Below, piece after piece: positions 1 to 64,000 of a DNA stretch of 64,000 nt. The notes under the pieces were generated by a model that saw nothing but the letters and a program-made list of their open reading frames with translations, was not told where the DNA came from and did not search any database. Source of the DNA: Branchiostoma floridae (Eukaryota; Chordata; Leptocardii; Amphioxiformes; Branchiostomatidae). Numbering within the stretch: position 1 is the stretch's first letter; every line of letters begins with the position of its first letter. The stretch covers positions 7,030,087-7,094,086 of the forward strand of contig NC_049991.1 of the NCBI RefSeq assembly GCF_000003815.2, read 5' to 3'. Both the position numbers and the translations under genes were made by a program.

Positions 1-2364
1 AAACAAAAACGGCCATGAACCGCCTTCACGGTAAATGGTACAGAATGACATACAAAGAGCTCTATTTTGGTAAAGGAGAGGCATTGTGAATCGGCAAGTA
101 TTTACACACATTGTTGACTTTCCACTTGCCTAAGCTGACAGGACGTCGTAAAAGAACAGACAAGCTTGTAGCAAAGTCCGTCCGCCGTTATTTGTGAGTT
201 TCTTTTGTTGTGTTTTGTGTCTAGATACAAGCCGTACTGACGTGCTTCGACAAACGATGCCCGACAAATGTTTCTACTGATATTAAATGGTCTATACTTA
301 AAATATGAAAATAAAGTGTTGCGACTTATTTATCTGCTGTTTAAGTCATTTTACCTGGTTTACTGTTATGTTATGAAATGACAAAAATACTAAATTTGTC
401 TGAGCTTTATGATATGAATGTTGTTTGGAGACGTTTGCAGTGTATTTAGCCCAGAGGCCTTGGGTTCACGCCAGAGTCGGTGATAAAAAGTTGACTTTAA
501 AACCTCATGTTTTCATCTGAGGTTTACCCCGAAGCTTTGCAGTTGTGTGTTGTTTTAATGCTATCAATGGGGAATTGATTTAAACCAGGTGACGGTAAGG
601 CGGTGATGTGCGAAAAGAAAATGCTGACTACAGGTCTTTCTATGTATACACGTGTGTCAGAAAGACACCGATATACGTGTGTGGTGGTATACTGGCTCTA
701 ATGTATTTTAAGTATAGTTTACACGTGTTCAAATGATTTATATATGTAGTATATCCTTTGTGTTGCTTGTATTATTGCAATGCGTGAAGTTTGGACCAAA
801 CAAGTGGCCGTTTACCTCCGTGGTTTGTAAGGCCGGTGTTGTGTTACGGAAGTAATCGCCCGGCAGAGTGTTTGCAGGGTAATATTTGACTACCGGTCCG
901 TGCAGAAAAAAATAGGTGATATATACCACATGCAGTGAGCGATAACAGACTGGTCCATTTAGAAATAAGGGGTGGACCATAAAAAAGGGGGAAAATGCCC
1001 CATGATTTTGATGACCAAAAATAAAAATAATAAAAAATTATAAAGATGTACAATACCTTACCAGAGAAAAGACATAGGGTCCAAATGGCGTGGTCAGACA
1101 AAAACACAGGGATATAATATTTGTCCATCTTTCCCTCAATGTCTTCTGGTGCAGACCTTTGCTCGCTTCCAGGCCAGAAGTTAACACGTTAACGTTGGTC
1201 AGTGCATGGACGTTATATCTCTTTATAACGTCCTTGGTCAATGTGTGTGAGTATGCAAATACGCCTGTCTGGATCCGTGAATCATATAAGGCCATAGCAA
1301 TTGAATTTCCTGTGTGACGTTCTCTTCACTCCAAATCTAACGCGAGATTGTGAAAAATGCAAGATGTGCAAAGAAACTAGATGACTGAATTTTAAAATTA
1401 GAGGCCATAAGCGTCGTAACGAAAATTGAAGCGATAAAGCGTCTTATCATCGCAACAATCCACTATTCCTGTATTTTAGAAGTGCAATAAGTGACACTTT
1501 TTGGTTGCCCGGTATCACTATGATTACACTCATGGCTACCAAACCAGTGTCGCTTCCACAAAACTTTGCACCCATTGTCATATTGACCATTCTTTTCTTT
1601 TTTTTTTCTGATGAAATCATTGCGCTTGATTGTCATTGATAAATTTGTGCTGTGACCATAGCGGGAGTTAGCCATACATGTATGTGCAATCGGTGACTTT
1701 GCGCTCCTTGCTAAAATGCTAGCTGGATTATAGACATCTTCGACTGGTGCCATGGAGCGCATATGCGTCCCAACCATTAAGAGCCCTGTAGCTACTTTAA
1801 AATATATGCTTAGAGATAAAACAATGTAGTTCTCAATCCAAGAGCATTCCCCAAATGGGACACTATATGTTGAACCACTTATTTTTTTTTTATATTCGAT
1901 TATCATTCTTCCTCGTACTCAGATTCAAGGAGTAACCTAAATTTAACATGATACGAATTAGGATTCATTGCCTCATCTATTGCTTTATAAACTTGTTTTG
2001 ACAAGGACGTTGCGGATTTTGACTTCTACTCAAATGTACATTAACGCCAAACAACGATCTTCTGTGCACTACATATTTCGTAGGAGCACGTATCACTACT
2101 CATCATCATCATATACAGACACATCGTCTTGTTGTGTTTGCCCAATGAGTCATATTTTACTAACGCGCGTATACCTAACATGGTCACTTGCGTCGTAGAA
2201 AAGTCATTCTGCTGTATTTGAATGTCAGAATAAAGTCTATTCGATCGTCCGTGTGCATGGCGAACTTTTGTGTTTGATAATACCATTTGATTACGTTTCT
2301 TACTTTACAAAAGAAGGTTTAACATTTCGCGTTCATTAACAAACGCCCCTTCCTTACTCTCTAG
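1..2364. other. Non-coding stretch, no gene recognised
   Basis: No ORF here has recognisable protein character, and the short open frames look like chance. An AATAAA at about 310-315, followed by T/G-rich sequence, could be the poly(A) signal of a gene ending off the left edge, but nothing confirms this. A tRNA-type B-box-like stretch near 468-480 may be an old SINE. Confidence 0.4.
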
Positions 2365-2427
2365 GATGGTATGCCCGTAGTGCCCCCGTCTACACTACCA
2401 GATCTGAACTTTGACCCAGTCCCCCAG
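2365..2427 (+). CDS. Possible small coding exon, unknown gene
   Basis: A pyrimidine-rich acceptor ends in TAG at 2364 and a GTGCGG donor starts at 2428. They bound 63 bases that are open in phase 0 and read DGMPVVPPSTLPDLNFDPVPQ-like sequence (21 codons), which looks more protein-like than its surroundings. It joins in frame to the next candidate exon at 2503. The intervening 75 bases are also open for some distance, and no family is recognised. It could be the 3' end of a gene lying to the left, or chance. Confidence 0.22.
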
Positions 2428-2502
2428 GTGCGGAACCCCGTACATTCTTGTGTGTCATTAATCATAGTCCTTCCGTGCCCTGAGATGTAACCTTTACTTC
2501 AG

Positions 2503-2553
2503 GTACAGGTCGATAGTCTCACGCTAACCCCTGACGTCACTGTTTATTTTTAA
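2503..2553 (+). CDS. Possible terminal exon, unknown gene
   Basis: It follows a TTTACTTCAG acceptor at 2493-2502. Read in phase 0 it continues the preceding candidate exon as VQVDSLTLTPDVTVYF and then a TAA stop at 2551. An AATAAA lies downstream near 2895. The implied intron is only 75 bp, short for this genome, and no homology is recognised. Confidence 0.18.
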   Translation, partial: VQVDSLTLTPDVTVYF

Positions 2554-4317
2554 ACCGCCTCATCTCGAAAGAACTGCAGAAAAACGCTGAGTAATTGATC
2601 CAACTTATCGATAATGTGCGTTGCGTTGGGCATATCTGGTCGTTGTGATAGTAGGTAATGATAGGGGCATATTTTCGAACCGGTTCCTGACTGGGCAGTT
2701 TGAGTGAACGAAAAGTATAATATAAAAGGCAAAAAAACGTCTTTTTTTAAAGTAGTCATGAGCACAATAATCGTTGCGTATTTTCGTGACGAACACTTCT
2801 ATTTTCAAGTGTGTTCAACAGCCCTGACGGGCCCTAGTTCAAAATTGTCCCCCCGGCATATTATAGGTGGAAATTCTACAGAGGGGAGAGCGTAATAAAA
2901 AAATTGCAAAATCCTCCAACGGTCATAAACACACAATAATCTACAAGATTCTTAAGTGACCAATAATCAATGATCGTTGCTTTCTTATCTGTTGCCACGA
3001 CCTCCTTCCAGTGGAAATGGGGTCTAAGGATATGTTGAAAACCACATACGTTTGTCAAGAGTGTTATATACGAGTTAGATATATCGAATTCTCCCTCTTA
3101 CTACACTCAATCTCTATGGATAACTAGTTAGCTATATTTTCATTATTTCAAGAAATTTCTGCGCTTATCGATATCCAAACCTCTCCACGGACTATCGCAA
3201 GTCTGACCAGAAGTGAGGATGAATAAGATTTCGAGTTCTTTTTCGCGACATTTACGGCGACAGATTAAGTGCCTGTGTGGTGTTATGCTCGGTAGGATGT
3301 TCTGATCATGACTTAGACCCTCTAGATCCTTGGTTTGAAACTCGCAGTAATTTGCACGACTTTAATCATTCCACCCACACAGGGTTGAAAAAAAGTGCGG
3401 ATCCCTGGATATGGAGGTCCGGCCGTGTTTGAGGAGAGTCACGCTCCTCAAGCACGTTACAGAAGCCATAACACTTACCGAAGAGGCGTTCCTTCCCAGT
3501 GTGAGTGGATCAGGTAAATCTGCCAGGATGTACATATTATATGGCATCTTACACTCTTCATATAACGATCGCCTCTGTCTCTAATCCCCGTGGGCTTGTC
3601 TTGAATTATCTCAGTCTACGTTACCCCCATGTATGTACGTATAGATATCAACAAGTTGGGCAGTCCATTTCTCCTATCAAGACATTTTGACATGTATTAT
3701 ATATTGTAAACTTCTTTTGCCTTAAGTAATCTAAACTCAATGGTCAGCGGCTATAACGTAGGCTACACTTTGTTGATAACTTGGCGATCTAATCCGCGGT
3801 AGGGTATCATGGTTCTACCAAGGACGTTATATGAGATAACGCCCTTGATTCTACCAACATATCGATAATGCAGCTTTTTTTCGGAAGAGACGTAAGTTGA
3901 GGCCCTGTGTACAAGGAGGCGCCTCGAGTACTCAAATGTAGCCTCTACCAGACTCCCCAGGTTGCAAACTGTACTCCTCGGCTAACCAACTCCTTTGGTG
4001 TTTTTTTTTTTTTTTTTTGTCAATTTGACTAATTGCTAATATTTTCCAGCGCCCGTAGGGAGCCTGGTAAATGCTACTCAAATGTAGAAGCAAATATATT
4101 GAATATTAGTCTCCGTACAAAAGTCAGAATCATATGCATGATTTTGTTATGTTTGTTTGCATAACCATGTTTTATGATATGATATCATTGGTTGAGATAA
4201 AATTGCACTGCATTGTTGTCAGTATCGCGAGCCATTGATATCTATAATATCCCAATTTTCAATAAGTACAATGTACAAGAAACGTATATCAAATATCACC
4301 TGTGCTAGTATATGTAT

Positions 4318-4394
<77 letters not shown>

Positions 4395-4920
4395 TGAAGA
4401 ACAATTTATGTCAACATTCTTTAAAACAGAGCTACTCTATTTTTTCCGATTCGTCTTTCGTAAAAATAAGTCTTAAGCGTTACATTGTGTAGGAACTACT
4501 GTTTATGAATTTACAAGGCCATTATAAAATTGATTTTTGTGTTACCAATTTGTGTTAGCTTTGTTTCAAGCGCAATTTAAAATTCAAAGATATAGTACCT
4601 TATTTAATCCTTTTGACAACCGTTCAAAAGGAAATCTAAGAGAGAACCACTTCCTCATTTTCCAATGGCAGCCTTTGCTAAAAACAGCTACACGTTTCAT
4701 TATAGTACTACCAGTTGTTTTAAGTTTCACAGGCCGGACCGTTCGCACGGAGATATATGCGTCCATGTAGTTTATGTGGCATGCTTTCAAACAGCCTTCA
4801 ACACGTCCCCTATCCATGACAGATGGCTCTAAACTATGCACTGTTGACGTGAAGTTTAGACATGGTAGTGTGCTGAAGGTGTCAATCATGTGGTCGGGAC
4901 CGGCTTATCGGAGAGGTCAT
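2554..4920. other. Non-coding stretch with repeats
   Basis: No gene is seen. It holds a relic right end of the MITE family described at 13354 (about 2996-3027, a CCAGTGGAAATGGGGTCTAA-type end), an 18-base T run at 4001-4018, and the AT microsatellite at 4321. Confidence 0.5.
4321..4386. repeat. (AT)n microsatellite
   Basis: About 33 uninterrupted AT units. The long YIYIYI-type open frames on both strands here are artefacts of the repeat. Confidence 0.98.
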
Positions 4921-4929
4921 TCGCCGCCG

Positions 4930-4937
4930 TATAAAAA
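4930..4937 (+). promoter_or_regulatory. TATA box of candidate promoter
   Basis: TATAAAAA sits in a short GC-rich stretch. About 30 bp downstream the sequence turns CpG-rich, and a GTATGT donor follows at 5051. This is the spacing expected for a core promoter with a short non-coding first exon. The most likely target is the PERCC1-like gene on the same strand, the next gene downstream. That assignment is inferred. Confidence 0.45.
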
Positions 4938-4959
4938 ACAACCGGCTTAGAACAGTACG

Positions 4960-5050
4960 GGCCATTCCGTCCGCTGGTACCATTACGTCAAGGTGGGCGC
5001 GAACAGGTGCGACGTTTCGTCGTCAGTTGACGTTTGAACGTCAAATCCAG
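4960..5050 (+). other. Candidate 5' leader exon
   Basis: The left edge is a transcription start guessed from the TATA box. The right edge is an AATCCAG|GTATGT donor. The sequence is CpG-rich, contains CGTTTGAACGTC-type short palindromes, and has no evident start codon in good context. It is probably a non-coding first exon of the PERCC1-like gene; no transcript evidence is available. Confidence 0.35.
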
Positions 5051-5569
5051 GTATGTCGGTCTTTTATGCAACTTAAAAAAAATCATTTGATTTTGCGAAT
5101 AGATATTCCTGTATTACAGTACGGGAAAGTATAGATTATCTACTGAGCATTATAACTCATAGCTTAGTTTGTGTTGTGGATACATGTAATAGTGCCCATA
5201 ACGCAAACATTGTATGTAACACATGTACAGTTTATACAAATTTACTATCGTAGCATATTTTGGACCACCTTGAAATATTGTGTCCATTTACCGAAGATTG
5301 GCAATCTACCTGTATTACAATTACATTAAAACACAATTAATGCCTGCAGTTCTTTGCTAGCAGCTTGACCACTTGTTTAGTCTTATAACACAGCAGAAAA
5401 TTGCTGCAGGGAATTTGTCTTTTTTTGTGATGCTTCAATAAATGACGAAGTTCCTCGTTTCATATTGAAGCATATTTTAACCCAGTTTCGAGCTTGCTTT
5501 TATTATTGAAGTATCATTCAAGTCAAACGTACTGCATTTTACACTATCAACGTTTAAGATTACAACAGT

Positions 5570-6155
5570 CCCTAACAAGTTTCGCCCTCCTTGGATTCAG
5601 ACGCTAGACTGAGAATTCTATCCCCGTAGTTTGTCTGCCTTGCGCGTGTTAACACGAGAGTATTGGGCGGGATTTCCGATAAATGACAAGTGTCGATCCG
5701 GTAGGTCCAGAGATAAAGTTGCCCCGTGCAGCCCCGTGCGCCCGTCGCAACCCATGCGGTCCTGCAAGCGAGTACAACCGCTAGGTGGCCTTTCAACCCA
5801 CTATGTGACCACGAAACTATATCGCTGCCACGCTCCACCAATACCATTCAGGAAACACTTTTCTACATAAAGGAACATGATAACAATCAAAACCTTTACA
5901 TATAAAAAATTATTAACGGGAAAGAAGAACTCTTAGTGTAGTGTATGGTAAGGTAAACCCGTTACCGCACGAACGGGGCGCTACACATACACGGCCGCCC
6001 GCCGGGGTTTGTTTGCCCGCCGTTGTTGACACCCGCGCACGTACGGGGTTCTAAAGGTCGTCCCCGAAGCGCTAAGCCTTTTGTTAGCGAGTAAACGGCT
6101 GCCCGCAAATAAGAACTGCCCGCAAGCCATGTTGTTCCTCTCTCTCTCTCTACAG
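5570..6155. promoter_or_regulatory. GC/CpG-rich promoter-proximal region
   Basis: Two patches (5570-5870 and 5940-6130) are clearly richer in GC and CpG than the AT-rich flanks. They include GGGCGGG, an AGATAA (GATA-type) site and many CG dinucleotides. They lie between the two candidate leader exons and look like promoter or proximal-enhancer sequence. No specific factor can be assigned. Confidence 0.3.
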
Positions 6156-6292
6156 CCGAGGTACTACCGGTGAGATCGTCGTGAGATCTGCCTGTCTTTT
6201 CTACAGCTTTCGATGGTCATCTGTTGCCGCAGCTTGCATTGCATTCACCCGATCTTCACCAATACACACCACGTGCAGAGTCCACTTGAAGG
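6156..6292 (+). other. Candidate non-coding leader exon
   Basis: A strong acceptor, a (CT)n tract ending in CTACAG at 6155, is followed 137 bp later by an AAGG|GTGAGT donor at 6293. The sequence is GC-rich relative to its surroundings. If spliced to the exon at 11392, an upstream ORF starting at about 6214 would run across the junction and stop a few codons into the next exon, ahead of the main ATG at 11462. This looks like a 5' UTR exon of the PERCC1-like gene, or an alternative first exon. Confidence 0.4.
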
Positions 6293-9200
6293 GTGAGTAC
6301 TTGAATCCAAATCATGCATGAAACATGTCAACATGCATATCTGTTTTCCTTTTGATATGATTTATTGTACACATAGAACTCCATGCCGTCTAGCTGTGAA
6401 CAACATATTCTTAGTTCACTCGAATTCCAAAAACCTTAAAAGATAATTCACTACAGATATAGGTTTTCAGATAACGGGCATGACGACTGCACATATATTT
6501 TTGAACAATTCATCTTCATGTTTTTCATAATCATAGCGAACATTTATTATTCTTTTGGCTGTTATTACTGAATTGAAAGTTTACCATATTCTGAACCAAA
6601 CTACAAATGTGAAAAAAAGGTAGTAAACAAAATGGTCTATATGTTTGCGTTTAACACTTGGAAGACCATACAACTGTCACTTGTATCTATTCAATGACGA
6701 TCACTCAAGCTGTAAAGCTTGTTAAGTCCTTTGATTAATAGAAATTAAGACGTTTTAGAGTTTTATATGGCCATGTAGGTGGTACTTCGTGGTGGTGGTG
6801 GTACTTAAAAACACTGGGACTTTGAACACCACAAAACGGCACACTAACAGGGACTTCGTTGTTAAAGATGTTTATATAGTAATTACAACACCTGTGTACG
6901 ATGACCCGTCCTAGACCACAGAGGATACCCTTTAGGTACCTCTGTGTACTGATTGACATCTGTCAGTAGTATATGATTTCTATAAGGTTGCATACAGCAG
7001 GTGACTTAACAGTAAATTGATGAAAGAAGACTATAAATTGTATACGTGTGTTTGTGGTGACACAGTCACTCTTCGCATTTTATATCGTATCTAATATTGT
7101 ACATTGTTATTTTCTCCACCTAATGCCATTGAGTATGTTATGCTACAAAGTAGAACCTTACTAAAAACATTAGGGGTCATTTGGTTTGAGTGTTGCAGTT
7201 CCCTACCCTCCCCGACGTTGCCTTCGACCGTTGAGTGCCGAGATACGGTCCAGCCCCGCGTTTCCAACCACCACGCGTTGTGCTAGCTAAAAGCCATGAT
7301 GGCGGTCCTGTATACGTAACACCCACACATAAAGCACTGTTGTAGGTGGCGTAACACTTCCATACTTACCAGTCACCAAAACTTCTACCCTGACCCTTAG
7401 TTGCCCTGTAAAAGTTTTCACCCTACGCCAAAGCATCTGTCTTAAAACATCTCCACGACCTGCCTAGTTACCGTTAAGTAGCGTACCCACCCTTGCATAC
7501 ATTTTAATTGAATTGATAACACGACATCAGTTGGTGAGCGACAGGTACGCCTAAATATAGGAAGTGCAGTAGAAGTCCCCTTGATAAGGGCAGAATTGTT
7601 TTCCTGCTTGACTAAGTGGAGTAGGGAGATAGAACACAGATACAAAAGTGTACACTCGCCTGTTGGCGACCAACTTTGGCGCATTCCATACCAACTTGTC
7701 ACTCATCTTGCCATACACTGAATATGTGCAAATATTAGTCCGGAGCGATCAGTCATTTCAAGTGGAAGCTTATCGTAGAAGGTTTTGATACTGATCTTGC
7801 AAAAGTTGCCCGTTTCTTGACTATCGTAGGGTTGGACGTCTCAAGTTGGCAAGTTTGGGAAAATAAGTCCACTAAGAGACGACTGTCCAATCAACCTGTT
7901 TGTATATAAAAATGTATACATTTCAACCCAAGAAAATCCACATTGATACCGCGAATGCACTTAATGTTGTAAACAGTAGATATTGAATGGTTCCCCGATG
8001 ACTTGTTGTATACATGTGTATGATACGAGTACCATTGTTTTAAAACTTATGAAAATAATTTACGATGGTTCAGACGAAGCAAACCTATTTTGGTATGCAA
8101 GATGGTTCGGCTTATCAACAATTTCTGATTTGCGTATTTTTTATCTGAAACAGCACATATATACGAATAGCGGAGATGAAATTCCAGCTGCATTGACATT
8201 GATACAATGACTTGCATGGTAGCTGAAAATATACAGTTCAAATTCAGTTTGGTATTAAGGTAGAAAGAAAAAAAACGAAACAGAAATTTTGAAGTGGTGT
8301 ATGTCACAAATGTGAATGCACATGGTGTAGGCATCCTTTTGGAAAATTTTGGGTCGTTTGGTTTCAGTACCGGGGTATAAAAACCAAACATACATCCAAA
8401 AATGCCATAAAAGTGATTCAGGGCAGAAAATGAGATGCCTCCTTGTCCATAGTTCTTTAGGAGTATGCATTTTTGACAATTTTTTACCCTCCAGTTTTCA
8501 CCCCTGCTGCTGGACTAAGCCTACAATTGTTTATAAAAGGTCTGTAACACATGGTTATCACTAAGATACTTCCTACACAGGTTGCTATAGTCATAAGATA
8601 CCGTGTCTATTGTTCTTCATCGCGACACAATTGATCAGACGATGCAGGTCATTGGATGTTACTAAGGATGGTTGTGGTCTAAAAGCACACCCTTTGTCCT
8701 ATCATCAACAGTGTTAGATCTCTGATAAATTGCTAAAACATCTACCGCGACCATTATCTTAATGTAGTTTCCAAAACACTGCATAAATCATATTTCAAAC
8801 CTAAAGACTTGCCCTCATAAAGGCTACGACTTCACTTATCAAAACCAATTGTACTTGCCATTTTTATATTTTTGAGATATACAGAATACAGAAAATGAAG
8901 CAATGTGCAAAATTTAAAACCTAAACGTGTCAATTACCATTGCAAATAAATTGTACATTGTTTTATTACACATGGCCTACGTTTTTCCAACTGCATATTG
9001 CCACAATGGTTGTCTATTTGCTGAATAGGCCATCTGAAGGTCCAAAACTCCTTTCTTTTCTCAAACCACCCGAACAACAAACGCATACATGTTACCAGTC
9101 AAAGAGTGTTACCTTTACACCATTTAATTGACCGCAAGCGTTAACACACTGTACCAAGCTTCCGGACTCGGACAATGGCTGACCGCTCGTTGACCCCTAT

Positions 9201-11391
9201 GTCCTTTAGATGACCATCCCCCGTGCAATACAGCAGAGGCTGTCTTTTCTTTTCTTCACTCCGAAAATTATTAACGACTAATAACCACAAATATGTGCCA
9301 CGGAGTTCATAAAAAGTTCAGACGACATGTCGTCGTGTTATTTTTAGACACAATGCAATGGATATATCGGAAATTGTATCTATAATGATTGATTAGACAA
9401 GTGTATATTTGCGGACTTGCCAAGAAGTTCAAAAGAGCTTCGGACAATGTCGAAAGAAGTTTTTTTTTTCATTATCCTCAATGTCCCACTTTCTTGGACT
9501 CTCTGTTGTTGGTTGGACTACTTTTCTGTTTTAGAATAAAACTTTAAAATGGTTCCATATCTATAATCGGGAATTCAACTGTTTTTTAAGTACAATCCCA
9601 AAAAGACAATCCCAAGTTATTTACTTTAGGTATAAACGAAAATAACATAAAAAGTATTATTTGACTAATATGTTTTGCCTGGTTAACATATACCAAAGGG
9701 TATTCGGTGTAAACAATACAACATCAGCTTATGAAGACCATAGTTCTTGTAAGAATAATTCAAAAGATGATGAAATCTACTTATTATCCCTACCTATATG
9801 GCTTCTGTCCATCACCGATTTTGAATTATAACCATTCTTACATTTTTTTTTCGAAAGGTATACCATTCTCAAGTATCCATGAGATTAGAGAAAAAGGAAA
9901 CGTGCAAATTTGATGACCATGCTTTAGGACCCAAGAATTGACAGGCGAAAATTGCAACGACGCAAAATAAATGATTCGCCTTATCTGTTATCAACAACGC
10001 AATAAATATTACCCCATCATTCTCTTCTGATCAACACCTGTTTTTACCTGTCACCTCTTTGACACACCTGAAGTGGGGTCATAAATTTTTCAAAAGTGTC
10101 CAAATATATCTATAATGATTATCTAGTCCACGTGTGGACGCCTGGCACTGAGGCCATGCTAATTTGATTATATGGATGAAACCTCCTGGTCTCTCCAAAA
10201 CTAATGCAAGCGTGTAAGCAAAAAGAACAAAAAAGTTTGGTGAAAAGTTGCTTTCAGTATGTAACGTATGTGGTGTGGAACGCTAAACAAATCACTAAAC
10301 GCACAGAACATGGTTTATACCAAACAATGATTTTTAACATTTTGTTCTGTCATGTTATCTTCTTGGATTTTATGGATTTTTCGGCATAGCTTTTCCGATG
10401 TACATGGCAACATTGCAAAAAAGAACTTTACAAAAAAGCCTTTCGGGACATTGGTATCTGTTTTTCTATATTTGTTTACGGCATATATTTTGCAGTTTCT
10501 TTGTGAGATTTACAAAATTTCTAATGGTCGCCTACTTTTTTCCTTTTTTTTAAACTGGTGAAAATTGACAGGCGCGTGGATGTCATTCATACAATTAACT
10601 AAGAGTGGCCCGACCGCTCCTTGCGGTAACGGACCTGTGAACCAACCCAGGTTGTCAAACAACTTTTTGTTTACCTCGTGTTTACCCGTCGACTGCTCTG
10701 GAAACAATGGCATCAAATAAACCGTCACCTAATGTAACGCCATAGACATTATGATGCTCATTGCTTTTTAACAGGATGTGAATAATGTGTATTCCCTTTG
10801 ATTGAAAGAGTGGGGTCAAGACCCGATCGCTATCGACGTTACCGATGACTTCATCGCTTTGTTGACCAATCACACTTCAGTATTATAATTTGTTTTTCTT
10901 TACCCCCCTGGGATCAACATCCCGACCCCATAAAAGATCAGCGTTGTGTTAGTTGGACTAATCCATGGTTCATGTAGACGTAGTAGGTGTAGATTGCATT
11001 GTAATCAGGGCTTGTGGCGAAACAACGGCTTTAACGTTTTGCAAGGTACTCAAATGATTATTTGAAATGCCGAGTTTGCTACTTTGCAAAACCTTTCTTT
11101 ACGTATTATTTCAACACTTTTTGTTGTTATACCATTCTAGTCTAAAGGCTAATACATTGCACCTGATAATATTAACTATGGTATTGTATTTTTGTCTACA
11201 CAAGTATATTTTATCGTCAGATTTCGCTCGTAATGCGTCTGGGAATTTCGTCCCCACTCACCAATAATATCGCCGGATTTTGGATGCGTATTTTCTCTAT
11301 CTCTGCTTGCTAATATGTTGTAGTTATATGGATATCATAATTGGTGTAACCTTATGGTTTTAGAAGAATATGTCTTGTCTTTTTTATACAG
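6293..11391. other. Presumed intron, no gene seen
   Basis: AT-rich sequence with somewhat GC-richer patches at about 7180-7330 and 10560-10930 that could be regulatory. No convincing coding exon, tRNA or structured repeat was found on either strand. Confidence 0.4.
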
Positions 11392-11503
11392 TTCCCAAGC
11401 TCTAGGTGAGAAGAATTGAGTAGTAAAGACAGTGTAACACCCCCGCACCCACCGGACACATATGGCCGTGTGCTTGTTACAGCCTCTTGGTTACTCTACC
11501 CAG
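11392..11503 (+). CDS. PERCC1: PERCC1-like gene, exon with start codon (ATG 11462)
   Basis: A TTTTTTATACAG acceptor ends at 11391 and an ACCCAG|GTGAGT donor starts at 11504. The exon begins as 5' UTR. From the ATG at 11462 it encodes 14 residues, MAVCLLQPLGYSTQ, and ends exactly on a codon boundary. Joined to the acceptor at 20174 it continues in frame (HEN, then the methionine at 20184). The resulting N terminus resembles the start of human PERCC1, which as I recall begins with MA, then a VIRPLCDF-like hydrophobic stretch. This agreement is the main reason to prefer this start over the internal methionine. A second potential donor lies inside the exon near 11405. Confidence 0.6.
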
Positions 11504-13353
11504 GTGAGTCATAACGTTATTATCTTTACTTATCACATCCTGTATTGTAAACTATGTGGGAGGTAAATTATGGGAGAAAGCTGGAATTGCATATTCTAGA
11601 TAATGCCTTGCTTGTTGTCTTATGTGCACGAACTATAACCATATAGAAAGACGACAGCCGTAGGCATAGAGGTGTATTAGATTATATATATCTATATTTT
11701 TACGCTAAACTAAACTGCTAGCTACGGTGTATGTTTCAGTATACATGCTGAAAAATTTAATGTAGTTTTGTCAAACGTATGCATGTACATTATATAATGC
11801 CTGTTTTTCAATCTCTCTTTTTGGTGTGACGTTTTTGTGTATCTTCTAAATGTAAGTTTGGAATTCTACGTTTGGCTGCAAAACGACTTTGCTAACAGAA
11901 CAAAAGTTGGGATATGATAGAAACAATTCTAGTCGTGTTAACGTTGTAGTTTTTGATACACATTTTGTGTTGTCTTAATTCCATTTGCCCGTTTGCAAAT
12001 TGTTGAAGTTTTTGCAGCATCTTTTTTATCTTTTACTTATTTTACACAAGCTCCATGTAGCATTAGAATGTGGTAGCGTTCTACAATATTTGAGGTACCG
12101 TATGTCTTATTGCTTGCGTAATGTATGACACTGTCCATAGGTTTTGTTGTCGTATATAGGATAATTCTGGATCCAATTTACTCAAAGGATATTATAAGCA
12201 GGCAATTTATCGATAGCTAGTGTATATTAGCTCAAAGGTTTACCTGTATTGGTAGAAGTTACAATTAAGCAAAGGTGAACTGTTATTTCGAACACGAAAA
12301 TGGACTTGAATTTTCAACTGCCCAACTCCAGTCTTTATCTGACATTTTTGTCTACTCTTGAAAAAGACTGAAGTTTGGCATTCTGAAATTTTTGTACTTT
12401 TTGTGTTGGTGTCACAGTTCATCTTCGGACATAGTATACATATGGCTAAATGTGATATTGCTACCGGGTGGTAGACATTTCCAAATGTTCTCGCTATCGC
12501 TAAACACACCGTGCGTGATCCAACAGCAAACGCACGACTCCAGCTGCGCCTTTCTGTCCACAGCTAAAATTGTTTGCGACCCATTTAACCCATGTTGTGA
12601 CAACTGGGGGCTTATGTTTGGCCGGTTTAGCAAGCAACCGCCGAAATTTGGGGCTATTTTTCCCCTTCTGGGTAGCAACAAATTGACACGTTGGCCTAAC
12701 TTTGCATAAACAGGATGGGAGGGGGATGCCTAGAAATGTACTTTACTTTCGTTGCTGTGTACAACACGATGGGAACAACACTTGTAGCTTTTAAGATGGG
12801 CCGGATAAATCGGAGGTTTGGACACTTCCTATGGACCGGCCTCTTGTACATATAAACTCGTACAAAGAGAGATATCGTCCAAACTCGAGCACACAGAATG
12901 AGTAGAGGCGAACACAGGTCAAGTAAATAAACGTTGCGACCCTCTGTTCACAAAATACCGTATTTACGTTTTCTTTATGAAAGAATTGTTGAAACCTCCT
13001 CTCCAAACGTTTGTCATAAAGATTTTTGTATCTGTTAACTCTAGGTAAGTTTCTGGGTGGTTTGAGTGGGTTTCAGCAGGTGTCAGTTTCAAGTGATCAT
13101 TGGTGACCCCGAGTTGACCCCGTGTTGGGGGTACTGGTAAAAATTAATGGCAGAATTAAACCACAGTCACAGACGGTGGTCGCCTTTTGATTATTTTAGG
13201 GTTATAAATGAATACAATTAGAAGCTTTAATGTCATGATCTTCAACGGGAAATTATCCGCTCGATTCTGCCATGGAAAATATGTAATCATCGCGTCATAG
13301 AATTTTTGAAGTTTTTTTCTCGGGTCTGCTGTCTTGTGCTCCATTTTTATTAA

Positions 13354-13579
13354 AACGGCGTTCTCACCGCGCTCTCTCTGCAACCTAAAATTTGACAGAT
13401 CGCTCAACAAATTGTATAGAAAAGAAACGAATCATTTTACACTCTGTGTGTTTCGTTGTCTTCTCAGTCCCACTTTTACATGCTGTTTGATATCCCCAGT
13501 GTGAAAGCAAAGGTTACACATATCCTATATAGGTCGCAGTGAGAGCGCGTCGCTATCGCCTTCTAGTGGAAAGGGGGCC
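13354..13579. mobile_element. MITE, Harbinger-like family A
   Basis: A non-autonomous element of about 226 bp with a TAA beside each end (13351-13353 and 13580-13582). The right terminus reads as GGCCCCCTTTCCACTAG on the minus strand. The left terminus is diverged but keeps the CGCGCTCTCTCTGC subterminal block. The interior (ATCGCTCAACAAATTGTATA and so on) is shared with the copies at 22355, 27059 and 27248. A 3-bp TAA target duplication and GG-starting ends are typical of PIF/Harbinger elements. No transposase is present. Confidence 0.7.
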
Positions 13580-15611
13580 TAAGTCATAATAAGCAATAGA
13601 CTAGTCCATGCAATGGTTATCCTTAATAACTGTATAGCTACATATCTTTGTTCAATTCAAACATTTAGCCATTTCTTATAGTGTCGTTTAAAGTGGTACG
13701 TAGCATTGCATTCGAATGCTGATTCCGGGCTACTTTTTGCAGCGTATTGTTGTCTTGTTGTGAACATTAAAGACACTATAGTGGCATTAGAGCGCTTCAT
13801 ATTTAGATTTTTAAGGATTGAAAATTTGATACAGATATCTGCAAATGGCAAAAAAAAAACATGCAACAAAAACCATACCGTCGTCGTTGTTTATCATTGG
13901 GATAGTAGAGTATGTAAAACCCAGTATCTGTATGATAAAGTTATTATCCCTGTAATCTCAATTGTCTTACTGCCTTTGTTGTGTAATAAGATTACCGAAC
14001 GATCAACAACCGTGTAAAATAGCGGCGAATAAATTTGTCCACCAACTTGTCGAACAAGCCCCCACGCTTGCTAACATAAACTAATTAAGAAAAGTGGGGA
14101 TAAATCGGATTTAACACCTCTTATCAATAATAAGATGTAGAATCTGTGATAAATGGTAGTCTATTATACAAATTATTAACTGGATTAAGTCAAACCTAGT
14201 GAGGGATGAGTGGATATATCAGGATGTTTTGAGAAACGAAAACTTTATTGTTTTGACACGAGGTCAGGTGTTACAATCACCAATCATACTTGCACAAAGC
14301 TTGCAGTTTTAGAAGTTTCCACATATCCAAGCCAAAAACGAATGTGGTTTACCAAGTAAATACGTTTGCGAAGCAGCTACACATCTTACACGTATGCAGT
14401 GTCCCAAGCAATACCGTAAGGCTCGGAGAATTCGGATGTTACTTGGGCTGTGTTGTCCTCCTAATCGTGCTAGACGACCGCAGCTTGAGAACTCAGCTCC
14501 CCAACAGCAGACCTACCGTAAGGTATCCCGATAGAATAAACAGGTACAGTACACAGTTAATACAGCCCATTTCCACTGTCGGCTGCGAACGCGCTGCGAC
14601 CGTTGAGTTTTCAAAGATTCCTCAGTGACTGCATGATCATTCAACGAATTTCAAAAATAAAGAAGAATCTCTAAACGTTTTGTTCTGTTTAAATCATCCC
14701 TTTCCACCTTGCATCATATTACATTCATGAAATAATTCTTACACACATCTACTAGTATTCTTATATACGGTCGCACAGGAGTCGTCGTCCAGTGGCAAAG
14801 GGGTCTTAGACAGTGGCATTAAGGGTCAGTTACATTTGGAAGCATTTCGTCCGAAGAATGAGATTTTAAAGGACAAAACTGAAATTTACGGTTGACATGG
14901 TGTTATCATTTGAAAACTGAGAATTGAGCGTCCTTTTCTGAATTTACACCAAAGAAAATCACGATGCATTTTCATCGCCGTCATCTTAGTACAATGCATT
15001 GTTATTACGTCATACTGTCGCACGATGGGCCGTTGTCTTATGAAAATAGAGGTCATATAATAGAAAAATAGTGAATTTCTAATATTTTTTTACCTTTTTG
15101 AAATTACAATAATCGTTTATTGCATTTGGATGTATTAAAATTATTACATACATGCCAGTTCGTGTGTAAGTATCATAAACTGTGATTTTATTTTAAAAGT
15201 ACATTTCTTGTTTTCTCATAATCAGATTTTACATTTTGCATTTTTGATGAATATGAGTATTGTGCAAAGTATTTTCGTAGATTTTAAAACAAATGCGCTG
15301 TCTAAGCGATTTTCGAACAAGTTGTCTTTCGCTCTGGCTATATCAGTCAAAGAGACCGTACGGTTTTTGCCCATTTGTATGTATGTATGATATGTTCCCA
15401 AGTCGTTTGAAGCTACCAACACTATTCCCATCTAACAATGCTGTACTATGAAAGTATATCTTGAGATTTCTCGGGTATAAGAGAACTTTGGCCCGTGGTA
15501 TTAGTCAGCGATGTTAGTTGTGTATTCTTCGGCCCACGGTCCTAGCAACGGAGCGCACTTTGTCCATCGACCGGCGTGGGGCGAGGTAGGCCGCCTAACG
15601 CAAAGTAAAGA

Positions 15612-15793
15612 TGCGGTCACTTTTGTCGCACGATTATTCTATTTTTTTGTCGTAAAATTTTGAATGTGATTCTGGGTAAATTGATCGTGGACGAGGATTC
15701 GCTAAAGATGAAATGTGCACGACCAATTCACGATTGTTTCTAGAATTTTCTCGGTTCGTTGTCGTTAGCTCGTCGTTTGACAAACGTGACCGG
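15612..15793. mobile_element. MITE-like element, second family
   Basis: The ends form an inverted repeat of roughly 20 bp: left GCGGTCACTTTTGTCGCACG, right (minus strand) CCGGTCACGTTTGTCAAACG. The interior is about 140 bp, AT-rich, with GTCGTAAAATTTT. A related block occurs at about 42385-42460. No coding capacity. Confidence 0.45.
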
Positions 15794-16156
15794 GTCTTGC
15801 ACGTGTGAACATTAGGTCAAAAATAGATAGGCGTAGAAAGAATCAATGTTGTATCCAAGTGGCATGTAAATATATGTAAACTATTTTATCAACTGTTTGT
15901 TCTATTCATGTCAATGATGAAAAAATATTACCCGATTGTTGTCAGCAGACTATGTATTCTCAGCAGTGATCATAATGTCTATGAAAAGTTTTTGTTGTAT
16001 TTTTTTAACAAATCATAAAACGTTTGCGCCCTCCCTTTTGTCTACCCAAAAAATAACTATCATTACTTTGATGGGCTGGTTTATATGACATTATACGGAA
16101 CAAATGCCACTGCCTTTAGAAATTTAGCATTTCAATCATTGCATGGTGTCTCCTTA

Positions 16157-16304
16157 GGCACCCTTTCCACTAGATGGCGATCGCGCTGCGCTCTAACTGC
16201 GACCAAAATAGGATATATGTAACCTTTGCTTTTGTTGATGGATATTTCAAATTTTAGGTCGCAGAGAGAGCGCGGCAAAAAGCCGGCCTAGTGGAAAGGG
16301 GGTA
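16157..16304. mobile_element. MITE, Harbinger-like family A (short copy)
   Basis: Both ends are recognisable: CCCTTTCCACTAGATGGCGA on the left, and its inverse ending in CTAGTGGAAAGGGGGTA on the right. Subterminal GCGCTCTAACTGCGACC and its inverse are also present. TTA precedes and TAA follows the element. It is about 148 bp, shorter than the roughly 220-bp copies, so it has an internal deletion. Confidence 0.7.
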
Positions 16305-18313
16305 TAACCAATACTACATACTCCCATGCACGGTGATGCACCTTAATCCACATTTTTGTGGTTTGACGAACTGTCATCTGAACATTCAACATGCATCCTC
16401 TTGAAATGTAGCCATCACCAAGAAATATTGGAGGACCCTTTTGATGTCAAGCCTTTTTTGTGATTTTTTCATTTAGATTTTACAAAAATCATACATTCAA
16501 AGCTTTTGACTGGCACAAATGCAACCGTGTTTTTTTTATTCAAATGAACCGCAAAACAAGGCTGTAAGATTAAATGTTTTGCGTCATTGTACTGAATTTT
16601 TATTTTACTTTTCAGTTAAAAATTTAGGTTTTACCTACCATGAAAGCAATGACCTGAAAATCTCTCTTCACAACAAATTAATTCAAAGGAAAGAATCTTT
16701 CAGTGTGTAACTTTTTCCTAAGAGGTGAGTTATGGAATAAGAAAGAATGATTTGCTTCCGAGGAAGTGGCTAAACGTCTTCTCTGAAAAGGTTCTGCGAA
16801 GTTCTGCGGAGAAGTTGCCGTGGAAATAGCGAGAGGGTAACGCCTAACTTGCCATGTTGCGCCTTTTACAAGAGGGATGTAAGAGGGCAAACACTGTCAG
16901 CCTCCCATCGTAAACGATTTGGTAGTACTACGCTGTTGAGACAGGTTAGGGAGCTCTAGGTGTTGACAGATAGGTAGTGACAGATGTACGTGCAGTGTCG
17001 TGCAGTGCTTAAGCAGACGCCCCCCGCCCGACGTCCACCTGTTCAGGACGGTCACTCGCCCCTCTTATCATAGCTAATCCCAAGTGGCACTATTCTTGCT
17101 TATATTGGCTACTGTTGCAGTGTCTTATACTCAAATCTAGAATGGTAAAAATGGGATTTGCGGGTCGAGATCTAAAACAAATAGCCACCTTCATTTTACT
17201 ACTCAATATGAAATCACGGTGCAAGGGTAGTCTTTCCCTGTATCCACAGCCTGTACAATTCTCATTCGCTAACAAATACGGCCCGTAGTTGCATGTACCA
17301 ATTGAATGTAAAATTTAGGTCCTTGAATCCATGTTCTTAAGCATGTTCTTTTTTCAATGAGGAAAGCATTGTGGTAAGAGCACAATAACACATTTTGAGC
17401 TTCATATATTTTACATATGACTAACAAATCACTAATTTCATATTAAGGTGTTATTTTTCATACCATACGAAACCGTTTCTATGAAAAACTTTTCATCAAA
17501 AGTTGGAACGTCTCAATAGCGAAGCTATAGACGTAACGCGTCGCTATTGGGTTGCATAGTCTCACTTCTTATGAAAATCTAAATAAAGGGCACACTAAAC
17601 ATTTACGGAATGGCTTGGTCATAAGGAAGACAGCAATGCAGCGTATGCACACTCCCAATTTGAAATATAATGCGCAAAAGGGTTGAAATGGTTCTTGACT
17701 CAACTACTGCTATGTACTTACTGTAAAGTCAACTCATGCGGCCATCCAACTTAGGTATAAATCTGTGGGATTTAGTCCATGAACGGTTAGTGTCGGTAAT
17801 CTTCAATGTTCTCAGCGACTAGAGTAGAGAAACGCTTCAGGTTCTCTTGAAACATTGCTTAGTTGCATGCTGTCTAAATTTATGCGACGTTCTAAATGTA
17901 CTTTCGACAAACGTTACTATGTATATCATTATATCTTGTATTATATATTGTTCCTTCATTTACGGGAAGAATGTATTTTTTTCGCTGACTGTAAGTAAGC
18001 AAACCCGTTTTTAGCTTTCACCATAAGTAGCAACATTAACAGTTCGCAACTCGCTATTGTGTTTCAACATCACCATCCGGCCCGGACATGGCTTCTCTTT
18101 TCAGCTCTTCCTACCTCTTTCCGAGTGTCCGGAAAGTAGCTTTCAAAAATAGCCACGATATCCTCGTTAAGAAGCCATTTGTATCAGCGAAGCCGACGTT
18201 TTTGCGATGATCGGGCCAATTTCGGGAGGGAGTAAACCACATTTAACGACTAGCTAAACATGGGTCCAGTGTATTGAATGGGGATTATGGTCCAGTGGGC
18301 AAACGTACTATAC

Positions 18314-18328
18314 TAGCGCCCCCTGTTG
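18314..18328 (-). promoter_or_regulatory. CTCF-like binding motif
   Basis: TAGCGCCCCCTGTTG matches the core of the reverse-complement CTCF consensus (TAGCGCCCCCTGGTGG) apart from its end. CTCF is conserved across bilaterians. The site lies in the presumed large intron of the PERCC1-like gene. A single motif match is weak evidence of binding. Confidence 0.35.
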
Positions 18329-20174
18329 TAAAGTACGGGGACTTTTTTCTTTGGAAAACATCAGATGGCTTCTATTGTGGCGATTATTTAACTACTCGTG
18401 CAATCCCTTAATATAACATTCTTTATTTTACAAAAAATTTTATTTGCACGAAATATAAGAAAAAATGTTTAGATTTCTGTATCATTGAAAGAGGCTTTAT
18501 TCCGAAGCGTACATATACGTTCATTTTTAAGGGTACATGTATATTCGCATTCAAGTATTGCAAATTTTTATTACAGCATGTATCCATGATTTTATTACAG
18601 CATGTATGGTATTTATGCATATTTCTGCCATGCGTATATAGACACAACTCTACAACCGATAATGACTTTTTATACTTCTTTGGATAGTAATATTGGCATT
18701 CCTGCTTGACCTGTTATGAGAGTGCTTGACTCAACTATTACATATGTTTTTAATTTTTATGTTTCCATAGTAAAAGGTATTACATTCACGCGTGTTATAT
18801 ATTGTATCTGGCCACATTTGAACTTTTAAGTTTCAAAACCGACGTATGCCACATTTATTTGGTCCGTTTGCGTTTGGTTACCACATTCTGGAGCGTTTGT
18901 CGTATAGTGTCTCATAAGAAAGCCTTAAGCTGACAATGCTTTATCATTGAATGCCTGATACAAGCCGATAGGAAATAATTCTTAAGAAATATCAAAAAGG
19001 CATCGATTTTGAACACAAATTATGAAAAATGCAGCTATTTTAAACAAACAAGATTTGACGTTACTCTCAACACTTAGGGAGAAAATTATGAGATACCAAT
19101 TACTCGATATTTATTCTGCTTTCCACATTTCTCATTTAGGCCGGTGTCGTAGGAATGTAATTTGGAAAAGGCATTTGTTTGGCAAAAAGTTTAAAAGTAT
19201 ATGACATGGTGGCAAAGGGAAAACGAGAGATTATGACATTGTCACTGATTTATGAAATAAAAGGGAAAATATGCCTCGCATTTTTGTTGTATGCGTTGGT
19301 TCTGGTTTGAGAATTTAGTGCTAGAGTTATCGTTCTGAATTTTCTGTTGAAAAAGCAAGATAAGTTTTTACATTGTTCACCTTTTGAAGTAGAGTTTCAT
19401 ATAACATTATATCCAAATTAATGTCTAATCATGGGTGAACCCACCGACAATTATTGTTATTCGATATGAATCCATATTCGACATTATTTGTAATCTTTAT
19501 TACTGGTATTAAATGTTTAATTTCTCGTCCCTAGAATTGCATGCTTATCAATTGTGAAGGATAATTTCATATTTTATATGTACAGACATATATTAGATGT
19601 ATATTGAAATTCAAAATATTGTGATAAAAAGATTTTAAATTTTTTCAAAAATCGTAAAAAAGACAATTTTGTCGGATTCGTTGTAAAGCTTCTTCAAATT
19701 TTAGGGCATTTCTGCTATGTACTCTGTTGTATTTAGCATCAATTAACGCGTGCAATTACGGGTTGTAATATCCCTTTTATCGTATTTTATTCCAAGGATT
19801 TTTCGAAAGAAATGGATTAACCAACAATTGCAAGAAAAGGAAAATGATAGCAAACTTTGCCATAGTATATGGGAGATTGAATTAACAAGCTAGCATATAG
19901 CTAAACTTTTGTATATTCAATAGTGCTATACCTTGAATGATTATAGATGTTTCATGAAAAAGTTTTTAACATTAAAATTTCAACCCAATTCACTGGGTCA
20001 GCCATTCTAATTATAGGGAATCAGGCCGCATGCGCGTGTTTGACAGTGGCCAATATTTTGAATGGCTGGCATCGGTTGCAGGGCAATTATTTGATTAATT
20101 GTGTGACAGGTCGCCTGTGATAGATTGATTATATTAACCACTGCCTTACACGCACGTTTTCTGTTTGACAACAG

Positions 20175-21002
20175 CATGAGAATATGGCTACCGGTAGTGC
20201 GGTGAAGGCGGGGTCGGGCACCAAGGACGACCTCACCCGTAGGCGTTTCTCGGACGCCCCGATGCACGATGTCACCGAGTCCGAGGAAGAAGAGGAAGAA
20301 ATCGAGGACGATGAGATCGACAACGTCTCGAACTACACCGGGGAGGACGTCGAGTCTCCTCGGAGTGAAGTCCTCGCGGAGCCCGCCCACGACATGACCA
20401 AACAGCTGCTCGACTTCGCGGAATCCGTCAACAACGACATCCAGAAATATTTCGGCAGGAAAAAGAACGATCCGGACTCGTGCGACATTTACGAGGATCG
20501 CTTCACTTCGGGAAAGTCCGGTCGGGAACTCTACTACGCCGATCTGTTACGAATCGCTCAGAACGGCGACTCGGCAGACACCGGACACTCGACGAAGAAC
20601 TCACAGCAGTCGCGCAAAGACGGCAGCGACGGTCTCTACAAAAAGGGCGGCACGCTCGGCCCCTTGCAAGACCTCTTCGAATTCGGTCTCAAGAAACACA
20701 TCGTAGAAAACAAACTCATCAAATCCAGCAAGAAGCTGAAGCGTCTCAAGCTAGATACGCGTCTTGAAGACATCGTGCCAATGCAGAAGAGAAAGTTGCC
20801 GGATTCTTTCTTCAAGGAGCCATATGCGAGAGTTTCGGATGGGCGTGTGACCCTTGTCAACTCGAGCACACCAGACTTTAGTGATCTGTTAGCCACTTGG
20901 ACCGAGGTTGGTGGAAGTGAGGTAAGCGGGGAGGGGGAGGCCTCGTCCCCGGAAGATGTGAGCATGGACACCGAGAACTCTCCCATCGAACGCCTAGCAT
21001 AA
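20175..21002 (+). CDS. PERCC1: PERCC1-like protein, main coding exon
   Basis: Homologue of vertebrate PERCC1, whose loss causes congenital diarrhoea through failure of enteroendocrine cells. The biochemical role is unknown, and an intracellular (perhaps nuclear) location is inferred from the lack of a signal peptide or membrane helix. A good acceptor (TTTCTGTTTGACAACAG) ends at 20174. With the upstream exon the product is 289 residues. In that numbering: an acidic run at 50-62; DIQKYFGRKKNDPDSCDIYE at about 102-121; ELYYADLLRIA at about 132-142; LGPLQDLFEFGLK at 175-187; a lysine-rich patch near 194-207; QKRKLPDSFFKEP at 218-230; TPDFSDLLATW at 246-256. Each of these has a close counterpart in human PERCC1 as I remember it. 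The exon is GC-richer than its flanks. A GTAAGC inside it near 20921 could act as an alternative donor. Confidence 0.75.
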   Translation, partial: HENMATGSAVKAGSGTKDDLTRRRFSDAPMHDVTESEEEEEEIEDDEIDNVSNYTGEDVESPRSEVLAEPAHDMTKQLLDFAESVNNDIQKYFGRKKNDPDSCDIYEDRFTSGKSGRELYYADLLRIAQNGDSADTGHSTKNSQQSRKDGSDGLYKKGGTLGPLQDLFEFGLKKHIVENKLIKSSKKLKRLKLDTRLEDIVPMQKRKLPDSFFKEPYARVSDGRVTLVNSSTPDFSDLLATWTEVGGSEVSGEGEASSPEDVSMDTENSPIERLA

Positions 21003-21115
21003 CGGTAGTGATTGTCATAGTTTTAACTTTTGGTCATCGTCTCAGAATAGTTATGTGTTACTACGTACAGACTTAGGCAAGCGTAAAGGATAATAAATAT
21101 ACAAATGCTTGAAAC
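21003..21115 (+). terminator. 3' UTR and poly(A) signal of the PERCC1-like gene
   Basis: AATAAA at 21092-21097, 90 bases after the TAA stop, is followed by a T-rich stretch at about 21117-21124. This gives a short, plausible 3' end. Confidence 0.6.
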
Positions 21116-22354
21116 TTTTTTTTTACTATTTCAAACTGGTAGTTATACTTGGTCAACGTTTCAGAGTGTGGAATTCATACGTTTATGAATGGAATCTGCA
21201 TATAGGTATTTTCTATGTTGTCAGATCAATGACAGTTCCTAGCAGATGCAATTAAATGTTGCGGACAGCCCCCAATTAATGTTGATGATAAAAAAAGTTG
21301 TCTGCTCTATAGCAAATCCTGGGCGCCTTCTATTGATCATAATGCTGTAATTATTTCATACACATATTGTTCAGTATATAAAATATACACAGAAGACAAG
21401 TAACTTATCATGAACTCCACGTAACTGTAAAACTCAGGTTGTGTTTTGAGTAGTTTGCCATTCCTAAAATTCACAACATTCTTACTGTAGCTATGCCTTT
21501 CAAACATGATGTTCATATTCAATTATGGCACAGAGATTCAGATATCATTTCAACATTTAGCTGTTTATTAAGCGTAACATTCTGTTACTTTTACTACTTG
21601 TAATCTGAAATGCCAAAGCATTTTGCGTGCTCAGTTGTAACTGTTTTGTGGTCAAACAATCTTAAGTATAAAACAAATGAAATTGTGTCAACGGACAGTA
21701 ATGTGTCTGCTCAAAATGTACTGTTAAGGTGAATCGTAGGTGAGTTGCAATGTCAGAAAGACATATGTTATCGTGTGCAATTTTCATCCGGCCTTCCATG
21801 TCTTAACCATAGCTCGTTGTGTAGCATATATAGTGGTGCGGTTTGTGTCTTTTGGTTTCTTCAATGCTTACAAACTGAAGTTTAGTCTTTTTTTGTTCTT
21901 CTTCCTCGTTTGATGTTTATTTCATTGTGAAAAAAAGTTGCTTAAGACATTTTGTACGGGCATTGTTTTGAAGCAAAGTAAAGATGAAAATAAATTACGT
22001 TGAGGCTTACAGCTGTGCTTTTTATAGGTTTGTGCGGTGCTCTTTGGTACGTATCTACAAAGTAAAGGTCTAATATTGCTTTGGCATACATGTTTTACAT
22101 GTTTCTCTTTGTAAATGAGGTATCACAGAGCTACACGAAGCGATGTCAAGTTTTGAAGTAATATTTCTCCAATAAATTTGTAGCAATGACATATTTGCCA
22201 ATGACTAAGTGCGAAAGGTAATAAGTTAATTTCCCAGTTTGGCTTTCATCTGCGACCTTTTTATGAAAAATTCTCATGTTGTCAACGTGGATAATTAGAA
22301 TTGTCATCAACAACAGACTATGGAATTGCGTCGAATTAAGCACTGAGGGTGGGT

Positions 22355-22580
22355 AAATATTGCAGTCGCCAGGGGTTTTACGCAAAATTTGACAGATCCC
22401 TCAACGAATATCATAGATTTAAAACAAATTTTTCGATGTGTTTTGTTGTCTGTTAAATCACATCACAATTATATTACATCGTCGTGCATTATATTCCAAT
22501 TATGAAATCAATGATCATACAAATCAAATTTTGTTCACTTGACGCTTGCACGTCCATCGCCTTCTAGTGGAGAAGGGGCC
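22355..22580. mobile_element. MITE, Harbinger-like family A (diverged copy)
   Basis: It shares the interior block AAATTTGACAGATCCCTCAACG and the right end CATCGCCTTCTAGTGGAGAA followed by GGGGCC and TAA (22581-22583). The left end is degraded, so the start is approximate. Confidence 0.6.
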
Positions 22581-23192
22581 TAACCGCAATGGCGTGTTTT
22601 GAATATTCAAATTAGCATAGAGCGAATGCACTCGCTGCCACCAGTGTTATGCCTGAAATGTAAAGACACATACATTCATATACAATGGTGGTAAAAGAGG
22701 TCGCATCAGACCATCTTTTCCTTCCCGTAATTCTATTAAAACGCCACAGGAAATCATAAATCTAAAAAGAAATCTATGTATGGTTGGTTGTTCGAAGTGC
22801 CAGTGCCGTATATTGCATGGTGAACAGTAATGTATATGCACGCAAGGATGATACGTTTCGGCATTCATTCAATGGTATGGAATTGGAAAAAAGGTAGCAA
22901 TTTGTAGTTGATAGCACATATACCATGGACAGATATTGGCATTGTTTTCAAGCGTACACGTTTCTTAAAAGAAGCAAAAATATTTGAGATAAATTATGTC
23001 AATCTTCAAGTTGTTTCAACTGAATACGCTGACTGAATGCATTGCTTGCATTGAATTACAATGGAAGAAAACATGCCCTAGATATCGGCTAATATTCATT
23101 TTTCTCTTTTCTTAAAGTCATTGTTTTAAAACGTCAATTTTCTTGAAACAAATATTTACCAATCAAATTGCTATACTACTATAATATATGTA

Positions 23193-23460
23193 GTGGCGTC
23201 GAATGTGCGAGTGGCCAGGCAAAAGGGTACAAGCTCAAGAGGTCATTGATTCGATTCCTGGCTAAACGGTGTGCCATTAGGAAAGGCACTTAACACGATT
23301 TTCCCCGCTTCACCCAGGTGTAAAATTAATACCTGGGTATCTGTCTTCGGTTGAAATCGTATACAATGGTGGTAGAAGGTGAAGGATGGGCTCCACCTTC
23401 ATACCCCGTGCCTTGGACGCAGCCGTCAAGAACCCACTGTCCCTGCGGCTAGGGAACTAC
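23193..23460 (+). mobile_element. tRNA-derived SINE
   Basis: A polymerase III B box (GATTCGATTCC at about 23248-23258) follows an A-box-like region. Then comes a tail module, AGGAAAGGCACTTAACACGA...CACCCAGGTGTAAAA (23278-23327), which recurs in diverged form after the tRNA-like head at 26037. A conserved tail behind a tRNA-like head is characteristic of a SINE family. The 3' limit is uncertain. Confidence 0.6.
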
Positions 23461-23522
23461 CTTTATCTTGTTTTCGTGATTATATAGAACAAGTTACAAT
23501 ACTTTACACACAAGTGTGCGTG

Positions 23523-23801
23523 GGGAAGGACAACATCAATCCAACCGCTCACACTTACACGACATCAGAAAAGACGCTGGAGCCGCATGTTCCCCGTATA
23601 GGAACTTTATTCGAACCAGTACACAACATGACTATGCACATGTTGTACTATGCTCATACGAGCTCATAACACTGAGGAAGACACATGGCGAAACATGTTT
23701 GTTGTGTAAAGTTCCTATACGGGAAACGTGTGGCTCCAGCGTCTTTTCTGAAGATGTGGCGTAAGTGTGAACGGTTGGCATGAGGTTGTCCTTCCCATAT
23801 A
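23523..23801. repeat. Fold-back (long inverted-repeat) element
   Basis: Two arms of about 85-90 bp (about 23523-23609 and 23715-23801) are near-perfect reverse complements. The blocks AGAAAAGACGCTGGAGCC and CCCGTATAGGAACTTTA occur in both. A spacer of about 105 bp contains CTGAGGA...CGAAACATG, vaguely like a hammerhead ribozyme core. It would fold into a strong hairpin and is probably a non-autonomous transposon. Confidence 0.65.
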
Positions 23802-24794
23802 CTCTACTAAAACTTCACACTCAAAGAACGTTTTCCAACATATAACTTCGCGAAACCGTCTTTGACAAAATGCCAGCCTGACCTATGACCGTGTTACATT
23901 CAGTAGTGGGAACGCCTAAAACCCTCACTGATCCCACCGGCTCTCACCGTCTGCCCCGGTGGTAAATGAGTCCCTATCATGCGGACCAGGATGTGTGGTC
24001 CCCCGCCGAGCACAACTGGCAGCTCCGATGATTTACGACCGTTCATAAGCCATGGATTATGACGAACTACCGAGAACAGGATTTACGCACGGCTAGTAAA
24101 TCAAAGCCCGGCCGGTCGGATTGACAAGTATTGTATATTGCGTGCGGTCACATCAAATGCCGGCTGTGTATATAGATAAGAGACGATGGAAGGATTGAAA
24201 AAAACAAATTTCTCTCCCGTGTACATTATTGATATCATAAGCTTCTTGTCAATGCCTCATCTATCGTTAATTATAAGCCAACACTTGCCATCTACCACTC
24301 TAGGTGACTTTTGATGTTTAATATGGCATTATGAGGCAAAATTACGTTTTTGTAGTATACAGTGGTCTTCGTCGGACTCCATTGGCCGCTTGAGAAAATA
24401 GTATAAACGAGCCAAATAGACTGAACGATATTAGTTATACGGCCATTAGGATAATATTGGCATTTCGTTCATTTGGCCAATTTTCTACAATTTCTCCAGC
24501 GACGTTTGGAGACTAGAGTATATTAGTGTGAGTCTGTTAGATTCAAATGGGAAAATATCTCAAAGTTTGCTAAAAGGCACCAACGAAAAGCACTAAAGTT
24601 TTATCAATACAACTTTTTAGAACATTATTCGCTGCAATGTCTTGTTGTCATTGAGTGGCAGCGTTTTGGGTTCATTTTTTAATTCTTGAATTAAATTCCA
24701 GTGACATAAACATTTGTTCCTGTGTTTTCCCTCGCCACATAAAGGATTTTCATTTGCAAGGATAAATGCTGTTTGCAAACAGAAGTTTTAATTT

Positions 24795-25016
24795 TTGTAT
24801 CTTTTTTGCCCTGGGCATATTATGGTCTTCTTCGCAGGAAAAAAACCGTGTATATACAACGGGTATGCACATGCTGGGCGACCTCGACTAACATACATAG
24901 ACCAGCTTGCTCGTGATGTGGGGTTGCGGGTTGAGGACTTAGAGAACGCTATTGGGGACAGAGACGTTTGGAAGGACAGAGTGGACCTGATCCGGGCAAG
25001 CAGCCCGCGACGATGA
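24795..25016 (+). pseudogene. LINE reverse-transcriptase ORF, C-terminal fragment
   Basis: The open frame ends in RPRLTYIDQLARDVGLRVED...AIGDRDVWKDRVDLIRASSPRR and a stop. A 'TYxxQLxxDxGLxxEDLxxAxxDRxxWxxRV' C terminus is very common at the end of non-LTR retrotransposon ORFs and their captured copies. No upstream reverse-transcriptase core is present, so this is a 5'-truncated, dead copy. Confidence 0.6.
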
Positions 25017-25045
25017 TGATATACAACTGGTAGAATCTTGCGCAC

Positions 25046-27055
25046 TGAAAATCTTAGAAATTTGCCAAAAGATGAGAGATACTTTATTAAAGAATTAGGT
25101 TAGACCGGTATTTAAAGATTTCTCGCGGTTGTAACAATCGGTAACTATATGGCTAGCCAACTCAACTGGACAATTTTCAGTTTTCAGAGCAACTTACAAC
25201 CCACATATCCGATGTACATTTTATTTAGTTCATTGACCATTTACCACGGCATTTGAGTCATATTTCATTTCTAAAGTCGTTTATCGCGTTCTTGATGTTC
25301 TAATGTGGTATCTCACTGCACTTGGAGCACCGGTGTGGCACTGCGGGGTTCGTCAACTGAGGCACTGATGTGTTATTTTTGCCTTTTTAAAAACAATTTT
25401 AGATATTCCGTAATACTTAAAAGTATGACTTTGTAGACGAACACCACACTACCGCACCGGTGCCCCAGGTACGTGCAGTGAGATACCGCCTTCAGGTTCA
25501 CCAATGTTCGATGTTTCAGCCCCTTCAGCAGAAACGGGAACAGGAGACTGTTTCGTGAGCACTTCCGTTTGCGTCAAATCACCTCCTTCTCACATCGTCT
25601 CCCTGGTGACCAACCAGATGTTTGTACTTTTTCAAGAGGAGCAACTTCCGAAGTGTGGAACAAGGTTACATGATAAATGGTAGGATGATAAAGACCGTGA
25701 AGCCGATGTTGTTACAACTATGTATACAGTTAGTTTAATGCCCCAGCAGATCTTCTGGTGGCAAATTCGTTATGCATGTAGGTCAAGGTAGCATACATGG
25801 CCTACTATTTTGCTACCATGGATTTTAGTTTTTTTTTTGTTGAACTTTATAAACATTATTACAGATCGCAAAGCATCAGAAGCAGGAGAAGGAAACAATA
25901 TGTTTTACGCCTTGGATTATCATAGTTTGCTACAGATTTTTAAACATACCACAAAAGACAATGATGAGGCAAGAAATTATGCCATATCGGCCCACACTTT
26001 TACACTGACCTATCTGCCAATAGTATGACACTGACTGAGCTATGTGGCAGACGGTCTTGTGGTAAGGATTGTTGACTTATTTAGTAAATGTTCTGGGTTC
26101 AAATCCCTCAAGTAGATCTCAGAGTTGTGCCCTTGGGGAAAACACTTTACACGCCTATTCCTTTACTTCACTCAGGTGAGTAGATCAAACCTTAAGCTTA
26201 CAGTCAAGTGTCTGGGTTGACATCTTCACCTGCTTTGTCAATCAACTTCTACTTCGGAATCCACAGACTATTTATGGTATCGAAAGTTCGTTGTTCTCCA
26301 ACAAAACTAATTATAGTTTTCTTAGGGCTGACAGTTGATTACTTCCGTGCAATGGCCAAGTGTGCAGAATGTCCCATTTGTTTTCGGTTTCTTGTGACTT
26401 CCATCCCCAGTCGAGTCATACCAAAGGTTTAGAAAAAGAATACATACCGCTTTCTTTTCTTAGCAATCAGCATTTGAGAACTAGTATAGTGATTGAGAAC
26501 AAACCACAATCACTGGACTATCCCCTGCTAAAGTAAATGCACACGGTTTTGTGTGTGTATGTGTGTGTGTCTAAGGAGGGCGGAGGGAGGAAACGCCCAT
26601 TGAACAATTTTTGACTGATATCAAGAATTGAAAAGCATTTTCTCAGACTTCCTTACACGTCCAAGTAACAGATCACCCTATAACTATGTCCAGTCTTCTT
26701 ATCAAAATCAGCCAAGAGGTCGAATCAGGATGTCACACAAAAATCATAAAGAATTCCTTATACCTGTTCTTGTTGCTTTAAAATTAGTGTCTGACAGTCA
26801 TGATAAATCTTTTACTAATAAGACATCCGTGATATGCATATCCATTCTCCACAGGACGCATCTGACGACAGAACAAGTAGTAAGCTATGCGTCGTCTCAT
26901 CATATCACCGGACTCCCGCACATAATCAACACCTAGCATGTTTCCCTTAGTCAATCAAAACGAGCTTAATGTTCCCGTACGGACCGTAGCATGGCTCCGT
27001 CGCCCAAGAAGCCGGCCTTCCCCGTCCACCGGTCCCAAGGACGTACCCTGTTTGC
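25046..27055. other. Intergenic, no gene seen
   Basis: AT-rich sequence with an imperfect inverted pair around 25310-25490 (GGTATCTCACTGCACTTGGA against its near reverse complement), probably the ends of an old MITE. It also holds the SINE at 26037 and a short GT-rich run near 26550. Confidence 0.35.
26037..26210 (+). mobile_element. tRNA-derived SINE (diverged)
   Basis: B box GGGTTCAAATCCC at 26095-26107, then TTGGGGAAAACACTTTACAC...CACTCAGGTGAGTA. This is the same tail module as the SINE at 23193. The ends are approximate. Confidence 0.55.
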
Positions 27056-27058
27056 TAA

Positions 27059-27244
27059 GGCCCCCTTTCCACTAGACGGCGATCACTCTGCGCTCTCTCT
27101 GCGATCTACACTTTGACATATCGCTCAACAAATTGTATAGAAAAGAAACGAATCTTTTTACGCTTTGTGTGTTTTGTTGTCTTCTCGGTCAAACTTTTAC
27201 GTTTTGCATGATATACAGTATAGTATGAAAGAGGATGTTACACA
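27059..27244. mobile_element. MITE, Harbinger-like family A (partial)
   Basis: A TAA then GGCCCCCTTTCCACTAGACG starts the element. The interior runs parallel to the copy at 13354 in the same orientation. It breaks off after GTTACACA, exactly where the copy at 27248 begins, so it was interrupted or truncated there. Confidence 0.65.
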
Positions 27245-27247
27245 TAA

Positions 27248-27463
27248 GGCCTCCTTTCCACTAGACGGCGATCGCGCTGTGCTCTCACTGCGACCCAAAT
27301 AGAACACGTGTAACCCTTGATTTCAACTGAACGGACAACAAAACACATTCAAATAGTGTAAATAAAAAGTTCGCTTCTTTTCTATGTAGTTCGTTGAGCG
27401 ATCTGTAAAATTTTAGTCGCAGAGAGAGTGCCGCGAGAGTGCCGTCCTTGTGGAAATGGGGTA
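27248..27463. mobile_element. MITE, Harbinger-like family A (complete, inverted)
   Basis: About 216 bp, flanked by TAA on both sides (27245-27247 and 27464-27466). The ends are GGCCTCCTTTCCACTAGACG and its inverse. The interior runs in the opposite direction to the neighbouring copy, as shown by ACAACAAAACACA and TCGTTGAGCGATCTG. Confidence 0.75.
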
Positions 27464-27466
27464 TAA

Positions 27467-27712
27467 AGCCTTCTATCTACTAGACGGCGAGTTCAGAGCA
27501 AACATACAGTTGCCAAAACTGTATTTGTATAACCATTTGTTTCACACTTGAAATATGATGAAATCTGTCAAAGTATCATCCCTAAGACAAGAAAAAACAC
27601 AAAATGTAACATAGTTCGTTTTTTGTATGAAATTTATTCTTCCATCTATCAAATGTTAGGTCACTCAGAAGTCGTAGCATGGTCGCAGCCTCGTCTGAAA
27701 ATGGGGTGAAAT
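27467..27712. mobile_element. MITE, family A, degenerate third copy
   Basis: Left end CCTTCTATCTACTAGACGGC and right end GTCGCAGCCTCGTCTGAAAA followed by TGGGGT are weak versions of the family termini. The interior is diverged. It forms a cluster with the two copies immediately before it. Confidence 0.4.
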
Positions 27713-29280
27713 TACGTTGTCTTTTATTAATGTCCTTATAATTATAGCAATCCATTACAAGATAGCGACGTGATAAGTTTATCTCGAACTTTGGCCCCTC
27801 CGTGAATGCCTACTGGTCCTCCCATTCATTATACTATTATCACTACATCTTCCACCAGAAGGATCAAAGGCATTCTTTAAAGTGGTAGCTGTGATAAATT
27901 CTTTTATTCAATTGTGACTTGTCAATTGGGACCATTCCGAGTTGCGGGGAAACTCAGTAATATTGTTGTCTAAGCTATTTCATTTGTCGAAGAATGACAA
28001 ATGTCGTCTTTTCAGTGTGTTCTGTATTGTATACGAGCGAAAAATAGCTATCGTCAAAAATCAAATTGTAACATTTATAAAACTCGATGAGAATATTTTG
28101 CACATTTCATATGATGTGTAAATGTAAGCAAGTCTAACAGGTATTTTTTTACATTTATTACTAATGTGAAAATTATAGCTTCCAATTTTTTACTGATTCA
28201 GAATCTGTTATTTTTCACTCACTGATCTATTCATTCATTCACCTACTCATTTATTCACAAATTACTCATTGTTACTTCCATTCATTCACTCACTCACTCA
28301 CTCACTCACTCACTCACTCACTCACTCACTCACTCACTCACTCACTCACTCACTCACTCACTCACTCAATTTATTCTTTTCATATAAAGCTTAAAAGGTC
28401 CCTACGTTCTTCCCTCACTATGTATGACTGTTTCTGCGGTATATTTATCCATAAAGTCCACATGAGGCCAAATATTTACTGTTTGTTACCCACTACTCAT
28501 ATCCGGATTGAAGTGGGTACATTAAATCATAGCGATAAATTATCATGTGTAAATTTACGGAAAAAAACCCATAGCGCTGTTTTAAACAACAGAATAATAT
28601 GTAAAATGCTGGTTTTGAGTAGTATACCTCCTATATTTCATATCTTTGCTCTAGAAAAGAATGTGCAATTTCATGTTTCTCATTTTTAGTCATTGTCACT
28701 CACTCACTCACTCACCCACTCAACACTCCCTCACTCACATTCATTCACACTGTAATAAAAGAATGCAATAGCAAAATCAATGAATACATTGTGACTAATA
28801 CACCGAGGTTATCAACTCAATTCAAGAAAAGCAATACAAATGCAAATGAACTCAAAACGCTGCATCTGAGCATCTGAATAAATAATCATAGAGTATCTTA
28901 TATCTTTGAAATAGAAATATCAGTATACCCTCTCAGTTGATATATTTCAAAAGCGAAGTAAAAATCATTTATGTATGTATGAGAAACTTTAATGCCTTCT
29001 GTTGACACTCCAGCAGGGATAGATTGTATGCATTTGTTTCAATCTTTAACGTAAGTCAAGTCACTATGATGATAATAAAGACGTCAATAGATATCCTTGG
29101 GGGATCATCCAACATTACCTGAACAAAATACAAGACTATATCGAAAACAAAGGCGACTGAAGACCAAACACCTCAGAGACAAGTATGGTCTTCACAAGCA
29201 CGAAGATTCTTCATCAATCTTTTAAAAGCGATGTCAGTAACAATATATCATGTGCTCTATCTTTGTCTTCTGTAGCGTAT
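27713..29280. other. Intergenic with tetranucleotide repeats
   Basis: No gene is recognised. The main features are the CACT arrays listed separately, in AT-rich sequence. Confidence 0.45.
28285..28368. repeat. (CACT)n microsatellite
   Basis: About 20 near-perfect tetranucleotide units, preceded by interrupted ATTC units. A second short array of the same unit lies at about 28695-28750. Confidence 0.95.
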
Positions 29281-30130
29281 CTTAATCTGTATTGTCTGTA
29301 GACAATGGCGCCAAGCGTGAGCCTCTTATCGTCGTCACGTTAAGGCACCATTGTGTGCGGGTTTGGGCCTTGGAAGCCCAAGTGGTCCAAACACACTTCT
29401 TTGTAGAGCCCAGTTTATCGGAAAGGACGTAAACGCTTCCTGATAAACTATAAACAACGCCGAAAGGACATCAAACGCGAGCTGGCCTGCGGTTGGTTAA
29501 AGCTACCGATTTAAATGGCACGACGGTTATAACGAATGCCTTTTTGAAATCTACGAAGGGCGGGTATAAAGTTCAGTGGTTGAAAGCTGCAGGTGTCATA
29601 CGATTTCTACATTAATTAACATTAATACAGGTACTTCAAGAAGATAAGATGATCGCCGTGTGTTTCTAGGATGCTAATGACTCTTTCGGAGGGAGCCTAT
29701 ATCCCTCTATACACAAGGAAATACAGGTCGCCCCATCCAATGAAGTGTCCGACTCCATTAAAACCCAATATTCCCGCCTCCACTAAAATTGCAAAAATAA
29801 CCAAAGGCGTCCATATTGCTATCAAAATGCACTGTGACTCTTTGTTTCTCGTCTGGCCAATTATATTGGCACACAGTCCCGCAATCGCGGAGACCGGTAA
29901 TTTATCGGGCTGGGTAAACTTCTCCTCCCTTGTGGCCGGTCCGAAAAACAATGTCCCCCCGCCGGGAGTTCCGGGGTTGCATGGTACACCTGAAATGGTA
30001 GAACACCTGAGGACCCCTCGGGCGTCTTTTTAATGAAGTCTGTTAAAAATTGACCTTCCAAAATCAACCTCGGAAATGCTTAGGTCGTGCGGACGGCAAA
30101 GTTTTGCTACATTCTGTCCAATTTGCTAAC
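29281..30130. other. Unique GC-richer non-coding block, possible regulatory DNA
   Basis: A non-repetitive, compositionally distinct block between AT-rich flanks. It holds several short inverted motifs: ACAATGG...CCATTGT (Sox-like), TTTATCGGAAAGG...CCTGATAAAC, CTTGGAAGCCCAAG, and GGCCAATTATATTGGC (paired CCAAT). Open frames exist on both strands at 29671-30033 but carry no domain signal. It may be an enhancer for either neighbour; nothing more can be shown. Confidence 0.25.
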
Positions 30131-30671
30131 AGTAAGCAGCCGCGGAAAGGCAAACCCTTCAAACACTAAGCAAAGTTTCAATAAGACTCTTGTTGTTCTT
30201 CGCTAAGCAAACTTTACTACCCAAATTTCGGCCACCCGTTTTTTTGAGCGACATGCCTTATCTTGAATAGGAATCTGGAGATTTGCTAGTGGAGTCAAAA
30301 ACACTCCAGCTGAAGAGGAGGGGCTTTATTTGGGTGGTCCGTTGCCCCTAGTTACCCCATCAACAATCCTTGCTACCCTGTCGCATTTGATGGACGTGAC
30401 GTGATTGGATGACATCTACCCCACCTGCGGGCTTGTTTCTTTCAGAAAGGAGTGACAGGGCCGGAAATAGAATCAGGATGGCAGAAATTCTTGTTGACGG
30501 CGGCTTGGCACGATACTTTGAAGTGTGCCGACGTTGATGAGGCGATTTGTAAATTGGACAAAACATTGATAGCGACTTTTGAATGACATACTGTCATCCC
30601 ACCGCCGTTGGTAGGCGACTCAAGCACGCTATGATCCCCACAAGCGGTTAGGTCACGACTGGGCATTAGGA

Positions 30672-31500
30672 GAATTAAAGAAGAATTTTGTTTTTTCAAA
30701 AATAATTAAAATCAGTCCTAAATATTGGGTTTGTGGTATTTAACGTGTATACTCTATATACGTCATGACAAGAATTCCTTTACATTTTGCCGTCTACAAA
30801 TATTTTACAGTGCAAAATTCCATTGGGAGAATTAAAGAAGAATTTTGTTTTTTAAACAATAATTAAAATAAGTCCTTGGGGCTGTGGCATTTAACGTGTA
30901 TACACTACGACATAAGAAGAATTCCAATACAATTGAATCTGCGGTCTTCAAATATCTTTAATACAAAATTATATTAGACTTTTATTTTTAAAAAAATAAT
31001 TAAAATCAGTCCTAAGTATTCCGACTCTGGCATTTAACTTGTGTACACTAGATCCAAACATAGTTTCCTTTATGCTTAGATTTTTGCCGTCTTCAAATAC
31101 TTTTAATACGAAATTACGTTAAAAGTATTATTGAAGAATTTTCTTTTAGTTTTCTTTTAAGATTTTGCCGCCTTCAAATATATTTGAATGCAAAATTAAG
31201 TTAGAAGAATTATTGAAGAATTTTGTTTCTTCAAAAATAATTAAGTTAGAATTGGTCCTGAATGTTGAGACTCCAGCATTAAACGTTTAACACTAGGTCC
31301 TAACAGAGATGCCTTTGCAATTAAATTTTTGGCGTTTCAAATATTTTTTTTATACAAGATCACCTTAGGAGAATCATTGCAGAATTTTGTTTTTCAAACG
31401 TAATTAACATTTGAAAACTATGACATTTGATGTGTGTGCACTCTCTCATAGCAAGGATTCCTTTACAATTAGATTTTGCCGTCTTCAAATATCTTTGATA
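30672..31500. repeat. Degenerate tandem array, about 150-160 bp units
   Basis: Five to six diverged units start near 30672, 30827, 30976, 31127 (short), 31209 and 31371. Each carries GAAGAATTTTGTTTTT, AATAATTAAAAT(C/A)AGTCCT, a GGCATTTAACGTGTATACAC-type block and GCCGTCTTCAAATAT. The units differ by substitutions and indels, so the array is old. Confidence 0.85.
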
Positions 31501-34143
31501 GGCGGCAAACTCACAGGCTTGTTTTATACACAATGAATACAGTACTTCGTACTATCTTGTGTTTTCCCAAGCTAGTATCACACTCATTACATAATAGTCC
31601 ACTATACTTTCAAAACTTTATGAAACCGACACTTTTAAGAATCTTTTGCTGGAGTCTTCTCAATGGGGATACATGACCTCACATTTGACTGAAATAATTT
31701 ATACATTGCGCCCTTAAAAGAGTTGGTTTGAAGGTGTAATTGGAAAATATAGAAAACAAATCAGGCCATACACAACAGCAAATTTTGTTAACCAAAGAAA
31801 ACCATAAAAGCCAAGGTTTTTCTAGCTATAGGCTTTAAACAAAATTAATTTTAGAATCTATTAAAAAATCCATGATTGAATCTGCCGGACAAGATCCTGT
31901 TTTTCTAAATAAGTGGCTTGAATTCAAATGTTGCACCAAAAAGTACCTGTTATCTACCACCGGTCTTGTTTCATCTTATTGATAACCAATTAAATTATCT
32001 TCAACTTTTTCCCCTTGCAAAGATGTAACTAAGCAGAGCAACGAAAGAAATGTACATTTATCAAAATCGAAAACCACAAAATTTGGCGTCGAGTTTGACT
32101 CATGTATAGTTATGAGAAACGCTCAATTAGAATTGACCAACATTACTGGTACTGACCATTTGATTCCAATGATAATACCAAGTAATTGCACCTGTAAGCG
32201 TTTATAGAATTGCCACATCCCAGATATGACTGCTGTCATTGACAAAACAAAATGTACATTTATGAATGAATTGAGTGTGTCGTTCACCTAGTTAAAGTAG
32301 ATAGATATAGATAAAATACATTGGCGGACAGACCAGACCATAAATTGAACAAACCAAATCTATTACAGAAAATCTGCATATGAATGAAACAGACAAAAAT
32401 GGTACACGTGAGGCAGACAGCACCTTTGATAATTCTAAATGATTACGTAAAAGGCAAATTATACATAAGGGATCACAAGAATATGAACTTAAAATCTAAG
32501 CGGTCTCTACGCAAAGATCTTACCACCACAAATTAACCAGTGGAAGCTAATAGCAAATTAAGCAATTCAGTCTCTCACACAATTCAGCCACATCTTTCAT
32601 ATTTTTAAGTTCTCTTACTGTTGTAGACTAACGAATGGAAGTGAAAGCTCACATTGAGTAAAGGCTATTTTACTCAACATGTCATTAGATTGTACTTTTT
32701 TTCATTTTCAAGCACTTGAACTTGTACCACATGCATTCTGAGACTCATTCACAGGGACTAATAAAAGTCAGTGGATTCTGTTCGAATCATCTGACTCTGA
32801 GGAGACCTAATCCAAATGTCAGATTTACTTACTGTGTTATGTACCTTTGTCGACTTAGAGCCTTTTATTATCTAGGTCATGCTATCCAGCGGTAGGTCCA
32901 TAAATGTGAAGTTTTTCGATACATAAAAAGGTCGTGATACGTCAACATGAACAGATAAAACAATTGTGCTGAACAATGACGGTTCGCCTCAACGACCCTG
33001 CGTCAAAGATGATTATGAGGATGACAAACATTAAAGTAATTGCAAACGATTGAAATTTCACCCTAAAGTCCTTGTCATCAATTTGAGACCCTCACACAAT
33101 TTTGCTCCTAACTACTACCATACCCAACCAAGTTTGGTGCTGGGTTGGGAATAGCCTGGAATCCGTCCAATTCTAGTTCCTATTCACTCCTCGCATCCAA
33201 ACGAAATATGTTTTTCATGGCTTTAAGTTTTAGAAATTTATAGTCGGCTGGCGCAGACGACTTTTAAAGACATGTTAGTAGACGACCTCTCAGACCAACT
33301 AACAAATGCAGATGACCTTGCTCATAACCAACCTCAGAACCAATCATGGTTTGCACAGTGTTGGGGTTGATTTTTGGCACTGGCTTTACAAAAACATTTC
33401 CTATCCTTTATTGTTGAGACAATGAAGTGTCTACCCGGTGCGTTCATTGTATCTATCGACAATGTCCTAATATTTATGTTGTGGTCGTCGCCAGGAAATG
33501 TGAAAAACCACGAGGAGAAAGTACTCTCCAAGTAAAGGTTCGGCACCGGCTGTGTTGTCGGGCTTTCCATTATTTTGTTTAAAGAAAATGTAACATTTAA
33601 AAGACATTGTTTCAAACTCAGCTATTGGTTTTGGATGTTTGGTTTGGCATCTTCAAATTCGAGTACATTATCCGATGACAGAACAGAAATAAAAGTTCTA
33701 TCAGAAAAAATGTGTGCACCAAAATGTATGATCTTGCTGTACATAGCGCGTATATATGCAAGGTAACAAATTTTGCATACAAAAATCATCATCTCAAACA
33801 CTAATATAAGCCTCATTGTATCTAAATGATATCTTGTTCTTACCACATAGAACGTTTTCTGTCGAAAAACCGACAAAACATTGATGTAATGTCACAGTAC
33901 TAAAATGTTGCTTAAATACCTTTACATTTCACCTGGAGTCTGTTCTGTGCCATTGCAGATACAAATGCCTACATGTATGCAATACTCTTGATAACGCCAT
34001 TCCCCAGAGCATCAAAATGGTTTAACAGGTTTACAAGCAATTAATTGTTGGAGCACGTTTTCTTCCTATGAGGGGACTTAAAAACCATTCAACAAGACAC
34101 TGGCTTATGCAAACCGAGAGGTAAATTCAAAAAGGAAACGTCT
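31501..34143. other. Intergenic, no gene seen
   Basis: AT-rich sequence without recognisable coding, RNA or repeat structure. Short ORFs here have no protein-like features. Confidence 0.45.
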
Positions 34144-34215
34144 TTCCCACACCGGGAATCGAACCCGGGCCTTGGCGGTGAGAGCGCCAAATCCTAACCA
34201 CTAGACCATATGGGA
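34144..34215 (-). tRNA. tRNA-Glu (CTC)
   Basis: 72 bases on the minus strand fold as a complete cloverleaf. The acceptor stem is TCCCATA/TGTGGGA with one G-T pair. The D arm carries the A box (GGTCTAGTGGTTAGG). The anticodon stem TGGCG/CGCCA is fully paired, with loop CTCTCAC (anticodon CTC), and the T arm carries GGTTCGATTCC. A TTTTT polymerase III terminator follows about 15 bp downstream on that strand. It decodes GAG and looks functional. Confidence 0.9.
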
Positions 34216-34989
34216 CTCGTTGGATAGCGTCTTCTGAAAAAAAGGCATCATATTGATCACAGTCCCTTCAATTGTTAATTATCTCAGTAAGTATTAGCAA
34301 CAGTGCTTATTCTTCTTACAATCAATACTGTTGTGTTTCTGCGCAATATTTCTTCCAAGTCATCGAAGTGTTGTTTTCTACATGAGTGAACTGTAGGTAG
34401 CTTACTTCTATACGTTACAAGTCTAAATTTCATCATTCTATGATATCTTCTTTCAAGGTTGGTACATTCAAGAAAATTCCATATACATGTATTGAAGTCA
34501 CAACTTTTATATCTTGAAAATCATCATCCGGGATATAAAGTCATGAATTATGCGAATCAACAGTTCTATATATACATTCGCAAATTCCATCGCATAATGT
34601 CACATTCTGATACTATTACGTTATTACTGCATGTCTACACATTCAAGTAAATTATAGATCTTGTTCCATAGTTTTTTTTTCTCCAAATACAGTGCTTCGT
34701 TCTTTTGCACATTACTATTAGAAATACGGAAATATATGTTTTTCTCGTTAAAGTGATACATGCTCTGAATTAAAGCATCAAATGTGGCATTTCAAGGGCA
34801 AGACTGGTAGCAGATCTATCATTGTATGATATACCCTTTTTCAATGTAGTTTGAAATGTTTTTCTACATCTTATCTTCAGTGATCCTGTAAATAACGTAT
34901 ATCATCTTTTCATCTCAAAACACAAAATTTTGTACTTTTATCTTTCGTCAGTATTGACTTTCGTGGCACTTAGACAAAAAGGTAACGTT
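34216..34989. other. Spacer between tRNA-Glu copies
   Basis: AT-rich with no gene. The sequence just downstream of each tRNA (minus strand) is similar, showing that the duplication included flanking DNA. Confidence 0.4.
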
Positions 34990-35061
34990 TTCCTACACCG
35001 GGAATCGAACCCGGGCCTTGGCGGTGAGAGGGCAAAATCCTAACCACTAGACCATATGGGA
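34990..35061 (-). pseudogene. tRNA-Glu (CTC) pseudogene
   Basis: This is a near copy of the tRNA at 34144, also 72 bases, with intact A and B boxes and anticodon CTC. The anticodon stem TTGCC/CGCCA has two mismatches (28-42 and 31-39) and the acceptor stem has a C-A mismatch (4-69). It keeps a downstream T run. It could still be transcribed but probably not charged normally. Confidence 0.7.
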
Positions 35062-35168
35062 CTCGCTGAGAAAAACCGGTAGACAATCACTGTGGCCATT
35101 TCAGCCCCTATGGTAGTTTTTGTCTGCAAGCATGCAATAAATTTAAAGCAGTCCAGATGTCTCACTAA

Positions 35169-35414
35169 AGGCCCCCTCTCACTTGACGTGCGGCACGCTT
35201 GCGGCATTGCTGCGTTCGTTCGCTGCGTCACTGTTTTGTTATATTCTGCGCTTTTTTATGAATCAGATATAGCGCAATACGTAAAAGTATAACATAAAAG
35301 ACGACAAAATATACAACAAGTAAGAAAATTCGTTCTTTATCTCTGAAATTCGTTGAGCATCTTCCGAACGCAGCAATGCCGCAAGCGTGCCGCACGTCAA
35401 GTGAGAGGGGGCCT
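35169..35414. mobile_element. MITE with perfect 50-bp inverted repeats
   Basis: A 246-bp element flanked by TAA target duplications (35166-35168 and 35415-35417). The terminal 50 bp (35169-35218 and 35365-35414) are exact reverse complements, starting AGGCCCCCTCTCACTTGACG. The AT-rich interior of about 146 bp has no ORF. Perfect ends indicate recent insertion. TAA duplication and GGCCCCC ends suggest a Harbinger-type family related to family A. Confidence 0.85.
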
Positions 35415-36037
35415 TAAGGGATGACTGCGGTGCGATAGATGTCGCTGAGGAATGAGTCCACTCTTCTACATAGTGCTATCTATATAGTGATTTGTTTGTG
35501 TTATTGAAACCGTCATAAAAAACACAATTTCACTACATGAATCAGTATATATCCCTTTAGCAAGGATTTTTCTTCTTCATACAAAACCGTAACAACAAAA
35601 CCAAATAAATTATTCATCATCTTATAACCGGTGTTAACTAGCGACTTCATAGTCATGCAACGACTGACTTCTGTTCTTTTTAATATCCAAACAATTCTCC
35701 CAAAACTCCCTTGCGATTTCAGACAACAAAACACATACTAAAACCCTTCAATCTTCCACTTCCACTTAAACAAAGACACTCTCCCCGAAAACAATAAAGT
35801 TGCACAAGACTTTGAATAATTGAACACCCTGTTGGAATGCCTGTACGAAAAATCATTATCAATCCTTCATAATCACAAATGATTTTTGACGTGTCTTTCG
35901 TGATGTTTTACATCAACTGAGTCATTGCATAGAGAGACGTTAACAGCTGCGGGTGGTAAAACATTTTTCTCTGCAGTAGAAGTAAAGAAGTTGGATTATC
36001 TTACTGCTGGAGTTGTGTGGATATCTATGCTATAGCC

Positions 36038-36119
36038 ATGGACCGGAGGCGTTTGTACGCTGTTTTGGTCTGTGCGATGATATTCCTGTTTCTACCGGAG
36101 AGCTACGCAGAAAATTACG
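36038..36119 (+). CDS. Polycystin exon 1: signal peptide
   Basis: ATG in good context (GCCATGG). It encodes MDRRRLYAVLVCAMIFLFLP, a basic start then a hydrophobic core, with likely cleavage after ESYA. Donor G|GTAAGT; ends in phase 1 and joins 43242 to make GAT. A candidate acceptor (TTTTTCTCTGCAG, ending 35976) lies upstream, so a further 5' UTR exon is possible. Confidence 0.75.
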
Positions 36120-39100
36120 GTAAGTTATAGTTTTCTTTAAAAATGATATCTGTCTTCTGTCATTTTGAAAGAGAATAAAGGGAAACACACGAAAATGTCT
36201 ATTTCTGACGAATGTCATAAATGCCATACTTGATACTTGGAGAAAGACTTTTCTTGAAGATAGCGTCTACTCATTAAGATTCTCCGGATTCTACAAATGC
36301 TCTGTATAACCGTGCATTTATAAGGCCACATACGTCGTGAGGTCGATTGCAACCCGTGGGCATTCTTGGAAAAGTCGTACATCCGATGCATATATAACTG
36401 TGCTGGTACAGAGCATTCTGTTTTCAATCTTTGTCGGTTTTTTTTTTCTGTCACAGATTGCATGAAAATTCTTACGACCAACGGCGCCGTTGCTTATTGT
36501 ATACCCTTTTCGACAATCGATATATTATCGTGAATCAGACTGTACAGCAAAAAATATTTTATCAGTCCAAGTTGAATTCAACGAGAAAATACAGCTGTAA
36601 AGATAGAATAAGATGAAAGGACGTAGCATTGGGTCTTTGGAATAAGATTTGATTAAGGGCTTGCCAAAAATAAAATCCTCGTAAATGTAAAGTGACACAT
36701 ACGTTATCAAAAGAAAATAGAATTAGATTGCATGGATTTAATAAAAATCATCAATGGATTAGTTTCATCTAGTATATCTAAATTGCACAGACAGCAGCCA
36801 AATATGCTAGTCAAAATTGATAGTTATTCTCTTCCGTATGTAAGGATTGATTTACAAATTAAGTCATGCCGCAATGAACATCGAAACTATATAATAGAAA
36901 ATAAAGCTTAAACCTTCTGGTGGTTTACTTTGCCTATAGTGTTGATTTTCCACAGAGGACAGTTTATTTAAACTTTATTTGAGCTTGGAGCATCAAAGTT
37001 TGGCATGCAGGGAAATAGTCTTAGTTTGTACATGCACTAAAGCGCATAATATAATTGAAGCACAAGAATGTCATTCTATCATTTTGATGAACGCATATCT
37101 ATTTCCTGTTGTTATTTCGTTAGTAGAATATTACTTACAAAATGTCATTGTTTCATTAGCAAATATTTAATTTTGTAACAAAAATCTAAGCTTTCGGAAT
37201 TAGTAAAGTGTTTATATCATGAATGTGATTCACATTTCTTATTTTTGAGTGTCGGCTTTTGGTGACGTATTGCTCTCAATGTAGCAATTGATTCCGGATT
37301 GTTATATGTCTACTGGTTCCGGTAACAGAGCGATTATGATAACATTGTTATCTTCCTGGTAAACACATTTTATGTGCCTATAGGCACTTTCCACATACAT
37401 TCATTCTATACATGATATACAGATAGAAATCTGAATTGAATACACAGCGTTTCCCTGATTGTTTCAATAGAAGTATAGTAGCAAGATATGCAACACCGCC
37501 GAACATTGCTAACGGTAGTGTCTAATATTATCTGTCATTGCTACGATGCAAAACATCACAAAGTACCGTACAGAAAACCTTAAGGTACCTTAAACTATGT
37601 TCGTTTGCCTGCACCTTTAACCATATGAATTTGTGCCCTAAGAAGCTTTAATTAAATGTTAAGTTATCTTGGTTAGAGTTATTCAAATGTTGCTGCCAAA
37701 AGAAATTATCGTCTTAGATGATAAAGCGGGTGCTCTTTTCAGCCTTTAACTATCACTACGGCACTAAATTCTAGATTTACCTTAAAGAATTGGCAAATAG
37801 CACTGTTGTGGGTGTTACATGGAAGATACAGAGTTGTAACCTGGAAATAATTCTTGATAAACTGTTTTTTTTCCTGCGATGTACCCCTTGGTACAAAACA
37901 TCAATATCAAAAGTACTATTTTTACTATGTACATGATTTGTGGTCGAAATCCGAGGCATTTTGGGGTATTATATTCTTGGATTGATACCAATTTATCTGC
38001 TAGAATGTTTAGTACAGTTTGCTGACAATTCTCATTTCTTTTGCTGTTCCTCTTTTGTCATGACTTTAGCTTATTCCAATCCAAGTCCACTTTATCCATT
38101 CTTGTCATAAAAATGCCGCAATTTGAGTTCATTGGTGAAATGTTTGTGAGTTACATTTGTGGAATATTCCTTATCATGATACTTTAGTTTAGATACAGAG
38201 TGCATTTGTAAATGGGTTTGTAATTTTGTTTAACATCTAAACCAAAATTGCACCGATGTTTACATGCCGACTTGCTCATCGTGCACAATATCGCACAGCA
38301 AAAACACCCAAAAGCAGTCATCAATTGTTTTTAAGTCAATTCGGTATATATGATGCACAAAATCTCCAACGTTTTCAAATATTTCCACCAAATTATGTAA
38401 TCTATACCAAATACTAAGCCTCCAACAGACACAAAACTTCTGTCAAGTTTATACTAATCATAAACAAATAGACGATGATGAAATTTCGATCTAACACTAT
38501 AGCTTCATGTGTTTTTGTAACGTTTAAAACGACACGTTCTACAACTTACAACATACTAAGGAGTATTTTGTTTGTCCTGTTTAAGTGTTAATCAGTATAT
38601 CTAACATCATTGAACTCCAAAGATGATGTAAATAGCGTGAACAGGGCAAAGCTACCTTGGAGAACACAGCTGCGTTGCACTTGTTTTGTAACACATCACA
38701 CATACCTTCCTGGATTTCTTTTGTGTGGAAATCGTACACAACAAAAGTCCCAAGAGGAACTGTAAATAATAGAATACCAAATAGAAAACTATAGCACTGG
38801 GTTGCTATCCAAAGAATTTTAAAAGTAACTTAAAAGTAACAAATGCTGACACAGTATGTGGTATACAATCATGTATTTATATATAAACATGTATAGCAAC
38901 TACGTTCATCTATGTTCGACTGAAGTAACTGTAACTAGTGCACGACATTTATACTTCTTGACATTGAATTTGGCCGAATGTACAAATTTTTCAATATATA
39001 AAAGATGAGGCCAATGAAAGAAAAATGCATTGCATACAAAACAAGGCACAAATATTGGTTCACGGTGTTGCTTTATTGCGGAAAAATAAAAACTCAAGAA

Positions 39101-42100
39101 TAAACAGTTTGAAAAATTATTTTCAAATAAAGCGGTTTTTAGATCTATTTAGAAAAGCGTTACATATAACCACATATGTTTGTGCGTACCTCAACAAACT
39201 CCGTAGTCAACATCTGTGAAGCAATGTTGTCCTGTTACATACCGTTAGTGGTGTATATAGAAATTCAGCATGACGATATACGTTCCGGTGATATCATGAT
39301 ACGACCATACCTATACGAAAAATCGTTTACTCTTGCTCTTCTCTTGTATAAGTTATACTCGTATTAAGACATTAATTTTAACAGTAGGAACTAAATTTAG
39401 AATGTTTAAAGAAACCATTTTTCTCACACCTTGTGTTTATACATGTGTATTCCCTTACCAACCGCTGTTACCGTAATGTACATAATCTTTGCACCTCAAA
39501 CACGCATCCGATCGGCATGTACTCGTCACTATTTGATCGTTGTTTGCGGTAAGTCTTTCATCTGCGAGCTCAAAGGGGTGCCGCATGTAACACGTTTAGA
39601 GTAGTACATCCAGGATGTAAACGGTTGTCAGTCTTCGCAAGATTTCTGTTACACCTGTAGAAGATAAGGATAATGTGATCAAAGGGCTTTAGAAAATCTA
39701 CAAAGATGACATTTTCGGAATTATCAGAAAGTTTTACTACGGTCATCATATCATTTATGCTTTCTTTTAAAACTTCTAGCACTTGAAAATTGTTTAACGG
39801 TTGTCAGCCTTGACAACGTTTCTATTACACGTATACCTGTAGAAGATATTGTGATATATGGATATTGTGATGGGCTTTAGAAAATTAACAAAGATGATAT
39901 TGTCGGAATTTTTAGAAAATTTTAATGCGTTCAGCCTTCTTTCTTCATATATCTTTTACGTTTTCTTCTAGAACGTCAAGCACTTGAAAGTTGTTTAATA
40001 GCTGTCGACATTCTTTACAACGTTTCTATTACACCTGTAAAAGATAATGATATTGTGATCAAAGGCCTTTAGAAAATCAAGAAAAATAATATTTCGGAAT
40101 TTTCAGAAAATTTCACTGCGGTCAGCCTTTTTTCTTCATATAGCATTTATGTTTTCTTCTAAAACGTCAAGCACTTGAAAATTGTTTGACGGTTGTCAGC
40201 CTTTACAGCGTTTCTATTATACCTGTAGAAGATAAGGATATTATGATTAACGGGGTAAGAAAATTAGCAAAGATGATATCATGATAATTTCGAAATTTTC
40301 AGAAAATTTTACTGCGGTCAACCTCTGTCAAGGATATGAAAATTGTTTCTATTATAACTGGTACAAAATAAGGATGTGATCATAGGGAGTTAAAAGAATA
40401 ACTGTAATATTTTTAAGATATAATCGGGATACAATGGGAATTTTAAGGAACGACCACACTGTTTATTCTTTTCATTAAATGCTACTGGGATTTCTTTTCC
40501 TATTTTGTTAGTATCTGATTTAAGATATCAGCAGATAGTTGTTAGTGAATGTGTTTCTTTTTGTCTAAGACCCAAGCCTCAAAACAGTTCAGATTTGCAT
40601 CTATCTATTGCTTTGGCTGTGAAAGACATACGTCAAGCTAAAAACGGCTGCCCAATCAGCCGATGGCTATGATTATAAAGGATGATCCTGGTGACCGACA
40701 CAGAACAGAATAAATCTATGGTCTTAAAAGATCTTAACATGATTTAACTTGTAATATAACTTGATGAAAAGTACATACCAGTGCAAACACAAAAATGTTC
40801 CAATGTTTCCAATATTAAAAGCACTAAGAACAAAAACAGCAAATATGAAGAAATTTAGATTGCGTTCCTCTATAACCCTACTAAGGAAAGAAAAATTGTA
40901 TTCATACTAATACATATACAGGCTTCGTATTTTCTATTCGGAAATGCTATCCTGCAATGGACCTCTGTTTTCATATGAATATGTTTTACCAAAAAGAAAC
41001 CCACTATAAAGCTATATCATAGCAAGGATATGTACTGCAAACTATCTTGAATCGTGTTCTGTCTGAAAAAAAAAACGCTAATTCAACAACATACAAGAAT
41101 TCGTGCAAACTCATTCTACCTTTAATATGTCAATAGAACGCATAAAAACCACAATACTCTCTCAGATTTCCACGCAACAATAAAGTGAGCAAATATCTCT
41201 AGGGGGATCGTGTTGGACATAGTCATACAATACATCACATACATATCGTTTGAGCAAACAATCAGTCATACACGTATTCTCGTGCGAGAATGAATGCTCT
41301 CACGAAATCTCGCTGACAGGTGGCTAATCCCGCGAGACTTCTCGAGGTCTTGTTCTCACGCGAGAACGTGTGTAAGAACGTGTCGATGACGTCATCCGGA
41401 AACCCACATATTGATTTTCTTTTGTTTTATATTCATATGGATTAAAATGATACTTTGATTTCTCTTAGAGACAATGTCGTTTGAAGTCATCTTCCAAACT
41501 TCTGGTTCGTCTTACGTAATACGTGCTTTATATGATTAAGGTTTACTTAATAGCCGAAATATTTGAAACCAAAGACTGTCAGAATATTCTAGAACAAATG
41601 TCTTGTGCACTTCATTTGAACATACGCATTTAGGCTTGCTTTAAATGATACGAACAACCTAAGTTCAACTTGAAATACATAAAGCGTGTACAAAGATAAC
41701 ATATGCATACTTTCATAATGTCCCACACAAATAATTTCTTGACTGTTTTCATTCTTTTACGTAAACAATAAAATGTCTTAGCCCCTTATAGAAATATGCC
41801 ATGAGAAAACATCATAAGCTTACGATAGTTTCATGATTACATATTTTGACAGATTATCTTTACTGTCTTCATTACGTGAACGTTAACATTTTGTGAACAT
41901 ATTAAATACGCCAAATTTGGAAATAGTCGATAGAGACAGAGGAACATAAGGATGTGTCTCGGCAACATGAAGTACTATAAGAAATGATGATGACTTAATG
42001 AAAGGGACTCTATACCGGACTGATAACTAGGTAAACAAGGCTTCCATAACTAACCGGATATATTCATTAAGTCTAGATGAATGAAGAAAGATAAGAAAGA

Positions 42101-45100
42101 TATCTCGGCGATAAAAAGCTACCGATGTGGTACACCTATATTTCGTACATGTTTCGTGCTCTCATTTGATTAACCGTGATTAAATACGTGTTATTTTGAT
42201 TTGTTTTGGCATAAGACTTATAGAAAGTTCATCTAGCTGAAAGTTTAAAAGGGGAAAATACACAAGATTGAAAACAAGTGGGTTGATTTTTTCTTTGAAA
42301 AAGTGATTACATGTAGTTATAAAACATATAATTTGATCGTTGTTTAACACAAAAAATGTTGCCACGTGCATGTATCAAAGTCAATTCCGACGTACGTCAT
42401 AAAAGTAGACGCGTCGTACGATTATTATTTGGTGTCGTAAGATTTTCAAATTGTGTGAAACAAACCAAAACACCAACAACGAGAAAAGGAAGACTACATT
42501 CGGAACAATCATGATTAGCCACATTTTGTACGACTCATGCACAACCACTCCAAGAATGTTTTGGTTTTGTAATGGTACGTCGGTCGCACGATGTATGTAG
42601 CCTGAGTATAGCTACTTGACTTGGAACTCACTACTTTCAGCTCTCTGTCAAAAATACTCTTGAACGAAAAAAAGCAGAAGTGCTTGTGGCATGATTTCGA
42701 CAATTACATTGTACTGTAAGTAAAAAAGTATCAAATTTAAAATGATAGGAATAAAATTCTGACTTTTTAAATCAATTACATCATGTACAAGTACTGACAG
42801 AACGAAAGGACAGCAGTAGTGACAAGTACGGTTTTATCTCTTTTTGTTTCTTGAAATTGTGACAATTGTTACATTGTTTTTTCATCTAAATTTGTCTCCT
42901 TTAAAAACTCTCTTCGCATACTGAAAAAAGAGAGAGAGAGATGCGCTGTTACTGAATATTAGAACTAAAACACATGTTTCCCTATCTGGGACACAGACTA
43001 ATATCTTTCTTGTACTGCTGGCATGTCTTACTCCAATATCTGCATACGTAGGTCAATATATCTGTACATAATTCCAAATGCAATATCACCCATACATAAA
43101 TGTGCTGTAATCCTTATTATGTTATTGATGAGATCGGTATGTAGTTTAGTATCTGTATGTAGTGTAGTAGCCATTGCCATACGTTGTATTCTGTACAATT
43201 GTCGAGCAATAAAGCTCATTCATTCATTCATACACACTTAGATGAGTTGGCGGTGGCGTTCTTCAACTGGCCTTTGGATGAGCTGAATGGCAACGGGACG
43301 GGTTTCTCCGGAGAGAAGGCGCAGTTGGGTCTGGATCCGGAGCCTGTGGCAGCCCTCGTCTATAACATTCCTGAACCGGAGGAGACGGCCGGAATCAAGG
43401 TACAATCGTTGCACTTACATCAGTGATGCCTGTATATGCTGGTCCCAAAATGGGTTGGAGACATTTCTCACCGAAATGTGGGTCCCATCCGGATAGAATT
43501 TCGCACTGCACCATATACAGTCGCTTCTCGCTCCGACGTTTATTAAGAATATGCAGCAGCACAGAAGGGGTCGGGTTTTACTGATCTATGAAACAATCCT
43601 CTCGGGAAGGTTGAATTGGCAAATTACCAACAGGACAAGGGTTAACAAGAACAATATATCATAATACCAGAAACGATTTCATATGGATTGCCTATTTGTT
43701 GAAATATAGCTTTGAGATGTTTTTGTTTAACTTCGTCTAAAATTTGCAAGAATACAATTTGGTCTGTGATCAGTATCTCAGTACTCAGTACTTTCGGGCA
43801 CTTATCTACTATCGTCTTGTCAACATTAGATGTTCATAATGTATAAGTTTTATTTCTTGCTTTCTAAAAATCCTTTTGAACAAGGTAGCGTTATAAGAAA
43901 GTAGATCATATATATTTTAATGATTCACATTCGTAGTAGCAGTCAACAAAAACTAAAAGGTACTAATTTTGCTTCGTAACTGTTATTTTTCAAAAGGCGA
44001 TGACATTTAATGGCGAGACGTCATGGGCGAATCTCGGCTACTTCTCAAAATCTTGCATCAGCGACGTCAACCTCTGCAGTAACGGGTTCACCCTCTCCGT
44101 CCTGTACTTCGCCGAGAACATCCCCACCGAGACGGGTTACCTGGTCTCCTCGGGGGGACAGTCACCCTCGTCCCGAGGATTCTACTTCGGGTACATCGGT
44201 GACAAGGAAGCCTACGAGGTCGGAGTGATCAGTAAGGGGCAGAGGTGGTATGTCAACTTCGAGTTGCAGACGATGCAGTGGACAAACATACTCTTCGCTT
44301 GGGGCAACAACACCGGTAAGAAAATATGAAACGGTGTTGTTTTTTGGGGCCTTGATTTCTACAGAACGTATATTTTACGTCTGTTGATCGGCGTCCATTT
44401 CTTTCACTTTTAATTTCCTGCAAATTGTACTTATGGGGATATAAGGAAATGTCATGAAAGTTGGCGCAATGAGTGTTGTTAAACATCGTTATATCCTATG
44501 ATATCCAACTTTAAAGCAGATCTATTACTCTTATGCATCCATTGTGCACGTCTTTTAATTAATAGGTGAATAGCTTATGCATGTAAAATTAGACAAAGCA
44601 TGCGATAGGAGTTCAAGCAACATATTCATTGAGATAATAGTTTATATTAGTAATTAGATACAAAATGGCTTTCCTTCTGAAAGTATTCTTCTCTGCAATA
44701 CCACATTTCTTAAGACCCGACGTTTCAATGACCCTCTTTCATCTTGTTCAGGGCAAAACGACTTTTCACTGCAGCAAGGGCTTTTCAAGCGGTATATTAT
44801 CTAAGAAGTTCTAAAATAATCGTAAAGAACTTCACTATCCGATATCTGTGTCTTTTCTTTATTCACCGTTTAACGTCCCTTGTCCCCTCAGGTGTGGAGC
44901 TGTACATAGACGGTGAGCTAGCGGCTCATGCGGACCTGTCCCTCCCCATCATCCCGGACACTCTGCACGACGCCGACCCTGACTTTGACCCCGCCCCGAA
45001 CCTGTTCCTGGGCAGGGCGAACCACCTGGACGACTACTACGGACAGGGCTACCTGTCAACACTCGTCTTCATGGAGGAGGCTCTCACCATTGATAACATC

Positions 45101-48100
45101 AAGAAGTTTATCAATGCAGGTATGGTAAACATTATGCCATCGCCCCTTGGGCGTCGCTAAAAAAAACTTACATTTTGTGTTGTAGACGGTAGACTGATGC
45201 TACATCTAAACTAACTTTGCAGCATTTATGCGCATGCAGTGCCACTTTGCGATATCGTTCATTATTGCAGCTAAAGAGCCTTTGTAGACCATTGCTGCTT
45301 TGCAGAGGCAAGTTGAAGGCACATCGTACAGTGCCACATCGCGATCTCGGTCATCATTGCAAGCATATTCATTTGTACAGAATCTATTGCTATTTTGCAG
45401 GTGTTTCGAAGAAAACGTATAATCACACAGTAAAGTGCAGCCTTGCGATATCAGTCAAAAATGTATTCAACTTCTTTTGAACAGAATCTATTGCTACTTT
45501 GCAGGTGTTCGAAAACAATTTCTGGGCACACAATATATAGTGCCACCTTGTGATATCAGTTATAAGTACATCCACCTTCCTCTGTACATTATCTATGATG
45601 CTTTTGATATTGGTCTTCTGACCTGGTTTCATGCAGTCAAAACTCTTTTTATTCAATCCCAGATCTGTATTACATCGACTGTGTTGAGGAGGACCCCGGG
45701 AGCCCACTCTACACCGTCTCTCCGTCCGTACCGCCCGCCGACCTGTCCCCGACCAACTGCCGAGAAGCCTGCGCCGCCGACTCCTACCCGCTCGCCGTTC
45801 TCAAAGACGCCTGCTTCTGCTCCTCCGACATGTACCAAGAGGGCGAAACAACGTCCTACGACGTTACAACGTGCGGCAACGCCTGTATCGGCGAGAAACC
45901 TGAGGGCGGTACTTGCGGAACGGAAACCGCCGCCGCACTGTTCTACACAACCGCCCTGCTGAAAGTCCACGACCTCCCCGAAGAACTCTCAGGCCTCTCC
46001 GGTAAAGTCAAGTTCTCGTCCACCGAGATAGAAACGGACGAAACGATCATGCTAAACATCTCCAACACAGCCGGGGCCGATCTTACCTACTACGTAGACT
46101 TCAAGGATGGGACGGAGCCAAAGCTGACGACATCACCCCACGTGTATCATAAGTTCTCTACAGCGGGGATGTACAATGTATCCATCATGGCTTGGAACGA
46201 TATAACGTACCCGAATGTCTACTACTTCGTGCCCACAGAAGTTGAAGACTTTGTCCTTCCTATCCGTTCTTTAGATATCTACATGCAGGGAAAGTTTACA
46301 GAACTGGGCGACACCACCACGTTTGAAAGAGATATGGCCACGGACGCCTCTGTTACATGTGTTTGGGACTTTGGGGACCAGACGACAGAAGAGATCTCAG
46401 AAGATGGCGACTACCAGACAGAGTTTACACACACGTACTCACAAGTCGGTGTGTATGCTGTCACGCTGACCTGCAGTTCTAAGAGAAACACCATGGTGGC
46501 CGAAACTACGGCTCTAGTTGGACAATCTCTTCGTATTGAAGCCGTGAACAACATGGTTGTCCCGTATGGAGACACCGCCCAACTCACGTGGAGCATAGTG
46601 CAAGGCGAATGGAGGAGTGTCAATACAGTAAGACTGGATAACGTTAGCATCACTGCTATAACGGTCGACGAAGGCGGCCAATCAGCGTCTGCAGAGATGA
46701 CCCAATCAGATTACTCCTGTCCCGGTACCCACGTGGCTGTGCTCGAAGTGACCAATCCGGTGAGCAGTCTTGTTCACGTGATCTTCATCAACATTGAGGA
46801 CCGGATCACAGGTTTTCAAGCAACAGCCGACAAATACTACGCGACCCCGCTTGAGACTGTTACCTTCACCACAGGAATCGCAACAGGCTCCAACGCATTC
46901 TATCTCTGGGATTTCTACGATACCAAAACTTTCGCCAGAAAAGTTCGCGGCCCGACGCCTAGCGGAGGTCACGAGGAAGTCATGACCTACAACTTCTCGT
47001 CCCCGAATGTTTACGACGTAAAAGTCGAGGTGGCCAACTTTGTGAGCTCGGAGAAAGAAACATTGACCATCAAGATCGAAGATATCGTTGAAGGGTTGTA
47101 CCTCGTAGCTAACAACGTGTCCAATCCGAACGATACAGTCACCTTCATCGTTTCTCAAGAATCTGGCTTCACCAAACCTACGGATCCCGTCTTCATCTTC
47201 GACTTCGACAACCAAGACAGCTCGGAAGAATCCTTCGAACTGTCCGTCGACGATCCTTACCGTAAAGATTACGTATTCGGCGTGTACGGTTTCTACGACG
47301 TCACTGTCAGAATCAAGAATCACGTCAGTGAGATGGAACTGGCAACGATCATCATGATCGGCGACTATCTCTTTGATCTAGAGATTCTGACGCCGAAGTA
47401 TCTTTACACCAGCGTCAGTGAGAACTTCACACTAGAGGCTACAGTACGATGGGGTGCAGGCGTGGTGTTCTTAGTAGACTATGGGGACGGTACAACAGAC
47501 GACAACAGCTATGATCCGGTAAACGGTGGTGACATCTATCAATTCTATCACATCTACCAACAAGAGGGCAAATACAAAGTCAAAGTGACCGCCCAGAACC
47601 ATCTGAACTCCCTAGAGACTGAACTTGACCAAAGAGTCCACGTTATGAACGCTGCAAGAGAGATGACTTTGACAAGTTCAAAGCCAGACCCTCTTCCCCC
47701 GGGAATCGTGACCTTCGCTGTTTCCTTACCAGAAGGGATAGGCTCCCCCAGTAACATGACTTGCGACTTTGACTTTGGCGATGGCGAATTTCTAACCATA
47801 TACCCAGCAGTGGTCACTTCTAATCGTAATTTAACCATACAGCACACCTATAAGGGGCTAGGGAAAACCGAAGCATCGGCCTTGTGTTGGAACGATGTAA
47901 GTGATCAGCAAATAACCGCAGAAGTCCACATGCAAGAGCCAGTAGGAGACATTGACATAACCATAGTCACCCCCATCCACTTAGAGTTCGGAGAGGAAGC
48001 TACTGTGGAGGTAGACCTATCCGCTGGGACTGAAGTTACGATGGAACTCGACATGGGTGACGGGCATGTTGAAACGTTCTACATCGAAGGACCGGCGGCA

Positions 48101-51100
48101 GAAATTACCACGACCGCGTTCACTCACAACTACCCCCGTAAGGGACTCTTCAACGTTACGGTAACGGTGTACAACCTGATTTCGTGGCGACAGTTCATGT
48201 ATGAAGAACCGATAGTAGTTGAGCACCCTGTACGGGATGTTAGAGTCTTCAGTAACGCGCCCGTGTATTATCCACCGGGTAACGTTACATTCACTGTCAT
48301 GTATGTAGGAGATGACTTCCCACCTACTGACATTCTCGTAGACTGGATTTGGGGTGACGGCACGACAAAAACTTCTGGTCCAGTATCCATAGACGACACA
48401 TACCGATACGACGAAGTATACCAGTACGGTCCGAAAAACTTTGGTGAAATCGTCACTCACGCTCAAGTACGAAATTTCATCAGCGCTCAGAACTTCACAG
48501 TTGTGTCCTGGATGTCGGAAGCTATTTCTGGTCTGGCTATCTCGATGGTTTCTGTGGTGGATGACAGTCAGACTCAGGACGGTTTCGGACCGAATCAGGA
48601 CTACTTTCCGATCCAGTTCCCCATACGCTTCACGGCGTCCGTCGAGACGGGGCAGGTAGTTTCCTGGTTGTGGAACTTCGGAGACGGGTCAAAGTTGGAA
48701 ACCCCTGGCCCCGTGGCGGAGCACAAGTACGCATCTGATGGATCGTATTACGTCACGGTTCGGGCAAAGAATCCGAACGAAAACGTGACCGAGTTTCTAA
48801 ATAAAGCAATCATCGTACAGGAGCCGATGAGATTCACCTCTCTCGGAACGTCGGGATCGCGGGTTCGCCCCGGGAGGATGAACGACACCATAACGTTCAT
48901 GTTGAAGACTGAGCATCTCGGGACGCATGCGTGCTACGTCTGGGACAACGGTGATGGAACAGTGGAAGTGTACGGAGACCCCCTAGCGGGATGCGCCGAT
49001 ATCCCAGCGTACCGCGACTACCCTTTCCACGCGATCAACCCTTCCAAAGACAAGTACATCAACCACACGCATACCTACCTAGACCTCGGACTATTCAATA
49101 TCAAAATCAACGGTTCAAATGCGGTGTCATCAATAGTCCTAGAAGACCGGATTCACATACTCAACGTTGATTGCGACTACCCAATTGTAGAGATGCAAGG
49201 CGACGGAAAAACATTCAATACAAGAAGAGTTCACACTAGATCGTCAAAGGTCCCCCTCATGGCAATCGTGAGTCTAAACTGCGATGCCGGAAACGCTGCC
49301 CAGTTCAACTGGCAAGCGCTCAAACTAAAAGAGGGGACAGGATTCAACGGTAGACCTCAAGAATGGGAGATATATGACATGAAGTTTAAGAGGAAAGCTG
49401 ACGTCTTATTCAAAGCACGTACATTCGAGTACGGCTTTTACAAACTTACATTGGAGGTAGAGATTGATCCAGAGGTGGTGGGAACGGAAGGGATAGCCAA
49501 TGAGGACTTCCGTTACTTTGAGATCATCAAGTCTGACCTGAAGGCGGGTATCAAGGGTGGCATCAGCAAAGCCGTGGACAATGACACCTTACTTCTTCTT
49601 GACGCAAGCTCGCTGACCTATGACCCGGATGTAGAGAAATGGGACAAGACCGGCATGGAATATTTTTGGTATGTGACAAAAAAATTATAATGGCCTTTAC
49701 TAGCTAGGCTTGGTATCAGGTGTATTTTATGTCTGTTTCTCTACGTGTGTATTACTTTTTATTTGAATACAGTGAATTGACTCAATTGCCAGGAACACTG
49801 ACAAGGCCTAAAAAGTTCCAGAATAGATTGTCCTATTTAATTTCCTGTAATATGTATATCTATTGCGCTATGGAAGTCAGTGGGAAATACATCAGACGGA
49901 ATCAGAAATGAATAAATCTATATAGTCACACACAAAAAAACTATATTTCACGGGGTTTTGCGGTTTTCCATTATATTTTCTTGTTATTGTGCGTGCATGT
50001 TTGAGTTATTGTGTCTTCTAGCTTGATAGGTGGTACGATTTTATTATTGGCTAAGGGAGGACCGGGTTTCTTGTATAACAAAGTCCTGTATATTTTTTCC
50101 TGCTCCCTTGTTACCTAGGTATTGCCGTCTTCCATTCGAGATCCTGCCAGAGGACCCAGATAGCCCCACCGAGGGTGGTTGCTATGATACCGGCTACGCA
50201 CCGTTCAACAGCAGCACGGACTACTACTACCTCAACACCTCCGACTTCTCCCCGGGAGAGACTTACGTCACCAGGATTGTCGCTAAGAAAGACGACCGCA
50301 TGGCGATGTTTGAACAGACGTTAGAAGTGCTGCCCCCTGTCGTCCCACAGATGGAAGTCAGGTAAGATCAAACTACCGAGATAAAGCAAGAACTCTCATA
50401 ATTCCACTGGGGACCATAATACCACAACATAAAAAAAGTTGTTATAGAGGCCTTTTAAGATTGTCTTAATAATTCCTATATATCCGAAGTGTATATTCCT
50501 GAACATTACTGATTCTGCATTGGCACTTTTCTTTAGATAACTTTATTCCATGTTTTTTTCTCATGTGGCAATATTATGGCACCCGGTAGAATAATGAAAG
50601 TTGATGTTAATATTAATATGACTAATGTGTCGTACGAAATTCAGTTGTTCTTGTCCCTACGATTACATTCGATGAATGTTTTGGTTAAAACGCTCCCTAT
50701 CTCTCTCGCGCTCTATCTATCTATCTATCCATCTATTTATCTGTCTACCAATCCATCCATCCACCCGTTCTTCCGTTCATCCATCCTTCCATCAACCTCT
50801 TTACATGTTCACATGTCCCTATATATGAGCGGATTTCAAAGGACCCCTAAATAAGGGGCAATAACAACCTATCGTAACGTAAACATATCAAACTGTAATT
50901 TTGCCATTTCGAATCGCGTGTATCGTTATCCAATGAACAGTTCTGTTCTAGCAATCCATACCAACGTTTACCTCCAATGTTTTCACCCATAGGTGTGTGG
51001 ACAACTGTTGGAAGAAGGTGAACCCCCGGGGAGTCTTGAAACTGCAGGCGGTCTGCACCAGCTGCCGCCGGGGGAACCGGCTCACGTACACCTGGAAACT

Positions 51101-54100
51101 CTTCAAGGTCAATCACACTATACCGGAGAAGGCTCCGCTGTTAGAGGAGGTCCCCAACTTGGGCAACCTGTCACTAACAGGTAGTGTCGATTGGTTGTTT
51201 GCACTCACGTGACTATGGCACAAAGTAATGCAATCTTAGGTGGTTAAAGCCAGATAGATTTCGTCGTGGTTAGCGGCTGTAATACCCCAGTCAAGTGACA
51301 TTTTATCGAGAAAATTGCGAAACTGTTTTCCAACTTCTCAGCTTAACCGAGTGCTGTAGACACGTGATTTTTCTCTGGTGTTGTTCCGGCGCTGGGTCAA
51401 AGTTCGGTACAGCCCCCGTACCCGCGGTTGGGGTCGGTATTTTCACAATATGCAATTTACCAAGTAGATTATTTAGATTACTACAACATCTTTGTGTGTG
51501 GTATTACCACGTTAAAATCATTTTTCGGTGGTAACATACAAGACAATATTACCTGTAACTGGATTATTCAAATTATTTGCCTTACAAACTACCAGCCGAC
51601 TGATTGTATCAAACAACAATTACTGAATCATCTGCGCAAAGTTCAGTTGCATGGAAGCACTTGAGCAATTACTCTTTACAGCTTTCCATGGAATTGCTCT
51701 GTAACTATAGCTCCCAGTTGAATACAATCTACCAAAAGCATTGTTAAAGCATCAATATCACAACTGTAAATTATCCGTCACTTTTATAGAGTTGTTTAGC
51801 TTCTGAAATGGAGTTGATGTAGGCACAGAGATGATTCTTGCATTCCAACATCAAGGTGCAAGTACGTCGTCGCTCGCCATCCGACCGGACGTCCTGGAAC
51901 AGGGCGCCACCTACCGAGTCCGAGTCAAAGCGTACGCCAACAACCCGGAAACGCCCGGATTCTCGGAGGGTGAATATGTCGTCAACTACGTCCCGTATGG
52001 CGGGAAATGTCAAATGAGTCCTAAAGTCGGTAAGTCTATCTATTTTTAGATGTAAGGTTTTGTCAAGTTCATCATACGACAAATTGAGGACTTTCTTGAG
52101 ACTGTCGTAAATGTGTCGTATAGTCTTCGGATTTTTATCGGATGGTTGTCTTAAACCCTTGTCAGTGAGTTGTTCTGTCAAGGTCACGAGTGTGTTTGAT
52201 GTACAAATCTGTCCTATCTAGATGCTTTTGCTGCACGATATAAATGAATAAACAAGAGACTGTTTTTTTCACAACCCTTGCATTATTTCCACCAACGTTT
52301 CGGTGATCATATGTCCGGACGTCCCCTTCCACATTGCATATTGTGTGGATTGCCCAAGGATGACTGAGTGGTATCAATCAGATTCTTATTGTGCACACCT
52401 CAGAGGTATAGAAACAAGAAACAAATCTTTGTACGGGTCGTATTGCAAGGTTATCAGAAAATGGGGTTTGGAAAACTCACCAACCAAAAACTGTGAAAAA
52501 TGAATAAAATTGCCGAAATGGAATTAAAAATGTCCAAATCAATATTTTCTACACATGACAGGCACATACTCTGCAGTATCTCAAGTTAGAGGGGCAAAAC
52601 TACCACTGAAGATGGCTTACCTAAACTACCACTGAAGATCGCTTACCTATACTATAAAAAGCAATGGAGACTGCCAAGCCTCGTTTTGATGCAATGACCC
52701 CGGATGACTCCGGGAAATCCAAAATGGTCGCCACATCTGGCAATAGGAGTATTGGGTACTGCAGCATAGGTGTCGCTTCAGTTACGAATGCGGTCACAAG
52801 CGTAAAATATTTATATATAAACAGTGACTGCTTATGCGAATTTTACAATGCAGTCGTTACAGTGTTGCGGTACAATGTGAAGCCATATCAACAATACGGA
52901 ATCAATTTTTTCGGCAATCTACAGAACCTGCTAGGCAATACTCTTGACTTCAATAGTTTATCCGAATCAGCCCGTATCCATCTACTATTAAGGGGTTCAC
53001 CTTTCCTGTCACATTCTACAAACTGCAGTATCTTACAGTTAACCAAGTTACATATTGTACATACGAAACGTTTTGCAACTACCTTGTAACCTGACTTATA
53101 TGTAAATAGCTGTGAACTGTTTGTTTTGATATTGTCATTTATTTGTTCTTGTCAGGTATCTTTTTTTGAGAGGTGATGTGAATATTAGCGTACTGCTAGA
53201 GTGTATTACCTCTCTGTCCTGTTTTGTACTTTGATGTTGAATAAACAAAAAAATAAAAATTAAAAATTAAAAATTAAAAAATGTGAAGCCAGAATTACCA
53301 TGAGGAAGGTAACAGACGGTCACCACAACGTTGGTCTAAATAAAGCAAGGGTTCTGCAAAAAAAGAGTTTCTTTATTCAGTGACGGGTTGATAAACATTC
53401 TCCATTGTTCAGGTCACGCCTATGACACCATGTTTATTGTGGAGTGTACCGGCTGGAAGGACGAAGGGGACTTAGAACAGAGAGTGCCACCAGGCGTCGA
53501 GCCACCAAAGGTCAGAGGTCAAACTATGCTCGAACCGAATAAAACACTTGAATAAAGTATAGCAATAATAGCTTGGTCTTCAATTACGCCATTTAGAACA
53601 TACAACCTTGTAAGATTACAGGATGATTCTATTCTAAAAAGAATTAAAATCACTCGTTAATCTTGCATTTTTAAGCTAGGTAACAAAATAAATCTAAAAT
53701 TTTCTATTAACCTACCATACATAGCGTCAATATCTAATGGTTATAACAAAATGGTGTTGAATTATATTTCTATTTACTAATCTTTCTTTGACCTACTTTG
53801 AACTACTTGGACCTTTCATAATTACTTGTACTTAGTTAAGATAGTATCTGGCTGTGACACGGGAAGACAGACATGTATTTTTTTTTTAAATCATTCTTTT
53901 TATTGTTGATAAAAAACATAATTTTACAGAAAGAAAATCATGGTAGACATACAAAAATAAAGACACAAATGAGTAACAACAAAACTGGAACCTGAAATCC
54001 AAGAACAAAAGGCATGTAATCTTTTGTGAACACTTTCATTGCCATTGCCCCCCTCCCCTCTCCCCCAGGTCACCCTCAAGTACAAGTTTAACTCCATCAT

Positions 54101-57100
54101 CATGGGCGACACGAACTTGATCTACTTCGGGAACATCCCGTTCACCATGCCGGTACAGATCGCCATGGGGGACTGCGAGCGGGACTTCGCCGCCGACATC
54201 CTGGTGCAAGTCTTCGACGCTTACGAGGCGTACGCAGACTACTGGTTGACCGTCAAGGTGTGGTAACTAACTGTCGATTTCATAAACTGTGTGCCGTATT
54301 TTTTAGTAGTATTGAATTGTTCTAATATACAATCCTTGCAAAAACGAGACATTGTTGTACTTTCCTAAAGTAGCATTCTGTTATTGACATCTAGAGACTA
54401 AAGTATTAGCTTGTATAGATTGTCTATATTGTTATATTAGATTAGATTAGCTTTTAGAGTCTTGCAATAGTACATAGTTCGACATTGCACCTGTTACAAT
54501 TTTCAAGCAGTAAATTCTTCTTCTTCGTCTTTTCACTGCAAGTCGCTAGGTGTCATTGCTGCAGTGTGAAGAATACGGTCACAATATTGCAAGCGTGACT
54601 CTTTTATTTTACCCATAGCAGCTTATGGCTGGATTCGATCTTATAATCCATACAACGTTCATAGTCCACCCTTAACATTGCAGGAGCGACACCTAGCTGC
54701 GGTGCGAAAAAAAAAACTGTCCGTATTGCCCTAAGTAGAGTCTCAGGTATACCTCGAAACTTCGGCGAGGTGTCAACTCTTTGTTTGATTACAATCCCTT
54801 TGCTAAAGACTAACATATCTTATAAATCTTCTCTATCCAAGGTAAAACCTCCCAAACTGCCGTGCGGAGTGAACAGTTATGAGGAGCTGTTCCTGAAAGT
54901 GACTGACGGACCGAACAGTGAGCTGGCGAGGATGATGGCGGAAACTAAGAGCAAGGAGACCGCCTCTCTCATGGAGTCTCTCACATCGGTCATGAACTCT
55001 AAAGTAAGTCGCTGATATTTTTGCATACATGTATCTGTATCTGTACACTTGACTCAAACATTTTTGATAATGGTTTCATAGATTTGTTAGAATGGTTTTT
55101 GATTGACTGGGAATAGGAAAAAAGTAACTACTTTAGACAGTTTTAAGTAACACTTAAGTTAGGTGTGACCGTTTGTTCGGTATTACCCCCCTTCTGCGAA
55201 CACAGTGCGTTACCCTGAAGAGTTGTTATAATGGTTACTGGTTATGCCGAAAAACGGTTATTATACCGGGAAGATAGACACAAATATACAGGTACAGAAT
55301 CTGCAGAAGCTGAGGTGTTACACTGAAGGGTTGTTAAACCCGCTATACAGATACAGAAACTGATGTGTTACACCGAATTACGGGCGGCTATACAGCCAAT
55401 AGAGCCAATGACATAACAATTCGCCTAAAATTGTCTTGGACATAAGCTTGTAATGAAGTTATCATCTTTTGCTTCTTTCTTGTGTTTCAGTGTCCAATAG
55501 AACCCCAACTAGACCCGGAATGTGGCATTCCGACGGTTCCTCCAGACGAGAACATCAGGAAGGAGCACAGGAAAAGGGTGAGTATCTTCGAAGATAAAAT
55601 ATGTCGGGTGTTGTTGCTTGAAATTCCAAATCTTTAAAACTTTCTTCAAGATCACGTTTAATAGAGCAGAAAGCGTATATTCTATCTAATCAAGCTTAAT
55701 ACGAAAAGGTGCTAAATTAGTGTTAACTTTGAAATAAATAATTAGCAATGGAGATTGATATCAATCGATCATCCTAAAAGATTTTATACTCTAGTACTTT
55801 ATTCCTGACAAGATCTCTTAGTCGCATCTATCTTGTACTGTAGATTCGGAAGATCATGGCGTCTAACGTCGGTACGATAGGCGGCGTGGCAGAAGCGCCC
55901 GAGGACATCCTACAGGCCGCCAGCGCCACACGGACCATCTCAGGAGCACCCGACGAGCTGGAACGGGGAACACAAGTACGTACAAGTTAATGATTCGGTC
56001 TCATTTCCAAATCCGGCCGGGCCTAGCCGGGCAGCATTCAGGAACGGAGAGTTCTTTTTAAGACAACAAAATACACCTTTAAAGACGACATACAATACAT
56101 GCATACACAAACAATAATAGGACAGCTATAAATGAGGATAATTTATGTATAATATTTGATAAACGCGTTTATTTTTCGTTTCCGCAAACATATAAGTCGG
56201 GTCCCAGAAAGGAAATGTGACCGAAGCTTTACATGTCGAATTTTCCGGCGCTCCTATCCCACTGGACATTATTCAGCTCCTGTGCAACTGTATTCGAACA
56301 ATTTGGCGTGGCGTATTATTACTAAGATGTGTAGCCTTTATCGACGAAACACGTACGAAAACAGCCGGAGTAAAAAATATAACTTTTTTATCTGCTGTGT
56401 TCTGCAACTGCAGTCCCTAAAAGTGCTATGTTTGCTTCACTGGAGCACAACCAAGAAATATTGATGCTGTAAATGATAATTATATGTAGTTTGTATGTTA
56501 ATAGTGTGTTATTGTCATGCACTTCATGTAGACGAACAATCTACTGATTGTAGGATAGCTTTTGGAGTGGATAAAGTAGCCAAAGCATCCATTCTTAATT
56601 AAATATTAGGCCTGATTTATAATCTTTGCTTTACCTATGACAGGAGGGATCAATAGATTCTCTGTCCGGAATGACGGGGCAGTTTGACGGCATGGGCGAA
56701 GAGGTCGACGAAGTAATGGTTAATGCGGTGGCAGGCGGTAGGTCATATCAGCTACTATCACAGGCTTCTTTGCACATAGAATGTATGCTATAAGGCACTT
56801 TTTGTTCAAATCTATTCATTTTAGCACTTTTCTATTGAATTAATGAAAACCTTTATGGTACGTTGTTGCCCAACCGAGCTAAGAACAGGTCACAACAAAA
56901 AAGGTACACGTTAAAGTATCATATATCTAGACTAGCATATAGAAGTTCAACTTCTTATCTCTCTCGGTAATAGATCTAGTGAACATGTAGATAAAAAAAT
57001 TACTAGCCTAAACAGAAAACTACAACTACACATTCTGAAGTTTACGAAATAAAGTACATCTTGATTGGTTGCTTTATTTGGTCACTGCAGACCTCGTAGG

Positions 57101-60100
57101 CTCATTGGGCAGCGTAATCAAGGCATCAGGCACCTGATTTGTTGATTGACTGATTGGTTGATTTGATTACTCCAGACCTCGTAGGCTCATTGGGCAGCGT
57201 GATGAACCATCAGAGACATAATTGGGTGATTGATTTGATTGGTCAATTCACTTATTAGTTTACTCCAGACCTCGTAGGCTCACTGGGCAACATAGCAACA
57301 TAATGAAGGCATAAGAGACATGATTGGTCGATTGACTGATTTAATTACCCCAGACCTCGTAGGCTCATTGGGCAGCGTGATGAAGGCATCAGAGACATCT
57401 GACGTGAAGGAGATGTTTGACAACCTCAGCAAGCCGCCCCCGCCCGACGTGCCCCCGCCGGACCAGAGTGTCGAGGAGTACCTCTTCTACGAGGAGATGA
57501 AGAGGAGGAAGAAATACTTAAGACAACTGGCCGAACGACCATCGGTAGGAATCAGTTCTAGCATATAATATAATATGCCATTTGTAAATGCATTTATGAT
57601 ATGTAGTATGCAAATTACTATACATGTATTTCATAGGACCACAAAGTATCTACAATAATTATATACCGTGCCGTTTTGTTAGTTCCTTACATTTAAGTAA
57701 ACCAGTAATTATTTTATGGGCGAGATATATATTTACTTTGGGTAAACGTATTTATGTCCACGTCTTATAGTCTAACCTTTATGATTTTCCTTGTGCAGCA
57801 TCAGTTAATCACAAATCATTAATACAAAAACGCCACAATACAAACTCACTCTGCCGCAATTAAGTATTTAACTGAATAGCCTATCATAAGATGTTATTGT
57901 AGGGGCATGTGGCGTAATCAAAAGGTTGAAGATGTCAAAAAGTTGATACCGTCCCCCGCCTTTGGTGCTTGCTATTTAAAAACGTTGTTATTAAATCAAT
58001 CAAATTTGCAGTCCTTGGTACTGAATTGTATTAATGTTAAGTGCTTATGTGTCTTATCATGTGCAATAGAAAACAACATTAAATGGCATGTCATTGTACA
58101 GGATTATTATAATCCGTCATTATGCAAGATTCTTACAATCTGCTTCCATCTTCACAGGCCAAGAAAGTTGCCAACACTGGTATGGGCGCTGCTAGCACAG
58201 CCGCAAAGTCTGTTTCAGGGAAGAAACTGATCGGTGAAGCCCCTACGGTCATCGAGTCAGATCAACTTAACATAGCTGTGGTCAGCGATAATATTGAAGA
58301 TTCCGGCAACAAGTCACTTGATATTGGAGGTGGCAGCTTCGCCCTACCTAGTGCAGGAGACATGTTCGGCAACGATACAGAAATGGACAGTATGAACACA
58401 GTGGTTAGTAGAGAAGAAACAGACTTTCTACTTCAATACCTAGAACAATAATACCCCCCCCCCCCCCAATGTATAGGCTGTATTAGCTGTGACCTCGGCC
58501 ACTACGAACCATACCTTAGGTCAAACTTTACCAGATCGCACGACAATTCTTATACTGTTTTCAAAAGTTATTTGTCTCACTTTGATATTGGATTTCTATA
58601 TAATTATACTTTATTTGAATAATGTATCTACCCGTAAATGAGTGCGGTCACCAACAATTAATGTACAAAATGACCCACAAATTTAGAAAATTTTGGTTTT
58701 ATTTAATGTGCTTCGTATGTCATTACGAAATAGAATATGAATCTGATTCAGGTAACAATATCGTTGCGTCGGTCGCCATTTTGTTGTCTGTTAGTATTTT
58801 AGCGAATGCGGTTTCATTTGATTGTCAATCATTTGGAACTAAGATGGCCGAAACTACAGCCTTATGATTACCATGGAATGAGACGACTTCTTCTAGTTAT
58901 AGTCAAGATGAAACGTATAGAACAGTGATAGTTATGGTCTTTAAGCCTACAATTACATTCATTATTTCAGGTAATGTCCAACCCCACCAACCCCTTTACC
59001 TTTGACGACTCAGCCAAGGCTGTGACGTCACCTGTTGTCACCATGAACTTCATGTCGTCGAATGGCAGCAACGTGGGGGTCAAGGGTATCTCAACAAACA
59101 TCAGGTCAGAGACTATGAACAGTATATTCTTTGTGATATCATATTAAACATTGTCTTTTATTGTTTGTTTCTTACGTTTAGGCTAAGGTCCTCTCTGCAC
59201 CTCCTACTTCCCTGGAATCTGATAAATCGGCGCCCAGCTTCCCTCATTTCTAAACATAGATTATCCAGCTCAGCATCCCAGAATAGTTTACCATGGCTAT
59301 AAAGATCCTTGTGTCGGGACACATTGCTAATTGTCTTCATCAACAACTGAGTTTAATACATCATGAATGATGTCACAAAACTCGTCTTACCAAGTACCAA
59401 TGTTTATTGAGTTTCGTGCATAGATTGGAGATCACCTGTCATATTACACAAGGCCCTACGCCTGACATCAGAGGTCAAGAAGTTTATAATGAAGTGCACA
59501 GGTATATAGTTGTCCGCAGCTCTTGGTATAACCATTTCCGTTCACGATCTAGCCTGGACTTCAACATTCTTAGCTTTGGGCCGCGGACAACAATCGTAAA
59601 CCAGGTGGGATATCGACAGTTCGGAGCGGACAAAAAGCGAACAATGCTCTAGGCTACTCACGGTCACGGAAGAGAAATATACTGTCATCGACACAATACG
59701 TAATTTTCAGCTGTGGCACCAGAATCTCAAATTTTCAAGAAGAAGCAGCCAAGCTTTCAAAGCTAGATATTTTTCAACCTTTTGAAATGCTTCCTGTTAC
59801 CATTATTCAAAGCCAGAGAGGTTTTTGCTTTTCAAAAAATCCAGGGCGTCAAATTTTACAGATAGGATCAAGTGACTTATGAGTTTAAGACGCAAAAGGC
59901 AGTGTATTTCTTTAATCTCACTTCACGTTCATGTTGGTAATGGTAGGATCAATAACTTTTCCTTTTTTTGATGAAATGTAGATATTATTAGGAGTATATG
60001 GTAGCAATCCTAGAAAAGCTGCTTTATCTAAAACGAATCGTCTGTGGCCAACGTTTCAACGCCGTTTTTTGAAATAACGTTAAATGGTGGGATAGTATGG

Positions 60101-63100
60101 ATTAGGCCTTGTCAACTGAGAACTATTGTAATGACTGACATGATGTATGGATGTTTGTAACATTGTGCTGTTAACGCTATTTCAACATTCTATATTTAGC
60201 ATCACCATTGAGAACCGGATGTCAGGTGGATCAGGTGAACCTAAGAACATCACCTGGTGGAAATCCAACCCAAATGACACCTACGTCATGAAAGCAAAGG
60301 TTCCAAACGAAGGCAACGCTCTTATCTTCGGGTACGTCATTTTTCACCTTATTATAACAGTTGATAGGATAAGATATGGCTATCATATGCTGCGGTCCAT
60401 TGTTGTATGGATGAAGAAAGGACGATTTACATTAAAGCTGGGTAGAAACGTAATTGATGGCACGTCTAACGTCGCATCAGAAGATGCATATTGGAATCTT
60501 GTTAGATCAGATTTTTATTCACAAGTGTTTCTTCCAGGGTGCAATACTGGCTATGCAAGAAAAAAAAGTTACTAATCTTCAAACAGGAACAAGAAAGTTT
60601 AACGTACATTCTTAGAAGTCTCCAAGCAGAGTTTGATGGGGAAAATCGCGACCTTTTCCTTATCCATGTGTATGTAAAAATGTCATGCAATAAAGTTCAT
60701 TTACCCATTGATTTAATCTCCAGACTGGTACCGAATCAGCCCGACCTTGACTTTGACGTGTACGTCCGGTTCGCCAAACCTCCGACCCGTGAGGACTATG
60801 ACTTCGTGGCGCAGGTGCCCGGTCTGACGGAGGAGGAGCTGTTCGATGTGGGAGGCCACGGCGTGCCGGACACCTTCCTGGTCTTCGTACCGAACTACAT
60901 CGTGGCGGAACCTGGATTCTACTATTTCGCTATTGATGCTTTAAGTGAGTTGAACGGCTCATGATCCATAAGAGGTTTGCAGTGTTAAACCGATTATATT
61001 TCTTTTGCTAAATGGCACCGATTGTATCGTTATCTTGATCGAAGAGAACTTAACGTTATGAAGCAAAGTTTGATAGAAATTTAAAAAAAAACTACAATTC
61101 AACTTAACTTCAGAATGATCTCTACCAACACAGGCGAATTTTTCATCTGGGGAACTTCAACATGGAAAATGATTGCAAAACCTTGCAGTATTAAAAAAAA
61201 GACATTCACTTGCTCTCACTAAATAGCTTGGCTCAATTTTATTCGACACACATTATCAAGCGCATAGTGAATGTAGCCACGGAGGTTATTTTTGAGTGTT
61301 ACTTTAAGGATTCATTTAATTCTTGACGATCATCATGTCTTGCATTAAAATTCGTTCATCGACCGTTATCTTTTTTTTATCAGTAATCGTATCTTTCTTT
61401 CTAAATTTAGGTGAGGAAGTAACTGTGGAGGAAAATGACCCGGAAAACGGCAACAAGGGAGTAACAGAGGAAGTGACGTTAGTGGAACAAGGCAACATGA
61501 CTGTAGAATTCAAATGGATAGTTTTCTCTCCCGGATGTAAATACTGGGACGAGGAGGAGGAGAAATGGTCCAACGAAGGCTGCTCGGTAAGTACTATAAG
61601 CCACGTTAACTCATAGCTAATTTCCATTCTTTATCCAGTTCATATCTTACCTTGGTGAAACAAAGTCAGTTGGTGTTGTCATTTGTTTGTACCCGTGTGT
61701 GTCCATCTTTCCGCAATCGGCATTTAAATACAGGCACGTCTGGAACAGTTATAGGACGTTAGGTCAAAGATACCAAAAGAGTCCAAAATGGTAGGAAATA
61801 ACTTTGGCCCGGGTCCAGGATAAAGGATCCTTTATTAATTTTTCCTCAATGAATTATTAAACAATGTAAAGCAACAATATTACTACCCAAAGCTCATTAG
61901 TATTTTCTACTATTTCCACTTTGTCTGTTGAATTCAATAAAATGCCCTTTAAAAAGATTATCATCAATAGTAAGGTCATTGCGTCAAATTATACGATAGG
62001 AAAAGTATATAGAATTGTTTGTTAAACTAAATTTTTAAATGATTAATGATTTTCAATGGTTTATATAGTAGTATATAGAGACTATAATCTAGAAAAAAAA
62101 CTCCTGAGTTAAAAAAAAAAACACTTTTGACTTTAATTGATATTTTAAAAGGTTTCCGCGCTGACCACGTCCAAGTTCACCATATGCGACTGTAACCATC
62201 TGACGTCGTTCGGGTCAGAAATGGTGGTGGCCCCGAACACCATCGACTTCTCCAACGTGTTCGCCAAGTTCGCGAACCTGTCCGACAACGCCGCCGTGTT
62301 CTCCGTGGTCGTGTCCATCCTCATCTTATACGTCATGCTGCTCGTCTACACCAGGCGCATGGACAAGAATGACATCATCAAGGTCAGAGGTCAACATCAT
62401 TTGCATATATGCAACCTTCCCGAAATCTCAACACATCATGTTCTTTATTGTTAATGTCAAGCTCTTTAGCCTCCTTTATTCACAATAAGTCATTTTAAAA
62501 ATAAAAGCTTTGGATCAGGTATTTTTGTACAATTGATTATTCAAGCTCCAAGTGTTAGGTACAGAAATGAAGTATTTATGGTCATATCTGATGAAAATTT
62601 TTTTATGATAGCCGATACGGATGCACTAGATGAAACTATATCAGGAGGTTAACATATGTTATAAATGATTATTACTATGAAAGGTATGATGCTCTATGTA
62701 GGTAATGCTGGCATATATTTGTTAGAATATCAGGTTATGCTGTCACATTCCACCATTTTCGGTAATGTCGTCAAATAACAGACAATTTAAAAAGTTCTTA
62801 CATGAAAACGTTGATTCTGATGAAAAAATAATTATTTCAAATTGTGCCCTGTTTTCAGTGGGGTACACTACCTCTGGTTGATAACGCCAAGAACGACCGT
62901 TACTTTTACAAACTGGACATCTACACGGGCATGCGCCCCGGCGCGGGAACCAAGTCTCGCGTGAACTTCATCCTCTCGGGAGAAGAGGGAGACTCGGGCG
63001 TGCGCTTTGTGGACGACGGGAAGAGAGAGGTACGAAAGAGATACTTATCATTGCACGCACTTTACTCGGTTTCTCACCGGTATCGACAAATCTCAAAGTG

Positions 63101-63685
63101 TATAATTATATATATATATACTTAACCTTGTTTGATGTTTGTCATTTGCCTATATCACTGTAAAGTTTCTGATTAGACTTTTGCTTTGCTTGATTTTGCT
63201 TTTTGTCACATTTTGACGATTGCATTTCACTTTTGCTACATTTGAACCATATTTTGGTCTGAGCTATGGGTCAATACGGAATCGCGCGTTCCGCACAAGG
63301 CTGTGTATACATAAATACATGTTTCGGGTTTAAGTAAGCACCCGGTCGCAAACGCCATACGATCATCGAATACCCTCAATTTTGAGATCCCGCGATCGTC
63401 GAGCATACGTTAAGTGAGGCAAAATTCAACTACTAGTAACTTGTAACGAAAAAATGCTGCCTTAGATCCTTGCCAACTGATATATGGTTAATAAATGGAC
63501 TAAAATCAATTACCTTCAACACAGTTGCTCCGCCGTGGAAACATCGACCACGTGCTGTTAGGAGTTCCCAAGTCTCTGGGATACCTGACGTTCCTCCGGG
63601 TGTGGCACGACAACTCCGGGAAGGGGAAGTACCAGAGCTGGTACTGTAACAAGGTGGTTATCCAGGATATACAGACGGGAGAGAG
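36038..63685 (+). CDS. Polycystin-1-family gene, overall span (3' incomplete)
   Basis: Twenty-four predicted exons, all with compatible splice phases, encode about 2,616 residues, and the gene continues past the window. Polycystin-1 proteins are large receptor-like membrane proteins that pair with TRPP (PKD2-type) channels, often in cilia. Order seen: signal peptide (1-24); LamG/pentraxin-like domain (about 28-262); WSC (about 263-350); about 11 PKD repeats (370-1425); REJ (about 1430-1900); GAIN ending in a GPS cut at L2446|T2447; first membrane helix (about 2477-2497); PLAT from 2507. Human PKD1 has LRRs before WSC plus C-type lectin and LDL-A modules; none are seen here, so this is a distinct paralogue or lineage architecture. 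Many NxS/T sequons are present. The exact relation to PKD1, PKD1L1 or PKDREJ cannot be set without a tree. Confidence 0.9.
39621..40360. repeat. Tandem array, four units of about 176-201 bp
   Basis: Units start near 39621, 39797, 39998 and 40189; the last is shortened. Shared blocks are GGTTGTCAGCCTT, CACCTGTAGAAGATAA, GGGCTTTAGAAAATTA, TTTCGGAATTTTCAGAAAAT and CGTCAAGCACTTGAAAATTG. The units are diverged by substitutions and small indels. Confidence 0.85.
41270..41371. mobile_element. Palindromic short element
   Basis: An almost continuous inverted repeat. ACACGTATTCTCGTGCGAGA at the left pairs with TCTCACGCGAGAACGTGTGT at the right, and the inner CTCTCACGAAATCTCGC pairs with GCGAGACTTCTCGAG. 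It is about 100 bp and unusually CpG-rich for this intron. Probably a MITE of a snap-back type. Confidence 0.45.
43100..43232 (+). mobile_element. LINE (CR1-like) 3' end
   Basis: The sequence ends in GAGCAATAAAGCTCATTCAT and further CATT repeats. An AATAAA followed by a short tetranucleotide tail is characteristic of CR1-group LINE 3' ends. The 5' limit is unclear. Its tail lies immediately before the acceptor of polycystin exon 2. Confidence 0.5.
43242..43399 (+). CDS. Polycystin exon 2: LamG domain, first strands
   Basis: Acceptor CACACTTAG, donor AAG|GTACAA; phase 1 in, phase 0 out. Encodes ELAVAFFNWPLDELNGNGTG and so on, the usual 'W-L-D' opening of LamG/pentraxin (concanavalin-like) domains. 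Confidence 0.85.
43997..44315 (+). CDS. Polycystin exon 3: LamG domain, core
   Basis: Acceptor TTTTCAAAAG, donor G|GTAAGA; phase 0 in, phase 1 out. Encodes AMTFNGETSWANLG, then NGFTLSVLYFAEN, GFYFGYI and RWYVNFELQ, the beta-sandwich pattern of LamG-type domains, with a cysteine pair (SC...LC) near the start. Confidence 0.9.
44892..45119 (+). CDS. Polycystin exon 4: LamG domain, end
   Basis: Acceptor TGTCCCCTCAG, donor G|GTATGG; phase 1 on both sides. Encodes VELYIDGEL, then NLFLGR and a GYLSTLVFMEEALT segment, typical of LamG C-terminal strands ('LYVDG', 'LxLG', 'lDevriy'). Confidence 0.9.
45238..45640. repeat. Intronic minisatellite, about 92-105 bp units
   Basis: Starts near 45238, 45330, 45434 and 45539 all carry AGTGCCAC(C/T)TTGCGATATC-type blocks, followed by ACAGAATCTATTGCTA and TTTGCAGGTGTTCGAA in the better units. 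It fills most of the intron just before the 4-kb exon, and its units contain acceptor-like TTTGCAG words. Confidence 0.75.
45663..49668 (+). CDS. Polycystin exon 5 (4.0 kb): WSC, PKD repeats, start of REJ
   Basis: A single 4,006-base exon with acceptor TTCAATCCCAG and donor TTTTG|GTATGT; phase 1 in, phase 2 out. It opens with a WSC domain (YIDCVEED, then NCREAC, ACFCSS, CGNACIG, GGTCG; eight or more cysteines, residues about 263-350). About 11 PKD repeats follow (370-1425), each recognised by a W/Y-x-F/Y-G-D-G-like turn and a 'G.Y.V.V...N..S' strand: for example YYVDFKDG, CVWDFGD, VVFLVDYGDG, CDFDFGDG, LVDWIWGDG, SWLWNFGDG and CYVWDNGDG. The third (around 46560-46770) is diverged and lacks the DFGDG turn. 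The last 170 or so codons begin the REJ region (from CDYPIVEMQG). Human PKD1 likewise puts most PKD repeats in one giant exon (exon 15). Large antisense ORFs here are shadows. Confidence 0.95.
50119..50361 (+). CDS. Polycystin exon 6: REJ
   Basis: Acceptor TTACCTAG, donor AG|GTAAGA; phase 2 on both sides. The join completes a tryptophan (FWYCRLPFE), a typical REJ motif. It continues through PGETYVTRIVAKKDDR, the Ig-like strand pattern of REJ. Confidence 0.9.
50700..50800. repeat. Degenerate (TCTA)/(TCCA) simple repeat
   Basis: Interrupted tetranucleotide units (CTATCTATCTATC, then CCATCCATCCAC) within an intron. Confidence 0.8.
50993..51180 (+). CDS. Polycystin exon 7: REJ
   Basis: Acceptor TTCACCCATAG, donor G|GTAGTG; phase 2 in, phase 1 out. 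Encodes CVDNCWKKVNP, then LKLQAVCTSC and LTYTWKLF, the cysteine-rich REJ segment. Confidence 0.9.
51829..52029 (+). CDS. Polycystin exon 8: REJ
   Basis: Acceptor GTAGGCACAG, donor G|GTAAGT; phase 1 on both sides. Encodes SSLAIRPDVLEQGATYRVRV and PGFSEGEYVVNYVPYGGKC, matching the 'L.i....L..g..Y.v.v...' and 'G.......PP..G.C' REJ signatures. Confidence 0.85.
52664..53285 (+). mobile_element. LINE fragment with 3' tail, in polycystin intron
   Basis: A 141-codon open frame (52664-53089) ends with ARIHLLLRGSP and then LHIVHTKRF, resembling the C terminus of CR1/L2-type reverse-transcriptase ORFs. About 150 bp further the sequence ends with TGAATAAACA and an AAATT-type tail (53236-53280). It is a 5'-truncated insertion in the sense direction, not a host gene. 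Confidence 0.5.
53413..53510 (+). CDS. Polycystin exon 9: REJ
   Basis: Acceptor ATTGTTCAG, donor AAG|GTCAGA; phase 1 in, phase 0 out. Encodes AYDTMFIVECTGWKDEGD, the 'F...C.gW.D...' motif of REJ. Confidence 0.9.
54069..54257 (+). CDS. Polycystin exon 10: REJ
   Basis: Acceptor CTCTCCCCCAG, donor AAG|GTGTGG; phase 0. Encodes VTLKYKF, LIYFGN and ILVQVFDAYEAYADYWLTVK, the 'Y.F....l....s....lP.G...v.V.V.D..G' region. Confidence 0.9.
54530..54710. mobile_element. MITE-like element in polycystin intron
   Basis: The ends are imperfect inverted repeats of about 35 bp: TTTTCACTGCAAGTCGCTAG at left against TTTTCGCACCGCAGCTAGGT (minus strand) at right, both with the inner block CTAGGTGTC. It is about 180 bp, non-coding. 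Confidence 0.45.
54842..55003 (+). CDS. Polycystin exon 11: after REJ strands
   Basis: Acceptor CTATCCAAG, donor AAA|GTAAGT; phase 0. Encodes a helix-rich segment (SELARMMAETKSKETASLME) like the region linking REJ to GAIN. Confidence 0.85.
55491..55577 (+). CDS. Polycystin exon 12
   Basis: Acceptor TTGTGTTTCAG, donor AGG|GTGAGT; phase 0. 29 codons, proline-rich with two cysteines, then a basic end (RKEHRKR). Linker before GAIN. Confidence 0.8.
55844..55975 (+). CDS. Polycystin exon 13: GAIN N-terminal part
   Basis: Acceptor TTGTACTGTAG, donor CAA|GTACGT; phase 0. Encodes ASNVGTIGGVAEAPEDILQA and ATRTISGAPDEL, helical like the GAIN A subdomain of polycystins. Confidence 0.85.
56644..56737 (+). 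CDS. Polycystin exon 14: GAIN
   Basis: Acceptor CCTATGACAG, donor GCG|GTAGGT; phase 0 in, phase 1 out. Encodes SIDSLSGMTGQFDGMGEEVD, a helical segment. Confidence 0.8.
57091..57353 (+). repeat. Tandem copies of an acceptor plus exon start
   Basis: The last bases of the intron and about the first 45 bases of polycystin exon 15 are repeated three times upstream, with exon-like starts at 57091, 57176 and 57269 (spacing 85, 93 and 85 bp to the real start at 57354). Each copy keeps CAG followed by ACCTCGTAGGCTCA and a GATTGATTTG-type intronic stretch. Spliced from exon 14, every copy would reach an in-frame stop. Confidence 0.9.
57354..57544 (+). CDS. Polycystin exon 15: GAIN
   Basis: Acceptor ATTACCCCAG, donor TCG|GTAGGA; phase 1 in, phase 0 out. 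Encodes LVGSLGSVMKASETSDVKEM, a proline-rich turn, and EEYLFYEEMKRRKKYLRQL, likely a long charged helix. This copy is taken as the real exon because only it has an open frame through to a donor. Confidence 0.85.
58158..58403 (+). CDS. Polycystin exon 16: GAIN
   Basis: Acceptor CATCTTCACAG, donor GTG|GTTAGT; phase 0. Encodes AKKVANTGMGAASTAAKSV and GGGSFALPSAGDMFGND, the beta/helix start of GAIN B. If not spliced, reading continues 15 codons to a stop at 58449, just before a C run (about 58454-58467). Confidence 0.85.
58971..59104 (+). CDS. Polycystin exon 17: GAIN
   Basis: Acceptor CATTATTTCAG, donor AG|GTCAGA; phase 0 in, phase 2 out. Encodes NPFTFDDSAKAVTSPVVTMN, typical of the polycystin GAIN ('NPF.w......v.s.V..l.f'). 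Confidence 0.85.
59158..59346 (-). pseudogene. LINE ORF fragment (minus strand) in intron
   Basis: The minus-strand frame reads KLFWDAELDNLCLEMREAGR and so on. This 'K..W..EL..L....R.A.R...' block usually lies between endonuclease and reverse transcriptase in non-LTR elements. No flanking core domains survive. Confidence 0.45.
60200..60331 (+). CDS. Polycystin exon 18: GAIN
   Basis: Acceptor CTATATTTAG, donor GG|GTACGT; phase 2 on both sides. Encodes ITIENRM, then a KVPNEGNALIFG strand. Confidence 0.85.
60724..60944 (+). CDS. Polycystin exon 19: GAIN
   Basis: Acceptor TTAATCTCCAG, donor A|GTGAGT; phase 2 in, phase 1 out. Encodes DLDFDVYVRFAKPPTREDYD and FLVFVPNYIVAEPGFYYFAI, beta strands of GAIN B as in other polycystins. 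Confidence 0.9.
61411..61586 (+). CDS. Polycystin exon 20: GAIN end and first half of GPS
   Basis: Acceptor TTTCTAAATTTAG, donor TCG|GTAAGT; phase 1 in, phase 0 out. Ends with CKYWDEEEEKWSNEGCS, the 'C.yWd....W...GC' first half of the GPS motif. Confidence 0.95.
62152..62382 (+). CDS. Polycystin exon 21: GPS cleavage site and first membrane helix
   Basis: Acceptor TATTTTAAAAG, donor AAG|GTCAGA; phase 0. Encodes CDCNHLTSF, the second half of the GPS with the H-L|T cleavage triad intact, so self-cleavage is expected. Then a hydrophobic stretch of about 20 residues (AAVFSVVVSILILYVMLLVY) followed by RR: the first membrane helix with a basic cytosolic flank. Confidence 0.95.
62859..63029 (+). 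CDS. Polycystin exon 22: PLAT domain, first part
   Basis: Acceptor CCCTGTTTTCAG, donor GAG|GTACGA; phase 0. Encodes FYKLDIYTGMRPGAGTKSRV and NFILSGEEGDSGVR, the opening strands of a PLAT/LH2 domain ('Y.v.v.TG...gaGT.a.v...l.G..G'). Confidence 0.95.
63525..63685 (+). CDS. Polycystin exon 23: PLAT domain, second part
   Basis: Acceptor TTCAACACAG, donor AG|GTTAGT; phase 0 in, phase 2 out. Encodes LGYLTFLRVWHDNSGKGKYQ and SWYCNKVVIQDIQTGER, the 'l.kiriWHDNsG..psWyl..v.v.D..tg' PLAT core. The next exon lies beyond the window. Confidence 0.95.
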
Positions 63686-64000
63686 GTTAGTGTTCATTTT
63701 AGCCTCATCTTAAGCATTTGTCAAAGATATTTTAATTTGAATTACTTTGTTTGTATGGAATGTACAAATGAAGAGTAAGGACAGCTGTAACGTTCACCTT
63801 ACATTATTCTTTAACTTATCTAACAATTCAATATTTGATCTGCAACAAGTTGCAGAATATGATAGAATTTGTTTTTCAATAGGCAAGCATGGATAAGGAA
63901 ATGGACGCAGAAATTATTAAATTTTGATCTTGATGCTGTTACATAATTCCCATATGTGGTGTAGTCTTTAAATGAAATTCATTAAATGATTGTTTTCCTC
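63686..64000. other. Start of the next polycystin intron
   Basis: AT-rich and non-coding. No further exon before the window end. Confidence 0.7.

What the first reader, a model, noticed from the sequence alone, without database searches (positions are those of the whole stretch)
11392..21002. PERCC1 homologue with a hidden 14-codon first coding exon
The main exon (20175-21002) carries ordered motifs shared with human PERCC1 as I recall it (DIQxYFGRK, DPDxCDxY, ELYYADL, LGPLxxLFxxGL, RKLPxSFxKEP, TPDFSDLLA). A phase-0 exon 8.7 kb upstream adds MAVCLLQPLGYSTQ, matching the hydrophobic start of the vertebrate protein. A gene finder reading single ORFs would start at the internal methionine and miss it. 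PERCC1 is usually discussed as a vertebrate gut-hormone-cell factor, so a copy outside vertebrates would date it earlier.
Basis: partly seen in the sequence, partly recalled or inferred. Interest (0 to 1): 0.75.

Follow-up and report, generated by a model that had tools for sequence, protein, structure and literature searches.

The report
Lancelet PERCC1, a TEAD co-factor gene
This is the lancelet's version of PERCC1, a gene needed by gut hormone cells in people and mice; such copies outside vertebrates were already reported in 2022, but here the protein's first 14 residues probably sit on a separate small exon, and its tail resembles that of a related lancelet protein.

Summary
Exon 20175-21002 (+) is open and carries the six PERCC1 motifs named; joining 11462-11503 in phase 0 gives 289 residues. 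Pfam's TEAD-binding omega loop (TEADIR3) matches above its cut-off (33.5 vs 26 bits). The assembly fits Branchiostoma floridae (513.43 vs 513.46 Mb; ninth contig 25.44 Mb, the published N50 with L50 = 9). The dating claim is not new: PMC9710580 (2022) reports PERCC1 in echinoderms, molluscs, annelids and chelicerates, within the YAP/TAZ/FAM181 family. The hidden exon is likely but unproven: it has one of only two perfect donors among 3945 + strand GTs, but its resemblance to the recalled human start is not significant alone (107 of 600 simulated upstreams match it; 1 of 600 with a good donor too). Human exon 1 is non-coding. Most likely function: TEAD-bound co-regulator. One addition: the tail motif TPDFSDLLATW recurs, in order, in the lancelet FAM181B-like protein (NPDIADLITNW; 1 of 2000 shuffles), where PMC9710580's main text describes this region only for PERCC1. 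A lancelet member of a known family.

The parts
11392..11461 (+). probable 5' untranslated part of the small exon, preceded by an AG acceptor; no ATG; two stops in frame with the start codon
   Evidence: 35 of 3334 AGs have as good a pyrimidine tract and YAG
11462..11503 (+). probable first coding exon, MAVCLLQPLGYSTQ, ending at donor CAG|GTGAGT (phase 0)
   Evidence: the only one of 440 upstream candidates with a 9/9 donor; one of 2 such donors among 3945 GTs on the + strand
11504..20174 (+). inferred intron, 8671 bases, GT-AG
   Evidence: no junction reads available
20175..21002 (+). main coding exon of PERCC1, residues 15-289 plus stop
   Evidence: second-highest codon-use score listed in the window (this exon was itself in the training set)
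20176..20178 (+). out-of-frame ATG (9 codons, then stop) lying before the internal in-frame ATG at 20184
20403..20462 (+). N-terminal helix QLLDFAESVNNDIQKYFGRK (residues 91-110), similar to the FAM181 N-terminal helix
   Evidence: a helix also in the low-confidence model
20469..20498 (+). PERCC1 motif DPDSCDIYED (residues 113-122)
   Evidence: aligned with the recalled human sequence
20526..20546 (+). PERCC1 motif ELYYADL (residues 132-138)
20655..20690 (+). TEAD interface 2, LGPLQDLFEFGL (LxxLF; residues 175-186)
   Evidence: LxxLF consensus from PMC9710580
20775..20822 (+). TEAD interface 3 (omega loop), VPMQKRKLPDSFFKEP (residues 215-230)
   Evidence: Pfam TEADIR3 33.5 bits, cut-off 26; YAP1 chains in the PDB, best E 0.0062
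20868..20900 (+). C-terminal motif TPDFSDLLATW (residues 246-256), also seen as NPDIADLITNW in the lancelet FAM181B-like protein
   Evidence: 1 of 2000 shuffles as good
21092..21097 (+). AATAAA, possible polyadenylation signal 90 bases after the stop
   Evidence: read directly

Best explanation
The locus is a lancelet (very probably Branchiostoma floridae) PERCC1 gene. A short exon at about 11392-11503 supplies the start codon and 14 residues, an 8.7 kb phase-0 intron follows, and 20175-21002 supplies the rest. The mostly disordered protein should work as a transcriptional co-regulator with no DNA-binding domain of its own. Its LxxLF helix (interface 2) and its RKLPDSFFKEP omega loop (interface 3) dock on the lancelet TEAD factor as YAP does, and the conserved C-terminal PDFSDLLATW helix probably recruits co-activators. 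Shown here: sequence, motifs, a Pfam omega-loop match, a TEA-domain gene in the same genome, and a C-terminal motif shared with the lancelet FAM181B-like protein. Inferred: splicing of the small exon, TEAD binding, the activating role of the tail, and expression in gut endocrine cells.
For: Open frame and join. TEADIR3 33.5 bits over a cut-off of 26. Among PDB hits, YAP1 and FAM181A peptides match at the omega loop (10 of 14 rows, 10 of 13; the rest are unrelated and weak). Alignment to the recalled human PERCC1: the part after residue 80 scores 303 against a maximum of 51 in 1000 shuffles; that recalled sequence passes two printed checks, S216 and Y130 (facts from PMC9710580 and PMC10182134). 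One locus by DNA search in the own genome. TEA-domain exons at two places 17 kb apart on C19. The other four TEADIR3 loci above cut-off read as FAM181A-like, FAM181B-like, YAP-like and one unassigned. For the small exon: perfect donor, no upstream ATG back to 11392, and the out-of-frame ATG at 20176 that makes the internal start 20184 awkward. Species: size, N50 and L50 fit B. floridae.
Against: No transcript supports the junction. The 14 residues alone are not significantly like the vertebrate start (297 of 300 simulated upstreams match over residues 2-14; 107 of 600 over the best prefix). The acceptor at 20175 is ordinary (214 of 3334 AGs are as good). Human PERCC1 has its coding sequence in exon 2, so the model needs an intron gained, lost or moved. 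Interface 2 is too short to be significant pairwise: against the YAP-like exon 761 of 2000 shuffles score as well, and against the FAM181B-like exon the best window is not interface 2 at all (574 of 2000). The structure model is poor (mean pLDDT 41.8). The human sequence compared was recalled, not fetched. TEAD binding by PERCC1 is a prediction in PMC9710580, not an assay.
Confidence: 0.82

Rival explanations
1. Same gene, but the small exon is not coding or not part of it. The 5' exon is untranslated as in human, and the protein starts at the internal Met at 20184 (MATGSAVKAG..., 272 aa).
For: Human PERCC1 has a non-coding exon 1 and its coding sequence in exon 2 (PMC10182134 passage). The internal start also begins M-A-x-G like the recalled human MAAG (prefix score 10 against 16).
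Against: An out-of-frame ATG at 20176, with an A at -3 if joined to the small exon, precedes 20184. The candidate small exon carries a 9/9 donor (1 of 440 candidates) and the best prefix score of 2994 candidates, tied with one other start that has a 4/9 donor.
Confidence: 0.17
2. The gene is a FAM181 or YAP/TAZ family member rather than PERCC1.
For: It shares the omega loop with all of them and the N-terminal helix and C-terminal motif with FAM181B-like.
Against: It carries DPDxCDxY and ELYYADL, which I do not see in the translated lancelet FAM181A-like, FAM181B-like or YAP-like frames (for YAP one exon only). Those three sit at their own loci. The KYLQKQ(L/I)KR block of both FAM181-like proteins is absent here.
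Confidence: 0.03
3. It is a repressor or competitor: PERCC1 occupies the YAP site on TEAD without activating, damping Hippo output in the cells that express it.
For: Interface 3 matches YAP's by sequence and LxxLF is present; no WW domain is found, and the protein is short.
Against: The tail motif conserved in order with FAM181B-like looks more like a short activation helix; that is inference only.
Confidence: 0.3

Closest known systems
PERCC1 (human, vertebrates; also echinoderms, molluscs, annelids, chelicerates per PMC9710580)
   Same: Same ordered blocks: acidic N-terminal stretch, helix ending in YFGRK, DPDxCDxY, ELYYADL, LxxLF, RKLPxSFxKEP, TPDFSDLLAxW (against a human sequence recalled from memory).
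   Different: Probable separate 14-codon first exon with an 8.7 kb intron in the coding region, where human has a non-coding exon 1. The omega loop reads SFF, as in YAP, where the recalled human PERCC1 reads SFW.
FAM181A / FAM181B (lancelet copies at C1 and C7, L008 and L009)
   Same: Omega loop; N-terminal helix resembles (42 and 59 of 2000 shuffles as good); FAM181B-like also has LxxLF and a collinear PDxxDLxxxW tail (1 of 2000).
   Different: They have the KYLQKQ(L/I)KR block and lack ELYYADL and DPDxCDxY.
YAP/TAZ (lancelet YAP-like exon at C12, L011)
   Same: LxxLF followed by VPMxxRxLPxSFF.
   Different: PERCC1 has a longer linker between the two interfaces, and no WW domain is found in it, whereas YAP1 has WW domains (PMC9710580 figure legend).

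Membership tests
PERCC1 | TEAD interface 3, PxxxRxLPxSFFxxP (consensus from PMC9710580) | tested here: met
   VPMQKRKLPDSFFKEP; TEADIR3 33.5 bits over 26
PERCC1 | TEAD interface 2, LxxLF, before interface 3 | tested here: met
   LQDLF within residues 175-186, before residues 215-230; too short to be significant alone
PERCC1 | PERCC1 N-terminal and C-terminal conserved regions | tested here: inconclusive
   Blocks align strongly, but to a human sequence recalled from memory (part after residue 80: 303 vs shuffle maximum 51). The published alignment is in a supplement that could not be read.
PERCC1 | Reciprocal best match to vertebrate PERCC1 in a full protein database | not testable with these tools
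   No eukaryotic protein collection is offered; one scan each of the viral and prokaryote collections found no relative
PERCC1 | Expression in gut endocrine cells | not testable with these tools
   No expression data
YAP/TAZ | WW domain(s) | tested here: not met
   At E up to 10 Pfam gives only TEADIR3 and a sub-cut-off DUF2486 hit
FAM181 | N-terminal helix followed by the KYLQKQ(L/I)KR block (block recalled, and seen in both lancelet FAM181-like loci) | tested here: not met
   Helix present, block absent
TEAD-binding co-factor | Physical binding to TEAD | not testable with these tools
   TEA-domain exons are present on C19; binding not assayed

The most novel reading that the evidence does not exclude
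PERCC1 and FAM181B are sister TEAD co-factors that share a whole architecture (helix, LxxLF, omega loop, PD(F/I)xDL(L/I)xxW tail), and the lancelet pair still shows it. The tail would be a shared activation helix, and the first-exon start of PERCC1 an old chordate feature whose intron vertebrates lost. If lancelet PERCC1 is expressed in gut endocrine cells, the role seen in human disease predates vertebrates.
Probability: 0.35. Interest if true: 0.5.

Novelty: new member of a known kind. Interest (0 to 1): 0.35.

Why it matters
Human PERCC1 loss causes congenital diarrhoea through faulty enteroendocrine cells, and its molecular mechanism is predicted but untested (PMC9710580, PMC10182134). In this lancelet genome the TEA search found exons that look like one TEAD gene and the DNA search one PERCC1 locus, so the TEAD-cofactor idea could be tested there with little redundancy. 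A correct N-terminus matters for any such test, since a construct begun at the internal Met would lack 17 residues.

Tried and rejected
Looked for relatives in viral contigs (245 pattern matches, none a relative by tblastn) and genome contigs (589, none). These collections are not of animals, so this says nothing about animals. Oz-Levi 2019 (PMC7061489) is not held. AlphaFold of the main exon gave mean pLDDT 41.8 and was not searched further. Judging the small exon by its BLOSUM score over residues 2-14 failed to support it, and I kept that result. The regular-expression match MA..hh.PL was chosen after recalling the human start, so I give it little weight. Tried to name the fifth TEADIR3 locus (C14; L010, L015, L016): Pfam and PDB give only the omega loop, and reading the open frames around it did not help. 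PMC11175523 (passages) was looked at for chromosome matches and not used. The mitochondrial COX1 check of species did not complete. No protein search for diverged PERCC1 copies in the own genome was answered.
Full report
Observation. The main exon 20175-21002 lies in an open frame of 277 codons. Joined in phase 0 to 11462-11503 it gives a 289-residue product.

Family. Pfam gives TEADIR3, the omega-loop TEAD-interacting region, at 33.5 bits against a cut-off of 26. In the PDB, YAP1 and FAM181A peptides match by sequence at this place (10 of 14 rows, best E 0.051 for the main exon from its internal Met; 10 of 13 rows, best E 0.0062 for residues 170-232; the other rows are unrelated proteins at E 0.52 or worse). 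A human PERCC1 sequence recalled from memory, which satisfies two printed facts (serine 216 in interface 3, tyrosine 130, from PMC9710580 and PMC10182134), aligns across the protein. The part after residue 80 scores 303, while the best of 1000 shuffles scores 51; the whole scores 331 against 61. As the sequence was recalled, this is a strong lead rather than a database result.

What is in print. PMC9710580, main text read whole (figures and supplement not held), shows PERCC1 to be a YAP/TAZ/FAM181 relative with interfaces 2 and 3. [quoted passage not shown] So the dating claim of the finding was already published. PMC10182134 (passages only) calls human exon 1 non-coding and exon 2 the coding sequence. 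A search for PERCC1 listed 20 papers, some of them chance matches; none of the titles or abstract starts shown concerns a lancelet gene, and I opened two of the 20. Two wider searches (5 of 837 listed, 10 of 29 listed) added nothing on a lancelet PERCC1.

Organism. The window is G000:C13:7030087-7094086. The assembly has 513,431,437 bases in 431 contigs. I saw nine contig lengths: the seven numbered 19 or lower fall from 35.3 Mb (C1) to 17.1 Mb (C19), and C20 and C21 are under 4 kb. PMC9673378 (passages) lists B. floridae at 513.46 Mb, N50 25.44 Mb, L50 9, n = 19, with 20 sequences above 1 Mb; the ninth contig here, C9, is 25,441,410 bases. PMC12373286 (passages) also speaks of 19 chromosomes. 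B. lanceolatum assemblies are 466 to 495 Mb and B. belcheri 426 Mb. The window is therefore very probably B. floridae. A mitochondrial check could not be run.

The small exon. In favour: among 440 phase-0 mini-exons (up to 60 codons) upstream of the acceptor, this is the only one with a 9/9 donor. Of 3945 GTs on the + strand two have such a donor and 15 have 8/9. No ATG lies between the acceptor-like AG before 11392 and the start codon, and two stops lie in frame upstream. The internal in-frame start at 20184 is preceded by an out-of-frame ATG at 20176. Against: over residues 2-14 the similarity to the recalled human start is reached by some candidate in 297 of 300 simulated upstream regions, and in 6 of 300 if the donor must be 8/9 or better. 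With the best-prefix score it is reached in 107 of 600, in 1 of 600 with a donor of 8/9 or better, and in 0 of 600 with 9/9. A 9/9 donor candidate of any sequence appears in 23 of 300 simulations. The simulations are first-order Markov sequences, so they are only a rough null, and the prefix score was tried after the 13-residue score had failed. I put the exon at about 0.8.

Relatives in the same genome. A TEADIR3 search at E up to 10 scored 150 of 339 candidates and gave 16 matches, five of them over the cut-off; in the control, 7 of 14 well-known genomes had a match at that E-value and 0 of 14 over the cut-off. The window's gene ranks first. C1 reads as FAM181A-like (412-residue frame), C7 as FAM181B-like (two exons), and C12 as YAP-like (one exon). 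These names rest on recalled motifs, since Pfam gives only the omega loop for them. C14 has an exon with VPMRLRALPQSFWQQP that I could not assign. A sixth locus on C9, below the cut-off, looks Vestigial-like from recall. The TEA-domain search gave two matches 17 kb apart on C19, which looks like one TEAD gene (control 0 of 14).

Shared tail. The C-terminal PERCC1 motif TPDFSDLLATW has its best match in the lancelet FAM181B-like C-part at NPDIADLITNW, score 37, reached by 1 of 2000 shuffles. It lies after the omega loop in both proteins. The FAM181A-like C-part shows nothing (943 of 2000). The N-terminal helix match is modest: 59 of 2000 for FAM181B-like, 42 of 2000 for FAM181A-like. Interface 2 is not significant pairwise (574 and 761 of 2000). 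The window lengths (11, 20 and 8) were set with the motifs in mind, after the alignment had shown the tail. PMC9710580 already states the shared N-terminal helix; its main text describes the C-terminal region only for PERCC1 (its supplement was not available to me).

Mechanism. By analogy with YAP, the protein most likely docks on TEAD through LxxLF and the omega loop and brings its tail to chromatin. The PDFSDLLATW helix resembles short acidic activation motifs (recalled, inference). A repressor-by-competition role is not excluded. The structure model is low in confidence (pLDDT 41.8, pTM 0.19; helices among others at model residues 66-91, 113-127 and 159-178), which fits a mostly disordered protein but proves nothing.

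Surroundings. Downstream on the same strand (about 43-64 kb) lies a polycystin-1-like gene: PKD (7 stretches) and REJ over their cut-offs, WSC just over (28.2 vs 27.8), GPS and Laminin_G_3 below theirs. No other gene was recognised in 1-43 kb, but the look was coarse: a codon-use listing of the best 60 stretches, whose background was taken from 22-43 kb itself, and three frames sent to Pfam (1466-1918 -, 14257-14625 +, 29700-30029 -), with one weak sub-cut-off hit among them.

Verdict. A real lancelet PERCC1 gene with a probable short coding first exon; an expected member of a family whose presence outside vertebrates is already in print.

Noticed in passing
window 43000-64000 (+): Polycystin-1-like gene (seven PKD stretches, REJ, WSC, sub-cut-off GPS and LamG_3) about 22 kb downstream of PERCC1. 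Human PKD1 and PERCC1 are both on 16p13.3 (recalled), so this may be old linkage.
   Followed up: partly
L010 (G000:C14:10078404-10081451), exon at about locus 1496-1621: A fifth TEADIR3 locus over the cut-off (VPMRLRALPQSFWQQP, 34.4 bits), on an exon with splice-like ends, that I could not assign to YAP, FAM181, PERCC1 or VGLL; possibly another TEAD-binding protein.
   Followed up: partly
L012 (G000:C9:5543290-5546328): Sub-cut-off omega loop TSPMAQRNFPPSFWNSAYQPP that looks like a Vestigial/VGLL2 relative (recalled).
   Followed up: no
window 26176: The only other 9/9 splice donor on the + strand; no exon was assigned to it.
   Followed up: no
window 13355-13583, 16147-16311, 27049-27416: Copies of a foldback, MITE-like repeat (GGCCCCCTTTCCACTAGACGGCGATCGC...), two of them inside the inferred PERCC1 intron.
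   Followed up: no
window 34144-34215 and 34990-35061 (-): tRNA-Glu (CTC) and a nearby second copy with an odd anticodon loop.
   Followed up: no
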